A DNA stretch of 57,587 nucleotides from Planctomycetota bacterium (GTDB lineage: Bacteria > Planctomycetota > UBA1135 > GCA-002686595): contig DUBE01000013.1 of the NCBI GenBank assembly GCA_012960475.1, positions 1,666 through 59,252 on the forward strand, written 5' to 3'. Numbering within the stretch: position 1 is the first letter of the stretch; every line of letters begins with the position of its first letter. The notes beneath the pieces were generated by a model. It was given only the letters and a program-made list of their open reading frames with translations, was not told where the DNA came from and made no database searches. The translations under genes and the position numbers were made by a program. Of this stretch, positions 1 to 57,587 are shown one piece after another.

Positions 1-3000
1 GAGGACAAGCACCAGGGACTCGTCATCGCTGGCCTCAAGATGCAGGCGCGCGGCCTGGGCAATCTCCTCCGCGCTGCGGGCACGATTCCAGAGACGCCAC
101 TGGACCATTTCACCCTGGGTGCCGCCGCCCGGAGTTGTGGCTCCAGCATCAAGAGCCTCGAAACGGGCAGGAGTTTCCTTATGCGATGTCTGATCGAGTT
201 CGCCCTGCAAGTAGAGCGACATGAAACCCGACTCGTCGCGGGTCATGGCAACATGGGTCCAGACCCCTGGCAGGATCGGGCGCGTGGCAATGATCACGTC
301 GTGGATCTGGGGACCACACCAAAGGCGAGCAAGGCCCGCGGCAAAGTTGAAGTCAAAAGTACCCTTGCCCAACAACAGACCATCCGCGTTGGTCACGCTG
401 CCCGCCATGCGCACCCAGGCCTCCAAGGTAAAGGGACCGTCGATGGTCAGGTTGGTGTCAGCAAAATCGTTGCCTCCCCCATCCAAGTGCAAGACCGGAA
501 CCCAAGCAAGGGCGACCTCTGCACGCAGATCGTCCAGCAAGGGATCGGCGCCCAGGGAATCCTCCAAGCGGGCGATTCCTCTGGCATCAAGAAAGTCCAT
601 CGAGAGGTCCTTTTTGGCGAGGGCCTCGGCCAGGGCCCGGGCGCGGTCTTTGCGCGCCAACAACGCAGCAAACACCGACTGGCGCAGGGTGGATTCGAGG
701 TAGGGCCAAAGCTCCAGGGTCAGGGCGAACGCCTCATCCCCTGGGCTACGAGCCAGGGCATTGGCGGCGGCCCGACGCACGGGACTGCCCGGGACCTCGG
801 ATTGGGCCCAGGCAAAGAACAGCTCGGCATCATTGCTGCCCATCTCGGCCAGGGCTTCGATACAGGCCTGCGCCCTCTTGGGGTCGCTCCCCTTCAAGAG
901 CGCTTTGACGTCAGGTTCGAGTGCGGCGAGACGCAGCTCCCGGGCGCTGCGCAACAACAGATCCTCTGAAGCGGCGCCCGGTTGCTCTTGCACAAGCGCC
1001 CGCAGGGTCTGGGTCAGGACCGGCGCGAGGTTGGACATTTCCCAGCGTTTTGCCTGCTCCAGCACCAGGCCCAGAGCAACCCGGCGTGAAGCGGGCGCAG
1101 CCAGGAGCGACTCCACTGCCGCCCGTACAGAAGGCTGACCTGTGTGCTGCCCCAGGAGCGTCAACTGCTCCTTGCTGGGAACAATGCCAGCCCGAGCGAG
1201 TTCAAGGGCCAAGGCCTCCGCACCAGCACTGCCTCCAAGACAGAGGGCCGCAAAGAGGGGATCTTCGATGCTGCCGGGCACTGCAAGCAGACCCGCAAGT
1301 TCTTTCCCGCAGCCCTCAAGAGCCACTCGCACGAGACTGCGTTCAAAGGCAATGTCCGCCGCAAGCAACGAATTCGAACCCGCTGCATCAAGTGGGCGGA
1401 CAAATTCCAAGAGCCGCTCTACCGACTTCGATGTGTGCGAAGAGGATTGACCCAGACCCTCGATCGCTGCAAAGCGTACGCGCGGATCGGTTTCGGTGAG
1501 AACCCAGGCCATTGACTCGGCCAGCTGGTCCCCATCTTGTGCAACCTGAACCGTCAGTCGCGCAGCTTCCCGCCGCAGGGCGGGTTCATCCGCGCTGGAC
1601 AATGCAATCAGTAGCTCGGGATTCAAGCGCTCAATATCCTCAAGGCACCAAAGAGCCAGAACCCGCGCCGAAGTCGGCGCATCTTGACGGAGGGCCAAAG
1701 CGTTCAGACCAGCCCCGAGAGCCACTGCCCCACGAGCTCCAATCTGATGCCAGGCAGCGCGCGCGACCCAGTTACTGGGCGAAGACAACTGACCCACGAG
1801 TTCTTCATCACTCAAGGCTGCCACATCAAGGGGCGCCCGGCGCTGCTGGGACTCATGACGAATGCGCCAGACACGACTGCTGGTCTTGTCCCGATCGGGA
1901 TGATTGCGAGGCACCTCGTTGTGGGAGATGATCGGGTTGTACCAATCCACCACATACAGGCAACCATCCGGGCCAAAGTGAATTGCTACGGGGCGGAAGT
2001 TCTTGTCCCGAGATGTGAGGAACTCACTCGCCAACTCAAGCTGCACGTCGCTGGAATCGCCCACAGAGCGGCTGGCACGAATACCCTGGATCTTGCTCAG
2101 AATCGGATTGGCAATCAGAAAGGTCCGGTCCCAGGGACTTGGAAAACCACCCAGATCTTCGCTCAGGGCGAGGCCCGAGAGCCCTGTACCTCCCATCCGA
2201 AAATCCGCCAGGGCCGGGCGCCAAGGAGAATGGGGCCGGGAGCGATGATTGCCGATCCCCGGGTAGCTCGCGCCGTTCTCAAAGGGCACCAGGGGATAGC
2301 CAAGGTCATTGGCCTCTTGAATCCACTTGTCCCCATGGCGGTCGATCACAAAACCCCAGATGTTGTTGAGGCCCGTTCCCGCAACCTCGAAGCGGCTGCC
2401 ATCGAGTTGAAAGCGCCCGACCTTGCACTGGTTGAAGGTCGTCTCCTGACCGTCGGTGGCGCGCACCTTGGATGAGTTGAAAGCACCCTGGGCCATGTAG
2501 ACCCAACCCCCGGGCGCACGCACAAAGCGGTGCGGCAAGAGGTGCGAATCCTGGATGCCGAACCCGCTCAAGACGATTTCCTCCCTGTCTGCGCGCCCGT
2601 CCCCGTCCGTGTCGGTCAGGCGCAGGATGTTGGCCCCCTCCCCCACCAGAACGCTTTCCGCAGCGCGAACGCCGAGCGGCAACACGGCCATGGGAATCAC
2701 CAGCCCATCCGCAAATGTACGCGGGATCTGCACACCCTCGGCCCAGGGAGTATCGAACACCAGCACTCGATCACGCCCGCCGCGGGCATAAAGGGCTGCA
2801 GCTTCGGGGTTTTCGTTGCCGTCGACGGGATACTCAACTGCCGTCACCGCCCACATGCGGCCGTGGTCGTCAAAGGCGATGTCCACGATCTTGCTGCTCT
2901 CTGGCTCGCAAGCGACCAGTTCGGCGGAGAAACCAGGGGCAAGAGTAAAGCCCGCGAGTTCAGCGTCTGGGGAGAGGATCGCGCCCTTGCCCTGATTCTT

Positions 3001-3699
3001 GAGCGACTGCTGCTTGTCCCAACGCCGCCAGGTCATGGCACCAGAGGTCCCAGAGAGCTTGCTCAAGTGAATGTTGCGTACCTGCACGAGCGCCTTGCCG
3101 CCACCATGCACCTGGATCCCGATTTGTCCGTCGAGGGGGATGTCCAGTTCGCGTTCGATGTAGTCCAGGGCCGGGACGCCGTTGATCCAGGATCGGATGC
3201 GCGGGCCAACCGCCAAAATGCGGTAGGTGTTCCATTCCCCCGGCAGGACCGCGGCTTGCACCTCCTCCAGGTTTTTTGAGGTGGAAAGCACCCGGTTGCG
3301 GCGAGACTCATCGTAGAGCTTGCCCCACCAGCCGTCCCCAGCGTCCACCTGGTAACCGGTCATCTCGGAGCTATCCGCAACCCGCCGGCTGCGGATCTGA
3401 ACTCCTGAATTCACAAAGCCTCCCGCCCCTGTGATACGAATTTCGAGGGTCAGATCAAAATTCCCATAGACCGCATCGGTGGCCAGAAAAGTGTTGTAAG
3501 GAACATTGGTGGTCAGGGAGCCACCTGTGATGACGCCTTCCTCCACACGCCACCATTGACTGTCGGCTGCAAGAGTCCCCCACCCACTGAGTGTCTCCCC
3601 ATCGAAAAGGCTCTGGGGCACAGGTTCATTCTGGGCACAGAGCGGCACAACGAGAAACAGACCCGCCAGTCGCAAGAACCCTGCATAGAGGACCCTCAT
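1..3699 (-). CDS. Giant secreted DUF1080 / PVC-type dehydrogenase-propeller / HEAT / LamG protein (C-terminus beyond the edge)
   Basis: One frame of 1,233 codons runs without a stop from the ATG at 3699-3697 to the left edge. An N-terminal hydrophobic stretch ending near LFLVVPLCAQ looks like a signal peptide. Residues about 25-215 form a DUF1080 (3-keto-disaccharide hydrolase / concanavalin-like) domain (SLFDGETLSGWGT, GIQVHGGGKALVQVRNIHL). Residues about 230-615 resemble the membrane-bound dehydrogenase-type beta-propeller of Planctomycetota (LAPGFSAELVA, DHGRMWAVTAVEYP, HFGPDGCLYVVDWYNP). A long Ala/Leu-rich stretch of about 450 residues fits HEAT repeats. From about residue 1070 there is a LamG-like domain (FTLEAWVRMAG, LPGVWTHVAMTRDE). 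In this family a c-type cytochrome domain often follows; here it would lie beyond base 1. Its start overlaps the stop of the upstream Dabb gene as ATGA, so the two are probably co-translated. The likely role is extracytoplasmic sugar oxidation or binding; the exact substrate cannot be told. Confidence 0.87.
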   Translation of the reverse strand, partial: MRVLYAGFLRLAGLFLVVPLCAQNEPVPQSLFDGETLSGWGTLAADSQWWRVEEGVITGGSLTTNVPYNTFLATDAVYGNFDLTLEIRITGAGGFVNSGVQIRSRRVADSSEMTGYQVDAGDGWWGKLYDESRRNRVLSTSKNLEEVQAAVLPGEWNTYRILAVGPRIRSWINGVPALDYIERELDIPLDGQIGIQVHGGGKALVQVRNIHLSKLSGTSGAMTWRRWDKQQSLKNQGKGAILSPDAELAGFTLAPGFSAELVACEPESSKIVDIAFDDHGRMWAVTAVEYPVDGNENPEAAALYARGGRDRVLVFDTPWAEGVQIPRTFADGLVIPMAVLPLGVRAAESVLVGEGANILRLTDTDGDGRADREEIVLSGFGIQDSHLLPHRFVRAPGGWVYMAQGAFNSSKVRATDGQETTFNQCKVGRFQLDGSRFEVAGTGLNNIWGFVIDRHGDKWIQEANDLGYPLVPFENGASYPGIGNHRSRPHSPWRPALADFRMGGTGLSGLALSEDLGGFPSPWDRTFLIANPILSKIQGIRASRSVGDSSDVQLELASEFLTSRDKNFRPVAIHFGPDGCLYVVDWYNPIISHNEVPRNHPDRDKTSSRVWRIRHESQQRRAPLDVAALSDEELVGQLSSPSNWVARAAWHQIGARGAVALGAGLNALALRQDAPTSARVLALWCLEDIERLNPELLIALSSADEPALRREAARLTVQVAQDGDQLAESMAWVLTETDPRVRFAAIEGLGQSSSHTSKSVERLLEFVRPLDAAGSNSLLAADIAFERSLVRVALEGCGKELAGLLAVPGSIEDPLFAALCLGGSAGAEALALELARAGIVPSKEQLTLLGQHTGQPSVRAAVESLLAAPASRRVALGLVLEQAKRWEMSNLAPVLTQTLRALVQEQPGAASEDLLLRSARELRLAALEPDVKALLKGSDPKRAQACIEALAEMGSNDAELFFAWAQSEVPGSPVRRAAANALARSPGDEAFALTLELWPYLESTLRQSVFAALLARKDRARALAEALAKKDLSMDFLDARGIARLEDSLGADPLLDDLRAEVALAWVPVLHLDGGGNDFADTNLTIDGPFTLEAWVRMAGSVTNADGLLLGKGTFDFNFAAGLARLWCGPQIHDVIIATRPILPGVWTHVAMTRDESGFMSLYLQGELDQTSHKETPARFEALDAGATTPGGGTQGEMVQWRLWNRARSAEEIAQAARLHLEASDDESLVLVL

Positions 3700-3998
3700 A
3701 CCTGAAAATCGAACACGATGATGCGGGCAAGCCGTGGCAGGACCAGATCCTTGACCAGCTCGTGTTCGGGGTGCGGCAGATAGGCATCCCGCGCCTCGGG
3801 GCTCTCAAAGGTCATCACGAACCCGTGGGTGAATCCATCGTTGAGGCCCTCATCGCTCTCGTAGGGACCACACAGAACCTCTTCAAGGCCTGGGATCTTG
3901 CCAACCATGCCCTTGAGGGCACTGAAGCAATCATCGACCTGCTGCGCGGTAACCTCTGGTTGAAACTCGAAGACACCGAAGTGTTTGACCTCTGACAT
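3696..3998 (-). CDS. Dabb (stress-responsive alpha/beta barrel) domain protein
   Basis: This 100-residue protein matches the small dimeric Dabb ferredoxin-like fold: KHFGVFEFQPEV at the N-terminus (first strand), LEEVLCGPYES, a GFTHGFVMTFESPEARDAY core, and HPEHELVKDLVLPRL near the end. In Planctomycetota such proteins commonly sit beside DUF1080 and PVC-type dehydrogenase genes. Here the stop overlaps the start of the giant gene (ATGA at 3699-3696), which supports a two-gene operon. The biochemical role of the family is mostly unknown; some members are polyketide cyclases or stress proteins. Assignment to the family is firm, function is not. Confidence 0.85.
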   Translation of the reverse strand: MSEVKHFGVFEFQPEVTAQQVDDCFSALKGMVGKIPGLEEVLCGPYESDEGLNDGFTHGFVMTFESPEARDAYLPHPEHELVKDLVLPRLARIIVFDFQV

Positions 3999-4105
3999 TG
4001 AGAAATGGATGCTGGAGCGGAAGAGAAATCGGAAGGCCGCTATCCTAGAGGTCCCACCCCCGGCGCGGCCCGGAACTTTTTCCAGCTCTGGGGGTTCAAA
4101 GCCTG

Positions 4106-5002
4106 ATGCTCACCCCCCGTACCCTGACCTCGCTCCTGCTGGCCCTGCCCCTGGCGGCAACGGCGCTCTTGAGTTCTGCTCATGCCATTCCCTCAGCGGC
4201 CCAGAATCCCAGGGTCGGAGCCGAGGTCGCCAAGGCCCGCCGTACTTTTGATGTCAACGGAGTCAAACGCAACGCCCTGGTTGCCCTACCCGGAGCCAAG
4301 AGCGACCGACCCGTCCCCCTTGTATTCGTATTCCACGGCCACGGCGGCAACGCCATGCAAACAGGCCGCAAGTTCGCAATTCACAAGATCTGGCCCGAAG
4401 CGCTGGTGGTCTACCCCCAAGGCCTCAAGACAGTCGGAATCCTGACCGATCCCAAGGGCGAAAAAACCGGTTGGCAGACGCACATGAATGAGGGCAAGAA
4501 TCGCGATCTGGATTTCTTTGACCACATGCTCAAGACCTTAGGCGAGGAACATTCCATTGACAACCGCCGCATTCATGTGACCGGTCACTCCAATGGGGGC
4601 GGCTTCAGTTACTTCCTCTGGTCCCAACGTGGCAAAGAGATCGCCTCCCTCGCTCCATCCGCCAGCGCCTCCCGCCGGGTGCTGCGCAACGCAGAGCTGA
4701 TCCCCCGTCCAGTCCTGCACATCGGCAGTCCCAAAGACACTCTGGTGCTCTGGAGGTGGCAGGAGGCCACGATCAACGCTCTGCGCAAGCTGCACGAATG
4801 CGGCAAAGGCGAACCGTGGGGCGAGCGCAAGGGCTGCACCCGATACCCCGGCAAGACTCCGGTCTACACTTTTGTGCACAAGGGAGGGCATCGGTTCAGC
4901 GACGACGCCCCGGCGCATATGGTCGCCTTCTTCAAGAGCCACCCCTTACCAGAAGTCACTGAAAGAAAATCGGACAAGACGGTTGAAGACAAGGACAATT
5001 GA
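4106..5002 (+). CDS. Secreted PHB-depolymerase / LpqC-like alpha/beta-hydrolase esterase
   Basis: The protein has 298 residues. Residues 1-28 form a clear signal peptide (LLLALPLAATALLSSAHA). The mature part has the esterase (feruloyl/PHB-depolymerase-like) layout: an oxyanion stretch VFHGHGGNAM, a nucleophile elbow GHSNGGG, a likely acid in HIGSPKDTLV, and the terminal His in HKGGHRF. Cys residues flank the last third (ECGKGE, KGCTRYP) and could form a disulfide, as in secreted homologues. Length fits the family (about 280-330). It stands alone, divergent from the Dabb/DUF1080 operon. A short-chain ester or aryl-ester substrate is likely; true polyhydroxyalkanoate hydrolysis is not shown. 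Confidence 0.8.
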   Translation: MLTPRTLTSLLLALPLAATALLSSAHAIPSAAQNPRVGAEVAKARRTFDVNGVKRNALVALPGAKSDRPVPLVFVFHGHGGNAMQTGRKFAIHKIWPEALVVYPQGLKTVGILTDPKGEKTGWQTHMNEGKNRDLDFFDHMLKTLGEEHSIDNRRIHVTGHSNGGGFSYFLWSQRGKEIASLAPSASASRRVLRNAELIPRPVLHIGSPKDTLVLWRWQEATINALRKLHECGKGEPWGERKGCTRYPGKTPVYTFVHKGGHRFSDDAPAHMVAFFKSHPLPEVTERKSDKTVEDKDN

Positions 5003-5130
5003 CCAGGAGTCTGCCTCCCCCCCAGATCCATTACACATGGGTCTTGAAAACCGGATCAGGCCTACAGGGTTGATGCCTGCTGGGGGCGTAGAAACGGCTA
5101 TCCTGCCCAAGTTCCACCGAGGCACTCTCC

Positions 5131-6558
5131 ATGACCGAGCAGCAAGCTGAGATCGACCTACTCTTCGAGGATGCCGCGCGCCTGGCCGTGCGCACACTCC
5201 GAGAGCAGCAGGACCGCAGCCAGCCGGTAGTGCGCTGGCTGGAACCCGAAGAACTGACCCGGGCTCTGGAACTGGATCTACCTGTGGAGGGGCGCGGGTT
5301 GGACAGCGTAATGGAACTGGCGCGCAAGACCCTGCACTTCAGCGTGCGCACGGGACATCCACGTTTTCTGAACCAGCTCTTTGGTGGCAGCGACCCAGCA
5401 GCGATCCTGGGCGAGTGGATTGCAACGCTCAGCAATACGTCCATGTACACCTATGAAGCCGCTCCTGTGGGTACGGTGGTCGAAGCTGCGCTGATCAAGA
5501 AGTTGTGCAACTATGCAGGCTTCCGTGAGGGCGAAGGGGTCTTCGCCCCCGGGGGTTCGATCTCAAACCTGATGAGCGTTCTCGCTGCTCGACAGCGAGC
5601 CTTCCCGCACGTCAAGCAACATGGATTGCGCGATAATGAGCGGCCGGTGATGTTTGCATCGGCTGAGTCCCACTATTCAATTCCTCGGGCAGGCATCATC
5701 TGCGGTTTCGGACAGAGCGCCACGGTGCTGGTACCCGTGGATGAAGTCGGGCGCATGCGCGCGGATGAACTCGAACGGTTGATCACAGAACAGAAAAAGG
5801 CCGGAGCCATCCCGTTCTATGTCGCTGCCACCGCAGGCACCACCGTGTCCGGCGCCTTTGACCCGATCGCAGAGATCGCCGCTGTAGCCCAACGCCACGA
5901 CTTGTGGATGCACATCGACGGGTCTTATGGGGGTAGCGCCCTGCTCTCGAAGAAACACCGCGCCCTGCTGACGGGCAGCGAGTTGGCAGACTCCCTTACC
6001 TGGAATCCGCACAAGATGATGTGCATCCCGATTTCCTCTTCCGCCACCTTGATGCGCGAGCCCGGACACCTGGTCGAAGCTATGGGCATGAACGCCGACT
6101 ATCTCTTCCACCAGAACGCGGATCTCCAATGGAACCTCGCTGACCGTACGCTGCAATGCGGTCGCCGTGTGGACGCCCTCAAGCTGTGGTTCTCATGGCA
6201 GGTGCATGGGGATCGGGGATTTGAGCAGCGGATTGATCAACTCTTTGATCAGGCCCACCGATTCCGACAGATGATCCGCGAGCGGCCAGGATTCCGACTG
6301 ATTCGAGAACAAGAAGGACCGAATGTGTGTTTCCGCTTCCTTCCCAAAAGTCAGCGCGAAGCTCATGGGGAAGAACGCGCGCGCCTTGAGCATCAAGCCA
6401 CCATCGGGATCCGCTCGCAACTCGCCCAGGATGGATCCTTCCTGATCAACTACGCCTCCCTTGACGGTGCGGCTACCTTCCGCATGGTGGCCAACAACCC
6501 GACGACCGACGACTCGGATCTGTCGGCGCTGCTGGATGCGATTGAGGCCGAGGGCTAG
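5131..6558 (+). CDS. Group II PLP-dependent amino-acid decarboxylase (glutamate / aspartate / cysteine-sulfinate type)
   Basis: This is a 475-residue fold-type I enzyme. Recognisable elements are HPRFLNQLFGG and NTSMYTYEAAPV in the N-terminal half, the cofactor-binding FAPGGSISNLMS, the His/Asp pair of WMHIDGSYGGSALLS, and the PLP lysine in LTWNPHKMM. The pattern is closest to the GAD65 / cysteine-sulfinate / PanP-type aspartate decarboxylases rather than to acid-resistance GadB. Length is typical (460-500). It would release CO2 from an acidic amino acid, for example to GABA, hypotaurine or beta-alanine; the substrate cannot be fixed from sequence alone. It is convergent with the following HD gene, with only 33 bases between the stops. 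Confidence 0.85.
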   Translation: MTEQQAEIDLLFEDAARLAVRTLREQQDRSQPVVRWLEPEELTRALELDLPVEGRGLDSVMELARKTLHFSVRTGHPRFLNQLFGGSDPAAILGEWIATLSNTSMYTYEAAPVGTVVEAALIKKLCNYAGFREGEGVFAPGGSISNLMSVLAARQRAFPHVKQHGLRDNERPVMFASAESHYSIPRAGIICGFGQSATVLVPVDEVGRMRADELERLITEQKKAGAIPFYVAATAGTTVSGAFDPIAEIAAVAQRHDLWMHIDGSYGGSALLSKKHRALLTGSELADSLTWNPHKMMCIPISSSATLMREPGHLVEAMGMNADYLFHQNADLQWNLADRTLQCGRRVDALKLWFSWQVHGDRGFEQRIDQLFDQAHRFRQMIRERPGFRLIREQEGPNVCFRFLPKSQREAHGEERARLEHQATIGIRSQLAQDGSFLINYASLDGAATFRMVANNPTTDDSDLSALLDAIEAEG

Positions 6559-6591
6559 GCGGTTCTTGCGGGCCTGGTCTCTTTCAGAGCC

Positions 6592-7974
6592 TCAGCTCGG
6601 AATACTGTAGACGTTGCTGGCACCAGAAAGTTCAGCAGCAGCAACCTCTTGCACCTTGCGCAGAATCATGGGATCGCTGCTGTCTGCGAAAACATAGAAC
6701 TTCCACAGATCCCTGTAGGCCCGGGAGAGATCATTCAGACGCGGCACGCGATCAGCATAGGCCGCAAGGGGCTCAACAGAGTCGGCCCCTGGCCAGAGCA
6801 CATGGATACGGGCTTCCTTGAGTTGCATGCGCTGGGCCGGACAATAGATGATGATCTTCACCTGCTGGCCGGTCGCAAAGTGCACGAGTTCCGCGATCCG
6901 TGCTTCGGTCTCAATACGCCGGGCGGCGCCACCGGAGGCAAAGAAGCGGGTGGTCAGCTCTTCCTGGGCCTGCTCGTTCTCGTAGCGCGGAAAGACACAG
7001 GCCCGTTTGTAGAGCCTGCGCTGGCGATAGCGTTGGACTAGATCCGAGACTGTGAGTGCCAGATCCTGATCCTGAGATCTTGCGCTGGCTTGCAAGAGAG
7101 CTTCCAGTAGGGACTCGTCTGTACAGTCATAGAGATCCTCCTCGCTCAGGACCTGGGCCCGTACGCAGAGTTCCACGGCACGGACTACCAGAGCTCCTGC
7201 CGCTACTTTGGCGTGATGATAGTAGACGCGTTCGCTGAAGGTGTAGCGCGAGTCAAGCAAGCGCACGATCTCGCTCAAAATGTCCTCACGCAACAGGTCG
7301 CGCTTAGCGAGGTCGATGTAGAGGTTCCCGGTGGTCCGGTCCACCTTGAAATAGCTGGCCACGCGCTCGTCCACAGCAACCTTGAGACCGGTGAAATAGG
7401 CGTCGCGGGCGAGATAATCCAGAATGTCGGCAGCGATGGTCCCGCCAATCATCTGACCCCAGTAGGCGGGGACATCGTCTCGGCCGGGGGTGCCGGGCTT
7501 GGTCAAGACGCTGATGATCTGATCATGCAGGCCAAGGTCGCGCAGTGCGCGACCAAGTGCACGGGAGGGAGCGAACATGCGCTCATAGCGATAGGCTGAG
7601 TCATGCCGCTCAAAGAGGCCGTCTTGGTCTTCAAGACTGTGACCGTGGGGAACGTGGGTCACATCATGCAGAAGAGCCGCGATACGGATCACCCTAGTCT
7701 CCTCGTCACTGACCGGCAGCGTGCCTGCAGGGTCCAATTGAAAAGACATGTTGACCGAATCAATCAACTTCTGGGCCATATGCACCGTCCCGATCGAGTG
7801 CTCAAAACGCGTATGTACCGCCCCGGGAAACACCAGATAAGCTGCCCCCAACTGGCGAATGCCACGCAGGCGCTGCATCTCCTGCGTATCGAGCAGCCGC
7901 AATTCCTCGTGGGTCAGGTAGATGTCACCATGCACGGGATCGCGCAGGACCGAGAAACGCTTGGAAGAGGCCAC
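6592..7974 (-). CDS. HD-superfamily phosphohydrolase (SAMHD1/YdhJ-like, COG1078)
   Basis: This 460-residue cytosolic protein begins with FSVLRDPVHGDIYLT, the hallmark start of the COG1078 HD family. The metal-binding residues are visible in order: His of HTRFEHSIG, the HD pair in LLHDVTHVPHGHS, and Asp of ADILDYLARDAYFTG. The middle carries YYHHAKVAAGALVVRAVELC, also conserved. Family members hydrolyse dNTPs or other phosphomonoesters; SAMHD1 is the best known. The substrate here is unknown. It is a single gene; its start is about 110 bases from the porin-like gene stop. Confidence 0.85.
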   Translation of the reverse strand: MASSKRFSVLRDPVHGDIYLTHEELRLLDTQEMQRLRGIRQLGAAYLVFPGAVHTRFEHSIGTVHMAQKLIDSVNMSFQLDPAGTLPVSDEETRVIRIAALLHDVTHVPHGHSLEDQDGLFERHDSAYRYERMFAPSRALGRALRDLGLHDQIISVLTKPGTPGRDDVPAYWGQMIGGTIAADILDYLARDAYFTGLKVAVDERVASYFKVDRTTGNLYIDLAKRDLLREDILSEIVRLLDSRYTFSERVYYHHAKVAAGALVVRAVELCVRAQVLSEEDLYDCTDESLLEALLQASARSQDQDLALTVSDLVQRYRQRRLYKRACVFPRYENEQAQEELTTRFFASGGAARRIETEARIAELVHFATGQQVKIIIYCPAQRMQLKEARIHVLWPGADSVEPLAAYADRVPRLNDLSRAYRDLWKFYVFADSSDPMILRKVQEVAAAELSGASNVYSIPS

Positions 7975-8082
7975 GGAGAAAGAGGATACGCGATCAGGGG
8001 CCGGGGCAGGTTGTTGGAACGAAGGTGCAGGGAATGAACCAGGTACCGTATTCGCGGCTGCACCAGGATCAGACTCAAGAGA

Positions 8083-9243
8083 TCAGAAGCTCATCCCGAG
8101 CCAGATCCAGGTCTTGGTCACGTCGGAGCCAAACTCGTCCGCCGAGTAGTCCGCATACTTGACCCCGACCTTCGCTCCAGAATCGCAGGTGTGTACCACG
8201 CTGACATCGACCTCTTCTCCGTAGCTGCCTGAGAGTTCATCAGCCTTGAAGTCGTGCAAGGCGATATTCGCGGCCCAAGAACCCTGCTCCCAGCCAAAAT
8301 CGATGCTCAGGTCTTTGAGGCCGGAGACCGGGGTAACGAGAAACTGATCCGCAAGCCCGTTCCAGGCATGCAGAGTCGCCAACGGCGCTTGTACGCTAGC
8401 GATGCCGTCGCCACCGAGAACCTCATAGGAAATGCCCGCGTGCCAGGGGCCCTTGCCCAAGCCCACATCCGCCAGGAGGTAGGACTCGGACAATTCCACA
8501 GTACTGTCGCCGGAATCCTTCTGTTGAGCAAACTCAAGCCGCCAGTCAATGTCCATGGAGGTGCCATACTTGGCATTCAAGTAACCCCCAGTGGTAGTCG
8601 TTGAAGCATCCGGAGTATCGTCAAAGTCGATGTCGTAGACATAAGCGCCAAAGTGAATGTGATCGGTCACATCACCAGTGGCATCAAACAACAACGAGTT
8701 CATTTCACGGTCAGCGCCAAGGACGGTGTTGGCGTTTTCGATCCCTGCCAGGAACAGGTTCACACCGCCGAAGCTGCCGCTAAAGGACAGGGCATCGTAG
8801 GTCTGTTCGTTCTGGCGCCAACCCACGTTGCTGATCCAACGCAGGTTCCCGCGCTTGATGCGTTGACGCCCAAGGCTGAGAGTCTGGTCGTCATCCAGGG
8901 AATAATCCAGGTGCACTCGGTTGACCTCGGTGGATTTGCTATCAGCAATCCCGCCTTCAGCTTCGTTGTGAGCAAACCCAAAGAGGCTTACATCTTCGAA
9001 CTCAACCAGGCCAGTGAAGCCGCTGAACGATGCCGACTTGTAGCCCAAGACCGTACGCAGGGTGCTGAGACTCGTTGTCGCATCGGTGTCCACAAGCTCA
9101 TATCTCCAACGCAGATTGAGCCAGGCCTCGCCATCAGAGACCGCCGCATGCAAGGCGCATTCTCCAGGAGTTGTGAGAGCTTCGTCGTCCTGGGGCAACG
9201 CAGGAACAGAAAAAGAGACCAGAGAGAGTGCAGTGATGATCAT
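8083..9243 (-). CDS. Outer-membrane porin-like beta-barrel protein (alginate-export-like)
   Basis: I start at the ATG at 9243-9241, because it gives a compact signal peptide (MIITALSLVSFSVPALPQ); an upstream in-frame start would add a polar extension before it. The 386-residue product is rich in alternating hydrophobic/aromatic strands (GEAWLNLRWRYELVDT, DWRLEFAQQKDSGD) and ends in aromatic Phe (TWIWLGMSF), the usual C-terminal signal of outer-membrane barrels. The HLDYSLDDDQTLSLGRQRI stretch is typical of alginate-export/phosphate-selective porin families. A Gram-negative type outer membrane is implied. Substrate unknown. Confidence 0.72.
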   Translation of the reverse strand: MIITALSLVSFSVPALPQDDEALTTPGECALHAAVSDGEAWLNLRWRYELVDTDATTSLSTLRTVLGYKSASFSGFTGLVEFEDVSLFGFAHNEAEGGIADSKSTEVNRVHLDYSLDDDQTLSLGRQRIKRGNLRWISNVGWRQNEQTYDALSFSGSFGGVNLFLAGIENANTVLGADREMNSLLFDATGDVTDHIHFGAYVYDIDFDDTPDASTTTTGGYLNAKYGTSMDIDWRLEFAQQKDSGDSTVELSESYLLADVGLGKGPWHAGISYEVLGGDGIASVQAPLATLHAWNGLADQFLVTPVSGLKDLSIDFGWEQGSWAANIALHDFKADELSGSYGEEVDVSVVHTCDSGAKVGVKYADYSADEFGSDVTKTWIWLGMSF

Positions 9244-9380
9244 GGAGAAGTCCTGGTGTCCGGGTAGCAGGGGCGAGTGGACATTGTGACCAACTCCAAA
9301 GGCATCACGCCCATCAAGACTTGCTGGATCCAAGTACAACCATGCGCCCGATCCAGTACGGCCTGGAGCGGCCTATAAGC

Positions 9381-9407
9381 AGGCGGACCCCAAAATGGGG
9401 TCCGCCT
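9381..9407 (-). terminator. Strong hairpin downstream of the S8 protease gene
   Basis: A perfect 12-bp stem (AGGCGGACCCCA paired with TGGGGTCCGCCT) closes an AAA loop. It lies 57 bases past the protease stop and before the start region of the porin-like gene, both on the minus strand. There is no clear T tract on either side, so it may act as an mRNA 3' end stabiliser or as a factor-assisted terminator. Confidence 0.6.
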
Positions 9408-9463
9408 CATATCCCTAACGTTGTCTGAAGCCCGGAGAGCCCCAGAGAGTCAACTCCGCCAGA

Positions 9464-12010
9464 TCACGGACAGAATGTCACGCTCAGGCCATCAGAGAAG
9501 TTGAACCCAGCGCCACCCGCGGCATTGTCACGGAACCAGAACTGGAAGTACCAGGTCTCCCCGGCAGCCACCTGAGCCTGAGGAATGGGCGGTGCGGTAT
9601 TGTCCAAGGCATAGGTAACCGCACCGGCGGGACCGGAGTTGACCACACCGTGGCGAATAAAGAAGCCCAAGGTGCTGTTGCCCAAGCAAAGGAGTCCATT
9701 CCCGACCAGAATCGTGTCGGTGTCCGGTGACTGAATGAAGAGACCGTTCTCGCCGGTCGGCAGATCAAAGCAGGTCAGTTCAAGATCGTTGCTGAGAATC
9801 GAACTCGTACCGTTCCAGCCCGTCTTTGCAAAGGTACCGGTAGAGTTGTTGCCCGCAGCACAGAAGTTGGAGATGCCGCAATCGGAACAAGACTCATCGG
9901 TTATGGACAGGTCGTCGATAGCGGCTTCAACGATCGAGCCGCTTCCCAGATCTGAGGCCATGAAACGCAACTGCACATTGGCGGTTGGCGACAGGATCGA
10001 AGAAACAAGGAAACTGTGCTGAATCCAGCCGCCGGCAGAGTCCGCCGTGGGTCCGACCACTTCAACCGTGCTCCAGGATCCGCCACCGTTGTTGGAGACT
10101 TCGATTGTGAAGGTGTCCCCACCGGGCGAGGCGCCTGAAGAGTTGCTATACCAACGCCAGTAGCTGACGGTGGGATCGTTGAGGCCTGTCAGGTCGTAAC
10201 TTGGCGAAACCAGGGTAGTCGTGCCGTTATCAACATCGTTCTCGCCCAAGGAGCCACCATTGCTCCCTTGGCCTGTGAAGTAGCACTGGACCCCCGAAGG
10301 CGAATGATCGTCCTCCGGTTGGGCAGCCGTCCCGATCGGATTGCCGCGCTCCCAGGCGCCTGTGGTGGCAGTGTCGCCAGCAACACCCGTGGTCCAGCCG
10401 GAAGCGACCTCGCAGTCATCGTCTGCCACAGCAACTGGAATCTGAGCAACTGCCGACCAGGTAACCGCCGGAGCCAGAGACGGCTCATAGTAAGTGGTCC
10501 CACCAGTGTCCTGGGCGCCCACGTAGAACTGCACCGTCGAGCCGCAGGGGGCCGCCGGGAACGTCGCCAGATAGTGATTGGGAGAGAGTTGAACGATCGG
10601 TGCGGGAAAGAAACCAGAACCGGTGCTCATCCAGAATTCCCCTGTGCCGGGAGAGGGAACCGATGTGCCAGGGCTGACCTGGAACTCAAGTTCGTCTCCA
10701 CCAGCAGGGTCCAGGAAACTCGGCAGAGTGCTGAGAACTTCGATCGTCACCGGGCGCAGGGCGTCTTCCATGGCCTTTCTCAGGTTGACCCGACCGTAGC
10801 CGTACTCGTCATCGACGCCAACGGATCCAAGGTCGTCACAGCTGGCGCGCAACAGATCTTCAACCTGCTGGGGAGTCAAGGAGGGATCAGCACTCCAGAT
10901 CATGCCACACATCCCGGCAGTGATCGGGCAGGAGAAACTCGTTCCGCTGACCGAAGCATAGTCACTGGAGTTGCCGGAGTTCGTAGTCAAGATCGCTGAC
11001 CCAGGGGCCATGAAGTCGACAAAGGGTCCGAAGTTCGAGAAGCTTGAGCGCGTATCGTTGGAGGAAGTCGCCCCCACCACGATCACACTGTCGTCGCGGT
11101 TGCCGCTCATGTTCTGATTGCTGTTGCCAGCTGCCCAGATCAAAAGCGAACCAAGAGAACGAATGTAGGCGCCCGTTGATTCAACGCTGCCGGACTGGAC
11201 GCCGCTGTAGCTGACGCTGGACACGCGATCGCCCACTTCGGCGCCCGTACGCGCCGCAAGAGTCAGGTTTGAGAGCGAAGCACCGCCACCAGAGTCATCA
11301 GTCACACGCATCATGCGGTGGCCGAGGTTCCAACCCACGCCGGAAATACCGATTCCGTTGTTACCATTGCCGCAGGCGGACCCGGTGGTCATTGTGCCGT
11401 GGGAAGCGATCGGACCGATGTCACCACCAGAGTTCTCCCAGGTGTTGGAAGGAGCGTGGAAGCCCTCTTCACGATGCAGTTGAAGGTCCTCGTGGCTAGT
11501 CAAGACACCCGTGTCACAAATTGCAATCACAACGCTCGGGTCGCCGGTCTCAAGGTCCCAGCCCGCGCAGGACTCCATGATGTTCGTCTGATGATGCCAC
11601 TGGGAGTTGAACTGGGAATCGTTGGGGCAGGCGACGGGATAGCAGATCCAGTCGGGCTCCACATACTCGAAGGCGCCGGTTGCCATCAATGCCCGAGCCG
11701 CATCGTTCTCGCGGGTCCCGGGGCCAAGGGTGATCAGGAACTCATCGGTGGCATCCACATAGGTGTTGACCTCGAAGGTCAACAGATGGCTGAGAGCCTC
11801 ATCACGCAGGTCGCGTGCCTGGGCCTGGTCCAGGCCACGGGCAAGGGCATCGGCAGCCTGCACCGGGCGAGCGCAGAGAACACCAGAAAACTCAAGCAGG
11901 CCGGGTTGTTCCACGAAGGGCTCAAAGCCGTCTCGGTCATTGTCTTGGGCCAGAAGGGAGGGAGAGAGGACCGTGGCCGCCAGGGCCAGAACGGGGATAA
12001 ATGAGCGCAT
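9464..12010 (-). CDS. Secreted subtilisin-like (S8) serine protease with C-terminal beta-rich modules
   Basis: The 848-residue protein starts with a signal peptide (IPVLALAATVLSPSLLAQ). A propeptide of about 100 residues precedes the catalytic domain with the full triad: Asp166 (IAICDTGV), His204 (ASHGTMTTGS) and Ser358 (SVSGTSFSCPI), plus the oxyanion Asn in IWAAGNSNQN. After about residue 415 come a beta-sandwich segment, a MAM/jelly-roll-like segment (SPSYDLTGLNDPTVSYWRWY, AAIDDLSITDESC) and a terminal module of about 135 residues (NFCAAGNNSTGTF to DGLSVTFCP). I recall similar terminal modules on many secreted proteins of marine Planctomycetota; this is recollection. It probably degrades extracellular protein. 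Monocistronic, with a hairpin after its stop. Confidence 0.9.
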   Translation of the reverse strand: MRSFIPVLALAATVLSPSLLAQDNDRDGFEPFVEQPGLLEFSGVLCARPVQAADALARGLDQAQARDLRDEALSHLLTFEVNTYVDATDEFLITLGPGTRENDAARALMATGAFEYVEPDWICYPVACPNDSQFNSQWHHQTNIMESCAGWDLETGDPSVVIAICDTGVLTSHEDLQLHREEGFHAPSNTWENSGGDIGPIASHGTMTTGSACGNGNNGIGISGVGWNLGHRMMRVTDDSGGGASLSNLTLAARTGAEVGDRVSSVSYSGVQSGSVESTGAYIRSLGSLLIWAAGNSNQNMSGNRDDSVIVVGATSSNDTRSSFSNFGPFVDFMAPGSAILTTNSGNSSDYASVSGTSFSCPITAGMCGMIWSADPSLTPQQVEDLLRASCDDLGSVGVDDEYGYGRVNLRKAMEDALRPVTIEVLSTLPSFLDPAGGDELEFQVSPGTSVPSPGTGEFWMSTGSGFFPAPIVQLSPNHYLATFPAAPCGSTVQFYVGAQDTGGTTYYEPSLAPAVTWSAVAQIPVAVADDDCEVASGWTTGVAGDTATTGAWERGNPIGTAAQPEDDHSPSGVQCYFTGQGSNGGSLGENDVDNGTTTLVSPSYDLTGLNDPTVSYWRWYSNSSGASPGGDTFTIEVSNNGGGSWSTVEVVGPTADSAGGWIQHSFLVSSILSPTANVQLRFMASDLGSGSIVEAAIDDLSITDESCSDCGISNFCAAGNNSTGTFAKTGWNGTSSILSNDLELTCFDLPTGENGLFIQSPDTDTILVGNGLLCLGNSTLGFFIRHGVVNSGPAGAVTYALDNTAPPIPQAQVAAGETWYFQFWFRDNAAGGAGFNFSDGLSVTFCP

Positions 12011-12303
12011 CTTTCTTGGGTTGAAGGGAAAACTGAGGAATCAAGAGTGCGCCAGACGCACCCGGGATCCATTGGGACCCACCAGGATGGCTGAAAGTTC
12101 CCTTCTGTGGCACATCAAGTCGCTGTTCGCCCCAGCCCGGACATGAACTGGACCCTTCCGGGGGCGCTGGCTCGCTTGACTCTAAAGATCCACCCCCGCC
12201 CCCCCGCCGTAATCATGGACCCGCCTCTGGACCCGGACTCAACCCCCAACCGCTCTACAGGGGGCAGGAATGCGGTTTTCCAATGCCCAAGGGGGCTAGT
12301 ACC
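12011..12303. other. Divergent intergenic region between the S8 protease and formate dehydrogenase genes
   Basis: About 290 bases without a supported gene. It must hold the promoters of both flanking units. I could not fix a convincing -35/-10 pair. The stretch includes a C-rich run near 12192-12208 and ends in AAGGGGG, 9 bases before the ATG at 12304, which I take as the ribosome-binding site of the dehydrogenase unit. Confidence 0.5.
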
Positions 12304-13893
12304 ATGTGCTCCGTGTCTACCCCCACCGATCCCCACAGCACCATTCCAGACCGCCTGGCCAGCGCTGGAGGTTTGAAGAAAGGGGTCGCCCGTGGGCTAT
12401 CCAGAGACACGGGCCTGCACGAGGCCGACATCTATGGGGTCGGCAGCTTCTATCACCTGCTTGCTCGGCCCGAGAAACGGGTACGGGTTTGTGGTGGACT
12501 CTCTTGCCAGTTGGCTGGCTCACGAGAAATCTTGAGCGCCTGCCAAGCCGCGGGACTGCCCACAGAAGAAATCTCATGCCTCGCAGCCTGCGATCGACCA
12601 CCGGCTGTGTTGCGGGACCGACGCACGTTGCCCATGGTCACCATCCAAGATGCTGAACGCAGCGGCGGCAAGGTGGAGGATCTTTGCTCCAACGGAAGCG
12701 AATCTGTTTGGTGTGGAACCATTGGGCCCCAGGATGCGGCTGCAGAAACACTGTGCTTGAACCTATCCGCTGAGCCCGACTGGAGTGGATCAGCCTTCAA
12801 GGCAGCGGGCACCATGGGATCCTCAGCCCTGTTCGACTTGATCGAAGAGAGCGGACTCCAGGGGCGTGGCGGGGCAGGATTTCCAGCACACATCAAGTGG
12901 CGCGCAGTTGCCGATCAAGCAGAACAAGAACGCTACATCGTGCTCAATGCAGATGAAGGCGAACCTGGGACCTTCAAGGACCGAGAAATTCTGTTGCGCC
13001 GCCCGGATCTGGTCCTGGAGGGTTTAGCGATCGCTGCAGCCGCCACGGGCTCAAGCGAGGTCTACCTCTATCTGCGCGGGGAATTCGAAGTACCCGGAGG
13101 GGTATTGGCTGAAGCAATTCAAGCGACCACCAAAGCCGGACGCTTCCCAGGGATCACCTTTCACATGCATGCGGGCCAAGGCGCCTACATCTGCGGAGAA
13201 GAAACTGCGATGCTGGAAGCTCTTGAAGGCAAGCGCGGCATGCCTCGCCTCAAGCCTCCTTTCCCGGTAGAAGTTGGCCTGTGGGGCAAGCCGACCTTGA
13301 TCCACAACGTCGAGACCATTGCCTGCATCCCCGGGATCGTTCTACAGGGCGGAACCTGGTTCAAAGATCTTGGCAGAACCGAGGCCGGGTCCAAGCTCTA
13401 TTGCATCAGCGGCCATGTCCAGAACCCAGGCACCTACGAACTGCCCCTTGGTGTCTCCCTCGACGAGTTGGTGGCAGCTGCGGGTGGATATGTGGGCACC
13501 CTCAAGGCTTTTTCACCGGGAGGAGCCAGTTCTGGATTCCTGCCCGCCAGCGAACGGGGCCGCGCATTGGACTTCAAGGGCCTGGGGGCGATCGGCTCCA
13601 TGCTCGGGTCCGCAGGCGTAGTGGTCTTGAATGACACGATCAACATGCGCTGGGCAGCAGAAGAACAACTGCGCTTCTTCGAAGAGGAAAGCTGCGGCCA
13701 ATGTGCACCCTGCCGCATCGGCACTCACTACCTCCATGCGGCGGTCAAGAGAGGCGAAGAAAAATCTCTGGGCCTGACCCATGTGGCGGATGTGGCCTGG
13801 CAAATGAATGAGGGTTCGATTTGCGGCCTGGGTCAAGCGGCGGCCCTGCCATTGACCAGCGCGCTCAAGTACTTCCCTGAGGATTTTGCATGA
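12304..13893 (+). CDS. fdhB: NAD-dependent formate dehydrogenase beta subunit (NuoE-NuoF fusion)
   Basis: I choose the ATG at 12304, which has AAGGGGG 9 bases upstream, over the ATG at 12283. The 529-residue protein joins two complex-I-like parts. Residues about 1-120 are NuoE-like, with a [2Fe-2S] set C-X4-C (VCGGLSC) and C-X3-C (CLAAC). The rest is NuoF-like: FMN/NADH site GRGGAGFPAHIKW and NADEGEPGTFKDRE, CGEETAMLEALEGKRGMPR, an SLBB region, and the [4Fe-4S] ligands CGQCAPC...SICGLG. This fused diaphorase is the arrangement known from the two-subunit Methylobacterium FDH1. It passes electrons between the molybdenum subunit and NAD. The stop overlaps the start of the catalytic subunit (ATGA at 13890). 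Confidence 0.9.
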   Translation: MCSVSTPTDPHSTIPDRLASAGGLKKGVARGLSRDTGLHEADIYGVGSFYHLLARPEKRVRVCGGLSCQLAGSREILSACQAAGLPTEEISCLAACDRPPAVLRDRRTLPMVTIQDAERSGGKVEDLCSNGSESVWCGTIGPQDAAAETLCLNLSAEPDWSGSAFKAAGTMGSSALFDLIEESGLQGRGGAGFPAHIKWRAVADQAEQERYIVLNADEGEPGTFKDREILLRRPDLVLEGLAIAAAATGSSEVYLYLRGEFEVPGGVLAEAIQATTKAGRFPGITFHMHAGQGAYICGEETAMLEALEGKRGMPRLKPPFPVEVGLWGKPTLIHNVETIACIPGIVLQGGTWFKDLGRTEAGSKLYCISGHVQNPGTYELPLGVSLDELVAAAGGYVGTLKAFSPGGASSGFLPASERGRALDFKGLGAIGSMLGSAGVVVLNDTINMRWAAEEQLRFFEEESCGQCAPCRIGTHYLHAAVKRGEEKSLGLTHVADVAWQMNEGSICGLGQAAALPLTSALKYFPEDFA

Positions 13894-16694
13894 GTGCCAT
13901 GAAGCAGACACTCGTGCTCGATGGACGCAAGATCGAGCTGCAACAGGGGGACACCATTCTTGATGCAGCCTCCCGGACGAACACCTCGATTCCCACCCTT
14001 TGCCATGACCCGCGGCTCAAACCCGTAGGCGCTTGCCGCACCTGCCTGATCGAAGTCGAAGGCTCACGCCGCTTGCTCCCAGCCTGTGCCACGCCCGCCA
14101 CAGAGGGCATGGTCATCCACACCAAGAACGAGCGGGTGGACCGTCACCGAAGAACCCTGCTGGGGCTTTACTTGACCGATCACAACCCGGATCGGCATTA
14201 CGGCCTGGGAGGTGCCCCCAACCAACTCGTCGCCATGGCACACGAAGTGGGGGCCCCCACGGACTGGGGTCAATTGCCCTCAAAGAGAAAGGCCAGCAGC
14301 GAGGACGACAACCCCTACATCCTGTTCGATCCTGAACAGTGCATCGCCTGCGCTCGCTGCACGCGCTACTGTGATGAAGTGGAATCGGTCAGCGCGATCA
14401 CCTTGGCGGGTCGTGGAAGCGAGACGACCATTTCCACCAACGACGGACTGTCCCTGCTCGATACCACTTGCGAGATGTGTGGAGGCTGCATCGACACCTG
14501 CCCTACGGGGGCCATGACCGAGCGCAAGGCCGCCGAAATGCAGGCGCCACCGGAGCGGGATCTGAAGCAGGTCCGCAGCACCTGCAACTTCTGCGGAGTC
14601 GGCTGTCAATTGGACCTGCATGTTGACGAAGCAGCCAATGATGGGCGAGGCCGGATCATCAAAGTCACCAGTCCTCCAGTAGGTACCACTACCAATGACG
14701 GCAATCTCTGCGTCAAAGGGCGCTTTGCCTATGACTTCGTCGACCACAATGAACGCCTGACAACACCCTTGGTCCGGGACAAAGCGGGTGTCTTGCAGCC
14801 CGCCACATGGGAAGAGGCCCTGGCTGCCACGAGCCTGGGGCTTGCGGGAGTCTCCGAACGCCACGGCAAGAATTCCCTCGCATTCGTCAGTTCTTCGCGC
14901 TGCACAGTGGAGGAAAACTATCTGGTCCAAAAGCTCGCCCGCCAGGGCTATGGAACCAACAATGTGCACCAGTGTGCCGCAACATGACACGCCCCCACTG
15001 TGGCCGGTCTGGTCGCAACTTTTGGCGCAGGTGCCATGACAAATTCGATCCGAGAAATCCGTGAAGCGGACTTCTTGCTTGTGATCGGCAGCAACACCAG
15101 CGAAGCCCACCCGATCATCGCGATGGAAATGAAGCGCGCCGTGCGTCGGGGAGCAACCCTGGTAGTTGTGGATCCCCGTGCAGTCTGGATGACCACTATC
15201 GCCGAACACCACCTGCAGATCAAACCGGGAAGCGATGTGTGGCTCCTGAATTCAATGGCCCAGGTGATTATCGCTGAGGGTCTGGTGGCAGAAGAGTTTG
15301 TTGCGGAACAGACCGAGAACTTCGAGGCGGTCCAAGCTGCGGTGAAGGACTACACTCCGGAAAAAGCAGAAGCATTCACCGGCGTCGCTCCAGATCTACT
15401 GCGCAAGATAGCGCGCCAGTATGCGCAAACCGCCAAGGCTGGTATCTACTACACCTTGGGCATCACCGAACACAGTCATGGCACGGACAATGTCTATGCC
15501 CTCGCGAATCTGGTGCTGATGACAGGGCATCTGGGGCAACGCGCCAGTGGAATGAATCCTCTAAGGGGGCAAAACAACGTACAAGGAGCCAACGATGCTG
15601 GTGCAACGCCGACGTACTATCCGGGCTACCAGCGCGTGGACGATCCAGAAGTCCAAGCACGATATGAAAGTGCCTGGAGCTGCGAATTGGATCCAAAACC
15701 AGGACTCAACCTCAATGAAATGATGCTGACCATGGGAGAGGGCATCAAAGGCATTTTTGTGATGGGCGAAGACATTGTACTTTCGGAGCCCAACGCAAAC
15801 CACCTGGAAGAAGCCTTGGCCGGAGTCGAGTTCATTGCCATTCAGGAACCCTTCCCCAACGAGACCATGCGCTTTGCCAATGTGGTCTTGCCCAGCACTG
15901 TTTTTGCAGAAAAGGACGGGGTTTTCACCAACTCCGAGCGACGGGTGCAACGCGTGCGCCAAGCGGTAAAACCCCCGGGAGAGGCACGCCAGGACTGGCG
16001 CATCCTCTGCGAGATAGCCCGCGCCGCAGGCATCAACTGGGACTACGACAGCCCTGCAGAAATCTACGACGAGATGGCTTCCCTGGCCCCCAATTTCAGT
16101 GGTATCAGCCACAATCGCCTGGATGACGTGCAAGCTGATGGCATGACCGGCATCCAGTGGCCCTGCCCCACTAGTGATCACCCGGGGACGGTCTACCTCC
16201 ACGGTGACGGAGTCATGCGGGGCAAGGGACTTTTCCAAGCCGTCAGCTACCGGCCCCCCATGGAGGTGCCCGACGAGGACTATGGCTTGTTCCTGTCCAC
16301 GGGGCGCACCCTCTACCACTACAACGCGGCAACGCAGACCCGACGCGAAACCGGGCCCGTGGCCAAGCACCCCGAAGCATTTGTGGAGATTCATCCACGC
16401 GACGCCCAGCAACGGGGCATCGAAGCGGGCGACCGTGTGCGCGTCAGCAGCCGACGTGGTCACATCGATGTAGTCGCCATCGTCTCACGCCAAGTACGTC
16501 CCGGCTGCATTTGGACACCCCTGCACTATGCGGAAGCGCGCGCCAACCTCCTGACCAATGACGAAGGGGACCCGGTCACCGGCACGGCCGAATTCAAAGT
16601 CTGCGCAGCCGAAGTCACACGCCTGGGCGAAGGGAAAAAACTAGCGACGACCTTCCGCGGCAACTACTACAGCACTACCGGGCCAGGGGCCTGA
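13890..16694 (+). CDS. fdhA: Selenocysteine-containing formate dehydrogenase alpha subunit (molybdenum/tungsten, NAD-linked)
   Basis: A single 934-residue reading, with TGA 14985-14987 read as Sec366. Before it: a NuoG-like [2Fe-2S] domain (CHDPRLKPVGACRTC), two [4Fe-4S] motifs (CIACARCTRYC, CEMCGGCIDTCP), then the [4Fe-4S]-bearing molybdopterin domain (CNFCGVGC). The TGA lies in NNVHQCAAT-U-HAPTVAGL, exactly where Escherichia coli FdhF has Sec140 (CARV-U-HGPSVAGL). The same frame continues without a break as a normal catalytic domain (GAGAMTNSI, LGITEHSHGTDNVYAL, GMNPLRGQNNVQGA) and the C-terminal cofactor lobe. The molybdenum or tungsten is predicted to be bound by Sec. The role is formate oxidation with NAD, or CO2 reduction in reverse. 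If TGA is treated as a stop, two fragments result, neither of them a plausible enzyme. Confidence 0.93.
14985..15017 (+). promoter_or_regulatory. UGA Sec codon plus predicted bacterial SECIS hairpin in fdhA
   Basis: After the UGA, a stem of about 7 bp including two G-U pairs (bases 14999-15005 with 15011-15017) presents the loop GGUCU at 15006-15010. The loop begins 18 bases after the UGA, within the 16-37 base range described for bacterial SECIS elements, and has G in its first two positions. GGUCU is also the SelB-contacting loop of E. coli fdhF. An outer CGCC/GGCG pair may extend the structure. Confidence 0.82.
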
Positions 16695-16766
16695 AGCGCA
16701 GGCGTTGCACTTCGATCCAGGCGACATCCCCACCCCCCCGCCGAATGCCCGGATCAGAGTTCGGAA

Positions 16767-17798
16767 TCAGCGCTTGAGACTCTCGAAGCCTTGCCGCAAT
16801 GCATCGCTGCTCTGACCCTGGCTCTGCAGGCTCCACTTGGGAGTATCCGCTTCGGCGTGCCACAACAGACCAAAGCCCAGGGCGCCAGCCACCATGGAAA
16901 GCACAATGGGAGCCAGCAGATGACGGGTGCGTTGATAGAGAACACAGGCAGCCAACTCGGTCAGAAACATGATCAAGGCCGCCAGCGGAAAGGTGATCAA
17001 GACCAGAGCCGGAATCGCGCTGGAAAGCAGGGCCCCCAGACACGGGGAGCCCGCGTCCATGCAGCGCTGTTGAAGATCTCGGAAAAACAACTGCTGAGCC
17101 AAGGGCACCAAGAAAGTGCCCAGCAGGCAGAAGAGAATCAAAACGACGGTGGAATCTGCCTCGATGAATTCCACGATCCAAGGAACGGTTTGGGGATAGA
17201 GGCCCCACTGCTGGACCAGACTGACAAGCCAACCAAGCATGGCAGCGACGAGACCGAGGCCGACGCCCCATGCCAGGGCACGGCCGAAAGATCCAAGACC
17301 TGGGGATTTCTCCCGCCGAGACCAGGAAAAGACACCAAACCCCAGAAAGCCGATCATCGCGACCAGCCAGCCGCGCCAGATCCAGACCCTTGCAGGCAAC
17401 AGGCGCCCGGCTTCACTCCAAGACATTCCGGAACTGGTGATACCAAACTGATTCCTTGAGTAGCCCAGCTTCCCCCAGGGTGGAGCGGTCGCCGCCCCCA
17501 GATGTTTGAAGGTCAAGATGACCTTCGTTTTCTCTTCGGTCACTTCCCGCTCGAGCCAGATGCGGCCGCGCGCATGTTTTTTCGCCCAGGCTTTCAGGGC
17601 CTGATCGCTGGGAGGAATAAACTGGGACGAACTCTCACCCTCCGCTTCAAGGGTGTATTGAGACCAGGGGATCTTCTTCTCCTCGAAGGACTCCTTGCTC
17701 TTGCGATACTGGGGGGCGATGAAGAACCAAACGGCGGTGCAGATGACCATGAACTGGACCAGCCAAGTCAACAACGCTCTAGGAGGACGCCAGGACAT
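16767..17798 (-). CDS. Polytopic membrane protein, CPBP (CAAX-protease-like) with degenerate motif
   Basis: This 343-residue protein has one N-terminal transmembrane helix, an extracytoplasmic segment of about 115 residues (residues 30-150) and then about seven hydrophobic helices. The stretch LAQQLFFRDLQQR at about residues 240-252 has the shape of the EE-X3-R motif of CPBP intramembrane proteases (typically EELFFRG), but both glutamates are Gln. A later HEXXH-like or H-X3-N/D motif is not obvious. If the assignment holds, it is a catalytically dead relative. It starts 41 bases after the ABC ATPase stop on the same strand, so it may be the fourth gene of that operon. It could equally be an unrelated membrane protein. 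Confidence 0.5.
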   Translation of the reverse strand: MSWRPPRALLTWLVQFMVICTAVWFFIAPQYRKSKESFEEKKIPWSQYTLEAEGESSSQFIPPSDQALKAWAKKHARGRIWLEREVTEEKTKVILTFKHLGAATAPPWGKLGYSRNQFGITSSGMSWSEAGRLLPARVWIWRGWLVAMIGFLGFGVFSWSRREKSPGLGSFGRALAWGVGLGLVAAMLGWLVSLVQQWGLYPQTVPWIVEFIEADSTVVLILFCLLGTFLVPLAQQLFFRDLQQRCMDAGSPCLGALLSSAIPALVLITFPLAALIMFLTELAACVLYQRTRHLLAPIVLSMVAGALGFGLLWHAEADTPKWSLQSQGQSSDALRQGFESLKR

Positions 17799-17839
17799 TG
17801 ATCGCGCAAGGACCCTAGGTGAAGTGGTTTGCTGGGGAG

Positions 17840-18598
17840 CTAGACCTGATGACTGACCCCCAAGAGATCATACAGCCGGTTCTTGATCTGACCATACTCG
17901 GGGCTGCCCAGGTCACGGGGGTGTTCCATGGGCACGGGCACAATTTCACGAATGCAGCCTGGCCGGTCAGTGAAGACCACGATTCTCTGGGCGAGTTGAA
18001 TCGACTCGTCCACATCATGGGTCACAAACAGGATCGTCTTGCCGCTCTCGTGCCAGATGCGAATCAGCTCCGAGCGCAAAGAGAGACGCGTCAGAGAATC
18101 GAGGGCTCCGAAAGGCTCGTCCATGAAAATTACATCGGGATCCACAGCGAGTGCACGGGCCACTTCCACGCGCTGCTTCATACCACCTGACAACTCCTGG
18201 GGATAGGTGCTTTCGAATCCCTTGAGGCCCACCAACTCGATCACCTGGGACACGATGCGCTGCTGCTCGTCCTTGGAAAGCTGTCGCAAGCCCAGAGCCA
18301 CATTGTCCCAAACGCTGGCCCAGGGGAAGATGCCGTACTCCTGGAAGACGAACACCCGTCGGGAGTCAGGACCCAGGACCGACTCTCCATCTATCAGGAC
18401 GCGTCCACTTGTGGGCCGTTCAAAACCCCCGGCTATGTTGAGCAAAGTACTCTTGCCGCAACCGGAAGGACCAAGCAGGCAAACGAATTCTCCTTGGGCC
18501 ACGGACAAATCAATGTCGCGCAGCACCTCCAGATCTTCGCCTTTCCGCTGAAAGAGCTTCGTGACCTTTTCGAAGACAACTTTTTGCTGGGTGGTCAT
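17840..18598 (-). CDS. ABC transporter ATP-binding protein (SsuB/TauB/NrtD-like)
   Basis: I start at the ATG at 18598-18596, which overlaps the permease stop as ATGA; this gives 252 residues, normal for the family. All ATPase motifs are present: Walker A LLGPSGCGKSTLLN, Q-loop in FVFQEYGIFPW, signature LSGGMKQRVEVARAL, Walker B VIFMDEPFGALD, and the switch His in ILFVTHDVDE. Closest in type to the ATPases of nitrate, sulfonate, taurine and bicarbonate importers. It energises import through the adjacent permease and the Sec-containing binding protein. Confidence 0.93.
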   Translation of the reverse strand: MTTQQKVVFEKVTKLFQRKGEDLEVLRDIDLSVAQGEFVCLLGPSGCGKSTLLNIAGGFERPTSGRVLIDGESVLGPDSRRVFVFQEYGIFPWASVWDNVALGLRQLSKDEQQRIVSQVIELVGLKGFESTYPQELSGGMKQRVEVARALAVDPDVIFMDEPFGALDSLTRLSLRSELIRIWHESGKTILFVTHDVDESIQLAQRIVVFTDRPGCIREIVPVPMEHPRDLGSPEYGQIKNRLYDLLGVSHQV

Positions 18599-19422
18599 CG
18601 CGTCGCATACCCCCATCGCACTTCGTCAAAGCGTTCCAATCGTCGAATCAACAGATCGAGCACGATGCCGATCATGCCGATCACCAACATGGTGGCCACC
18701 ACCAAGTCATAGCGACTGCCCGCATTGCGAGCGTCATTGATCAAGTACCCAAGACCTGAGTCCATGCCCACCATCTCAGCCGCAACGATCACCAGCCAGG
18801 CCACACCCAGCGCAATGCGCAAGCTGGTGATGATCTGGGGCAGAGCCGCAGGCAAGACCACGCGCCGAAAGAGTTCCAACCCGCTCAAACCAAAATTCAT
18901 GGCGGAACGCTGGTGCACCAAACTGATATTGCGCACGGCAGCCATGGTGCCCACGGTGATCGGAAAGAAAGACGAGAGAAAGATCAGAAAGATCCCAGCG
19001 CCATCACCGATGCCAAACCACAGGATCGCAATCGGAATCCAGGCAATGGGCGAGATCGGACGCAGACCCTGGATGATTGGATTGAGCGCGCGGAATGTGC
19101 GCGTGGACCAACCCACGACAAGACCCAGGGGAATGCCCACGGCTACCGCCAGAACAAAACCCCAGGTGACTCTGAACAAGCTGGCGGCAATGTCGCCCCA
19201 CAAGCGATTGCTCTCAATCAATTCCAAGAGCCCTGCCCAAGTCTGGCCCGGTGTGGGGAAAATGCGCGATTGGGTCCAACGGCAAGCCAACTCCCAGAGC
19301 ACAACCAAGAAACAACTGATCGCCATGGGCAGCAGCACCGACTGCTGGCGTGCGCTCTGCCAACGGGCAGTCCCGACCACAGCCAAGGCCATGAGAGAAA
19401 CATACAGAGGCCAATAGTTCAT
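18595..19422 (-). CDS. ABC transporter permease (SsuC/TauC/NrtB-like)
   Basis: The 275-residue protein has about six to seven hydrophobic helices and the typical BPD_transp_1 features: FPTPGQTWAGLLEL near the start, LRPISPIAWIPIAILWFG, and the EAA-type coupling loop AMNFGLSGLELFRRVVLPAALP. Its start overlaps the stop of the binding-protein gene, and its stop overlaps the ATPase start, both as ATGA, so the three are one translationally coupled unit. It forms the membrane channel of the importer, presumably as a homodimer. The ligand is unknown. Confidence 0.92.
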   Translation of the reverse strand: MNYWPLYVSLMALAVVGTARWQSARQQSVLLPMAISCFLVVLWELACRWTQSRIFPTPGQTWAGLLELIESNRLWGDIAASLFRVTWGFVLAVAVGIPLGLVVGWSTRTFRALNPIIQGLRPISPIAWIPIAILWFGIGDGAGIFLIFLSSFFPITVGTMAAVRNISLVHQRSAMNFGLSGLELFRRVVLPAALPQIITSLRIALGVAWLVIVAAEMVGMDSGLGYLINDARNAGSRYDLVVATMLVIGMIGIVLDLLIRRLERFDEVRWGYATR

Positions 19423-20498
19423 CGTGCTCTCCCTTGGTCCCAGCCTGCAGGTCTGGGCAGGAAGTCCAGATCCCAGGAAGTCCCCTCCAGTCCGGCTGCG
19501 AAGCTGTCATCGGCGTATTCCTCAAACGCTACCCGCCGGGAAAGTACGCCGATCTCAAAAGCGAGTTCCATAATCTCGTCGAACTCATGTTTGAGGGGCG
19601 TCAGACGCGTATAGCGCACACGATCCGGCGGTTTTGAAAGCACATACTTGAGCAATTCCGGCGGCTGAAAATAATAGCGCTTGCCCGCGACTTCCGCCGC
19701 GTCCATGCGATGCGCAATGTCTCCGTCGAGCCACTGGCCCGACTTGGCGATGCCCGCAACCAATTCTCGAATCAACTCGGGCTGCTCATCAATCAAGTCC
19801 TGGCGTACGACCAGCACGCAAGATATGAAGTCCTCCCAAAGATCGCTGGCCTGATAGAGCACGCGCCCAAAACCATCCACTTCCGCCTTGGCGGCAAAAG
19901 GCTCGCCCACGATGTAGGCATCGATGGCGCCAGCCAGCAAGGCGGTGGGATGTTCCGGGGGAGGAACCTCACGCAGGTCTATCGAGTCCTCGGCCATGCC
20001 CCACTCGCGCATCATGCGGTGCATGAGGATATTCTGATTCGCATAGCGACTGGGGATAGCCACGGTCTTACCCGCCAGATCCCCAAAATCGTAGATGTTG
20101 GATTCCTTGCCCACGATAATCGCGGTTCCATCGCGATGACCCAGATAAACCACCTTGATTGGTACACCGTCCGCCACCAACTGCATTGCCATGGGTGCCA
20201 GGATGAACACGCCTCCCACCTCTTTCGAAATCAAAGCCTCTTTGACCGTCGGCCAGTCGGTGAACTTCCGCGAATGAAAGAGGGTGCCCTTGCTGGAATT
20301 TTCTGTCACCCAACTGGTGACGGGGCAGGTCAAATGTCATGTCACGGGCAAGAAACCAACCAGCAGTTCGGCTCTCTGTTGACCGCGCATAACTGCGATG
20401 CGGTCGGAAACCGCCCCCCAGCCAATGTTGAGCTGAATGTGCATGACCGAGATCAAGAGGGACCAGACAAAAACCCCCAATGCAACTTTGAGTTTCAT
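19419..20498 (-). CDS. Predicted selenocysteine-containing ABC transporter substrate-binding protein (SsuA/NrtA-like)
   Basis: The full frame runs from the ATG at 20498-20496 (GAGGT 5 bases upstream) to 19419, with one in-frame TGA at 20337-20339 read as Sec54; 359 residues. Residues 5-28 form a signal peptide or membrane anchor (VALGVFVWSLLISVM). The first strand is LLVGFLPVT, then Sec54-His-Leu-Thr-Cys58-Pro, then a normal NMT1/SsuA-type body: GVFILAPMAMQL, VYLGHRDGTA, GKTVAIPSRYANQN, MMREWGM, YIVGEPFAAKAEVDG. A start after the TGA (TTG at 20333) would remove the signal and first strand and has no ribosome-binding site. In SsuA/NrtA/TauA proteins the loop after strand 1 lines the ligand pocket, so Sec54 is predicted to meet the ligand. 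From memory, homologues have Cys at this position; this needs an alignment. Alternative: nonsense mutation or sequencing error. Confidence 0.8.
20305..20339 (-). promoter_or_regulatory. UGA Sec codon plus predicted SECIS hairpin in the binding-protein gene
   Basis: On the minus strand the UGA (20339-20337) is followed by 15 bases and then a perfect 6-bp stem GUCACC/GGUGAC (20321-20316 with 20310-20305) closing the loop AGUUG. The loop starts 21 bases after the UGA and has G in the first two positions. Both meet the published rules for bacterial SECIS elements (loop distance 16-37 bases, G in first two loop bases). Confidence 0.7.
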
Positions 20499-20758
20499 GG
20501 GCGACCTCGGAACAATTCGAGTCGGCCGCTGTTGCCTCCAATAGAAAGAGCCCCAACACCACCAAGAGGGAATGTAAGGGGCCCTGCAGTTTGCAAGCTG
20601 GCTCGACAAGCCTGGGACGACCGCGGAGGGATCGTATTCAAGGTGCGGCGGCAATAGACGGTCAGGTTGAACATGGGGGCCTCTCAGCGATCATCGATTC
20701 TCCACCCTCAGCACTTGAGGTGGAAACCGATTCCTGCTCGGGAGGATACTCCCAGCCC

Positions 20759-21997
20759 CTACCAGGCGCTATCGAGAATCACAGCCCAACTAGATGAGGA
20801 GTGATATACCTCTGACCCCCTCATATGGCCTTGCACGTGCAGGACTCCGTGGCCAAAGGCAGGCAGATCCCGCAAACGGTATTCAACTTGCAAGCTGCCG
20901 GTTGCATCGAGCATACCAACGAACCGCATTGGGAGGAGGGACGAGCCCCCGGAAGTAGTGATCAACTGAGGTCCGAACATGGGCCGGAAGCGATACCCTG
21001 GACTTGTGCCAATCATCAGGTAGGCCTGATCCCCTGGCGCTCCCCTGAAATTCAGCTGCAAGCCCTGTTCATCATCAACCAGCCTGTTGACGCGCAGGAA
21101 GCGCGCCAAACCGGGAAAGTTCGTCCCATATAAATTCCCATCTTGACCATCTTGGCCGACGTTGGCTGGATCCGGGCTCCAGCCGCCAGTGCCGGGCAAG
21201 TAGATGTTGTCCAGGAACCAGGAGTTGGCTGAGCCACCGGAGAAACCCGAGCCCCCATCACCCCCATAGCCGTACTGACCGGTCCAGAAGTCGACGTCCC
21301 AATCCGCTACCCCGCCGTGGCCCCCCCGCAGGGTACAGCCGGAGAGAAAAACGTGGCTGCCCCAGGAGGTGACACCGTTGCCACCGTTATAGCCACTTGC
21401 ACCTGGATCGTCCTCGGTGCCGCCGGAGGTCCCGGTGAAGATCGAAGAAAAAAGTGAAACATGACTGCCGTTGATCTCGAGCCCGTCGACTCCCCATGAC
21501 ACAAAGTTAGACCCGCCCCCCGTACAGGAACAATTCACCATCATCACATCTTCGCAGCTTGCAACGAGAGCACCCGGAAAGCCATTCCACGGGTAGCCAC
21601 CCGACTCATTGCCACCGACGAAGTTTGAGTTACGAATACGGACCGAACCCTGACAGTCGCTCACAACCAGGGCGATCCCGTCAGACCCGGAGGCGCCAAC
21701 GCCGCTGATCAAGACCGAACGGCTGGCAGCGAGGTTCATCACCCGATAGGTGCCACTGACCACGACACCTCCCCCAGGCAGGGCAGCCACCAAGGTCAGA
21801 GCCTCGTCATCAATCCAAAAGGCCTGATAGCTGCCTGGCCAGATGCGCACCACATCACCGTCCTGCGCAGCGGCTACTGCGGGCTGAATCTCGGTGAAGT
21901 CCGGCTGGGGGCCACGCACATTGAAGACATCAGCCGAAGCAAGAGGGCTGAGGAAGGCAAGAGCGGCAAGGGCGAGTTGGTATTGGCGAGGCTGCAT
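20759..21997 (-). CDS. Secreted right-handed beta-helix (PbH1-type) surface protein
   Basis: I start at the ATG at 21997-21995, preceded by a strong AGGAGG 5 bases upstream; the 412-residue product opens with a signal peptide (YQLALAALAFLSPLASA). Residues about 25-75 are the typical start of secreted beta-helix proteins (FTEIQPAVAAAQDGDVVRIWPGSY). The middle has repeated rungs of about 25 residues rich in Gly, Ser and Asn (VISDCQGS-like, NSNFVGGNESGG, LSGCTLRGGHGG), then a C-terminal beta domain (GDQAYLMIGTSPG). No catalytic residues can be assigned. It is likely a cell-surface or matrix protein, or a carbohydrate-binding helix. It follows the LeuB-like gene by about 100 bases with its own putative promoter region. 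Confidence 0.78.
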   Translation of the reverse strand: MQPRQYQLALAALAFLSPLASADVFNVRGPQPDFTEIQPAVAAAQDGDVVRIWPGSYQAFWIDDEALTLVAALPGGGVVVSGTYRVMNLAASRSVLISGVGASGSDGIALVVSDCQGSVRIRNSNFVGGNESGGYPWNGFPGALVASCEDVMMVNCSCTGGGSNFVSWGVDGLEINGSHVSLFSSIFTGTSGGTEDDPGASGYNGGNGVTSWGSHVFLSGCTLRGGHGGVADWDVDFWTGQYGYGGDGGSGFSGGSANSWFLDNIYLPGTGGWSPDPANVGQDGQDGNLYGTNFPGLARFLRVNRLVDDEQGLQLNFRGAPGDQAYLMIGTSPGYRFRPMFGPQLITTSGGSSLLPMRFVGMLDATGSLQVEYRLRDLPAFGHGVLHVQGHMRGSEVYHSSSSWAVILDSAW

Positions 21998-22045
21998 TGT
22001 TCCTCCTAGTCTAGGCAGAAGAAGGGAATGCAGCATAGGGCGCCT

Positions 22046-22062
22046 GTTTACTTTTTGTTTAC
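22046..22062. repeat. Tandem GTTTAC direct repeat, one helical turn apart
   Basis: Two GTTTAC copies (22046-22051 and 22057-22062) are separated by TTTTT, giving 11-base periodicity. This AT-rich island lies about 50-65 bases upstream of the beta-helix gene start, in a promoter position. It could be a dimer-binding operator or an UP-like element. Confidence 0.4.
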
Positions 22063-22097
22063 ACACGCCTGGGCTACACCAGAACGACCCAGAGGGG

Positions 22098-23168
22098 TCA
22101 GGCAGGTGTCCCCAGCCGCCGCACTTCAGCGACAACCAACTCGCCCACCTCGTTGGTGGGGTGGTCGGCGGCTCTGACGCCCTTCAGCCTGCTGGACGTG
22201 AAGAGGTCAATGACCGTGGTCTCAATGGCGTTTGAGGCCTCTTGCTCGCCCAGGAAATCCAACATCATCGATCCGGCCAGGATTGCGGCAATGGGGCTGG
22301 CGGTGTTCTTGCCGGCGGCTTCGGGGAACGACCCGTGAACCGGTTCGAAGAGACTGACCTGACCAGGGTGGATGTTGGCGGAAGCGGCGATTCCAAGACC
22401 GCCTTGGATCATGGCACCCAGGTCCGTGATGATGTCGCCGAAGAGGTTGCTGGTGACGGCCACGTCGTAGTCCTCGGGGGTGTCCACCATGCGCATGCAA
22501 GCGGCGTCAATGTAATCGTGACCAGTACTGATGTCTGGGTACTCGGCAGCGACTAAGGCGAAAACGCGCATCCACAGGTCCTGGGCGCGCAGGGCATTGG
22601 CCTTGTCGATCAGTGTCACATGTTTACGGCCACCGCGAGAACGAGCCAATTCAAAAGCATGGCGCACGGCGCGCTCGACTCCAGCACGGGTCCAGACCAT
22701 GGTCTGGGTGGCAACTTCCAGGTCTTGCCCCTTATGCGCGAAACCGTGCATGCCGGTGTAGGCGCCCTCGGTATTCTCGCGGACAATGACCATATCCACA
22801 TCGGCGGGACCCTTGCCTTTGAGAGGGCAAAGTCGCTCGTCGTAGAGCTTGATCGGGCGAATGTTCAGGTACAGGTCCAGGTCAATGCGAGCCCTGGCAA
22901 TAATCCCAAACTCCATCTTGCCCACTTCGATACGCGGGTCACCGATGGCGCCAAGGTAAATGGCTCCCATACCCTTGACCTCCTCGAAGGCCGCATCGGG
23001 CCAGATCTCGCCCGTGTCCAAGAAGTGCTGGCTGCTGAAGGGGTACGCTGTCTTGTTCAGCTTGAATCCAAAAACCTCGGCCGCCGCATCCAATACCTTG
23101 AACGCCTCAGCGGTCACTTCGGGTCCAATGCCGTCGCCGGGAATAATCGCAATGTCGTGGGTCGCCAT
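22098..23168 (-). CDS. Isocitrate/isopropylmalate-family dehydrogenase (LeuB-like)
   Basis: This 356-residue beta-decarboxylating dehydrogenase begins with IAIIPGDGIGPEV. The substrate region reads LDLYLNIRPIKLY, followed by VDMVIVRENTEGAYTGMHG, the catalytic Lys in LIDKANALR, and the Asp pair in TSNLFGDIITDLGAM. The nucleotide region is FEPVHGSFPEAAGKN. The arginine-containing specificity helix differs from classical LeuB (no FANLRP), so the substrate may be 3-isopropylmalate, isocitrate, tartrate or a related 2-hydroxyacid. It follows the fused LeuD-LeuC gene by 20 bases, which is the order expected of a leucine-type (or homoisocitrate-type) pathway. I leave the symbol blank for this reason. 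Confidence 0.85.
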   Translation of the reverse strand: MATHDIAIIPGDGIGPEVTAEAFKVLDAAAEVFGFKLNKTAYPFSSQHFLDTGEIWPDAAFEEVKGMGAIYLGAIGDPRIEVGKMEFGIIARARIDLDLYLNIRPIKLYDERLCPLKGKGPADVDMVIVRENTEGAYTGMHGFAHKGQDLEVATQTMVWTRAGVERAVRHAFELARSRGGRKHVTLIDKANALRAQDLWMRVFALVAAEYPDISTGHDYIDAACMRMVDTPEDYDVAVTSNLFGDIITDLGAMIQGGLGIAASANIHPGQVSLFEPVHGSFPEAAGKNTASPIAAILAGSMMLDFLGEQEASNAIETTVIDLFTSSRLKGVRAADHPTNEVGELVVAEVRRLGTPA

Positions 23169-23188
23169 GAAGATTCTCTGCTAGTGAT

Positions 23189-25195
23189 TCAGGCCTCGGA
23201 TGAGGCGGTGGTCGGGGCAAACATGCCCGGACGATAGGAAGCAATATGACCCATCACCGCTGAAGCTGCAACGGTCAGGGGGGAGGCCAGATAGAGACGC
23301 CCAGGACCGCTGCGTCCACTGAAGTTTCGGTTGATGGCACTAACGGTGGTCTGCTCGGCATTATCCGAGACACCAGGGCCGCAGCCTATGCAGGCGCCGC
23401 AGCCAGGGGAGATGATCTCCACTCCGGCGGATTGGAAAATCGCGTCATATCCCTTGGCCAGGGCATAGTCCCGTACGCCTTCGGAGCCGTATTGCACATA
23501 CATGCGCACACCATCGGCGACCCTACGGCCGTGCTGAAGAGCGTCCTGAAGCACGCGGGCATAGAAATCGAAGTCATCTTCTTTGCCAGCGGTGCAAGAG
23601 CCTCCGTAGGCGATATCGATGGGCACGATGGCCAATTGTTCGATCTGCTTGCCATAGGTGGGGTCGCCGGGTTCGGCGACCATGGGTCGGATGGTGCTGA
23701 GATCAATGCTATGCACACCCCCCGTATAAATGGCGCCGGCATCGGGAATCACAAACATGGCTTCCACCTGCTCGATGGTCAGACCTTCACGGTGCTTGAC
23801 GATCCATTCGGCTAGAACACGGTCCCCTTCGCACACGCCGGAACGGGCGCTGCACTCGGTGGCCATGTTGCAAAGGGTAGCGCGTTCATCCGGGGAGAGA
23901 GAGTCAAGCCCCGGGCCGCCGAACTCCATCACCCGGTTCAGGGTGTCTTCATCCTTGGCGTAAGTGTTCAGGATCTCAAGCATCACATCCTTGGCGGTGC
24001 AGCCCGGATTGAGGTCGCCCGCCAGTTCAAAGCGGATGGACTCAGGAACCTGCACGCAGGTAAATCCAGAATGAATCAGTCCGGCGTATTCGGTGGCGCC
24101 CACGCCCCAGGTCAGAGCATTCGAACCACCGCCCATGCAAGTGTGACTGTCAGTGGCCTGAATGAAATCGCCGGGATCGATGAATTTCTCCCGTGCAACC
24201 TCGTGGCAGATGCCTGGGCTGACTCCGTCCTTGGCCGAGTAGTCCCGTACACAGGAGTGCTGTTGGAACTCGTTCTGCAGGTCACGCAGAGTCTGGATCT
24301 GAGCCTCGAAGGGGCGCATGCGCGCGACACCAGTTGCATAGAGCAGATGATCCTCGAAGATGGCGAACTTGCCGGGGTTGACCACGACATAGTCCGAGCC
24401 GTATTCCTCTTCCAGGAAGTGATGTACCTGAGCCGTGGTGAATTCATGGCTATACCCCCCATCCACATTGACCAGACACATGTCCCCTGGCTGCACCGCT
24501 TGATCGTCCCCGCGCCCCACTAATTTGGCTGCAAGGACCTTCTCGGCAATGTTCATGGGCCGTGAGGCGGTGCTAGGAGCATGTACACTTGCCTCTCCTG
24601 CACGGAACTTGGCGGCAAAGGGAAAGAGACCCCCAGCTTCCAGCATTGCACGGGTCACCGAATCATACTGACCCGTGATCTGTTCCAAGGGAATGCCCCC
24701 TCCGGCCTGTAGTTGACGCAGTAGGTCATAGCCCCCCATCAACTGACCGAGGTTCAGGTTGTTGCGCTCATGAATAGGCGCAAAGGAAGCGGCGATCACC
24801 AAACGAATGCCGCTCCAGCGTTCAGCCTGGGCCGCAGTCTCGCGGCTGGAGCCGGTTCCCTTGCGGTGACCCGAGACGATCACCTCGAAGTTGCCGTCCA
24901 TCAGGGCGCGGGTGTCGAAAACGCGCTGACCCTGATCGTCAAGCAAACCCGCATAAGCATCGAGAGCCAGATCCTTGGGCTGGTGACGGAAACAGACCCA
25001 GGCGGGGGTCATGGTGTCCGTGTTGATGTCATCGAGGAGGTCCTTGGGATCCACGTCCTCCATACGGAGGTCTACTTCCCCGCGCAACTGGGCACGGATC
25101 ATCTCCAGGTCCCGGGTCAGGAACAGAATGCGCTTGCCCGGAGTCAGACGGACTACGCGCCCGCCCTCGGCGTTGTTATGGATCAAGGGATTCAC
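23189..25195 (-). CDS. Fused LeuD-LeuC aconitase-family hydro-lyase (swivel domain first)
   Basis: The 668-residue protein has a LeuD-like swivel domain at the N-terminus (about 1-215; substrate motif SGHRKGTGSSRETA) and a LeuC-like catalytic part after it (about 220-668): DSHTCMGGGSNAL, AMFVIPDAGAIYTGG, and [4Fe-4S] ligands in AYGGSCTAGKEDD and SPGCGACIGCGPG. Classical bacterial isopropylmalate dehydratase is two chains, and aconitase A has the swivel last; the swivel-first order resembles aconitase B without its HEAT domain. It would move a hydroxyl group between neighbouring carbons of a 2- or 3-hydroxyacid. With the downstream LeuB-like gene it forms a pair for leucine synthesis or an analogous 2-oxoacid elongation. 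It lies 13 bases after a thiolase gene. Confidence 0.85.
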   Translation of the reverse strand: MNPLIHNNAEGGRVVRLTPGKRILFLTRDLEMIRAQLRGEVDLRMEDVDPKDLLDDINTDTMTPAWVCFRHQPKDLALDAYAGLLDDQGQRVFDTRALMDGNFEVIVSGHRKGTGSSRETAAQAERWSGIRLVIAASFAPIHERNNLNLGQLMGGYDLLRQLQAGGGIPLEQITGQYDSVTRAMLEAGGLFPFAAKFRAGEASVHAPSTASRPMNIAEKVLAAKLVGRGDDQAVQPGDMCLVNVDGGYSHEFTTAQVHHFLEEEYGSDYVVVNPGKFAIFEDHLLYATGVARMRPFEAQIQTLRDLQNEFQQHSCVRDYSAKDGVSPGICHEVAREKFIDPGDFIQATDSHTCMGGGSNALTWGVGATEYAGLIHSGFTCVQVPESIRFELAGDLNPGCTAKDVMLEILNTYAKDEDTLNRVMEFGGPGLDSLSPDERATLCNMATECSARSGVCEGDRVLAEWIVKHREGLTIEQVEAMFVIPDAGAIYTGGVHSIDLSTIRPMVAEPGDPTYGKQIEQLAIVPIDIAYGGSCTAGKEDDFDFYARVLQDALQHGRRVADGVRMYVQYGSEGVRDYALAKGYDAIFQSAGVEIISPGCGACIGCGPGVSDNAEQTTVSAINRNFSGRSGPGRLYLASPLTVAASAVMGHIASYRPGMFAPTTASSEA

Positions 25196-25208
25196 GAGGT
25201 TGTTCTTC

Positions 25209-26414
25209 CTAGAGCGCCGTATTCTCGATCAACATGGCAATGCCTTGGCCACCGCCGATGCAGGCAGAGGCCACGCCGTAGCGCTTCTTGCTGCGGCCGA
25301 GTTCCAAGGCGAGGCTGAAGACCAGGCGTGTGCCGGTGGCACCCAAGGGGTGACCGAGACTGATTGCGCCTCCGTTGACATTACAACGATTCCGGTCCAG
25401 TTCGAGTTCCTTCTCGCAACCAAGATACTGGGCACTGAAGGCCTCGTTGATCTCGATGCGGTCCACCTGGTCCAGGGCGATACCGCTCTGCTCCATCAGT
25501 TTTTGGATCGCCGGCACGGGCCCGATGCCCATTTCTTTGGGATCAACGCCCACATAGCTCCAGCCGCGAATCACAGCCAAAGTGTTCAAGCCCTGGGAGC
25601 GCGCATGCTCATCAGTGGTGACAACCACTGCTGCGGCCCCATCCACGATGCCGCTGGCATTGCCTGCGGTGACAGTGCCTTCCTTGCCAAAAGCTGCGCG
25701 CAGCCTGGCGAGGCCTTCGATGGTGGTGTCGGGGCGAATGTGGTCGTCCGTGTCCACGATCACATCGCCCTTGCGTGAGGGAATCACGACCGGCGCAATC
25801 TCCTCGGCAAAGCGTCCTTCCTGAACAGCAGCAGCGCCCAATTCATGACTGCGCAAGGCATAGGCGTCCTGTTCCTCACGAGAAATCGAAAGGCGCTTGG
25901 CAATGGCCTCGGCGGTCTGGGCCATGAATGAATCCGCATAGGGATCATGCAGACTGGCAAAGAGCGAGTCCTGCATCTCTGGGGCCTTTCCAAAACGGAA
26001 GCCCTCGCGGGCACCGTACATCACATAAGGCGCCTGGGACATGTTTTCTGTTCCACCAGCCAGGGCCGTGGTGGCCTCGCCCAGTTGAATCATCTGGGCC
26101 GCATTGATGATGCTCTGGATGCCGGATCCGCACAGGCGATTGACCGTCAACGCAGGCACAGGCACGGGCACACCCGCCTTGAGACCGATGTGCCGCGCAC
26201 CATAGAGCGCGTCCAGAGAACTCTGCAGCACATTGCCAAAGACCACATGGTCGATGGATTCAGGAGCAACCTTGCTGCGCTCAAGAGCTGCCCCGGCCGC
26301 ATGAGCGCCCAACTCGATGGCCGACAGATTCTTGAACTTGCCAAAACCTGGCGTTCCTATGTATTCGGCCATGGGGGTCCGCGCCCCGCCGACGATCACA
26401 ATATCGTGAGTCAT
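25209..26414 (-). CDS. Acetyl-CoA C-acetyltransferase (thiolase)
   Basis: The 401-residue enzyme has all thiolase II marks: ARTPMAEYIGTPGFGKF at the start, nucleophile Cys in VNRLCGSGIQSI, MSQAPYVMYG, GNASGIVDGAAA, the active-site NEAFSAQYLG and GGAISLGHPLGATGTR, and the second Cys in ASACIGGGQG. It condenses or cleaves acetoacetyl-CoA or a longer 3-ketoacyl-CoA. The enoyl-CoA hydratase gene lies 54 bases upstream on the same strand, so it is part of the beta-oxidation cluster. One of three thiolases in this window; probably a paralogue with different chain-length range. Confidence 0.93.
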   Translation of the reverse strand: MTHDIVIVGGARTPMAEYIGTPGFGKFKNLSAIELGAHAAGAALERSKVAPESIDHVVFGNVLQSSLDALYGARHIGLKAGVPVPVPALTVNRLCGSGIQSIINAAQMIQLGEATTALAGGTENMSQAPYVMYGAREGFRFGKAPEMQDSLFASLHDPYADSFMAQTAEAIAKRLSISREEQDAYALRSHELGAAAVQEGRFAEEIAPVVIPSRKGDVIVDTDDHIRPDTTIEGLARLRAAFGKEGTVTAGNASGIVDGAAAVVVTTDEHARSQGLNTLAVIRGWSYVGVDPKEMGIGPVPAIQKLMEQSGIALDQVDRIEINEAFSAQYLGCEKELELDRNRCNVNGGAISLGHPLGATGTRLVFSLALELGRSKKRYGVASACIGGGQGIAMLIENTAL

Positions 26415-26468
26415 TGTATTCTCTTCTGCTCGCTACTAATTGAATGGAAGGCGCAAGCCCCCCGCATG

Positions 26469-27263
26469 TCACTTGCCCGTAAAGGCGGGTTTCCTCTTCT
26501 CAAGGAAGGCTGCCATGCCCTCTTTCATGTCGTCAGTCACAGCGGCCCTGCCAAAGTACTCGGTTTCCATCGCTTCACCCTCGGCCTGATTCATGTCCCA
26601 ACCGCGCAATACCGCTTCTATTCCGAACTTAACGGCCAAGGGGCCCTTCTTCAAAATGGAATTGACCATTTTCATGGTACCTTCCTTGAGTTCTTCCTGC
26701 ACGAATATGCGGTTGACCACGCCTACCCGATGGGCTTCTGTGGCAGGGATCATGTCCCCGGTCAAAATCCACTCGCGAGCCACGCCGGGACCGGCGATGC
26801 GTGCGAGGCGTTGGGATCCACCGTAACCGGGGATGATACCGAGACTGACTTCGGGCAGACCCAGGACTGCCGTATCGCTGGCGGTGCGCAAGGTGCAGGC
26901 CAAGGCCAGCTCGCAACCGCCGCCCAGAGCAAAGCCATTGACCATTGCAATCGAGGGTTTGCCGAGTTCGTCAAGCTTGCGGAAAATCGACTGACCGAAG
27001 CCTGCCAGGGCTGCGGCCCCATCGCTGTTGCCCGCAACCGCAAGCAGCTCGGAAATATCCGCTCCAGCCACGAAGGCCTTTTCGCCGGAACCGGTGACCA
27101 GCAGCACGCGCACGCCGTCATCATCGCGCACTGCGTCAAACACCTGGCCCAACTCCTGAAGAGTCTGGTGGTTCAAGGCATTCAGCTTGTCGGGCCGGTT
27201 TACCGTTACGGTGGCAACGCCGCCCTCGACCTCGTAAAGCAGATTGGTGAGATCCATCATCAC
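26469..27263 (-). CDS. Enoyl-CoA hydratase (crotonase family)
   Basis: At 264 residues this is a normal crotonase: VTVNRPDKLNALN, the oxyanion/CoA site FVAGADISELL, and the catalytic region MVNGFALGGGCELALACT followed by LGLPEVSLGIIPGYGG, where both acidic residues expected of a hydratase are in place (GCELA and LPEVS). It hydrates crotonyl-CoA or longer enoyl-CoA. Its ATG overlaps the stop of the upstream cyclophilin gene (ATGA at 27263). The C-terminal AAFLEKRKPAFTGK is also typical of the family. Confidence 0.92.
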   Translation of the reverse strand: MMMDLTNLLYEVEGGVATVTVNRPDKLNALNHQTLQELGQVFDAVRDDDGVRVLLVTGSGEKAFVAGADISELLAVAGNSDGAAALAGFGQSIFRKLDELGKPSIAMVNGFALGGGCELALACTLRTASDTAVLGLPEVSLGIIPGYGGSQRLARIAGPGVAREWILTGDMIPATEAHRVGVVNRIFVQEELKEGTMKMVNSILKKGPLAVKFGIEAVLRGWDMNQAEGEAMETEYFGRAAVTDDMKEGMAAFLEKRKPAFTGK

Positions 27264-27775
27264 TCCGCGCCAACCACATGGGCCTTGGTGATTTCCACGG
27301 GCTCCACCGGAGCCGAACCCTCACCACCGGACTTGCACTTGCCCGCCACGATGGCGTCAAGGGCTTCGAGACCCTCCACCACCTGACCGAATACCGTGTA
27401 GTTGTTGTCTAGGAAACTCGCTTCACCGTGCACTACGAAGAACTGACTGCCAGCGGAATTGGGGTCCTGGGAGCGGGCCATGGACAAGATGCCTTTCACA
27501 TGGGGCTTGTCGCTGAACTCCGCATCCACACTGTGCCCCGGGCCGCCGGTACCCCAGCGGTTCGCGGGACCTTCGGGACTCTTGGTGTTGGGGTCGCCAC
27601 CCTGAATCATGAACCCAGGAATCACCCGGTGAAACTTGGTGCCGTCGTAAAAACCGCTCTTGGTCAAGCTAATGAAGTTCTCCACATGCTTGGGGGCAAG
27701 CTTCGGGAAGAACTCGATCAGCATGTCACCGTGGCAGGTCTCAAGACGGACCTGTGTATTGCTTGCATCACTCAT
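27260..27775 (-). CDS. Cytoplasmic cyclophilin-type peptidyl-prolyl isomerase
   Basis: I start at the ATG at 27775-27773; an upstream frame extension lacks homology. The 171-residue protein has the PPIase core: FPKLAPKHVENFISL, FYDGTKFHRVIPGFMIQGGD (the catalytic Arg in FHRV), GILSMARSQDPNSAGSQFF, and YTVFGQVVEGLEALDAI. No signal peptide, so it acts in the cytosol. It sits between a secreted cyclophilin and the enoyl-CoA hydratase gene, overlapping the latter by ATGA. Two neighbouring cyclophilins of different location in a beta-oxidation cluster suggest a local duplication. Confidence 0.9.
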   Translation of the reverse strand: MSDASNTQVRLETCHGDMLIEFFPKLAPKHVENFISLTKSGFYDGTKFHRVIPGFMIQGGDPNTKSPEGPANRWGTGGPGHSVDAEFSDKPHVKGILSMARSQDPNSAGSQFFVVHGEASFLDNNYTVFGQVVEGLEALDAIVAGKCKSGGEGSAPVEPVEITKAHVVGAE

Positions 27776-27824
27776 GGTTTTCTCTCTGTGTTGGTTGCGC
27801 GCTGTTCTCGACTGCGCTGGGGGT

Positions 27825-28787
27825 CTACTTGTCACCGTCGTCGCCGACGGTGGATTGAGCACGCACAACAATTGCGCGCAAAATGTTCTGAGGAGTCGTA
27901 GGAGTAAATCCCTGGGGTGTGTTTGAGGAGTAGCGGGGATCACCAGTGATCACAATTTTCTCTACTACCTCCATGCCACTCTTCAACTTGCCATAGGGCG
28001 AATACCGGCCGTTCAAACTGGGGTAGTTGCGATGCATAACGAAGAACTGGCTGGTGGCGGAGTTGATGTCGTTGCCAAGACGTGCGGCGGACAGGATCCC
28101 CGCCCCGTGCTTGCGCGAGTTGAACTCGGCCTTGACCTTGCGAGGAGCCGTCTTCCCAGACGGCGCGCCTCCACCCTGAATCATGAAGCCCGGAACCACC
28201 CGATGAAAATGAGAACCGTCGTAGAAACCACTAGAGGAAAGGTCCAAGAAGTTGCGCACATGATTAGGCGCCACATCTGGCCAAAGCTCGAACCACATGG
28301 CTCCGCGGTTGGTCAACATGATCACTTCGAATCCCGCCAGTTCAGAGACTGGAATCTCCATGAAGTCGATCTTGTCGACCAAAGGCTGGGGTGACAGAAC
28401 TTCCATCGGCCCGCCGCTGCCGGGAAGAGCGCAGGCAAGCGAAAAGGCCCCCTTGGGCGCCAAGGCGCCAATTGGCTTCGTCAAGTCAAAACGGGTCTCG
28501 ACCACCTGGCCCGGAGCCAGAGCAATCACGCCCTTGGGGCGTTCCCCTAGAGCCTTCCCGTTCACATCAAACGCCGCACTAGTCAATGCCCACAGGGGCA
28601 ACTGCATGCCGTCCGCCGGAGCGGTGATACTGAGACTGACCTCGAACTCGCCACCAGCGATCCAAAGCTCAGAAGCCTCCCAACGAACGGGATCCTCGGC
28701 ATTCGCCACAGGCGTCCCACCTTGCGCAGGCACTTCACCCTGCAGGGTAAAGATCGGCGCCAACAACAATAGAATCGAAACCAACAT
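27825..28787 (-). CDS. Exported cyclophilin-type peptidyl-prolyl isomerase with N-terminal beta domain
   Basis: The 320-residue product begins with a signal peptide (MLVSILLLLAPIFTLQGEVPAQ), then a region of about 120 residues with beta character (WEASELWIAGGEFEVSLSIT) and no recognised family, then a full cyclophilin domain: WPDVAPNHVRNFLDL, FYDGSHFHRVVPGFMIQGGG (catalytic Arg in FHRV), GILSAARLGNDINSATSQFF, YSPYGKLKSGMEVVEKI. It probably folds secreted proteins in the periplasm. Its start shares one base with the stop of the 3-hydroxyacyl-CoA dehydrogenase gene (TGATG at 28787). Confidence 0.88.
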   Translation of the reverse strand: MLVSILLLLAPIFTLQGEVPAQGGTPVANAEDPVRWEASELWIAGGEFEVSLSITAPADGMQLPLWALTSAAFDVNGKALGERPKGVIALAPGQVVETRFDLTKPIGALAPKGAFSLACALPGSGGPMEVLSPQPLVDKIDFMEIPVSELAGFEVIMLTNRGAMWFELWPDVAPNHVRNFLDLSSSGFYDGSHFHRVVPGFMIQGGGAPSGKTAPRKVKAEFNSRKHGAGILSAARLGNDINSATSQFFVMHRNYPSLNGRYSPYGKLKSGMEVVEKIVITGDPRYSSNTPQGFTPTTPQNILRAIVVRAQSTVGDDGDK

Positions 28788-29680
28788 CAGCTACGCTTGT
28801 CTCCGTCCCAGGTGTAATAGCCTTCGCCGGTCTTACGACCCAGCTTGCCCTCTGCGACCTTGGTTCGCAGGGACTCGGGAATTCCAAAAGCAGACTCGTC
28901 TGGATAGCGCTCGCACCAGCCTTCAAGAATCGAAAGTGTCGTATCAAGGCCCACGTAATCGGTCAAGGTCAGCGGCCCCATGGGGTGCCCGCAACCCAGT
29001 TGCATTGCCGCGTCAATATCGGCGGCGCTGGCGTCTCCACGATCAAGCATGTTGATCGCTTGCACCATATAGGGCACCAGCAAGCGATTCACCACGAAAC
29101 CAGGAGTGTCCTTGCAGGAGACCGGCGTCTTACCGCAGGCCTCACCAAAGGCGCGCGCTTCTGCATAGACGTCCTCGTCGGTCTTGTCCGTACGGACAAC
29201 CTCGACCAGACGCATGAGTTGCACCGGGTTGAAGAAGTGCAGACCGACAAATCGCTCCGGGCGTCCTGAGGCTTCCGCCATTTCAGCCACAGGGAAAGAG
29301 CTGGTGTTTGAAGCAAAGATGGTCTCGGCCTTGCAGATCTCCCCCAGGGCCGTGAAGAGCTCTTTCTTGGCGCCCAGATCTTCAACGATTGCTTCCACAA
29401 CCAGATCGCAATCAGCCAGGTCCGCGCGGTTGGTAGTGCCAGTGATTCGACTTTGAACCGTAGCAGCCCACTCCTTGGCCTCTTCTTCGCTCATCTTGCC
29501 CTTTTCGATGCTCTTGGCGGCCAGCTTGGCGATGCTTTTCTTGATACGGCCCAGGCCCGTATCCAAGTACGCCTGCTCGGTTTCCAACGCGACAACAGCG
29601 CAGCCGCCCTGGGCAGCAACCTGAACAATGCCATGGCCCATCAGGCCACATCCAACGACGCCGACTTTCTCGATTTTCAT
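28787..29680 (-). CDS. 3-hydroxybutyryl-CoA dehydrogenase
   Basis: The 297-residue protein has the NAD-binding start VGVVGCGLMGHGIVQVA, the FASNTSSFPVAEMA stretch, catalytic His and Glu in GLHFFNPVQLMRLVEVV, and the C-terminal domain PGFVVNRLLVPYMVQAINML with MGPLTLTDYVGLDT. It oxidises (S)-3-hydroxyacyl-CoA, probably 3-hydroxybutyryl-CoA. It lies 59 bases after a thiolase gene and overlaps the exported cyclophilin by one base, so it is central in this operon. A second, diverged copy is found at 46420-47283. Confidence 0.92.
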   Translation of the reverse strand: MKIEKVGVVGCGLMGHGIVQVAAQGGCAVVALETEQAYLDTGLGRIKKSIAKLAAKSIEKGKMSEEEAKEWAATVQSRITGTTNRADLADCDLVVEAIVEDLGAKKELFTALGEICKAETIFASNTSSFPVAEMAEASGRPERFVGLHFFNPVQLMRLVEVVRTDKTDEDVYAEARAFGEACGKTPVSCKDTPGFVVNRLLVPYMVQAINMLDRGDASAADIDAAMQLGCGHPMGPLTLTDYVGLDTTLSILEGWCERYPDESAFGIPESLRTKVAEGKLGRKTGEGYYTWDGDKRS

Positions 29681-29739
29681 GGTTTCTTGATTCCTTGGTC
29701 CTAGTGATTGTGTGTGTATGTCATGGATCGAGCAAATGC

Positions 29740-30945
29740 TCAGTCCATTGGTTGACGGTGAAAGGCAGAAGCAAGCCCCATGCCTCCGCTGATGCAGAGG
29801 GTCGCTAATCCGTGCTGCACATCCCGGCGCCGCATCTCATGCAAGAGAGTCACCACTATGCGACAGCCTGTGGCTCCAATCGGATGGCCCAGAGCAATCG
29901 CACCACCGTTGACATTCAGGCGATCGATGGGGATTTCTAATTCTTGATTGCAGGCCAGGACCTGAGCGGCGAAGGCCTCGTTGAGTTCCACCAGCCCGTA
30001 GTCCTCCACGCCCAGACCATTGGCCTCACTCAAGCTCCTCACAGCTGGAACCGGGCCGATGCCCATGATAGTGGGGTCGACCCCGGCATCGCGACTCTGG
30101 CCCACATAGGCCAGGACTTCGAGGCCCTGCTCCTGGGCCAGTTCCTCGTCCATCAGGAGCACGGCAGCAGCGCCATCAGTTATGCCGGAAGCGTTGCCCG
30201 CCGTGACCGAACCCGCATCCTTGTCAAAGACCGTGGCCAGCTTGCCGAGGCCCTCCAGGGTTGCATCAGGCCGAGGATGTTCGTCTGCCTCGATGACCGT
30301 GGTCGACTTTCGCCCCACCACCTTCACCGGTGACATTTCCGCCTCAAAACGCCTGGCTTCGATGGCTGCGCCAGCCTTCTGCTGACTGGAGAGGGCAAAG
30401 GCGTCCTGCTCGCCGCGGCCGATGCCGCGCTCCTTGGCCAGTTTTTCGGCAGTCTCACCCATGACCATCTCGGCCAGGGGGCAGACAAAGCCGTCCTTGT
30501 ACATAGCATCCACCACGGGGGCATGGCCGAGACGATAGCCGCGCCGAAACCCGGGCAGCATAAAGGGCAGACCGCTCATGCTCTCGGCGCCACCGGCCAC
30601 CACAGCGCGAGCGCGGCCCAAGCGAATCCAATCCGCAGCCTGGCCGATACTCTCCAGGCCCGAACCGCACGCCATGTTGACCGTGATCGCAGGGCAATCA
30701 CTGCCCAAGCCGCCACGCACGGCGACCTGTCGCGCCAGATTGGGACCTCCGCCTGCCTGACGGCCATTGCCGAAGTACAAGCGCGCAACAACAGACGGGT
30801 CAAGCTTGGAGCGCTCGATCAAGTCGCTCACCACCGACGCACCCAGGTCCGCCGCGGAGAGATCCGCGAAGGCACCGAGATAACGCCCGATGGGCGTGCG
30901 CAGGGCGTGAGTGATCACGACCCGTCGAGTCGGAGTGCTTGGCAT
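29740..30945 (-). CDS. Acetyl-CoA C-acyltransferase (thiolase, FadA-type)
   Basis: I prefer the ATG at 30945-30943 (product starts MPSTPTRRVVI, 401 residues). An upstream TTG at 30987 is possible but would place an inverted repeat inside the gene. Thiolase marks: THALRTPIGRYLGAF, nucleophile Cys in [53 protein letters not shown] and the second Cys in LCISGGMGLA. It probably heads the operon that runs down to the LeuB-like gene. It is divergent from the SirB1-like gene. Confidence 0.9.
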   Translation of the reverse strand: MPSTPTRRVVITHALRTPIGRYLGAFADLSAADLGASVVSDLIERSKLDPSVVARLYFGNGRQAGGGPNLARQVAVRGGLGSDCPAITVNMACGSGLESIGQAADWIRLGRARAVVAGGAESMSGLPFMLPGFRRGYRLGHAPVVDAMYKDGFVCPLAEMVMGETAEKLAKERGIGRGEQDAFALSSQQKAGAAIEARRFEAEMSPVKVVGRKSTTVIEADEHPRPDATLEGLGKLATVFDKDAGSVTAGNASGITDGAAAVLLMDEELAQEQGLEVLAYVGQSRDAGVDPTIMGIGPVPAVRSLSEANGLGVEDYGLVELNEAFAAQVLACNQELEIPIDRLNVNGGAIALGHPIGATGCRIVVTLLHEMRRRDVQHGLATLCISGGMGLASAFHRQPMD

Positions 30946-30961
30946 GGGGATTGGTTGGTCA

Positions 30962-30980
30962 GAGACTCGCAGAGAGTCTC
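30962..30980. promoter_or_regulatory. Perfect inverted repeat in front of the thiolase operon
   Basis: GAGACTC (30962-30968) and GAGTCTC (30974-30980) flank a 5-base GCAGA spacer, forming a 7-bp palindrome 17 bases upstream of the preferred thiolase start. On the minus strand its upstream edge overlaps an AAGGGAGA purine stretch. It could be an operator for a dimeric repressor or a 5' mRNA hairpin near the ribosome-binding region. Confidence 0.45.
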
Positions 30981-31176
30981 CCTTCAAGGTGATTTCCGAC
31001 TTTGTAACCCGACGGATCAGGCTCCAAGCGGCGGTTCCCTAGATTTCGGGCCAACTAGAATAGGACCCCAGCCCTCGGCAGGCAAGCAGAGTTGGAGAGT
31101 CTCAAGAATGGGGGTTGGGATCCTGGGATCTGAATTGCATGATGGAGCCTGTGGCTCCCTTGGAGAGCACCCCACC

Positions 31177-32058
31177 ATGGACCTCTTGCCCCTTAGACGC
31201 CCCCCTGGCGACCTCCACACCCCCAGGGTCCTGCTCTCCCTGCTTTCAGATGAGTCCCCCAGGGTCTACGGCCCGGTGCGGAGGCAACTGCTGAAACTCG
31301 GCAAGACTGCCCATCCGGCCCTACGCCGGGCGACCCGCTCGGAGGATCCTCTTTTGCGCGCCCGCGCCCGGGAGATCCTGCTGGAGTACGATCGCGAGAA
31401 AGCAGCCCGCAAGCTCGTGCGCTATTCCCTTCGGCGAGATCATTCTTTGGGCGAGGCCTTGTCGCGACTGGACCAGTTCATAGACCCAGAACTCGACCCG
31501 CGGCCCTATCGGCGCGCGGTGAAGGCCATGGGATCTGCCGTGCGCAAACGCCTGCGACGCCGGAGTTCGACGCCCGCGGGAGTACTTTCTGACTACCTCT
31601 TCGGTGAACGCGGGTTCACCGGAACTGATGACGATGGCCCCATGCCCGGGCACGCGTCCTTGGCGCGTACCATTGAGTGTCGGCGTGGAATGCCGCTGGT
31701 GCTCTGCGCTTTGTATGCAGAAGTAGCCGAAGAAGCGGGCATCAGAGTGGACCTGCTGCCGGTTCCCGGACATGTGGTCTTGATGGTGCGGCAAGAAACC
31801 ACTGACCAGATTCTCGATCCCTTTGGGGATGGCGAGTTGATCGAACACAAGCATGTCATGGGGTACCTGGAAGCAAACAAGCTGCCCTTGCAGGAAGAAT
31901 GGCTGGTCCCCGCGCCCTCTACTGCCATGTTCCTGCGACACACCTTGAACACGGCCGCCTGCTTCCAGGCAATTGGGCGCAGGGGGGAAGTCCGCCGCCT
32001 GGCAAGAGTTGCACGGGTCCTGGCTCGCCATCCGGCCACGCCCCAGTTACCCGTCTGA
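31177..32058 (+). CDS. SirB1 / transglutaminase-like family protein
   Basis: I start at the ATG at 31177, which has GGAGAG 9 bases upstream; the 293-residue product begins MDLLPLRRPPG. Residues about 10-75 look like a short helical or HEAT-like region (VYGPVRRQLLKLGKTAHPAL). The core is the SirB1_N transglutaminase-like fold: LSDYLFGERGFTGTDDD, RRGMPLVLCALYAEVAEEAG with the Cys position, DLLPVPGHVVLMV with the His, and ILDPFGDGELI with the Asp. Such proteins usually have this triad but no proven activity. No tight operon partner is seen; the LON-domain gene follows after 185 bases. Confidence 0.75.
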   Translation: MDLLPLRRPPGDLHTPRVLLSLLSDESPRVYGPVRRQLLKLGKTAHPALRRATRSEDPLLRARAREILLEYDREKAARKLVRYSLRRDHSLGEALSRLDQFIDPELDPRPYRRAVKAMGSAVRKRLRRRSSTPAGVLSDYLFGERGFTGTDDDGPMPGHASLARTIECRRGMPLVLCALYAEVAEEAGIRVDLLPVPGHVVLMVRQETTDQILDPFGDGELIEHKHVMGYLEANKLPLQEEWLVPAPSTAMFLRHTLNTAACFQAIGRRGEVRRLARVARVLARHPATPQLPV

Positions 32059-32069
32059 GTTGCCTGGGG

Positions 32070-32099
32070 CTGGCAGGAGTCAATAGCCCTGGCAGGAGT
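32070..32099. repeat. Short direct repeat after the SirB1-like gene
   Basis: The 11-base unit CTGGCAGGAGT occurs at 32070-32080 and again at 32089-32099, just after the stop. An interleaved GGGCT/AGCCC pair could fold it into a weak hairpin. Possible 3' end signal; no function can be assigned. Confidence 0.35.
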
Positions 32100-32243
32100 T
32101 CTCTTTGGTGAGTTCCTTACCGCTGGTAACCGACCACAATCTCCGCGCTAGGCCACAAGGTGGCGCCTCACGGGCCTGTGTGCAATTCAACCCTCGAATC
32201 TGCGGCCCTCATGCGTTACACCTCCCTGTAACAAGAAACTCCC

Positions 32244-32921
32244 GTGACGGACATCCCTGACTCTTGGCCCCCCCAACCTGATGGGGAACTGACCCCGAGC
32301 AGAAGTGTGCATGCGCCGCTTTTCCCCCTGCCCGGAGTGTTCCTGTTTCCACGCCAGTTGATGGCCCTGCACATTTTTGAGCCGCGCTACATCCAGATGA
32401 TCGAGGACATCCTCGACGGACCCGGCCGGGTCATCCTGGCCACGATCCCCGAGAATCAGGCAGAGCAGGCCATGGACACAGACAACCCGCCCGAGGTACT
32501 GCCAGTGGCGGGCATCGGCGAAATCGCGCGCCACGAAAAACTGCCAGAGGGACGCTACGCGGTTTGGATCTTCGGTCTCGGACGCGTGCTGATCGAAGAG
32601 GTCTCCAGCACACGGCTCTATCGGACGGCGACCTGCACTCCAATGAGGGAGGTACCCGCCACACCAGCCGAGGCCAAGTCTCTCGAACAACCACTCAGGG
32701 ATGCGGTCACCGAACGCCACCCTGAGATCCTGAACCTGCCCAACGACCTTCCCATGGGCCTCCTGGTGGACCTGCTCTGCCAGCGACTTCCCAGCAATCA
32801 GGCCACCATGGAGAGCATCTTCACCGAGCCCAACCTGCTCACCCGCGCCCAACTAGCTCTTGCGGCCCACGACATCATGCCGCCCATGGACGAGAGTCCT
32901 CCCGAAGACCTGGAGAACTAG
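32244..32921 (+). CDS. LON substrate-binding (N-terminal) domain protein
   Basis: The start is a GTG at 32244. The 225-residue protein matches the stand-alone Lon N-terminal domain family: FPLPGVFLFPRQLMALHIFEPRY at residues about 30-50 is the hallmark, followed by ILATIPENQ, GIGEIARHEKLPEGRY and GLGRVLIEEV. The C-terminal helices (LEQPLRDAVTERHPEIL, LPMGLLVDLLCQRL) also fit. It has no ATPase or protease domain. Such proteins are thought to bind peptides or regulate proteolysis, but the role is unproven. Its last 4 bases overlap the end of the convergent glycosyltransferase gene. Confidence 0.88.
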   Translation: MTDIPDSWPPQPDGELTPSRSVHAPLFPLPGVFLFPRQLMALHIFEPRYIQMIEDILDGPGRVILATIPENQAEQAMDTDNPPEVLPVAGIGEIARHEKLPEGRYAVWIFGLGRVLIEEVSSTRLYRTATCTPMREVPATPAEAKSLEQPLRDAVTERHPEILNLPNDLPMGLLVDLLCQRLPSNQATMESIFTEPNLLTRAQLALAAHDIMPPMDESPPEDLEN

Positions 32922-34159
32922 CGCTGCGCCCAACGGTCGATGACCCGCAGCGCAAGAGCCGCCACCGCAAAGGTGACCAAGGGTTCCAGGGGTGAACGAT
33001 AGCGCTCAATCACATGGGTCGCGTAGTAGACAAGCGGATACAGCCCCATACTGCCCGCAACCAGCCAGAATCCGCCCCGTCGGTCTCGGTACAACAGACC
33101 CCCGATCAAGCCCAGCAGCCCCATACCAAAGTGCAGAGCCCATTTCATCCAGCCTTGCCAGTCCCGAGTCTTGCTGGCCCCATGACTGAGCATGACTGCT
33201 TCAAAAGGAGAGGGGCCGAGCCAATAGATGCGCATGCGGCGTAGACAGAGTTCAGCGAAACGACCCGGGTGGTTCGCAATCCATTTCCGAGCGCGGACCA
33301 TGCACTCATCCCCATAGGAGCGCTCGCCCAGCTCACGGTAAAGGCCAAGCTCATGGGCACTGATGGATGGATGGAATTCGGGATTGAAGTTCCCATTGAC
33401 CGCATCGTTGTTGCCCACAAAGAGTTCCACTCCAAGATTCATCTTGAGAGCCGGTGAACCCAGAACCAGAGCGTTACGCATCACCCATGGGGAAAGTACC
33501 GCAAGAGCAGTACCCAGCAACACGCCCAGGGCGCCAGCCGCCGAACGCAGACTTCGCCCCGGAATCAGAAAGACCGCTACCGCAGGTATGAGTGCCAGAG
33601 CAGCAGGGTTGACCAGAGCGGCCAGGCCCAAGAAGATTCCAGGCTGCACCAATTTCTTCAATTCCGCCCCGCGTCCCGCATGGGCCAGACTGGCGAGGAA
33701 ACTGATCAAGAGCAGCCCCACCAGGGGCCCGTCCCAGGGGCTCGAAACGCAGCGGTAGGCTGCGAGCGGGTGCAAGGCCCACAATCCGGCGGCCAACAGA
33801 CCGATCCGCGGCCGCTCCAGAGCTTCGCCTAGACGCAAGAGGGGCAAGATGATCAAGGCCGAGATCAAGGCCTCCAACACAGCCACCAACATCTGGGTGT
33901 TGCGGTTGATGCCATCAGCCAGGTGGATGGCCGCAGCTAGAAACAGGGGCTGGATCGGACCGGACCAGGCGCTGGGTCCGGTGGCGGATGCAAAAGCATC
34001 GCTGTAGCCATCCCCTCGCAAGAGCGCTTGAGCCACCGCACCCTGTTCATAGGCCCAACTCCATTCCGGGTCCGGTTCCAGAGCCGGGGGCAAACCCAAG
34101 ACCACCATCACCCCCAGACGAACCACCAGGGCGAGAATCACAAGACCAATGGTCCTCAT
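32918..34159 (-). CDS. GT-C family membrane glycosyltransferase (GT39/ArnT-like)
   Basis: The 413-residue protein has about ten hydrophobic helices. Family-typical features are the periplasmic loop 1 with acidic residues (PPALEPDPEWSWAYEQGAVA, LLRGDGYSDAF), the AGLWALHPLAAYRCVSSPWD segment, and a luminal domain (FVGNNDAVNGNFNPEFHPSI). Such enzymes transfer sugars from polyprenyl-phosphate carriers to lipids or proteins on the outer face of the cytoplasmic membrane. The acceptor is unknown. It stands between convergent LON-domain and codirectional exonuclease III genes. Confidence 0.75.
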   Translation of the reverse strand: MRTIGLVILALVVRLGVMVVLGLPPALEPDPEWSWAYEQGAVAQALLRGDGYSDAFASATGPSAWSGPIQPLFLAAAIHLADGINRNTQMLVAVLEALISALIILPLLRLGEALERPRIGLLAAGLWALHPLAAYRCVSSPWDGPLVGLLLISFLASLAHAGRGAELKKLVQPGIFLGLAALVNPAALALIPAVAVFLIPGRSLRSAAGALGVLLGTALAVLSPWVMRNALVLGSPALKMNLGVELFVGNNDAVNGNFNPEFHPSISAHELGLYRELGERSYGDECMVRARKWIANHPGRFAELCLRRMRIYWLGPSPFEAVMLSHGASKTRDWQGWMKWALHFGMGLLGLIGGLLYRDRRGGFWLVAGSMGLYPLVYYATHVIERYRSPLEPLVTFAVAALALRVIDRWAQR

Positions 34160-34214
34160 GGATGCCTTGGGAGGTTCTGGATCATGAGAGAAGTGGGCTG
34201 GCTCACCAGAGAAG

Positions 34215-34979
34215 TCACATGGAGAGAATCACCGGCGCGTGATCGGAAGGCTTCAAGCCCTCGCGGCGTGCAAGATCCACTTGCACATCGGTGGCTTGAG
34301 CCAGAGCCGAATCAGAGACAAGAAAGTGATCGATGCGCAAGCCCCTGTTGTCCCGGAAGGCGCGGGTTCGAAAATCCCACCATGTGTAGATGTCGTCCTC
34401 GGGGTGAAAGTGTCGGAGAGCATCGTGCAGGCCCGGCTCCATCAGACTCGCCAGGGCCTCCCGTTCCGGCTGGGAACAGAGAATCTTGTCGCGCCAGGCT
34501 TCCGCGTCATACACATCCCGATCGTCAAAAGTCACATTGAAGTCACCCGTGACCACCACCTTTTCACTCATGGGCAGGCGTTCTGCCATCAGCGTGATCA
34601 CCCTATCGAACCACTCGAGCTTATAGGTGTACTTGGGATCGCCCACGGTCTTGCCATTGACCACATACAGATTGAGCACCATTACATCCCCCACAGTCGC
34701 GCCGATCACCCGGGCTTCAGTTCCCTCAGGATCCCCAGGCAAGCCGCGATAGACATCTTCGATACCGACCTTTGAGAGAATCGCCACCCCGTTGTAGGTC
34801 TTCTGGCCGTGATAAACGACCTGATAGCCCAACTCCTCGAGAGGCTCGGCCGGGAAGAGATCATCCCTGACCTTGGTTTCCTGCAAACACACTACATCGG
34901 GGCTTTTCTCTTCCAAGAACTCCAGCACCCGAGTCATCCGGGCGCGCAGAGAGTTGACGTTCCAGGTGGCGATTTCCAT
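34215..34979 (-). CDS. xthA: Exodeoxyribonuclease III
   Basis: The 254-residue protein starts MEIATWNVNSLRARM. The EEP-fold active site is complete: Asn in WNVNS, Glu in CLQETKV, the Asp/Asn pair in VTGDFNVTF, the LRIDHFLVS stretch, and the terminal Asp-His in KPSDHAPVILSM. Length and motifs fit XthA, which removes 3' blocked ends and cleaves at abasic sites in base-excision repair. It is divergent from the DEAD-box helicase gene. Confidence 0.94.
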   Translation of the reverse strand: MEIATWNVNSLRARMTRVLEFLEEKSPDVVCLQETKVRDDLFPAEPLEELGYQVVYHGQKTYNGVAILSKVGIEDVYRGLPGDPEGTEARVIGATVGDVMVLNLYVVNGKTVGDPKYTYKLEWFDRVITLMAERLPMSEKVVVTGDFNVTFDDRDVYDAEAWRDKILCSQPEREALASLMEPGLHDALRHFHPEDDIYTWWDFRTRAFRDNRGLRIDHFLVSDSALAQATDVQVDLARREGLKPSDHAPVILSM

Positions 34980-35188
34980 TCTGTGGTCGAAGGTAGCAAA
35001 GGCACGGAGCAGGACCCAGGGCCAGACCCGAACTTGGGCGTGCGCAGACAGATGAAGAGGGCCAGGCTCGCAGATTTCGACCCTTTGTTGCGAACTCGAC
35101 AGAATCCCCTGACTTGGATGCCCTCATCTTGCCCTCAATCCCTATCCTATTGGCCCCCAATACGAGGGCAGGACCTAAAGGAGATCAT

Positions 35189-36784
35189 TTGAGCGGACCC
35201 AGGAGCAGCGGCGCAGACCGCAAGCGTGCTGAAGCGTCAGGAAAAAGAGCGCAGCCAGCAGGCAACATCGAACCCCTGCACCCGACGGAGGATCCGCCGG
35301 AAGTGGAGGCCTTCACCGAATGGGACCTGGGTCCCGTTGTGCAGGCAGCCATCGCCGGCATGGACATCACCAAACCTACACCGATCCAAGCCTTGGCCAT
35401 CGGCCCGGTCCTGGACGGTCGCCATGTGATTGCCAAAGCCGAGACCGGCACAGGCAAGACTCTGGCCTTCGGCGCCCCGATGGTCGCCAAGATCGATCCC
35501 TCCCGCCGCACGGTTCTGGGTCTGATTCTCTCTCCCACCCGTGAGTTGGCGGAGCAGGTGCACAATGTGATGCAAGAATTGGGAGCCGGAGCGAACATCA
35601 AGTCCGCGCTGATCGTGGGCGGCGAGCCCCTCGGTCCCCAGGTCAAGGCTCTGCAAGGGGGAGCCCAGATTGTAGTGGGCACGCCCGGTCGCGTAATGGA
35701 CCTGATGGGTCAAGGTTTCCTGACCTTCCCCTGGACTGAGTTCGTTGTGCTGGACGAAGCAGACAAGATGCTCGAGATCGGTTTCCTGGAAGATATCGAG
35801 AAGATCCTGGCTCAGGTCAATGAGCATCGCCAGACGCTCATGTTCTCAGCCACCTTCCCAAAACCACTCTTGAAGCTGGCCCGGGATCAAACCGAGAACC
35901 CCGTAGAAATCGCCACCGCCAAGGGCATCGCCACGGTGGATACAATCCGTCAGTGCTGCGTCGAGGTGGATGAGGACAATCGCTCCAACCTGCTGCAGAA
36001 AATCGTACGGGGCAGCGAGCCTGATTCAGCTTTCCTGGTGTTCTGTGATCGACGAACGGATGTGGACCGCTTGATGCGGCGCATGGAGCGCGAACGCTAC
36101 GGTGTGCGTGCCTTGCACGGGGGCTATGATCAAAGTGCGCGCTTCCGGGTGATGAGCGCCTTCCGAGCGAAGGAGGTCAAGGTCCTGATCGCCACGGACG
36201 TGGCTTCCCGGGGACTGGATGTGAAACACATCTCGCATGTGATCAACTTTGCGGCACCCCGTGATCACGCAGACTACACCCACCGCATCGGTCGCACGGG
36301 GCGCGCGGGACGCATGGGCACATCGATCACCTTCGTCACCCCCGCCACCCGGCGCTACTGGCGCGAATTGCTCGCTATCACAAAGTTCAAAGTAGAAGTG
36401 CTCAAGGGTCCACGAGACCTGTTCGAGGCCAAGAGCCAAGAACGGAGCCGCAACTCCAGGGATGACCGCCCACGAAGAGAACGCTCTCAACGCCAAAGGG
36501 ACAAGAGCGATTCTGCCGGTGACAGAAGCTCGAAAGAAGATGCTCCCAAGGACCAACGCCCCAACCGAGAGCAGCCCGATTCCAGACAACCCAACACCAA
36601 CGAGCCTGCGAGCAAGCCCCGCGAGCGGTCTGATTCGGGCTCTGACTCGGGGGTCCGTGATGAGGCTCCGCGCTCGACGGGCAAGGACAAGCCCCGGCGC
36701 AAACGCAAGGCCCCCAAGTCTTCAGACTCAAGAGGCAGCTCTAATCGGGAAACGGGCGATTCTGGTTTCGGTGCAGGAATCTAG
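35189..36784 (+). CDS. DEAD-box ATP-dependent RNA helicase with RS/basic C-terminal tail
   Basis: I choose the TTG at 35189, which follows AAAGGAG with 5-base spacing, over an ATG at 35114 with no ribosome-binding site; the product has 531 residues. Both RecA domains are complete: Q motif PTPIQALAIG, motif I AETGTGKT, motif II VLDEADKM, SAT motif MFSATFPKPL, and motif VI HRIGRTGRAGR. After about residue 430 the chain becomes low-complexity with Ser, Arg, Asp and Lys (many RSR/DRP-like units), a tail seen in RhlE/CsdA-type helicases for RNA binding. Likely role: ribosome assembly or RNA turnover. Confidence 0.93.
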   Translation: MSGPRSSGADRKRAEASGKRAQPAGNIEPLHPTEDPPEVEAFTEWDLGPVVQAAIAGMDITKPTPIQALAIGPVLDGRHVIAKAETGTGKTLAFGAPMVAKIDPSRRTVLGLILSPTRELAEQVHNVMQELGAGANIKSALIVGGEPLGPQVKALQGGAQIVVGTPGRVMDLMGQGFLTFPWTEFVVLDEADKMLEIGFLEDIEKILAQVNEHRQTLMFSATFPKPLLKLARDQTENPVEIATAKGIATVDTIRQCCVEVDEDNRSNLLQKIVRGSEPDSAFLVFCDRRTDVDRLMRRMERERYGVRALHGGYDQSARFRVMSAFRAKEVKVLIATDVASRGLDVKHISHVINFAAPRDHADYTHRIGRTGRAGRMGTSITFVTPATRRYWRELLAITKFKVEVLKGPRDLFEAKSQERSRNSRDDRPRRERSQRQRDKSDSAGDRSSKEDAPKDQRPNREQPDSRQPNTNEPASKPRERSDSGSDSGVRDEAPRSTGKDKPRRKRKAPKSSDSRGSSNRETGDSGFGAGI

Positions 36785-36796
36785 ACCATCAATCCC

Positions 36797-37216
36797 ATGA
36801 GTGAAGGTCCTACTCCCAACGAGACTTCCAGCGAGACAGCAGCCCTGCCGCGGAGACCATACTCGCTCACCTTCATGCCCCAAGAGGTCACGATAGAAGT
36901 CGACCCCGCCGATCTGCCTTTCGGAGACCACGGCCTCCCAGGATCGATTCTGGACATCGCCATGGGGCATGACATTGATCTTGAACACGCCTGCGGTGGC
37001 GTGGCAGCCTGCTCTACCTGCCACATTCTGGTGCGCGGGGGTAGTGACTCCTGCCCCGAAGCGAACGAACTGGAAGAAGACATGCTCGACCAAGCTCCTG
37101 GCCTTGAGTTGTGCTCACGGCTCGCTTGCCAGACCGTGCCTGACGGTAACAACTCAGTAGTCGTTGAGATTCCGGACTGGAATCGAAATTTCGCCCGCGA
37201 GGCGCCACACTCATGA
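36797..37216 (+). CDS. fdx: [2Fe-2S] ferredoxin (ISC/adrenodoxin type)
   Basis: The 139-residue protein has the adrenodoxin-type cluster motif HACGGVAACSTCHILV, giving C-X5-C-X2-C, and the fourth ligand in SRLACQTVPDG. The LEHACGG and ELEEDMLDQAP stretches are usual for Fdx. A disordered tail of about 20 residues precedes the fold. It is followed with an ATGA overlap by ispH, an iron-sulfur enzyme that needs reducing equivalents from a ferredoxin, so the two probably work together. Confidence 0.9.
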   Translation: MSEGPTPNETSSETAALPRRPYSLTFMPQEVTIEVDPADLPFGDHGLPGSILDIAMGHDIDLEHACGGVAACSTCHILVRGGSDSCPEANELEEDMLDQAPGLELCSRLACQTVPDGNNSVVVEIPDWNRNFAREAPHS

Positions 37217-38142
37217 AAGCGCGGCTGGCCAACCCGCGCGGTTTCTGCGCAGGGGTGGACCGCGCCATTGAGATCGTAAAGCGAGCGCTCGATCGCTATG
37301 GGGCCCCGGTTTACGTGCTACACGAAATCGTGCACAACAAGCATGTGCTTGAGGACTTGCGCCAGCGTGGCACGATTTTCGTCAAGGAACTCGACGAGGT
37401 CCCCGGTGGAGCGGTGACGATCTTCAGCGCCCACGGGGTGTCTGACTCAGTTGTGAGAGCTGGCAAAGCTCGCGGCCTGAGGGTGATCGATGCCACCTGC
37501 CCGCTGGTGACCAAGGTACATACCCAGGCCCAAAACTACGCAGCCGATGAACGCGAGATGATCCTGATCGGACACCAGGGCCATCCAGAGGTCGAGGGCA
37601 CCCGTGGTCGCATAGTCGGACCCGTACATGTGCTCTCCACCCCCGAGGAAGTCAGATCCCTTGAGGTCGAAGACCCCCAACGCCTGGCCTATGTCACCCA
37701 GACCACCCTCTCGGTTGATGACACCCGCGATGTGATCGCGGCGCTCCTGGAAAAGTACCCTCTGATCAAGGGACCCAACGTCAAGGACATCTGCTACGCC
37801 ACCCAGAATCGTCAGAACGCGGTCAAGCAGCTGGTGGGTCAGATTGATTTTCTGTTGGTGGTTGGCTCTGCAAACTCGTCGAATTCAAACCGCTTACGCG
37901 AATTGGGCGAGCGTAGCGGCGTTCCCTCTGTCCTGGTGGATCACCCAAACCAATTACACAGCGAGTGGTTTCAAGACTGCGAAAACGTGGGCGTCACCGC
38001 CGGAGCTTCGGCGCCAGAGGCCCTGGTGAACCTGGTGCTTGAAAGACTGCGTGAGTTCGGAGTGCAGGAGGCAATCGAGCTGGATGGGGAGAGCGAAGAG
38101 GTTGTTTTTCAGATGCCTCCTGAACTGCTGACCGAGGATTGA
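37213..38142 (+). CDS. ispH: 4-hydroxy-3-methylbut-2-enyl diphosphate reductase
   Basis: The 309-residue protein is a complete IspH: first cluster Cys in NPRGFCAGVDRAIEI, His of VLHEIVHNKHV, the second Cys in IDATCPLVTKVH, His/Glu in IGHQGHPEVEGT, the third Cys in DICYATQNRQ, and the substrate-binding NSSNSNRL. It makes isopentenyl and dimethylallyl diphosphate in the MEP pathway. It overlaps the ferredoxin gene at the start and is convergent with the DUF481 gene. Confidence 0.96.
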   Translation: MKARLANPRGFCAGVDRAIEIVKRALDRYGAPVYVLHEIVHNKHVLEDLRQRGTIFVKELDEVPGGAVTIFSAHGVSDSVVRAGKARGLRVIDATCPLVTKVHTQAQNYAADEREMILIGHQGHPEVEGTRGRIVGPVHVLSTPEEVRSLEVEDPQRLAYVTQTTLSVDDTRDVIAALLEKYPLIKGPNVKDICYATQNRQNAVKQLVGQIDFLLVVGSANSSNSNRLRELGERSGVPSVLVDHPNQLHSEWFQDCENVGVTAGASAPEALVNLVLERLREFGVQEAIELDGESEEVVFQMPPELLTED

Positions 38143-38185
38143 CGGCCTGAGGACAGACTGGCTCGCAACCCAAGCCTCTGGCGAA

Positions 38186-38962
38186 TCAGAAGCTCCAGCC
38201 CACGGTCACCAGGAACAAGTGATCGCCCTTTTCCTTGCCCGCCGCAGGATTTGCCGTGAGGTCATAAGTCCACTGCAACTTGGTGAACAGATTGCTTGAG
38301 ACATTCATCTTCAAGCTCGTGTCAAGGCGATAGTAGCCATCACCGCCGCTTTCGAGACTGGGGTTGAGACTGCCGGCCTGCTCAATCAAGATGCCCTCGC
38401 CTTCTGAATGCCACTTCAGGCCATAGGCCCCGCGCAAGGCCAGGTACTTGTTGCTTGCACCGGAATCAAATTCCTCACTCAAGTGAGCCAGGCCGAGTTC
38501 GGTGTCGAGGGTCCAGGGTCCTTCAGTCCACACCTTGTAGCCCCCTCCAACGCTCACATCCAAACGCAAGTCGAGGGCTGCCTGCGCGTCCATCATGGTG
38601 CCTAGGGATCCATATACATATATGGTCTCAGCCAACTCATGGTCGTACTTGGCGTTGCCTTCGTTGCGGCGCTGGGTGACCGCATCCTGGTCCTTGACAT
38701 AAACCGAAGTCAGCCCAAATGTCCACTTCCCAGGTCCTTCCGTGCGCGTGGCGGCGACCCCAGCAGAAACCGTGGCCACATCCGTGTTGCCCGTGCTCAG
38801 GCTAGAACCAAGGGTCAGCGACCCCTCCCATTCTGGACTTAGGGTGGTATCGCTGGCCTGCGATTCATCCTTGGGGAACCAAGGATCATCGTCCCAGGGC
38901 TGGGGCCTGTCGGGGACGGTCGCAAGGCAAAATGCGGAAACGAGGAGAGGGGTGAGAATCAT
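38186..38962 (-). CDS. Outer-membrane DUF481 (YdiY-like) barrel protein
   Basis: The 258-residue protein starts with a short signal (LVSAFCLATVPDRPQP). From about residue 45 it shows the DUF481 pattern: WEGSLTLGSSLSTGNTDVAT, then many amphipathic strands (KWTFGLTSVYVKDQ, YGLKWHSEGEGILI), and ends in an aromatic residue (LFLVTVGWSF), as outer-membrane barrels do. The family is widespread and its function is largely unknown; some members respond to salt or acid stress. Last gene of the minus-strand block; 39 bases separate it from the BtuF-like gene start side. Confidence 0.8.
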   Translation of the reverse strand: MILTPLLVSAFCLATVPDRPQPWDDDPWFPKDESQASDTTLSPEWEGSLTLGSSLSTGNTDVATVSAGVAATRTEGPGKWTFGLTSVYVKDQDAVTQRRNEGNAKYDHELAETIYVYGSLGTMMDAQAALDLRLDVSVGGGYKVWTEGPWTLDTELGLAHLSEEFDSGASNKYLALRGAYGLKWHSEGEGILIEQAGSLNPSLESGGDGYYRLDTSLKMNVSSNLFTKLQWTYDLTANPAAGKEKGDHLFLVTVGWSF

Positions 38963-39001
38963 GGTCAGGTGGTGAGTTCCGAAGCAGATTGCGGAGCGAA
39001 T

Positions 39002-39766
39002 TCAGGCTCGCCGCTCTCGCGCTGACCGCAAGAGCTGGGCGGCATGATCGATGCCGTCAGGGGTGCGTGAACCGTGCCAGGAAAGGTACTCCCCGTCCGC
39101 AAGCACAATGCTTGATCGGGGAATTCCTGTCTCCCGGGCCAGTTCATCACCGTCCGAAGGGGAGAAAGAATAGGGTTCGCTGCAGAGCAATACGAGCTCG
39201 ACTTCTGTATCGCTCAAGTCTGTCAGCGGGATCTCAGGATAGCGCGTGTCCCTGCCCTTGCAGAAGTTCTGCCCCCCCGCCTGGGTCAGGAGAGCGCTGG
39301 CAAAGGTGTCAGGCCCGGCCACCATCCACGGGTTCTTCCAGATGAAGTAGGCAAAGCTCACCGGAGCCTGCCCCTGGGCCTCCTGCTGGGCTGCTTGGGT
39401 GCGCTTCTCGATCTGACCCGCAATGCGCTCGGCTTCCTCGATGGTGCCCAGGGCCTGACCCACCTCACGCACCATCGCCGCTGTCTCCGGTGCGCTGCGA
39501 GGCATGGATGACAGAATGCGCAGGCCCCCAGCGTCCAGCTGATCCGCATCCTCGATGCGGTTCTCCTCATCATTCATCAACACCAGATCCGGCGCCAGTT
39601 CCAGGACGCGCAGCACATCGGGGTCCTTGGTGCCCCCGACAGTCTCGATGCTGCCTACTTTGGCCGCGGGATGGATGCAGTAACGAGTGACGCCCACCAG
39701 ATCGGACCCACGACCGAGGTCGAACACCAGTTCGGTCAGGCTGGGGCAGAGAGAGACCAATCGCAT
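39002..39766 (-). CDS. BtuF-like (helical backbone metal receptor) protein without a signal peptide
   Basis: The 254-residue protein matches the class III binding-protein fold of BtuF: RLVSLCPSLTELVFDLG, LVGVTRYCIHP, VGGTKDPDVLRVLELAPDLVL, FIWKNPWMVAGPDTFASALL. It starts directly with the first strand and has no signal peptide or lipobox, so it is probably cytosolic, unlike true BtuF. Its gene is 3 bases from the MBL gene and in the same operon as a B12-dependent mutase and MeaB, so a role in cobalamin binding or delivery is tempting, but this is inference. Confidence 0.75.
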   Translation of the reverse strand: MRLVSLCPSLTELVFDLGRGSDLVGVTRYCIHPAAKVGSIETVGGTKDPDVLRVLELAPDLVLMNDEENRIEDADQLDAGGLRILSSMPRSAPETAAMVREVGQALGTIEEAERIAGQIEKRTQAAQQEAQGQAPVSFAYFIWKNPWMVAGPDTFASALLTQAGGQNFCKGRDTRYPEIPLTDLSDTEVELVLLCSEPYSFSPSDGDELARETGIPRSSIVLADGEYLSWHGSRTPDGIDHAAQLLRSARERRA

Positions 39767-39769
39767 GGA

Positions 39770-40651
39770 TCAGATCCCCGCTGGCGCCACCACAAAGCGC
39801 TTTCCCGAGCGTTCGATGCGCGCCATGGAGGTCTCTGGGTCGTGGTAGAAAAGCCCCAGCCACCCCTCATCCGCTGCGCGGCCAATCCACTCGCTGCGCA
39901 CGCTGTAGGATCGCGCCACATCCAGGTCGTAGGCCATGATGTAGGGGGGTTGGATGTGATGGGTTGTGGGCACAACATCGGCCCAGAAAATTGCGCGCTC
40001 GCTGCCTTCCCCGATCAGAATCACACTGACCCCATCCGAATGGCCGCCCAGTTCGTGGACTTCGATACCAGGCAGGATCTCGGTCGTGCCTTGATAGCCC
40101 GTGAGCAACCCGGCCTGCTCAAGGGCTTCCAGGTCCTCTGCTCTGTAGGAGGCCGCGCGCACGGGATCAGGATTCTGACAAACGGCAATCTCGATAGCGG
40201 GCGCGTACACCGGGACCCCGGGAAAGCGCGGTACCAACTGACCGTCCTGTTCAACCACCAGCGCCCCACAGTGGTCCCAATGACAATGGGAGAGCACCAC
40301 CTCGGTGATCTCCTCGGGAGCCACGCCTACCGTTCCTAGGGCCTGGGTAATGCTTGGATTATTGTTGATGTGATAGATCCCGCGCAATTTTTCATTCCAG
40401 CGATCACCAACGCCCCCCTCAATCAGGACCTTGTGCTCGCCGCGCTCAGCAAGAAAACAATTGAGGGCCAAGAGAATTGTGTTGTCCTCAGCAGGCGGCG
40501 TCATAGTGCGCCAGAAGGCTGCAGGAACTACACCCCACATGGCACCACCGTCCAAACGCAGGAACCCATCGCAGAGGGCGGTAATCTTCCAACCAGCCAC
40601 CTGCGCCGTACGACTATGCCAGGTACCAGTGCTCACGTTCTCTTGGGTCAT
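39770..40651 (-). CDS. MBL-fold metallo-hydrolase
   Basis: I take the ATG at 40651, two bases after the acyl-CoA dehydrogenase stop; 293 residues. The metal motif HCHWDH at about residue 120 is complete (HXHXDH), followed by ELGGHSDGVSVIL (third His) and IFWADVVPTTHHI (bridging Asp). The N-terminal ILLALNCFLAERGEHKVLIEGG is also typical. It may hydrolyse a thioester or lactone; in acyl-CoA operons such proteins are often predicted thioesterases. Substrate unknown. Confidence 0.85.
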   Translation of the reverse strand: MTQENVSTGTWHSRTAQVAGWKITALCDGFLRLDGGAMWGVVPAAFWRTMTPPAEDNTILLALNCFLAERGEHKVLIEGGVGDRWNEKLRGIYHINNNPSITQALGTVGVAPEEITEVVLSHCHWDHCGALVVEQDGQLVPRFPGVPVYAPAIEIAVCQNPDPVRAASYRAEDLEALEQAGLLTGYQGTTEILPGIEVHELGGHSDGVSVILIGEGSERAIFWADVVPTTHHIQPPYIMAYDLDVARSYSVRSEWIGRAADEGWLGLFYHDPETSMARIERSGKRFVVAPAGI

Positions 40652-40653
40652 TC

Positions 40654-41832
40654 TCAAGTGGGCAGGTTCTGCAACACACTACGGCCGATGATGATCCGTT
40701 GCACCTCACTGGTACCCTCGCCGATGGTGCAGAGCTTTGCGTCGCGCCACATGCGCTCCACCGGGTACTCTCGCGAATATCCGAAGCCACCGAGAATCTG
40801 GATTGCGTCGTAAGTCACCTTCATGGCCACTTCAGAGGCATGCAGTTTGGCCATAGAGGCCTCGGTACCATAGGCCTTTCCAGCGTCCTTGAGACGGGCC
40901 GCGTCATATACCAGATGCTTGGAGCACTGGATCTGAGTGGCCATGTCGGCCAACTTGAACTGCACGGCCTGCTGATCCGAGAGAGTGCCGCCAAAGGCCT
41001 CACGCTCCGAAGCATAGCGCGCACACTCGGCGAAGGCCCCCTCAGCGATTCCCAAGGCAAGGGCCGCGATAGAGATGCGGCCTCCTTCCAGGGTCTGCAT
41101 GAAAGTCCTGAAGCCCTCACCTTCGGGGCCGAGCAGGTGATCCTTGGGGATGCGGGCGTCCTCGAAGACCAGGCTGGCCCAATCGGACCCGCGCATGCCC
41201 AGCTTGCGCTCACCCTTCTCCAAGGAAAAGCCATCGATATTCCGGGGCACCACAAAGGCACTGATGCCCTTAGGTCCCATGGTTTTGTCAGTCACAGCTG
41301 TGCAGACAAAAACGCCCGAGTAATTGGCGTTGGTGATGAAACACTTACGGCCATTCAGGATGTACTCGTCCCCATCCAGGACCGCAGTGGTCAGAGTTCC
41401 GCCCGAGTCCGAACCCGCGCCCGGTTCCGTCAGTCCATAGGCGCCCATGTACTCGCCTGCAATTAGCCTGGGAACGTACTCGTTGCACAACTTCTCTCCG
41501 CCCCAGCGATAGATCGGGTAGGTGCCGAGGCTGACATGAGCGGCCAAGGTCAATCCGGTGGAGCCACAGGCCTTGGACAACTCTTCCACCGCCAAGATGT
41601 ATGAGAGCGTATCGCCCCCTGCACCGCCCAACTCCTCAGGGAAGCAGATGCCGGTCAGACCCAGCTCGACGATCTTGTCCCACGTGTCCTTCGGGAATCG
41701 ATGCTCCTCGTCGATGTCATGGGCCTGAGGCGCGACTTCTGCCAGGGCAAACTCACGCACCATGTCACGGATCATGGTTTGGTCTTCGGTCAGATCAAGG
41801 CCGCGAGTGATAGGGGGTAGGGTGACAGTCAT
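40654..41832 (-). CDS. Acyl-CoA dehydrogenase
   Basis: The 392-residue flavoprotein has the usual layout: helical N-terminal domain ([11 protein letters not shown]), the FAD-binding [11 protein letters not shown] and [10 protein letters not shown], and a C-terminal helical domain with [38 protein letters not shown] and the catalytic region [15 protein letters not shown]. It introduces the 2,3 double bond of a short- or branched-chain acyl-CoA. A second one at 45251-46393 lies in the same operon, suggesting division between straight and branched substrates (for example butyryl- and isobutyryl-/isovaleryl-CoA). Confidence 0.93.
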
Positions 41833-41898
41833 GGGTCTTTCGCTTATTCTGTGCAGTGCAGGGTCAAGTGGGTCGGCTTCGTGTATGGACGGAGGTGA

Positions 41899-42159
41899 TC
41901 AATCCCGTTGAATGCGCCAACCTGCTGTGCGGCGATCCTCAGGAACGCTCCCTTCAGACCCCTCGCGGTAAAAATCCATGGAACGCCCAGCGCCAACCCA
42001 CTCGATCAGGTGACTCCTGGAGAACTTCCACTCACGGCCAATCTTGCGTGCAGGAAGGTCCTCGGAATGCAGCACCTTGTTGAAGGTCTTGACGCTGACA
42101 CCCAGGAGGGCAGCGGCCTCATCCACGTTCAGAATGTCTCGGTCGGGACTGGTACTCAT
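41899..42159 (-). CDS. Small excisionase-type helix-turn-helix DNA-binding protein
   Basis: The 86-residue protein has an HTH_17 (MerR-like winged helix) domain: ILNVDEAAALLGVSVKTFNK for the helix-turn-helix and LPARKIGREWKFSRSHLIEW for the wing and next helix. It overlaps the small mutase subunit gene by ATGA (42159-42156), so it is made with the mutase. No recombinase or phage gene is near, so an excision role is unlikely. It may be a local regulator of the acyl-CoA operon. Confidence 0.85.
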   Translation of the reverse strand: MSTSPDRDILNVDEAAALLGVSVKTFNKVLHSEDLPARKIGREWKFSRSHLIEWVGAGRSMDFYREGSEGSVPEDRRTAGWRIQRD

Positions 42160-42581
42160 GCTTGTGCCTCCTCGGCGGCCCAGCGCTTGCTGATTTCGGT
42201 TTGAATATACTCGGCGATTGAATCGGTATTGGTTCCCGGACCAAACAGCTTGGCAAAGCCGTCTTTTTCCAGGACTTGCATGTCGTCACCAGGGATGATG
42301 CCGCCGCCCACCATCAACACATTATCAAGCCCGCGATCCACGAGCTCTTGACGCACTCTGGGAAACAATTCCATATGAGCGCCGGAGAGAATCGAAAGCC
42401 CGACCACATCCACATCTTCTTGCAGGGCAATCTCTGCGATCATGGCGGGAGTCTTGTGGAGACCTGTGTAGATCACTTCCATGCCATGGTCTCGCAGGAC
42501 ACTGGCGACGGTCTTGGCCCCTCGATCGTGGCCATCAAGGCCGGGCTTGGCGACTAACACGCGGATACGACGTTCACTCAT
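42156..42581 (-). CDS. icmB: B12-binding small subunit of acyl-CoA mutase (isobutyryl-CoA mutase type)
   Basis: The 141-residue protein is the cobalamin-binding Rossmann domain: KPGLDGHDRGAKTVA (the DXHXXG motif with the His that ligates cobalt), GLSILSGAHMELFP, and VGGGIIPGDDMQVLEKDG. Its size matches the separate small subunit IcmB of isobutyryl-CoA mutase, and also the small chain of archaeal methylmalonyl-CoA mutase. It is 6 bases after the large subunit gene. Assignment as Icm rests on the active-site residues of the large subunit. Confidence 0.88.
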   Translation of the reverse strand: MSERRIRVLVAKPGLDGHDRGAKTVASVLRDHGMEVIYTGLHKTPAMIAEIALQEDVDVVGLSILSGAHMELFPRVRQELVDRGLDNVLMVGGGIIPGDDMQVLEKDGFAKLFGPGTNTDSIAEYIQTEISKRWAAEEAQA

Positions 42582-42587
42582 GGCAGG

Positions 42588-44249
42588 TCACAGGATCTTG
42601 GGTTCAATGTAATCGCCGAATTCATCGCGCAAGACCTGAGAGATCTCGCCCAGGGTGCAGTCGGCGTGGGCAGCAGTAATGAATGCCTCTAGAAGGTTTG
42701 CGGTGCTATTGCAGGCCGTGCGAATCTCGTCAAGAGCCGCCGTGGCGCGGGGCGCATTGCGGTCGGCCCGCAAGCTGGCTAAACCCTTGAGGGCTTCGGC
42801 CTCCACCTCAGGACGAATTCGGTGCAATTCAATTTCGAGGGACTCCTCCCCCTCTGAGTAGCAGTTGACCCCCACGACCTTCTTGCGGCCGCTCTCCACT
42901 GCGCGCTGGTAGCTGAGCGCCGAGTCGTGGATCTCTTTTTGAAAGTACCCGCTATCTATGGAAGGCACCACGCCCCCGCGCCTCTCGATCTCGTCGAAGT
43001 AGGCTTCGGCCTCGCGCTCCATCTTGTCGGTCAAGGCTTCCACGTAGTAGGAGCCACCGAGCGGATCAGCCACATGAACAACCTCGGTCTCCTCGGCGAT
43101 GATCTGCTGGGTGCGCAGGGCGATCTTAACCGCTTTCTCCGTGGGCAGGGAGAGGGTCTCGTCCATTGAGTTGGTGTGCAGGGACTGGGTACCGCCGAGT
43201 ACTGCGGCCAGGGCCTCGTAGGCGGTGCGCACAATGTTGTTCTCGGGCTGCTGAGCCGTAAGAGAAACCCCAGCGGTCTGAGTGTGGAATCGCAACATCC
43301 AAGAACGGGGGTCCTTGGCTCCGAATTCCTCGCGCAACTTGCGCGCCCAGATGCGGCGGGCGGCACGGAACTTGGCGATCTCTTCAAAGAAGTCCAAGTG
43401 ACTGTCAAAGAAAAACGACAGGCGCGGCGCGAAGGAGTCCACATCCATGCCCCGCTCGATGCCACGGCGCACGTACTCCAGCCCATTGGCCAGAGTGAAG
43501 GCCAATTCTTGAGCAGCTGTCGAACCCGCTTCGCGAATGTGGTAACCAGAGATCGAAATCGTATTCCACTTGGGCACATGCTCGGCGCAGTACTCCATCA
43601 CATCGGTGATCATGCGCAGAGCAGGTTCCGGAGGCACAAGCCAGGCATGCTGGGCCTGGTACTCCTTCAGAATGTCGTTCTGCACCGTGCCCCGCAACAC
43701 CGCCGGATCAAGCCCCCGACGTTCTGCGCAAGCAATGTAGAAGGCCAGCAGGACCGGCGCGGGCCCGTTGATCGTCATGGAAGTAGAGACCTCGTCCATG
43801 GGAATGCCCTCGAACAATTGTTCCATGTCGGCAATGGAGGAAATTGCCACCCCCACCTGTCCCACCTCCCCACGGCACATCTCGTCGTCCCCATCGCGCC
43901 CCATCAGGGTCGGAAAGTCAAAAGCCACGGACAAACCGGTCTGACCATGATCGAGAAGAAACTTGAAGCGCTCGTTGGTCTCCCGCGCAGTGCCAAAACC
44001 CGCGAACTGACGCATGGTCCAAAGGCGGCCGCGGTACATGGAGGGATGCACTCCACGGGTAAAGGGAAACTGGCCGGGCCAGCCGAGGTCCTCGGCGGGA
44101 TCGCCGCAGGCATCTTCAGGACCATAGACAACTTCAAGAGTAGAGCCCGACAGACTGGTGAATTCACTGTCGCGCAGCTTCCCGCCCTCAAGGGCCGCCT
44201 CCCAGGCTTGACGCCCTTGGGGAACGGAGATCGGTTTAGTTTCTGTCAT
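42588..44249 (-). CDS. icmA: Acyl-CoA mutase large subunit, MCM family; residues predict isobutyryl-CoA mutase
   Basis: I start at the ATG at 44249-44247, overlapping the meaB stop as ATGA (553 residues). The TIM-barrel catalytic subunit is complete: LWTMRQFAGFGTA, GLSVAFDFPTLMGRD, TSMTINGPAPVLLAFY, GYHIREAGSTAAQE, HTQTAGVSLTAQQPENN, SLHTNSMDETLSLP. In Propionibacterium methylmalonyl-CoA mutase, Tyr89 and Arg207 hold the carboxylate; at the aligned positions (the same offset of 7) this protein has Phe82 (MRQF) and Gln200 (KEYQAQ), the pair known from isobutyryl-CoA mutase. It would interconvert isobutyryl-CoA and butyryl-CoA. No VirB-like or G-domain fusion (IcmF) is present; MeaB is separate. 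Confidence 0.88.
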   Translation of the reverse strand: MTETKPISVPQGRQAWEAALEGGKLRDSEFTSLSGSTLEVVYGPEDACGDPAEDLGWPGQFPFTRGVHPSMYRGRLWTMRQFAGFGTARETNERFKFLLDHGQTGLSVAFDFPTLMGRDGDDEMCRGEVGQVGVAISSIADMEQLFEGIPMDEVSTSMTINGPAPVLLAFYIACAERRGLDPAVLRGTVQNDILKEYQAQHAWLVPPEPALRMITDVMEYCAEHVPKWNTISISGYHIREAGSTAAQELAFTLANGLEYVRRGIERGMDVDSFAPRLSFFFDSHLDFFEEIAKFRAARRIWARKLREEFGAKDPRSWMLRFHTQTAGVSLTAQQPENNIVRTAYEALAAVLGGTQSLHTNSMDETLSLPTEKAVKIALRTQQIIAEETEVVHVADPLGGSYYVEALTDKMEREAEAYFDEIERRGGVVPSIDSGYFQKEIHDSALSYQRAVESGRKKVVGVNCYSEGEESLEIELHRIRPEVEAEALKGLASLRADRNAPRATAALDEIRTACNSTANLLEAFITAAHADCTLGEISQVLRDEFGDYIEPKIL

Positions 44250-45223
44250 GCCTGGAACTCGCTGGATTGATTCTCTTGAGCTGACTTCAGGAGGTTCTGA
44301 GTCACCCTTCTGGCAGCGGCGTAGGGAGTTATGCCCGAACACAACATGGCCTCCACCTGATCCCCGAAGTTGCCCTTCATCCAAAGGGACTCATCAAGTC
44401 GCTCACCCACCACCTGCCGCACCTGTTGGATGCGTTTTTGGCGGCGATGATCAGGGAGCGTATCGCTCAGGTGATCACGATGGCTCTTGACCGCAACGAG
44501 CACATCCTCCACGCCCTCGCGCTTGCCAGCGCTGCACTGCACCACCGGGGACGCCCACTTGTCGCGGCCTGCGGTGCGCAAGTGCACCGCCTCTTGCATG
44601 TCACTGGTCAAACGATCAGCGCCTGGAAGATCGCACTTGTTGATGGCAATCACATCGGCCAACTCCAACAGTCCGCTCTTCATTGCCTGCACGCCATCAC
44701 CAGCACCCGGACAGAGCACCACCAACACAGTATCCGCCGCAGCGACGACATCATATTCCGCCTGGCCCACACCTACGGTTTCTACCAGAACATCATGCAT
44801 ACCGAAGGCATCCATCACATCCATGGCGTCCACCGCCGCGCGAGCCATGCCCCCATGACTACCGCGGCTGGCCATGGAACGAATGAATACACCCGAATCC
44901 GCCGTGCGATCTTCCATGCGGATACGATCGCCTAGAAGCGCTCCGCCGCTGAGCGGACTGGAAGGATCCACGGCCAAGATTCCAACAGTGCTCTCTTCCT
45001 CGCGGATCATGCGAGCCAATTCGTTGACCAGCGTACTCTTGCCCGCCCCAGGAGGGCCCGTTATGCCCATGCGGCAGGCCCGGCCCACCTGGGACCAAAT
45101 CGCCTCAAGGGTCTCAGGAAACCGCGCATGTCCATTCTCAGCCCACGAAATCATGCGCGCTAGAGCGGACCGTTCACCGGCCAGCAAGCGTTCTGATAGG
45201 GAAGCTGAAGGGGCTTGGGTCAC
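44246..45223 (-). CDS. meaB: MeaB/ArgK-type G-protein chaperone of B12-dependent mutase
   Basis: The 325-residue P-loop GTPase has Walker A GITGPPGAGKSTLVNELA, switch and Walker B-like VGILAVDPSSPLSGGALLGD, the VETVGVGQAEYDV stretch and the base-recognition INKCDLPGA. MeaB loads and protects the cobalamin cofactor of methylmalonyl- or isobutyryl-CoA mutase. Its stop overlaps the start of the mutase large subunit gene, which supports a direct partnership. Confidence 0.94.
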   Translation of the reverse strand: MTQAPSASLSERLLAGERSALARMISWAENGHARFPETLEAIWSQVGRACRMGITGPPGAGKSTLVNELARMIREEESTVGILAVDPSSPLSGGALLGDRIRMEDRTADSGVFIRSMASRGSHGGMARAAVDAMDVMDAFGMHDVLVETVGVGQAEYDVVAAADTVLVVLCPGAGDGVQAMKSGLLELADVIAINKCDLPGADRLTSDMQEAVHLRTAGRDKWASPVVQCSAGKREGVEDVLVAVKSHRDHLSDTLPDHRRQKRIQQVRQVVGERLDESLWMKGNFGDQVEAMLCSGITPYAAARRVTQNLLKSAQENQSSEFQA

Positions 45224-45250
45224 AAGATTGCTTTGGCCAATAGAAAAGGA

Positions 45251-46393
45251 TCAAGCCAGAAGGCTGCGGGCAATCACCAATCGCTGTATGTCGGTGACGC
45301 CCTCATAGAGTTCGGTAATGCGCGCATCCCTGAAGTAACGCTCTACTTCGAAGTCGTCGGTGTAGCCCGCGCCTCCGTGGATCTGCAAACACTCGTCCGC
45401 TGCAAAGTTGCAGGCGGTGGAGGCTAGGAGCTTGGCCTGGCTGGCATGACGACCGCAGGGCTGACCCTGGTCACGTATCCAAGCGGCCTGGTGGGTCATG
45501 AGACGAGCGCTGTCGAGACGTGAGCTCATGTCCGCCAACTTCCACTGGATCGCTTGGAACTGACCGATGGGACGGCCAAACTGCTCACGCTCCTTGGCGT
45601 ACTTGATCGATGCCTCAAGGCACGCACGACCGATACCGATAGCCTGGGAGGCGATGCCGATACGGCCGCCATCCAGCGCGTCCATGGCGATGTGAAAGCC
45701 TCGATTCAACGAGCCAAGCACCATGCTGTCCGGCACAAACACATTGTTGAGGATCAATTCGGTGGTGGAGGAACCACGCAGGCCGGTCTTCTTCTCGGAC
45801 TTGCCGATCTCGAAACCTTCGCTGCCCTTCGGAACCAGGAAACATGTGATGCCCTTGGCTTTGGAAACCGTGGAGTCCGTACGGGCGTAGATCAAGAACA
45901 GGCCTGCCTGCTTGCCGGTGGTAACCCACAGTTTGGTTCCGTTCAGGCGCCAGCCGTCCCCATCGCGCTCTGCAACGGCCTTGAGGGCCGCGGCATCGGA
46001 ACCGGAGGCGGCTTCGGACAGGGAGTAGGCGCCCAGGACTTCGCCCGTGGCCATACGCGGCAACCAGGTGCTCTTTTGCTCGTCCGTACCGTTCTTCAAG
46101 AGAGTCGCAGCGGCCAGGGAGTTGTGCACCGAGATAGTCACCCCCACCGAGGCGCAGGCCCTATTGATCTCTTCCAACACCAGGGACAAAGCCACATTGG
46201 ACATACCCGTACCGTTGTATTCTTCGGGGATCGTCAGGCCCCAGAGACCCAACTCACCGACCTTGGCAAAGACCTCGTCGTCAATGAAGCCTTGATCATC
46301 GTGCTTGCGCGCCCGTGGCGCGAGCTCTGCCTCAGCAAAGTCCCGGGCCATGTCACGCACCATGGCTTGTTCTTCTGTGAGTGCAAAATCCAT
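45251..46393 (-). CDS. Short-chain (butyryl-CoA type) acyl-CoA dehydrogenase
   Basis: The 380-residue flavoprotein reads like Bcd: MDFALTEEQAMVRDMARDFAE, WGLTIPEEYNGTGMSN, LSEAASGSDAAALK, LNGTKLWVTTGKQAG, IGIASQAIGIGRACLEASIKY, and a catalytic region ELYEGVTDIQRLVIARSLL. It is 27 bases ahead of meaB in the same operon. It would oxidise butyryl-CoA made by the mutase to crotonyl-CoA. Electrons would go to an ETF not found in this window. Confidence 0.92.
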   Translation of the reverse strand: MDFALTEEQAMVRDMARDFAEAELAPRARKHDDQGFIDDEVFAKVGELGLWGLTIPEEYNGTGMSNVALSLVLEEINRACASVGVTISVHNSLAAATLLKNGTDEQKSTWLPRMATGEVLGAYSLSEAASGSDAAALKAVAERDGDGWRLNGTKLWVTTGKQAGLFLIYARTDSTVSKAKGITCFLVPKGSEGFEIGKSEKKTGLRGSSTTELILNNVFVPDSMVLGSLNRGFHIAMDALDGGRIGIASQAIGIGRACLEASIKYAKEREQFGRPIGQFQAIQWKLADMSSRLDSARLMTHQAAWIRDQGQPCGRHASQAKLLASTACNFAADECLQIHGGAGYTDDFEVERYFRDARITELYEGVTDIQRLVIARSLLA

Positions 46394-46419
46394 TGTTCCC
46401 GTGTTCCTCTTCGATGGGC

Positions 46420-47283
46420 TCAGCCCTGATAGTCGTAAAAACCCTTACCGCTCTTGCGGCCCAGGTGCCCCGCCGCAACCATGCGACGCAACAGCGGGCA
46501 GGGGCGGTACTTGTCATCACCGAGGCCCCTATGAAGCACCTCAAGAATGTCCAAACAAACATCCAGGCCAATCAAATCCGCAAGGGTCAAAGGCCCCATG
46601 GGATGAGCCATGCCCAGCTTCATCACCGTGTCGATGCCATCGCGATCTGCGACGCCTTCCATCAGGCAGAAGACCGCTTCGTTGATCATGGGCATCAGCA
46701 CACGATTGGCCACAAAACCAGGATAGTCATTGGCCTCTACCGGGACCTTGCCGAGGCTTTCTGAACAGGCCAGCACGGCGCTGGTTGTCTCATCCGAAGT
46801 CTCGTGTCCGCGAATCACCTCGATCAGCTTCATCACCGGCACCGGGTTCATGAAGTGCATGCCAATGACCCGGTCAGGCCGCGAGGTACAGGCGGCCAGC
46901 TCGGTGATCGAGATACTGGAGGTATTGGTGGCCAGGATCGTGCTCGCCGGCAATGTCTTGTCCAATTCCTGCAGCACGGAACTCTTGACCTCTCTCTTTT
47001 CCACCACGGCCTCCACCACCAGCTCCTGGTCGGTGAGGTCCGCGATGGTGGTCGATGTGCGCACCCGCGCACAAATCGTGTCGGCCTCTTCAGCAGACAA
47101 GCGCTCTTTCTTGACCGAGCGGGCGAGGCTCTTAGCAATCGCCGCCTGGCCGCGCTCAAGCGCCGCCTCTGCCGCATCGACCATCAGGACTTCGCTGCCA
47201 GCGGCGGCAAAAACCTGGGCAATGCCATTACCCATGGTGCCCGCGCCGATTACACCGACCTTTCTGTAGTAGGGATTACTCAT
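46420..47283 (-). CDS. 3-hydroxybutyryl-CoA dehydrogenase
   Basis: I start at the ATG at 47283-47281, which follows AAGGAAC; 287 residues. The NAD site is VGVIGAGTMGNGIAQVFAAAG, followed by ILATNTSSISITELA, catalytic IGMHFMNPVPVMKLIEVI, PGFVANRVLMPMINEAVF and MGPLTLADLIGLDV. This is the classical Hbd type. The thiolase lies immediately upstream (10 bases between), the Bcd-type gene immediately downstream. Confidence 0.94.
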   Translation of the reverse strand: MSNPYYRKVGVIGAGTMGNGIAQVFAAAGSEVLMVDAAEAALERGQAAIAKSLARSVKKERLSAEEADTICARVRTSTTIADLTDQELVVEAVVEKREVKSSVLQELDKTLPASTILATNTSSISITELAACTSRPDRVIGMHFMNPVPVMKLIEVIRGHETSDETTSAVLACSESLGKVPVEANDYPGFVANRVLMPMINEAVFCLMEGVADRDGIDTVMKLGMAHPMGPLTLADLIGLDVCLDILEVLHRGLGDDKYRPCPLLRRMVAAGHLGRKSGKGFYDYQG

Positions 47284-47293
47284 GTTCCTTTTC

Positions 47294-48475
47294 TCAGATG
47301 CGCTCCACGCCCAGGGAGACCGCGTTACCCCCTCCGAGACACAGGGAAGCCATGCCGGTGGTGACGTCGCGTTGCTGCAAGGCATGCAACAGGGTCACCA
47401 GAATGCGAGCGCCGGACGCGCCGATGGGGTGGCCCAGTGCCACCGCGCCGCCGTTGACGTTGATCTTGGCGGGGTCCAACTCAAGAGTCCGCTGCAGGGC
47501 GATGGCGGCCACGCTGAAGGCCTCATTGATCTCGTGCAGGTCAAAATCACCTGGCCCCATGCCGTGCTTTTGAGCGCAGCCCTGGATCGACTTTTCGGGG
47601 GCCATCATGACCCACTCGGGAGCACAGCCACCGGTTGCGTAGTGCTTGATGCGTGCCAGAGGAGTAACCCCCAACTCCTTGGCTCGCTCGGCGCTCATGA
47701 CCACCAAGGCCGCAGCGCCATCATTGATGGAAGAAGCATTGCCCGCGGTGACAGACCCGGTCTTGTCGAAGGCCGGACGCAACTTGGCAAGGCCTTCAAC
47801 CGAAATATCAGCCCGCGGGCCCTCGTCCTTGCTGAAGACAAGGTCATCACTCTTCCTCTTGGGAATGGTCACGGAAACCCTCTCAGCATCAAAGCGGCCA
47901 TTGGCCTCCGCTTCCACAGCCTTGCGATGGCTCTCTACCGCAAAGGCATCCTGATCTTCGCGCGAGACCTGGTGCTCTTTGCCCACCAACTCTCCGGTCA
48001 TGCCCATGTGGAAATCGTTGTACACATCCCAGAGACCATCCTGAATCATGGAGTCCAGGAGCTTGCCATGCCCCAAGCGAACACCCCGGCGAGCCTGAGG
48101 CAAGATGTAGGGCGCATTGGTCATGCTCTCCATGCCCCCCGCCAAGACGCAATCCACATCACCCGCACGAATGGCCTGGGCAGCCAACATGACCGCCTTC
48201 AAGCCAGAGCCGCAGACCTTGTTGATGGTCAGGGACCCGACTGTGTTGGGAACTCCAGCAGCAAGAGCCACCTGACGCGCAGGGTTCTGGCCGAGACCCG
48301 CTGTGAGCACATTGCCAAATATGCACTCCTCGATACTGGCAGCATCAATGCCAGCGCGACGGATCGCTTCAGAGGCGGCAATCGCTCCGATCTTGGGAGC
48401 GGCCAAGGGCGAGAGGGCACCCTGGAATCGACCGATGGGAGTGCGACATGCACTGGCAATAACTACTTCTTTCAC
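47294..48475 (-). CDS. Acetyl-CoA acetyltransferase (thiolase, AtoB-type)
   Basis: The 393-residue enzyme starts [20 protein letters not shown]. Nucleophile Cys is in [15 protein letters not shown]; other marks are [55 protein letters not shown] and [12 protein letters not shown]. It is the promoter-proximal gene of the mutase operon and would cleave acetoacetyl-CoA to two acetyl-CoA. It is divergent from the sigma-factor operon. Confidence 0.94.
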
Positions 48476-48522
48476 TATGAAATCTCCGCGTCCGGAGGGG
48501 TTCGCTCAAGGCCCGGGGGGGA

Positions 48523-48537
48523 AGGTCCCCGGGACCT
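48523..48537. promoter_or_regulatory. 15-base perfect palindrome in the thiolase/sigma divergent region
   Basis: AGGTCCC-C-GGGACCT is a perfect inverted repeat about 48 bases upstream of the thiolase start. On the minus strand it abuts TTGACA (48542-48537), which resembles a -35 element, but no good -10 lies 17 bases on. It may be an operator for either divergent unit or a 5' hairpin. Confidence 0.4.
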
Positions 48538-48757
48538 GTCAACGCACCCCGTGAGGGGCTGAAATAGGGCAGCATTCTAGGCTCCTGCGCACCCCGGGAT
48601 AGGCCTAAAAGTGGGTAGAAAGGGGGACCAGACTGCCTCCATCTTCCTACTCCCATGGGACTCTGGGACCCTGCGCGGACGACCCCTTGATGGGGATCAG
48701 AGCAGACCGTTGATTCCGGACCCCCGGAAGGGTCTGCTGGCAGAGGAGAAACGTCCC

Positions 48758-49351
48758 TTGCCCACCCCCGACCCTGAAGAACTGCTGCTCGTCGAAGGCC
48801 TGAAGTCCAGGGACGATGCGTCCGTGGAGGACTTTCTTGAGCGCTACCGGTCTCTGATCTTCCATTGCATCGGTCAATTCGCCCGGGACTCGTCCCAGCG
48901 GGATGATCTCTACCAAGACCTTGTGATCCATGTACTGGAACGCTTGGACCGCGATGCATTTGACCCTCAACGAGGCTCCCTGGGCACCTGGCTCTATCGG
49001 GTGGCCTGGTGTCGCTGTGTAGATTTGCGCCGCCGTGAATCCGCAAGACGCCGGCCGCAATTGACCATGGCCGGGGATGACATGCCCGAAAAGGTCGACC
49101 AGAGCCCCAGCCCGCCGGAACTCGCCGGGAGCAAGGAATTGTCCGGAGTGGTGCGCCACGCCATGGATGATCTCCTGCCCGAGGAACGCACCCTGCTCAA
49201 CCTGCGTTTCGTAGATGGCATGGCCTTGGGAGAGATCGGGCGTGCCTGCGGGATCTCCCTTGAACAGACCAAGTATCGGCTCAGGCGAGCCACAGTAGCC
49301 CTCAGGCGCCGCCTGCTGCTCGTGCACATGACGGGGAAGGCCTCACTATGA
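48758..49351 (+). CDS. ECF-type RNA polymerase sigma factor
   Basis: I prefer the TTG at 48758 (AGGAG 9 bases upstream), giving 197 residues, normal for ECF factors; a GTG at 48611 in the same frame would add 49 unusual residues. Region 2 is visible as FLERYRSLIFHCIGQFARD, RDDLYQDLVIHVLERL and GSLGTWLYRVAWCRCVDLRRRE; region 4 as LLPEERTLLNLRFVDGMALGEIGRACGI with EQTKYRLRRATVALRRRL. Its stop overlaps the anti-sigma gene (ATGA at 49348), so the two are co-translated. Target promoters cannot be seen. Confidence 0.88.
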   Translation: MPTPDPEELLLVEGLKSRDDASVEDFLERYRSLIFHCIGQFARDSSQRDDLYQDLVIHVLERLDRDAFDPQRGSLGTWLYRVAWCRCVDLRRRESARRRPQLTMAGDDMPEKVDQSPSPPELAGSKELSGVVRHAMDDLLPEERTLLNLRFVDGMALGEIGRACGISLEQTKYRLRRATVALRRRLLLVHMTGKASL

Positions 49352-50481
49352 CCGATTCTGGATCTTTTTCGTCTTTTGAGCCCCTTGGAAAGGACTATTC
49401 ATCGGATGATGAGGGGTGGTCCCACCTCTCTTCAGGACCCGAATCCCCCTTGCCCGCCCCCCGCTCCACCCCTGAAACCGACCGGATTCCCGGTCCCCTT
49501 GCCGAGGCATCCCTCCGCGAGCGTCTGTGCCGTTGGGATGAGCTCCCGCCGAAGGAGCTGGCCCAGTTGGAGCGCGACCCTGCCACCGCCGCCGCTTTGG
49601 CACGCCTGCGGGAGTTGGAAACCCAGTTGGAGGACAACACCCCCGCGGATCCCCCCTGCCCGGTTCCAGAGGAACTCTACTCCTTCGGCCGCGGCCCCGG
49701 TGCAACGCCCCTGGATCCTAACCGCCGTTATCAGATTCGCGAGCACATCCAGCACTGCGCACCCTGCGCCAGTTGCGTCAAGACCTTGCGCCACGCACCG
49801 CCGCCGCCCCTGGTCTTCGAGCCCTTGGAGGTCACGGCCGTTGGAGGAGTACGCCGGGTCCTCAATCCGCTGCGTGAAAAACGGTGGCGACGAGAGTCCA
49901 CCAGCATGCTGCGCTGGACTCCCCTGGCCGCAGCCGCCGCCCTGCTGCTGCTGATCGGCGGCAACCTGGGTTCCGATACCACGACGGGCGACTGGCCCGG
50001 CCATCCGGTCATGCGCGGCGAGGAGTCGGCCACTCTGCTGTTCCCCCGCGGCCCGGTACTAGGTGGCGCATTGGGAGCTTGGGCCTCGGACCCGACCTTT
50101 GAGCTGACATCCCTGGGACCGGACGAGTCCTATCACATCGAACTTTTCCGCACGGATGGTTCGGCGTTCGATGAAGGCCTCTTGGTCTGGCAAGGGGAAA
50201 GCTCCAACCCAACGATTCAACTGCGCCAGCCCCTGACCCCTGCGCACTACACCTGGCATGCGAGCTTGTTGCGCGATGGATTGACTCAGCGGCTTGGTTC
50301 CATGGACTTTGAAGTGCGCCAGGATCAAGGCCTGGTACGCGCACTCATGTTGCGCCGCGGAGTCGCTGCCCTTGCATACCTGCACAAGGAAGGCTACCTG
50401 ACCGATGCACGCCAAGCCGCCCGAGACGAGCCTGACAGTCCCGAGCGGAACGCATATCTGCACACGCTCCCGCGGCAATGA
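49348..50481 (+). CDS. Membrane anti-sigma factor with ZAS-type zinc motif
   Basis: The 377-residue protein has a Pro/Ser-rich N-terminal part, the zinc-binding anti-sigma motif H-X3-C-X2-C (His133, Cys137, Cys140, in EHIQHCAPCASC), and one transmembrane helix at about 190-205 (LAAAAALLLLIGG). The extracytoplasmic part of about 170 residues is beta-rich (YHIELFRTDGSAFDEGLLVW). It should hold the sigma factor inactive until a signal reaches its outer domain. ATGA overlaps on both sides tie it to the sigma and CHAT genes. Confidence 0.82.
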   Translation: MTDSGSFSSFEPLGKDYSSDDEGWSHLSSGPESPLPAPRSTPETDRIPGPLAEASLRERLCRWDELPPKELAQLERDPATAAALARLRELETQLEDNTPADPPCPVPEELYSFGRGPGATPLDPNRRYQIREHIQHCAPCASCVKTLRHAPPPPLVFEPLEVTAVGGVRRVLNPLREKRWRRESTSMLRWTPLAAAAALLLLIGGNLGSDTTTGDWPGHPVMRGEESATLLFPRGPVLGGALGAWASDPTFELTSLGPDESYHIELFRTDGSAFDEGLLVWQGESSNPTIQLRQPLTPAHYTWHASLLRDGLTQRLGSMDFEVRQDQGLVRALMLRRGVAALAYLHKEGYLTDARQAARDEPDSPERNAYLHTLPRQ

Positions 50482-52913
50482 TCCCTGGACGCGCAGGCGA
50501 TTGGGCAAGGCGAAGCCGCTGCCTGGCGGTATTGCTGACCGTGGGCCTCTGGAACGCTCCCGGGCTGAGTTCTCAAGAGGACCCTGGACACGAACTTCGC
50601 CAGCTTCTGGCTGAATTCAACCAATCTCTACAGACCCTACGCGCCGGCAATGATGCGATGCGTGAACAGGTGCGCACAACAGCCGCACTCCTTTGCGAGC
50701 AGTACGGGCGTTGCGATGTGCCTGGTCTGGCACGGTTCTATCTGGACCTGCCCCGGGAAGCACGTTTGCTGGGGGCACACAATGAAGAGCGCGTAGCCGC
50801 TGTGCGAGCAATTCTCAGGCAAGCGGGCCAGGAAGGAGTTGGAGACTGGCCAAGTCTTCGCGAAGACCTCATAGACCAATTGGACGACCTGGCGAGAGAA
50901 GTGGGAGGCCTGAGGGACTTCACCCCTGCGGCCCAAGCGGATGCCCTCAGAGGAACCTTGCTCTTGGGATGGGCCGAAGCCGAACCGGATACGAACCGCC
51001 GCAAGCAGCTGCTGAAACAGACCCGCACAGCAGCAGTTCAGGCCCTTGATCGCTTTGAAGCCGCCGGGCAGCGGACCCCCGCCCTGGAGCCGCGCTGGAT
51101 CCTGGGCCGAGTGCACCGCGCCCTCGGTGAGGAACAACAAGCAGCGGAGGCCTTTGACCGTTGCGCACGCACAGCACAGGAGGTTGGGCAAGACCTTTGG
51201 CGTGAAAAGGCCCTTCTGGGTCTGATCGCCATGGCCCGTGATCGCGGCGAATTGCGTCGGGTGCAGGAGTTGATCGCCAAGCTCGCCGAATTCCGTACCA
51301 ACGCCGAGTCCTGGCCCCTGACTCGAGAACATGCAGCTCTCCTGTTGTCCCAGGATCTGGCCAAGAAATCCATCCAGGTCCTGCGACAACACGAGCCCTC
51401 TGCCGCCAGCCACCGCATTGAATGGCAAGCGCACCTGGCCCTGGCCCACGCCCGCGCAGGAGAACACAAGGCAGCAGCCAACGCGCTGAAGGTGCTGGAG
51501 CAAACAGCCCCCGCAAACGCCCCGGTCTGCGCCCTGACCCGCGCGACCCTGCGTCTTGAAGAAAAAGACTATGCGGGCGTACTGGCTGCGCTCGAGGACT
51601 TTGCCCCCGCTACCGCCCAGGCCAAAGTTCAAGGTCTAGCCCTCAAGGGTGCGGCCCTCTTGCATGGAGGAAAGCCCGACCTCGCTGCATCCAACTTGGA
51701 AGAAGCGCGCCAGTTGGCTCTGGAATGGTCGCAGACGCACCTTGTAAGTGGCGGCAGTGTGGTGGGCGAGTGGCTTGGTGTGCAAGCCCTGGTCTGGCTG
51801 GCGGAGGCTCAACTGTCCTTGGGCGCACCGCAAACTGCGCTGGCGGTGATGGAGTCCCAAGGCGCAGTCGGCCTGCGGAACACAAGTACTGAGGTCGATC
51901 TGGCCTCCTGGGCAGCACACTTTGAACAAGGTCTGGTGTCGATCACCATTGGCGCAGACAGCGGCATCGCGCTGGCCATGGACAACGCTGGCAACGTGGA
52001 GGGTCAGTCGATTCCCCTGGGTCGAGCCACCATCTGGCGTGCAATCAGCCACTTGGAACAAGCCGCGCGCAACGGAGAAGATGCGCGAGCACGGGACCTG
52101 GGAAAAGAACTGTCCCATGCCCTGCTACCCGAGGGCCTGATCAAGAACCTGCGAGCAGAATCAAACCCTGGACGCCTGCTGTTGATTCTGCACGGACCCC
52201 TCGAGGCTCTGCCGGTGCAATTGTTGGTCATCGAGGAGGACTGGTTGGATCAGCGGGCCACACCCCTGGTACTGCCGGCTCTCCCAGCAACCAAGCCGGG
52301 AGAACGGCCGCCCATGAACCAGGCCCAGTGGTTGTTGGCAGGAGCTCCCCTGTTCAACCAACAACTGCATCCACCGCTCCCAGAAGCTGAGTTGGAGTTG
52401 CGACGAATCGGCAAGTCTCTGGGTGGTCGTCAGACTTTCTTGACGGGCTCGGCTTTTACGCAACGTGCATTGATCGATGCCCTGGACGATGGCAGGCCCC
52501 TTCATCTGGCCACGCACTTGATCAAGACCGATGCCTGTGCACACGGGGTCTTGAGTCCTGTGGGCATTCTTACCAGTGACGGGGTTATTTGCGCAGGACA
52601 GGTTTATGGGCATACGCCAAACTTGCCCTTGGCGGTGTTGAATGCCTGTGGAACCGCCCGGGGTGCGCCGGTGGATGGGGAAGGAATGATGGGCTTGGGC
52701 CGAGCGTTCTTGGCCGGGGGCACCCGCAATGTCCTGGCGACTCTCTGGCCGATTGAGGATCAAGCGGCGCGCCGGATACTCGAGAGTTTTCATGAGGACT
52801 TGCAAGCGGGCTTCCGGCCTTCGGAGGCTTTGGCCCGAGCCCAACGGGAATTGCGTGGGGAAGGAGTCGGGATTGGCGACTGGGCCGCATTCAGGCTCAG
52901 TGGTCGCGATTAG
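50478..52913 (+). CDS. Exported TPR-CHAT (caspase-like) protein
   Basis: The 811-residue protein starts with an N-terminal hydrophobic signal or anchor (CLAVLLTVGLWNAPGLSS), then about 450 residues of helical TPR-like repeats (EPRWILGRVHRALGEEQQAA, AHLALAHARAGEHKAAA, LALKGAALLHGGKPDLAA). The C-terminal CHAT domain (about 560-811) has the catalytic dyad His680 (LHLATHLIKTD) and Cys724 (AVLNACGTARG), and ends in LAGGTRNVLATLWPIEDQA. CHAT proteins are caspase/separase-like peptidases; known TPR-CHAT proteins are regulated by partners binding the repeats. The gene is coupled to the anti-sigma gene by ATGA overlap, and the anti-sigma factor is an attractive substrate or partner. Confidence 0.9.
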   Translation: MIPGRAGDWARRSRCLAVLLTVGLWNAPGLSSQEDPGHELRQLLAEFNQSLQTLRAGNDAMREQVRTTAALLCEQYGRCDVPGLARFYLDLPREARLLGAHNEERVAAVRAILRQAGQEGVGDWPSLREDLIDQLDDLAREVGGLRDFTPAAQADALRGTLLLGWAEAEPDTNRRKQLLKQTRTAAVQALDRFEAAGQRTPALEPRWILGRVHRALGEEQQAAEAFDRCARTAQEVGQDLWREKALLGLIAMARDRGELRRVQELIAKLAEFRTNAESWPLTREHAALLLSQDLAKKSIQVLRQHEPSAASHRIEWQAHLALAHARAGEHKAAANALKVLEQTAPANAPVCALTRATLRLEEKDYAGVLAALEDFAPATAQAKVQGLALKGAALLHGGKPDLAASNLEEARQLALEWSQTHLVSGGSVVGEWLGVQALVWLAEAQLSLGAPQTALAVMESQGAVGLRNTSTEVDLASWAAHFEQGLVSITIGADSGIALAMDNAGNVEGQSIPLGRATIWRAISHLEQAARNGEDARARDLGKELSHALLPEGLIKNLRAESNPGRLLLILHGPLEALPVQLLVIEEDWLDQRATPLVLPALPATKPGERPPMNQAQWLLAGAPLFNQQLHPPLPEAELELRRIGKSLGGRQTFLTGSAFTQRALIDALDDGRPLHLATHLIKTDACAHGVLSPVGILTSDGVICAGQVYGHTPNLPLAVLNACGTARGAPVDGEGMMGLGRAFLAGGTRNVLATLWPIEDQAARRILESFHEDLQAGFRPSEALARAQRELRGEGVGIGDWAAFRLSGRD

Positions 52914-52914
52914 T

Positions 52915-52976
52915 GGGTACTAACCCAACTGAATAACGGTACCCAAGGAGGCGACGCCCGGTCCGAATAGGTCGCC
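52915..52976. terminator. Two possible hairpins between the convergent CHAT and FAD-oxidoreductase genes
   Basis: GGGTAC/GTACCC (52915-52920 with 52939-52944) and GGCGAC/GTCGCC (52950-52955 with 52971-52976) can form 6-bp stems with loops of 18 and 15 bases. They sit between two convergent stops. No T tracts are seen, so a terminator role is only plausible. Confidence 0.35.
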
Positions 52977-53020
52977 GCGAGCACCTTCAGGTTCTGGACC
53001 GCCTCAGCTTCGGAGATCCT

Positions 53021-55339
53021 CTACTTCGCGACCAGCCTCAGGCTGCGGAGCTTCATGAGAGGGCCAGCTTGCTTCCGGTTGTGCACGCTGATCCGGTGAA
53101 GGCCGGGCTGGATGGTAACCGTGCCAACCGGTTGCTCCATGTACACGCCCCAGGAACCCGTCGACTGGATCTTCGCGCCCAGAACTGAAAGGTCCTTGCC
53201 GATGCGGATCTCGTAGTGACCGCCGTGCTCACCTTCCAGACAGGCTACAAGGGCCCGAACCTCATATGAACCGGGCTTTGCAACTTCGACCTCCCACTCG
53301 ACGTAGTCGTCCTTGTTACGCCAGTAGCCAAGCGACTTGTGGATGGCTTCATACCGCACGAGTTTCCCTCGCGCAGCAGCAGTGTCGGCCATCAGCTCTG
53401 TGGTCCCTGTCGGCTTGAGAATCTGTCGGTGGATCCGACCCGCGCCAACACGCATGACTTCCTGCAGTTTCTGGAGGTGATGGGTGTAGACCTCGCGTGG
53501 ATTGCAGCTCTCGGATTTGCACACAGCAGCTGCCATGCCAACGATCTCTCCCATGGCGCCGGTCGTCTTCATCACCCGCACCGCACCAAGCGCCTCGTGA
53601 GTCACACTGATGTCGCGGCCTGCCATAAAGAGATTGCCCAGGTTGCGGCTGTAGAGACATCGGTAGGGAACCCAGTATGGCTGCTTGTAGGTGAACCCCA
53701 CACCCTGGGTAGCTTCTGCGATGAACTCGTTCCCTTCGTGACCTTTGGAGTATTGCGTGTTCGGGTGATGGGTGTCGATGCCCCATGTGCAAGGGACACT
53801 CCCGTCAGGGTATTCCTTGCCGCTGCGGAGGTCCTCGCCGGAGAGCACCACGTCACCCAACAGGCGTCGTGACTCGCGCTTGCCTGCGATGTAGGCCACC
53901 CAATTGAGCCGGTGTGCGGGATACCGGTTCTCGACGTTCTTGATCGCGTCCCAGGCCCCATACATCGCGCGGAAATTCATATCCCGAACCCGCTCCATGT
54001 CGTGGATCGGGTCTCGGTCGAAACCATTCTCCCAGAACCAGTTCCCCAGCGTGATGGGAGTCGCCCCCGCAGTGGGCTCCTGCTGCCCCTTGGCCCGACC
54101 GGGAAAGGGCTTGTCGCTCAGGTCCACAGCCCACGGACACCGCGGGAACGTCGCACTCTGGGTGGCAGCCTGCAGCTCCGAAGATAGAGGGTCCTCATCG
54201 TCGCAGAGGCACTTGATGTTCCAGAGGTTACTGGCGCCCATATGCCCTCGCTCTGTTTGTTCAAAGTCCGCGCCACCCAGATAGCCGACGCAGCCATCGC
54301 CCGTGCTGTCGAGGAACCAGCGACCCCGGATGGAAACCCGGTGAGCGTTGCGAACGTTCTGGCACGTCACGGACCGGATCAACCCGCTGACGGTCGCCAC
54401 CCCGTTCATGCGGTATTCCATAAAGAGCGAGATGTTCGGCTCAGCCTTCACTATTCGCATCTTGCGGTCATCGTCGAAGACCACCGCCGCCTGACCGTTG
54501 GCCGAGTTCGCCTGGCGTGTCGGGACCAACTCCATGACCACATCCCCGACCCGCGCAAACGGCGGATGATTGAGTTTCCCTTGTGGCCACACACGGACCT
54601 CAGAGCTGGAATTGCCCCCCAGAACTGGCCGGTCCTGTACCAGGGCGACTCGCAAGCCAAGGCGCGCCGCCGTGACCGCCGCACTAGTACCGGCAATGCC
54701 GCCACCGATGATGACCAGATCAAACTCGCCAGCGTCTGTCGGCTCAGCCGGGATCCCGAGGCTGGACCGGCGGAAGCTCTCCAATTCCGTCATGTCTTCA
54801 GGAGGCTTCCAGCCGAGATCGGCGCTGAACACGATCGCATCGCAACGCCCTTCAAAACCGGTCAGATCATGCAGCACCACGCTGGTCTTGCCGTCGACCT
54901 CGACAAGACCACCGTCTTGCCAGTGCCATTTAGCTCCCTGGGTGCCGAAGGTGGTTCGCAAAGGCTTGCCATCGATGAGGAGCTGAAATCGCCCAGGTGC
55001 GCCGGGTGCCTTCCAGGGAGCGACCCAGTCCCTGGTGCGGACCCACACTCGCCGCTGACCAGCACTGTGGAAGTGGACGTGGGTCTTGGCGTCCTCGACC
55101 GGGACCCCCATTCCGTGTGCCAACAGGTACGGAGACCCCATCAGGTCCATGAACTGCTGGTCCAAGACCCAGCCTCCAAGGGTCTCAAAGGCCTCGGCCT
55201 CAACTAGGACAGACGTCCTGCGGGCTGGATCCTGAGTGGGAGATACCGATTGAGAATGCAACCCTGCTGTCAGGACACCAAATGCGATGACGCTGGCTAA
55301 GGCAGGGGTGCGCCCGAGGGTTGTGTGCAAGCTGTTCAT
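53021..55339 (-). CDS. Exported FAD-dependent oxidoreductase with C-terminal carbohydrate-module-like domain
   Basis: I start at the ATG at 55339-55337, with GGAG 7 bases upstream and a signal peptide (ALASVIAFGVLTAGLHSQ); 772 residues. A beta domain of about 190 residues comes first (VLVEAEAFETLGGWVLDQQF). The Rossmann FAD site is DLVIIGGGIAGTSAAVTAA, followed by VLGGNSSSEVRVW, typical of Planctomycetota/Bacteroidota FAD-dependent oxidoreductases of PF12831 type. MAGRDISVTHEALGAVRVM supplies the second FAD contact. The last 110 residues (DDYVEWEVEVAKPGSYEVRA, LHRISVHNRKQAGPL) resemble CBM6/DUF5077-like sugar-binding modules. Likely a secreted polysaccharide or sugar-oxidising enzyme. Convergent with the CHAT gene. 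Confidence 0.85.
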   Translation of the reverse strand: MNSLHTTLGRTPALASVIAFGVLTAGLHSQSVSPTQDPARRTSVLVEAEAFETLGGWVLDQQFMDLMGSPYLLAHGMGVPVEDAKTHVHFHSAGQRRVWVRTRDWVAPWKAPGAPGRFQLLIDGKPLRTTFGTQGAKWHWQDGGLVEVDGKTSVVLHDLTGFEGRCDAIVFSADLGWKPPEDMTELESFRRSSLGIPAEPTDAGEFDLVIIGGGIAGTSAAVTAARLGLRVALVQDRPVLGGNSSSEVRVWPQGKLNHPPFARVGDVVMELVPTRQANSANGQAAVVFDDDRKMRIVKAEPNISLFMEYRMNGVATVSGLIRSVTCQNVRNAHRVSIRGRWFLDSTGDGCVGYLGGADFEQTERGHMGASNLWNIKCLCDDEDPLSSELQAATQSATFPRCPWAVDLSDKPFPGRAKGQQEPTAGATPITLGNWFWENGFDRDPIHDMERVRDMNFRAMYGAWDAIKNVENRYPAHRLNWVAYIAGKRESRRLLGDVVLSGEDLRSGKEYPDGSVPCTWGIDTHHPNTQYSKGHEGNEFIAEATQGVGFTYKQPYWVPYRCLYSRNLGNLFMAGRDISVTHEALGAVRVMKTTGAMGEIVGMAAAVCKSESCNPREVYTHHLQKLQEVMRVGAGRIHRQILKPTGTTELMADTAAARGKLVRYEAIHKSLGYWRNKDDYVEWEVEVAKPGSYEVRALVACLEGEHGGHYEIRIGKDLSVLGAKIQSTGSWGVYMEQPVGTVTIQPGLHRISVHNRKQAGPLMKLRSLRLVAK

Positions 55340-55604
55340 CAGACTACTCCTGCATGGTATCCGAAGAGACTTCGGGATTCTGGCACCAGAGCTGCCCTGC
55401 AGCGCGAAATCGGGGAAATGGTCACTGTTGGATAGATCTGGCTTGCACCACTCCATCGCGAAGTGAGGACGTGGCCAAGCCCTGCTCAATGTGGCCAGAA
55501 CCCCTCGATCGCACCCTGGGACCTTGGAAAGGGTGTGTCTCACTTTGATTCAAGTGATTCAGAGCGCTGGTCGATAGCCGGGGCGCCGCCTAGCGCGGAC
55601 TCCC

Positions 55605-56123
55605 ATGCTGCCGAATCTCCTCCTGATCCTTGCCTCGGGCCTGCAAGCCCCCGCCCCAATCGAGATCCCCACCAGCTTGACGGGACACGATGTTGTTGCG
55701 GTGGTGCAAACCAGCGCCACTCATTTCTGCGCAGAGAACCCCTTCACCGAATCCGTCGTGATTCTGATCGGTTTGCGAGATGTTGGGCCCGTAGGAGGCT
55801 TGACCCTGGCCCCTGGCGCGCGCGTGGTATATCCCTTCCCTCGTGGCGGAGCCGACCACATGTGGTTCGAGGTCTTCAGCCGCAACGCCGAAGACGTGAC
55901 CCGCAGCCGCAAGCTGCACTTGACGGGAGCCGGGCAGGCAAGTGAAAACACCCTGTTCATCGAGCGCGCCAACAGCTGCCTCATCGCCTGGCGTAACGAC
56001 CAGCCGCTTGAGCGCATCGACCCCTTCGCCAGCCTGACCCCCCACGTCCCCGGCCACCCGCCGGTGGATGCACCCGCTGACCTGCCCCCAGTGATCAGCG
56101 ACAAGACTTTGCCTCCTGCCTGA
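55605..56123 (+). CDS. Small secreted protein of unknown function
   Basis: The 172-residue product has a short signal peptide (MLPNLLLILASGLQAPAP), then a beta-rich region with two Cys that could pair (TSATHFCAENP and ERANSCLIAWRN). The sequence LAPGARVVYPFPRGGADHMW suggests a beta-sandwich. The tail is Pro-rich. I recognise no family. A strong hairpin follows it, so it is probably a single-gene unit. The start has no clear ribosome-binding site, but the codon pattern and signal make this frame the best choice. Confidence 0.6.
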   Translation: MLPNLLLILASGLQAPAPIEIPTSLTGHDVVAVVQTSATHFCAENPFTESVVILIGLRDVGPVGGLTLAPGARVVYPFPRGGADHMWFEVFSRNAEDVTRSRKLHLTGAGQASENTLFIERANSCLIAWRNDQPLERIDPFASLTPHVPGHPPVDAPADLPPVISDKTLPPA

Positions 56124-56162
56124 GCGACGCTCTAAAGGATGTCAAGAGACAGATTGTTGTAA

Positions 56163-56190
56163 GCGGGGAGGAGCAATAGCTCCTCCCCGC
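56163..56190 (+). terminator. Strong stem-loop terminator after the small secreted protein
   Basis: A perfect 12-bp stem (GCGGGGAGGAGC with GCTCCTCCCCGC) closes an AATA loop, and is followed by TATTTCTT. It lies 40 bases past the stop. Good Rho-independent terminator, with a short, imperfect T tract. Confidence 0.75.
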
Positions 56191-56257
56191 TATTTCTTGG
56201 TCTGGTCCAGCGGACTGCTAGACTGGGAGCGCCCCTGCGACCCCATCGGGCACCCCC

Positions 56258-57388
56258 ATGGAACAGCTCTCCCAATGGCCCCTGCTGCAGCTGCTGCCCC
56301 TTTGCTGGGCGGTCGGACGACTTCTGCTGGCTCTCTTGCCAGCTGGAGAACCGGGTGGTGGTCGGATCGGAGAAACCTGGTTGGTGCAAGCCACATCTTT
56401 CGGACTGGGCTGGCTGGCCTTGGAGAGCGAAGGACGCTTCCTCAGTTGGATTGGTGTGGAACTGTCACCATGGGCGCAATGGGCTCCCTGGGGATTGTTG
56501 CTGTTGCTCTGGTGGGCTTCTCTGCCGGGCAGGATAGTACCGCGCCATGCACCTGAGCGTGACCCTGTGGGACTTGCAGAAAGGTGGGTATCTCGTCTGG
56601 GTCTGGTCCTCTGCCTGCTCGCGATCTTGTTGCGCGCACGGGTTGACCAAAAAACAGGTATTCCCGGGGAAGCAGCACACGTGATGTTGGAATCTGCAGC
56701 CCTGATAAGCGTTGTGGGGACCCTCTCGGTGTTGCGCACGCGTGGTTGGGTGCGGGCTCTGGTGTTGTTGGTTGGAGGCTTTGAGATCTTGGTGCATGAA
56801 CACCCCCTCGATCTGAATCAAGCGGCGGTCCTTTGCGGAACAGCGATAGGGTTGATGGGAGCCCTGGCCTGGGCGCGGCGAGGTGATCGCCGCAGCCGTG
56901 TGCTGTGTGCCCTGATTGCTTTGCTGCTCTGCGCCCAGGGCATTGTCGGGTGTTGCGCGGCCCTGGCCTTGGCTGGATCCCTTTGTGCGGGAACGGCACC
57001 GGTGCGTATCAAACAGACTCTGGCCGAGGTTGCGCCAGCCCTCGGGGTAGCGGGCTGGATCCTCATGCGTGATGTGAGTCCGCTGGGAACCACGCAAATC
57101 ATGCCGATCCCCTATCTGATCCTGGTTCTGTTGGGCCTGGCCGCAATTCGAGTTGCGCGACAAAAGGACAGGACCTGGGGGCGCATGGGAGGTCATGAAG
57201 CCTCGTTGCTCTGGGCTCAACCTGTGATCCTGCTGACCTGCGCGGCGCTTCTACCCCTCTCGCCTCCCCTGGGACTGCTCTTACTGGTGCCCGGACTGCT
57301 GAGTTTGACGGCCGGCCTGTTCGCACCCTTGGAGCGAAGTGCGCTGGCTCCTCCCTGCCCTTCGGTCAATGGAGTGCGGGTCAAATGA
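56258..57388 (+). CDS. Polytopic membrane protein of unknown function
   Basis: The 376-residue protein is made almost wholly of hydrophobic segments, about ten likely transmembrane helices (LLLLLWWASLPG, LGLVLCLLAILL, VLCALIALLLCAQGIVGCC, LILVLLGLAAIRV, LPLSPPLGLLLLVPGLLSL), with short charged loops. The overall look recalls small NADH-dehydrogenase ND2/ND4-like or ComEC-like proteins, but no diagnostic motif is visible and I do not name a family. It overlaps the next gene by ATGA, so it is in an operon continuing past the right edge. Confidence 0.65.
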   Translation: MEQLSQWPLLQLLPLCWAVGRLLLALLPAGEPGGGRIGETWLVQATSFGLGWLALESEGRFLSWIGVELSPWAQWAPWGLLLLLWWASLPGRIVPRHAPERDPVGLAERWVSRLGLVLCLLAILLRARVDQKTGIPGEAAHVMLESAALISVVGTLSVLRTRGWVRALVLLVGGFEILVHEHPLDLNQAAVLCGTAIGLMGALAWARRGDRRSRVLCALIALLLCAQGIVGCCAALALAGSLCAGTAPVRIKQTLAEVAPALGVAGWILMRDVSPLGTTQIMPIPYLILVLLGLAAIRVARQKDRTWGRMGGHEASLLWAQPVILLTCAALLPLSPPLGLLLLVPGLLSLTAGLFAPLERSALAPPCPSVNGVRVK

Positions 57389-57587
57389 CGAGCAAACCCA
57401 TGCCAGAGGCAGCCCTGGCCAAGCACCTGACCCAAGCACCCAGATCTTCAACCTGGAGGGAATTCCTGGAGCCCTTTCTCGCTGGACTCGATTCCCCCAC
57501 CGGCGACCGGATCATGATGCTGATGGAAGAGAGCCGCGGAGCTTGGGCGGTCCTGCTCGCACAGCAACCGGGAACGGCTCTGTTTGT
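57385..57587 (+). CDS. Start of an unrecognised gene, cut by the right edge
   Basis: An ATG at 57385 overlaps the stop of the membrane-protein gene (ATGA). The first 67 codons are open to the edge and give a soluble-looking start (MTSKPMPEAALAKHLTQAPR, then TWREFLEPFLAGLDSPTGDR). No family can be assigned from this fragment. Tight coupling suggests it works with the membrane protein. Confidence 0.6.
   Translation, partial: MTSKPMPEAALAKHLTQAPRSSTWREFLEPFLAGLDSPTGDRIMMLMEESRGAWAVLLAQQPGTALF

What the first reader, a model, noticed from the sequence alone, without database searches (positions are those of the whole stretch)
19419..20498. A selenocysteine-containing ABC importer binding protein (Sec54-X3-Cys58)
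Seen: one continuous minus-strand frame encodes a signal/anchor, first strand (LLVGFLPVT), an in-frame TGA, then HLTCPVT and a full SsuA/NrtA-type body. A 6-bp hairpin with an AGUUG loop follows the TGA, its loop 21 bases away, as expected of a bacterial SECIS. There is no ribosome-binding site for a start after the TGA. Known: in SsuA/NrtA/TauA proteins the loop after strand 1 lines the ligand pocket. Inference: Sec54, perhaps with Cys58, contacts or reacts with the imported ligand (a soft metal, thiol, or sulfur/selenium compound). I know of no described selenoprotein in this family, so it may be a new selenoprotein class and transport system.
Basis: partly seen in the sequence, partly recalled or inferred. 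Interest (0 to 1): 0.95.

Follow-up and report, generated by a model that had tools for sequence, protein, structure and literature searches.

The report
Importer binding protein with selenocysteine pocket
Many Planctomycetota and a few other bacteria carry an ABC-importer binding-protein gene with an internal UGA codon exactly where other relatives have cysteine; the codon is very likely read as selenocysteine and predicted to lie at the ligand cleft, so this is probably an unrecorded selenoprotein family, and nearly all listed close relatives lack their front end.

Summary
Minus-strand frame 19419-20498 is a full-length NrtA/SsuA-fold binding protein interrupted only by TGA at 20337-20339. 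Codon 54 is TGA in 44 and Cys in 37 of 81 sequences (80 genome loci plus the window), nothing else; a tree of 68 needs nine Sec/Cys switches. The genome has selA, selB, selC, selD. A compact SECIS-like hairpin follows the TGA in 41 of 41 distinct TGA/CPVTSW sequences; its loop serine codon is AGT in 46 of 46, against 5% elsewhere in those genes. Eleven other TGA sequences lack it; a longer stem is likely in most. The gene heads a three-gene ABC importer. A 2026 table of 119 selenoprotein families lists SaoX, SaoB and BtuF, not this one; SaoX is a distant homologue with its Sec site elsewhere. Best reading: a membrane-anchored importer protein whose Sec54/Cys58 pair captures a thiophilic ligand, most likely a soft metal or metal complex. 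Sec is near certain by comparison; the ligand is inference.

The parts
19419..20498 (-). Predicted selenoprotein gene: NMT1_2/NrtA-SsuA-fold ABC substrate-binding protein, 359 residues with Sec54
20337..20339 (-). In-frame TGA, predicted selenocysteine codon (residue 54)
   Evidence: TGA 44, TGC 29, TGT 8 of 81; 80 of 80 loci TGA or Cys
20325..20327 (-). Cys58 codon, partner in the U-x-x-x-C motif
   Evidence: Cys in 67 of 68 aligned members; of 18 distant relatives, 3 have Cys at this column, none together with Cys or Sec at column 54
20305..20321 (-). Compact SECIS-like hairpin, 6-bp stem with AGUUG loop at 20311-20315
   Evidence: All 6 pairs formed in 41 of 41 distinct TGA/CPVTSW sequences, one with a C-G to G-C double change in 4; loop AGTTG 41 of 41
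20424..20495 (-). N-terminal hydrophobic helix (residues 2-25), predicted membrane anchor
   Evidence: Helix 2-25 in the model; similar N-termini in the 22 TGA relatives printed
18595..19422 (-). ABC permease, overlaps the end of the binding-protein gene by 4 bp
   Evidence: PF00528 78.1 bits; found near the gene on the same strand in 75 of 80 loci
17840..18616 (-). ABC ATPase
   Evidence: PF00005 111 bits; found near the gene on the same strand in 74 of 80 loci

Best explanation
This gene encodes the substrate-binding protein of a three-gene ABC importer, and its in-frame TGA, which lines up with Cys in relatives, is very likely decoded as selenocysteine (Sec54), predicted to sit with Cys58 at the ligand cleft where the pair would capture a thiophilic ligand, most likely a soft metal ion or metal complex, for import. 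How it would work: SelB with Sec-tRNA would recognise the hairpin right after the UGA and insert Sec (inferred from the sel genes and the hairpin constraint). The protein would stay on the outer face of the membrane by its N-terminal helix (predicted). Sec54 lies in the loop after strand 1 and Cys58 at the start of helix 1 (model), so a selenol and a thiol four residues apart would face the cleft between the two lobes; conserved His55, His121, Glu199 and Cys227 could complete the site (inferred, distances not measured). Closure on the ligand would dock it on the permease, and ATP hydrolysis would drive import (general ABC knowledge). About half of the Cys54 loci lie in genomes without a SelA match and half in genomes with one, so Cys seems able to do the same job.
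For: Sec: TGA or Cys only at codon 54 in 81 of 81; also in 19 of 19 further Planctomycetota genomes with a relative of at least 46% identity (13 TGA, 6 Cys; some may be the same species as among the 80); nine switches on a quick tree of 68; selA, selC, selB, selD in the genome; SelA found for 37 of 43 TGA loci against 18 of 37 Cys loci (Fisher p 5.6e-4, relatedness not corrected); stem and loop. Importer: permease and ATPase near it in 75 and 74 of 80 loci; one binding-protein/permease fusion, P0110, and a 660-residue frame in L024. Thiol/selenol site: Cys58 in 67 of 68 members; none of 18 distant relatives has both a Cys at column 54 and one at 58. Metal: the closest structure, 3un6, is titled with zinc bound and has His at column 54; binding proteins homologous to 3un6 beside Ni-CODH genes were proposed to import metal (PMC6344411, passages); ATPase and permease score best against SaoA and SaoP, whose system is tied to organometals or metal resistance by a paper title and review text.
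Against: No direct ligand evidence: no neighbour gene shared widely (next-largest real clusters in 5 of 80 loci) and no riboswitch beside the operon in the 50 of 80 loci scanned. The fold's nearest characterised members bind nitrate, bicarbonate, taurine or sulfonates. SaoA's lead over the nitrate ATPase family is tiny (246 against 244 bits). Six TGA loci lie in draft genomes without a SelA match. Folding energy after the TGA is not unusual for the compact type, and 4 of 11 TGA sequences of other types show no clear hairpin. Three distant relatives have a Cys at column 54 without Cys58, three others Cys58 without Cys54. Model confidence is lowest around the motif apart from the C-terminus (pLDDT 71 for residues 51-60). 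The 3un6 zinc ligands were not inspected.
Confidence: 0.6

Rival explanations
1. Same selenoprotein importer, but Sec54/Cys58 is a redox switch: a selenenylsulfide bridge opens, closes or locks the cleft, and the cargo is an ordinary NrtA/SsuA-type anion (nitrate, bicarbonate, sulfonate).
For: Fold neighbours NrtA, CmpA, TauA, SsuA; U-x-x-x-C pairing with Cys58 in 67 of 68; most uncharacterised selenoproteins are thought to be redox proteins (PMC13188914, section 7).
Against: Spacing UxxxC is not the usual UxxC/CxxU; no redox partner gene recurs widely beside the operon; SsuA and TauA profiles stay below their cut-offs.
Confidence: 0.2
2. Covalent capture: Sec54 acts as a nucleophile that traps an electrophilic or sulfur-bearing organic ligand, as Cys residues may do in enzymes that share this fold.
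For: DszB (title names its C27S mutant) and MqnD (title names a modified Cys11) are fold neighbours, aligned from model residues 41/42 to 18/19 and from 44 to 3, which puts both Cys near residues 50-52 if the first strand has no gap (their roles are recalled).
Confidence: 0.12
3. The TGA is a real stop; a 304-residue protein starts at the TTG just after it, or the gene is decaying.
For: Gene callers start there or later: 119 of the 120 listed homologues begin after residue 54, P0002 two residues behind the TGA.
Against: The upstream 53 codons are open and change like coding sequence in the 22 TGA relatives compared; Cys at 54 in 37 of 81 forms; the short form would lack the anchor and strand 1; codon constraint in the hairpin loop.
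Confidence: 0.02
4. TGA is reassigned to another residue (such as Trp) in these organisms, or is a sequencing error.
For: None found.
Against: The gene itself ends in TGA; separate assemblies from two named phyla share the TGA; the alternative among 81 sequences is always Cys.
Confidence: 0.01

Closest known systems
SaoX (NF040735), ABC-binding selenoprotein of Haft and Gwadz 2023, seen through review PMC13188914 (passages and table; the original is not held)
   Same: Distant homologue and same system type: NMT1-like binding protein; Sec in some members by the review; Cys-Cys at the columns of Ser226-Cys227
   Different: 58 bits against cut-off 300; the only Cys-x-Pro of the Cys-type SaoX in L123 aligns with Gly198-Glu199-Pro200, so the UxP Sec site would be elsewhere in the protein; no Sec/Cys54-Cys58 motif
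SaoB (NF040727, CUxxT) and BtuF (CxxU), ABC-binding selenoproteins in PMC13188914 Table 1
   Same: Sec in an ABC substrate-binding protein
   Different: Other motifs; SaoB gave no match to this protein at E 0.1; no BtuF comparison was run
3un6, Staphylococcus aureus binding protein with zinc bound
   Different: His instead of Sec/Cys at column 54 and Leu at column 58
NrtA, CmpA (nitrate, bicarbonate) and SsuA, TauA (sulfonates)
   Same: Fold; ABC importer binding proteins
   Different: 14-19% identity in the structural alignments; ligand residues not compared; SsuA_fam 102.6 bits against cut-off 163.5
Clade B Ni-CODH-linked NitT/TauT transporters (PMC6344411, passages)
   Same: Binding protein reported there as homologous to 3un6, with proposed metal import
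   Different: No selenium in the passages seen; direct relation to this family not tested

Membership tests
Bacterial selenoprotein | In-frame UGA aligned with conserved Cys in homologues | tested here: met
   44 TGA, 37 Cys, 0 other of 81
Bacterial selenoprotein | SECIS hairpin right after the UGA | tested here: met
   Window and 40 other distinct TGA/CPVTSW sequences keep stem and AGTTG loop; 11 TGA sequences of other motifs lack it, 7 of them with a longer stem at z -1.5 or below; no dedicated bSECIS predictor was available
Bacterial selenoprotein | selA, selB, selC, selD in the genome | tested here: met
Bacterial selenoprotein | Selenium shown in the protein | not testable with these tools
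   Needs 75Se labelling or mass spectrometry
NMT1_2 / NitT-TauT-type ABC binding protein (PF13379) | Profile over the curated cut-off, with permease and ATPase genes | tested here: met
   114.2 bits against 24.7; operon
SaoX (NF040735) | Score over the curated cut-off of 300 bits | tested here: not met
   58.4 bits
SaoX (NF040735) | Sec in a UxP motif at the SaoX position | tested here: not met
   Aligned residues are Gly198-Glu199-Pro200; rests on one Cys-type SaoX, L123
SaoB (NF040727) | Profile match | tested here: not met
   No match at E 0.1
SsuA/TauA (TIGR01728, TIGR01729) | Score over the curated cut-off | tested here: not met
   102.6 against 163.5; 43.8 against 304.25
NrtA/CmpA | Nitrate or bicarbonate ligand residues | not tested
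   Fold shared; residues not compared

The most novel reading that the evidence does not exclude
A widespread, unrecorded class of selenium-dependent nutrient import: bacteria place a selenocysteine-cysteine pair in the mouth of an ABC binding protein as a high-affinity hook for a soft metal or metal complex, in a stand-alone three-gene importer distinct from the Sao and BtuF cases, hidden because gene callers cut off 55 or more residues at its front.
Probability: 0.38. Interest if true: 0.85.

Novelty: new variant of a known kind. Interest (0 to 1): 0.74.

Why it matters
Most uncharacterised selenoproteins are read as redox enzymes; an importer protein that carries Sec at its binding cleft, exchanged with Cys at least nine times on the tree, would let one ask directly what selenium buys in ligand capture. 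It also exposes a systematic annotation error: 119 of the 120 listed close relatives lack the anchor and first strand. A 2026 review says no specific high-affinity selenium transport system is known in prokaryotes (PMC13188914, passage); whether this importer bears on that is open.

Tried and rejected
Membership in SaoX, SaoB, SsuA, TauA: not met. Neighbour-gene clue to the ligand: gene maps of 80 loci and Pfam scans of 20 chosen neighbours. Apart from binding protein, permease, ATPase and clusters c2-c4, which lie antisense over them, no cluster exceeds 5 of 80 loci; those in 5 include homoserine dehydrogenase and phosphoglycerate mutase in one lineage and an EF-hand/deiodinase-like cluster. 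An FG-GAP/UnbV-repeat protein (c10) occurs in 4 loci whose titles name three phyla, and cluster c9 (4 loci) was not scanned; neither was followed. Formate dehydrogenase, next door here, was found in 2 of 80 loci, both nearest relatives (3 by cluster). Riboswitch clue: Rfam over 50 of the 80 loci gave a c-di-AMP element about 3 kb upstream in L045 and a group II intron in L041 only; nothing in the window. Folding energy of the 45 nt after the TGA as a SECIS test: uninformative for the compact type. The first structure model, from 10 mostly truncated sequences (pLDDT 69.9), was dropped for one from 68 longer rows. Literature: searches (listings) and passages of PMC13188914, PMC9312934, PMC12013277, PMC4807772, PMC2398784, PMC5029168, PMC1794560 showed no mention of this family. 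Not seen: Haft and Gwadz 2023 and Haft and Tolstoy 2025 (not held), the supplementary list of planctomycete selenoprotein candidates of PMC4807772, and the groundwater MAG survey cited in PMC13188914; prior mention there cannot be excluded. The fold library 'viral' was not used.

Full report
1. The gene. Read on the minus strand with TGA as a residue, 19419-20498 gives 359 residues: a hydrophobic N-terminal helix, the strand-1 motif LLVGFLPVT, the TGA, then HLTCPVT and a complete NMT1_2/NrtA-SsuA body (PF13379 at 114.2 bits). Permease (18595-19422) and ATPase (17840-18616) follow on the same strand.

2. The codon. The search for related loci kept 80 of 94 related loci, found by two peptide patterns that do not include residue 54; the other 14 were not examined. 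All 80 have TGA, TGC or TGT there; with the window the count is 44 TGA, 29 TGC, 8 TGT of 81 (L057 holds two copies, counted once). By record title: Planctomycetota 36 TGA and 14 Cys, Acidobacteriota 4 and 1, unassigned 3 TGA, and Cys only in Verrucomicrobiota 8, Myxococcota 7, Bacteroidota 4, Ignavibacteriota 2, Thermodesulfobacteriota 1. A separate search of 294 Planctomycetota genomes found matches in 88, most of them weak general relatives; in the 19 genomes besides the window's own with a match of at least 46% identity the site is TGA (13) or Cys (6). Some of these may be the same species as among the 80. On a tree of 68 members made without the column, Sec and Cys swap at least nine times, all nine forced by starred branches; it is the quick method, with some long branches.

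3. Machinery. The genome has selA (C66:4175-5266), selD, itself with a TGA (C66:5443-6390), selC (C66:9279-9372, 73.7 bits) and selB (C5:5128-7017, 348.5 bits). SelA was found for 37 of 43 TGA loci and 18 of 37 Cys loci (L051 and L053 lie in one genome). The six TGA loci without it (L014, L017, L027, L033, L039, L061) lie in draft genomes of unknown completeness. For selB, over its cut-off in 190 of the 294 genomes, the 13 other TGA genomes all have matches at E 1.4e-85 or better; of the 6 Cys genomes 4 have E 2.5e-90 or better, while G259 and G270 reach only about 1e-47.

4. The hairpin. Among 46 TGA sequences with CPVTSW (41 distinct 48-mers, window included), the six pairs of GTCACC/GGTGAC form in 41 of 41, one pair changes from C-G to G-C on both sides in 4, and the loop is AGTTG in 41 of 41. 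The loop's serine codon is AGT in 46 of 46, against 25 of 489 serine codons further on in the same genes. In nine Cys sequences with CPVT[SN]W the codon is AGC in 5, AAC in 3 and AGT in 1; some of these still form much of the stem, L043 all of it. So the DNA, not only the protein, is constrained where the codon is TGA, most clearly in the loop. Eleven TGA sequences with other motifs lack this hairpin. Folding 69 nt gives a longer interrupted stem at z -1.5 or below in 7 of the 11 (mean of the 11 about -1.65, against +0.09 for 34 Cys sequences); L049, L057, L064 and L067 are weak, and several of the seven are close kin.

5. Family boundary. Residue 58 is Cys in 67 of 68 members. In 18 distant relatives and SaoX-like proteins, column 54 is Asp in 5 (L110-L113, L117), Thr in 2 (L116, L119), Cys in 3 (L114, L115, L118), Leu or Ile in 7 (L124-L130) and a gap in 1 (L123); column 58 is Cys in 3 (L128-L130, with Ile at 54). 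None has both. The pair, not either residue alone, marks the family. Cys227 is older: 62 of 68 here and 16 of the 18 outsiders. These placings depend on one alignment.

7. Operon. Permease and ATPase are found near the gene, on the same strand, in 75 and 74 of 80 loci. Misses: contig ends in L036, L043, L069, L085 (and L058 for the ATPase), and L053, a second copy in a genome whose other copy L051 has both. In four Bacteroidota loci the two genes lie upstream. P0110 fuses binding protein and permease. No other real gene cluster reaches more than 5 of the 80 loci, so the importer seems to stand alone.

8. Annotation. Of the 120 homologues listed, 119 start after residue 54; only P0005 holds it, as Cys. 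One search scored 7,996 candidates, 6,226 of them significant; the unlisted ones were not inspected.

9. Known or new. The 2026 review table of 119 families and subfamilies (PMC13188914, section 7, parts 1 and 2 of 3 read) lists three ABC-binding selenoproteins, SaoX (UxP), SaoB (CUxxT) and BtuF (CxxU). This protein misses the SaoX cut-off (58 of 300 bits) and reaches no NCBIfam cut-off among the matches listed. In a Cys-type SaoX (L123, 479.9 bits, the only one over the cut-off in 297 genomes) the Cys-x-Pro motif aligns with Gly198-Glu199-Pro200 of this protein. If that is the UxP site, Sec entered related proteins at two different places. I file it as a new selenoprotein family, a new variant of Sec-bearing ABC binding proteins.

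10. Mechanism. Shown: TGA/Cys alternation, hairpin constraint, sel genes, operon. Predicted: anchor, place of residue 54. Inferred: Sec54 and Cys58 as ligands, and a soft metal or metal complex as cargo. Support for metal is indirect: the zinc-bound nearest structure, its proposed metal-importing Ni-CODH-linked relatives (PMC6344411, passages), and the nearness to SaoA and SaoP, slight for the ATPase (246 against 244 bits).

Noticed in passing
window 13890-16694 (+): A second likely selenoprotein gene: formate dehydrogenase alpha (TIGR01591 757.5 bits) with TGA at 14985-14987 as residue 366 in the UHxP motif; a NuoE/NuoF-like protein precedes it at 12283-13893.
   Followed up: partly
own genome C66:4175-9372: selA, selD (with an internal TGA) and selC lie together on one contig, while selB is on contig C5.
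   Followed up: partly
L057, around 2.9 kb and 4.15 kb: Two tandem copies of the binding-protein gene, both with TGA at the site.
   Followed up: no
L069 2033-3556, with kin in L074 and L079: Just upstream, an EF-hand protein and a deiodinase-like piece (PF00837) in genomes with SelA matches; possibly another selenoprotein gene.
   Followed up: no
L042, L044, L061, L069, L074, L075, L079, downstream of the TGA: A longer interrupted stem in place of the compact hairpin, so two SECIS architectures may serve one protein family.
   Followed up: partly
   Followed up: no
window 20759-22135 (-): 458-residue frame with no Pfam match upstream of the importer; found in 3 of 80 loci only.
   Followed up: no
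window 16767-17798 (-): CAAX-protease-like membrane protein (PF02517, 31.3 bits) directly after the ATPase; found in 1 of 80 loci.
   Followed up: no
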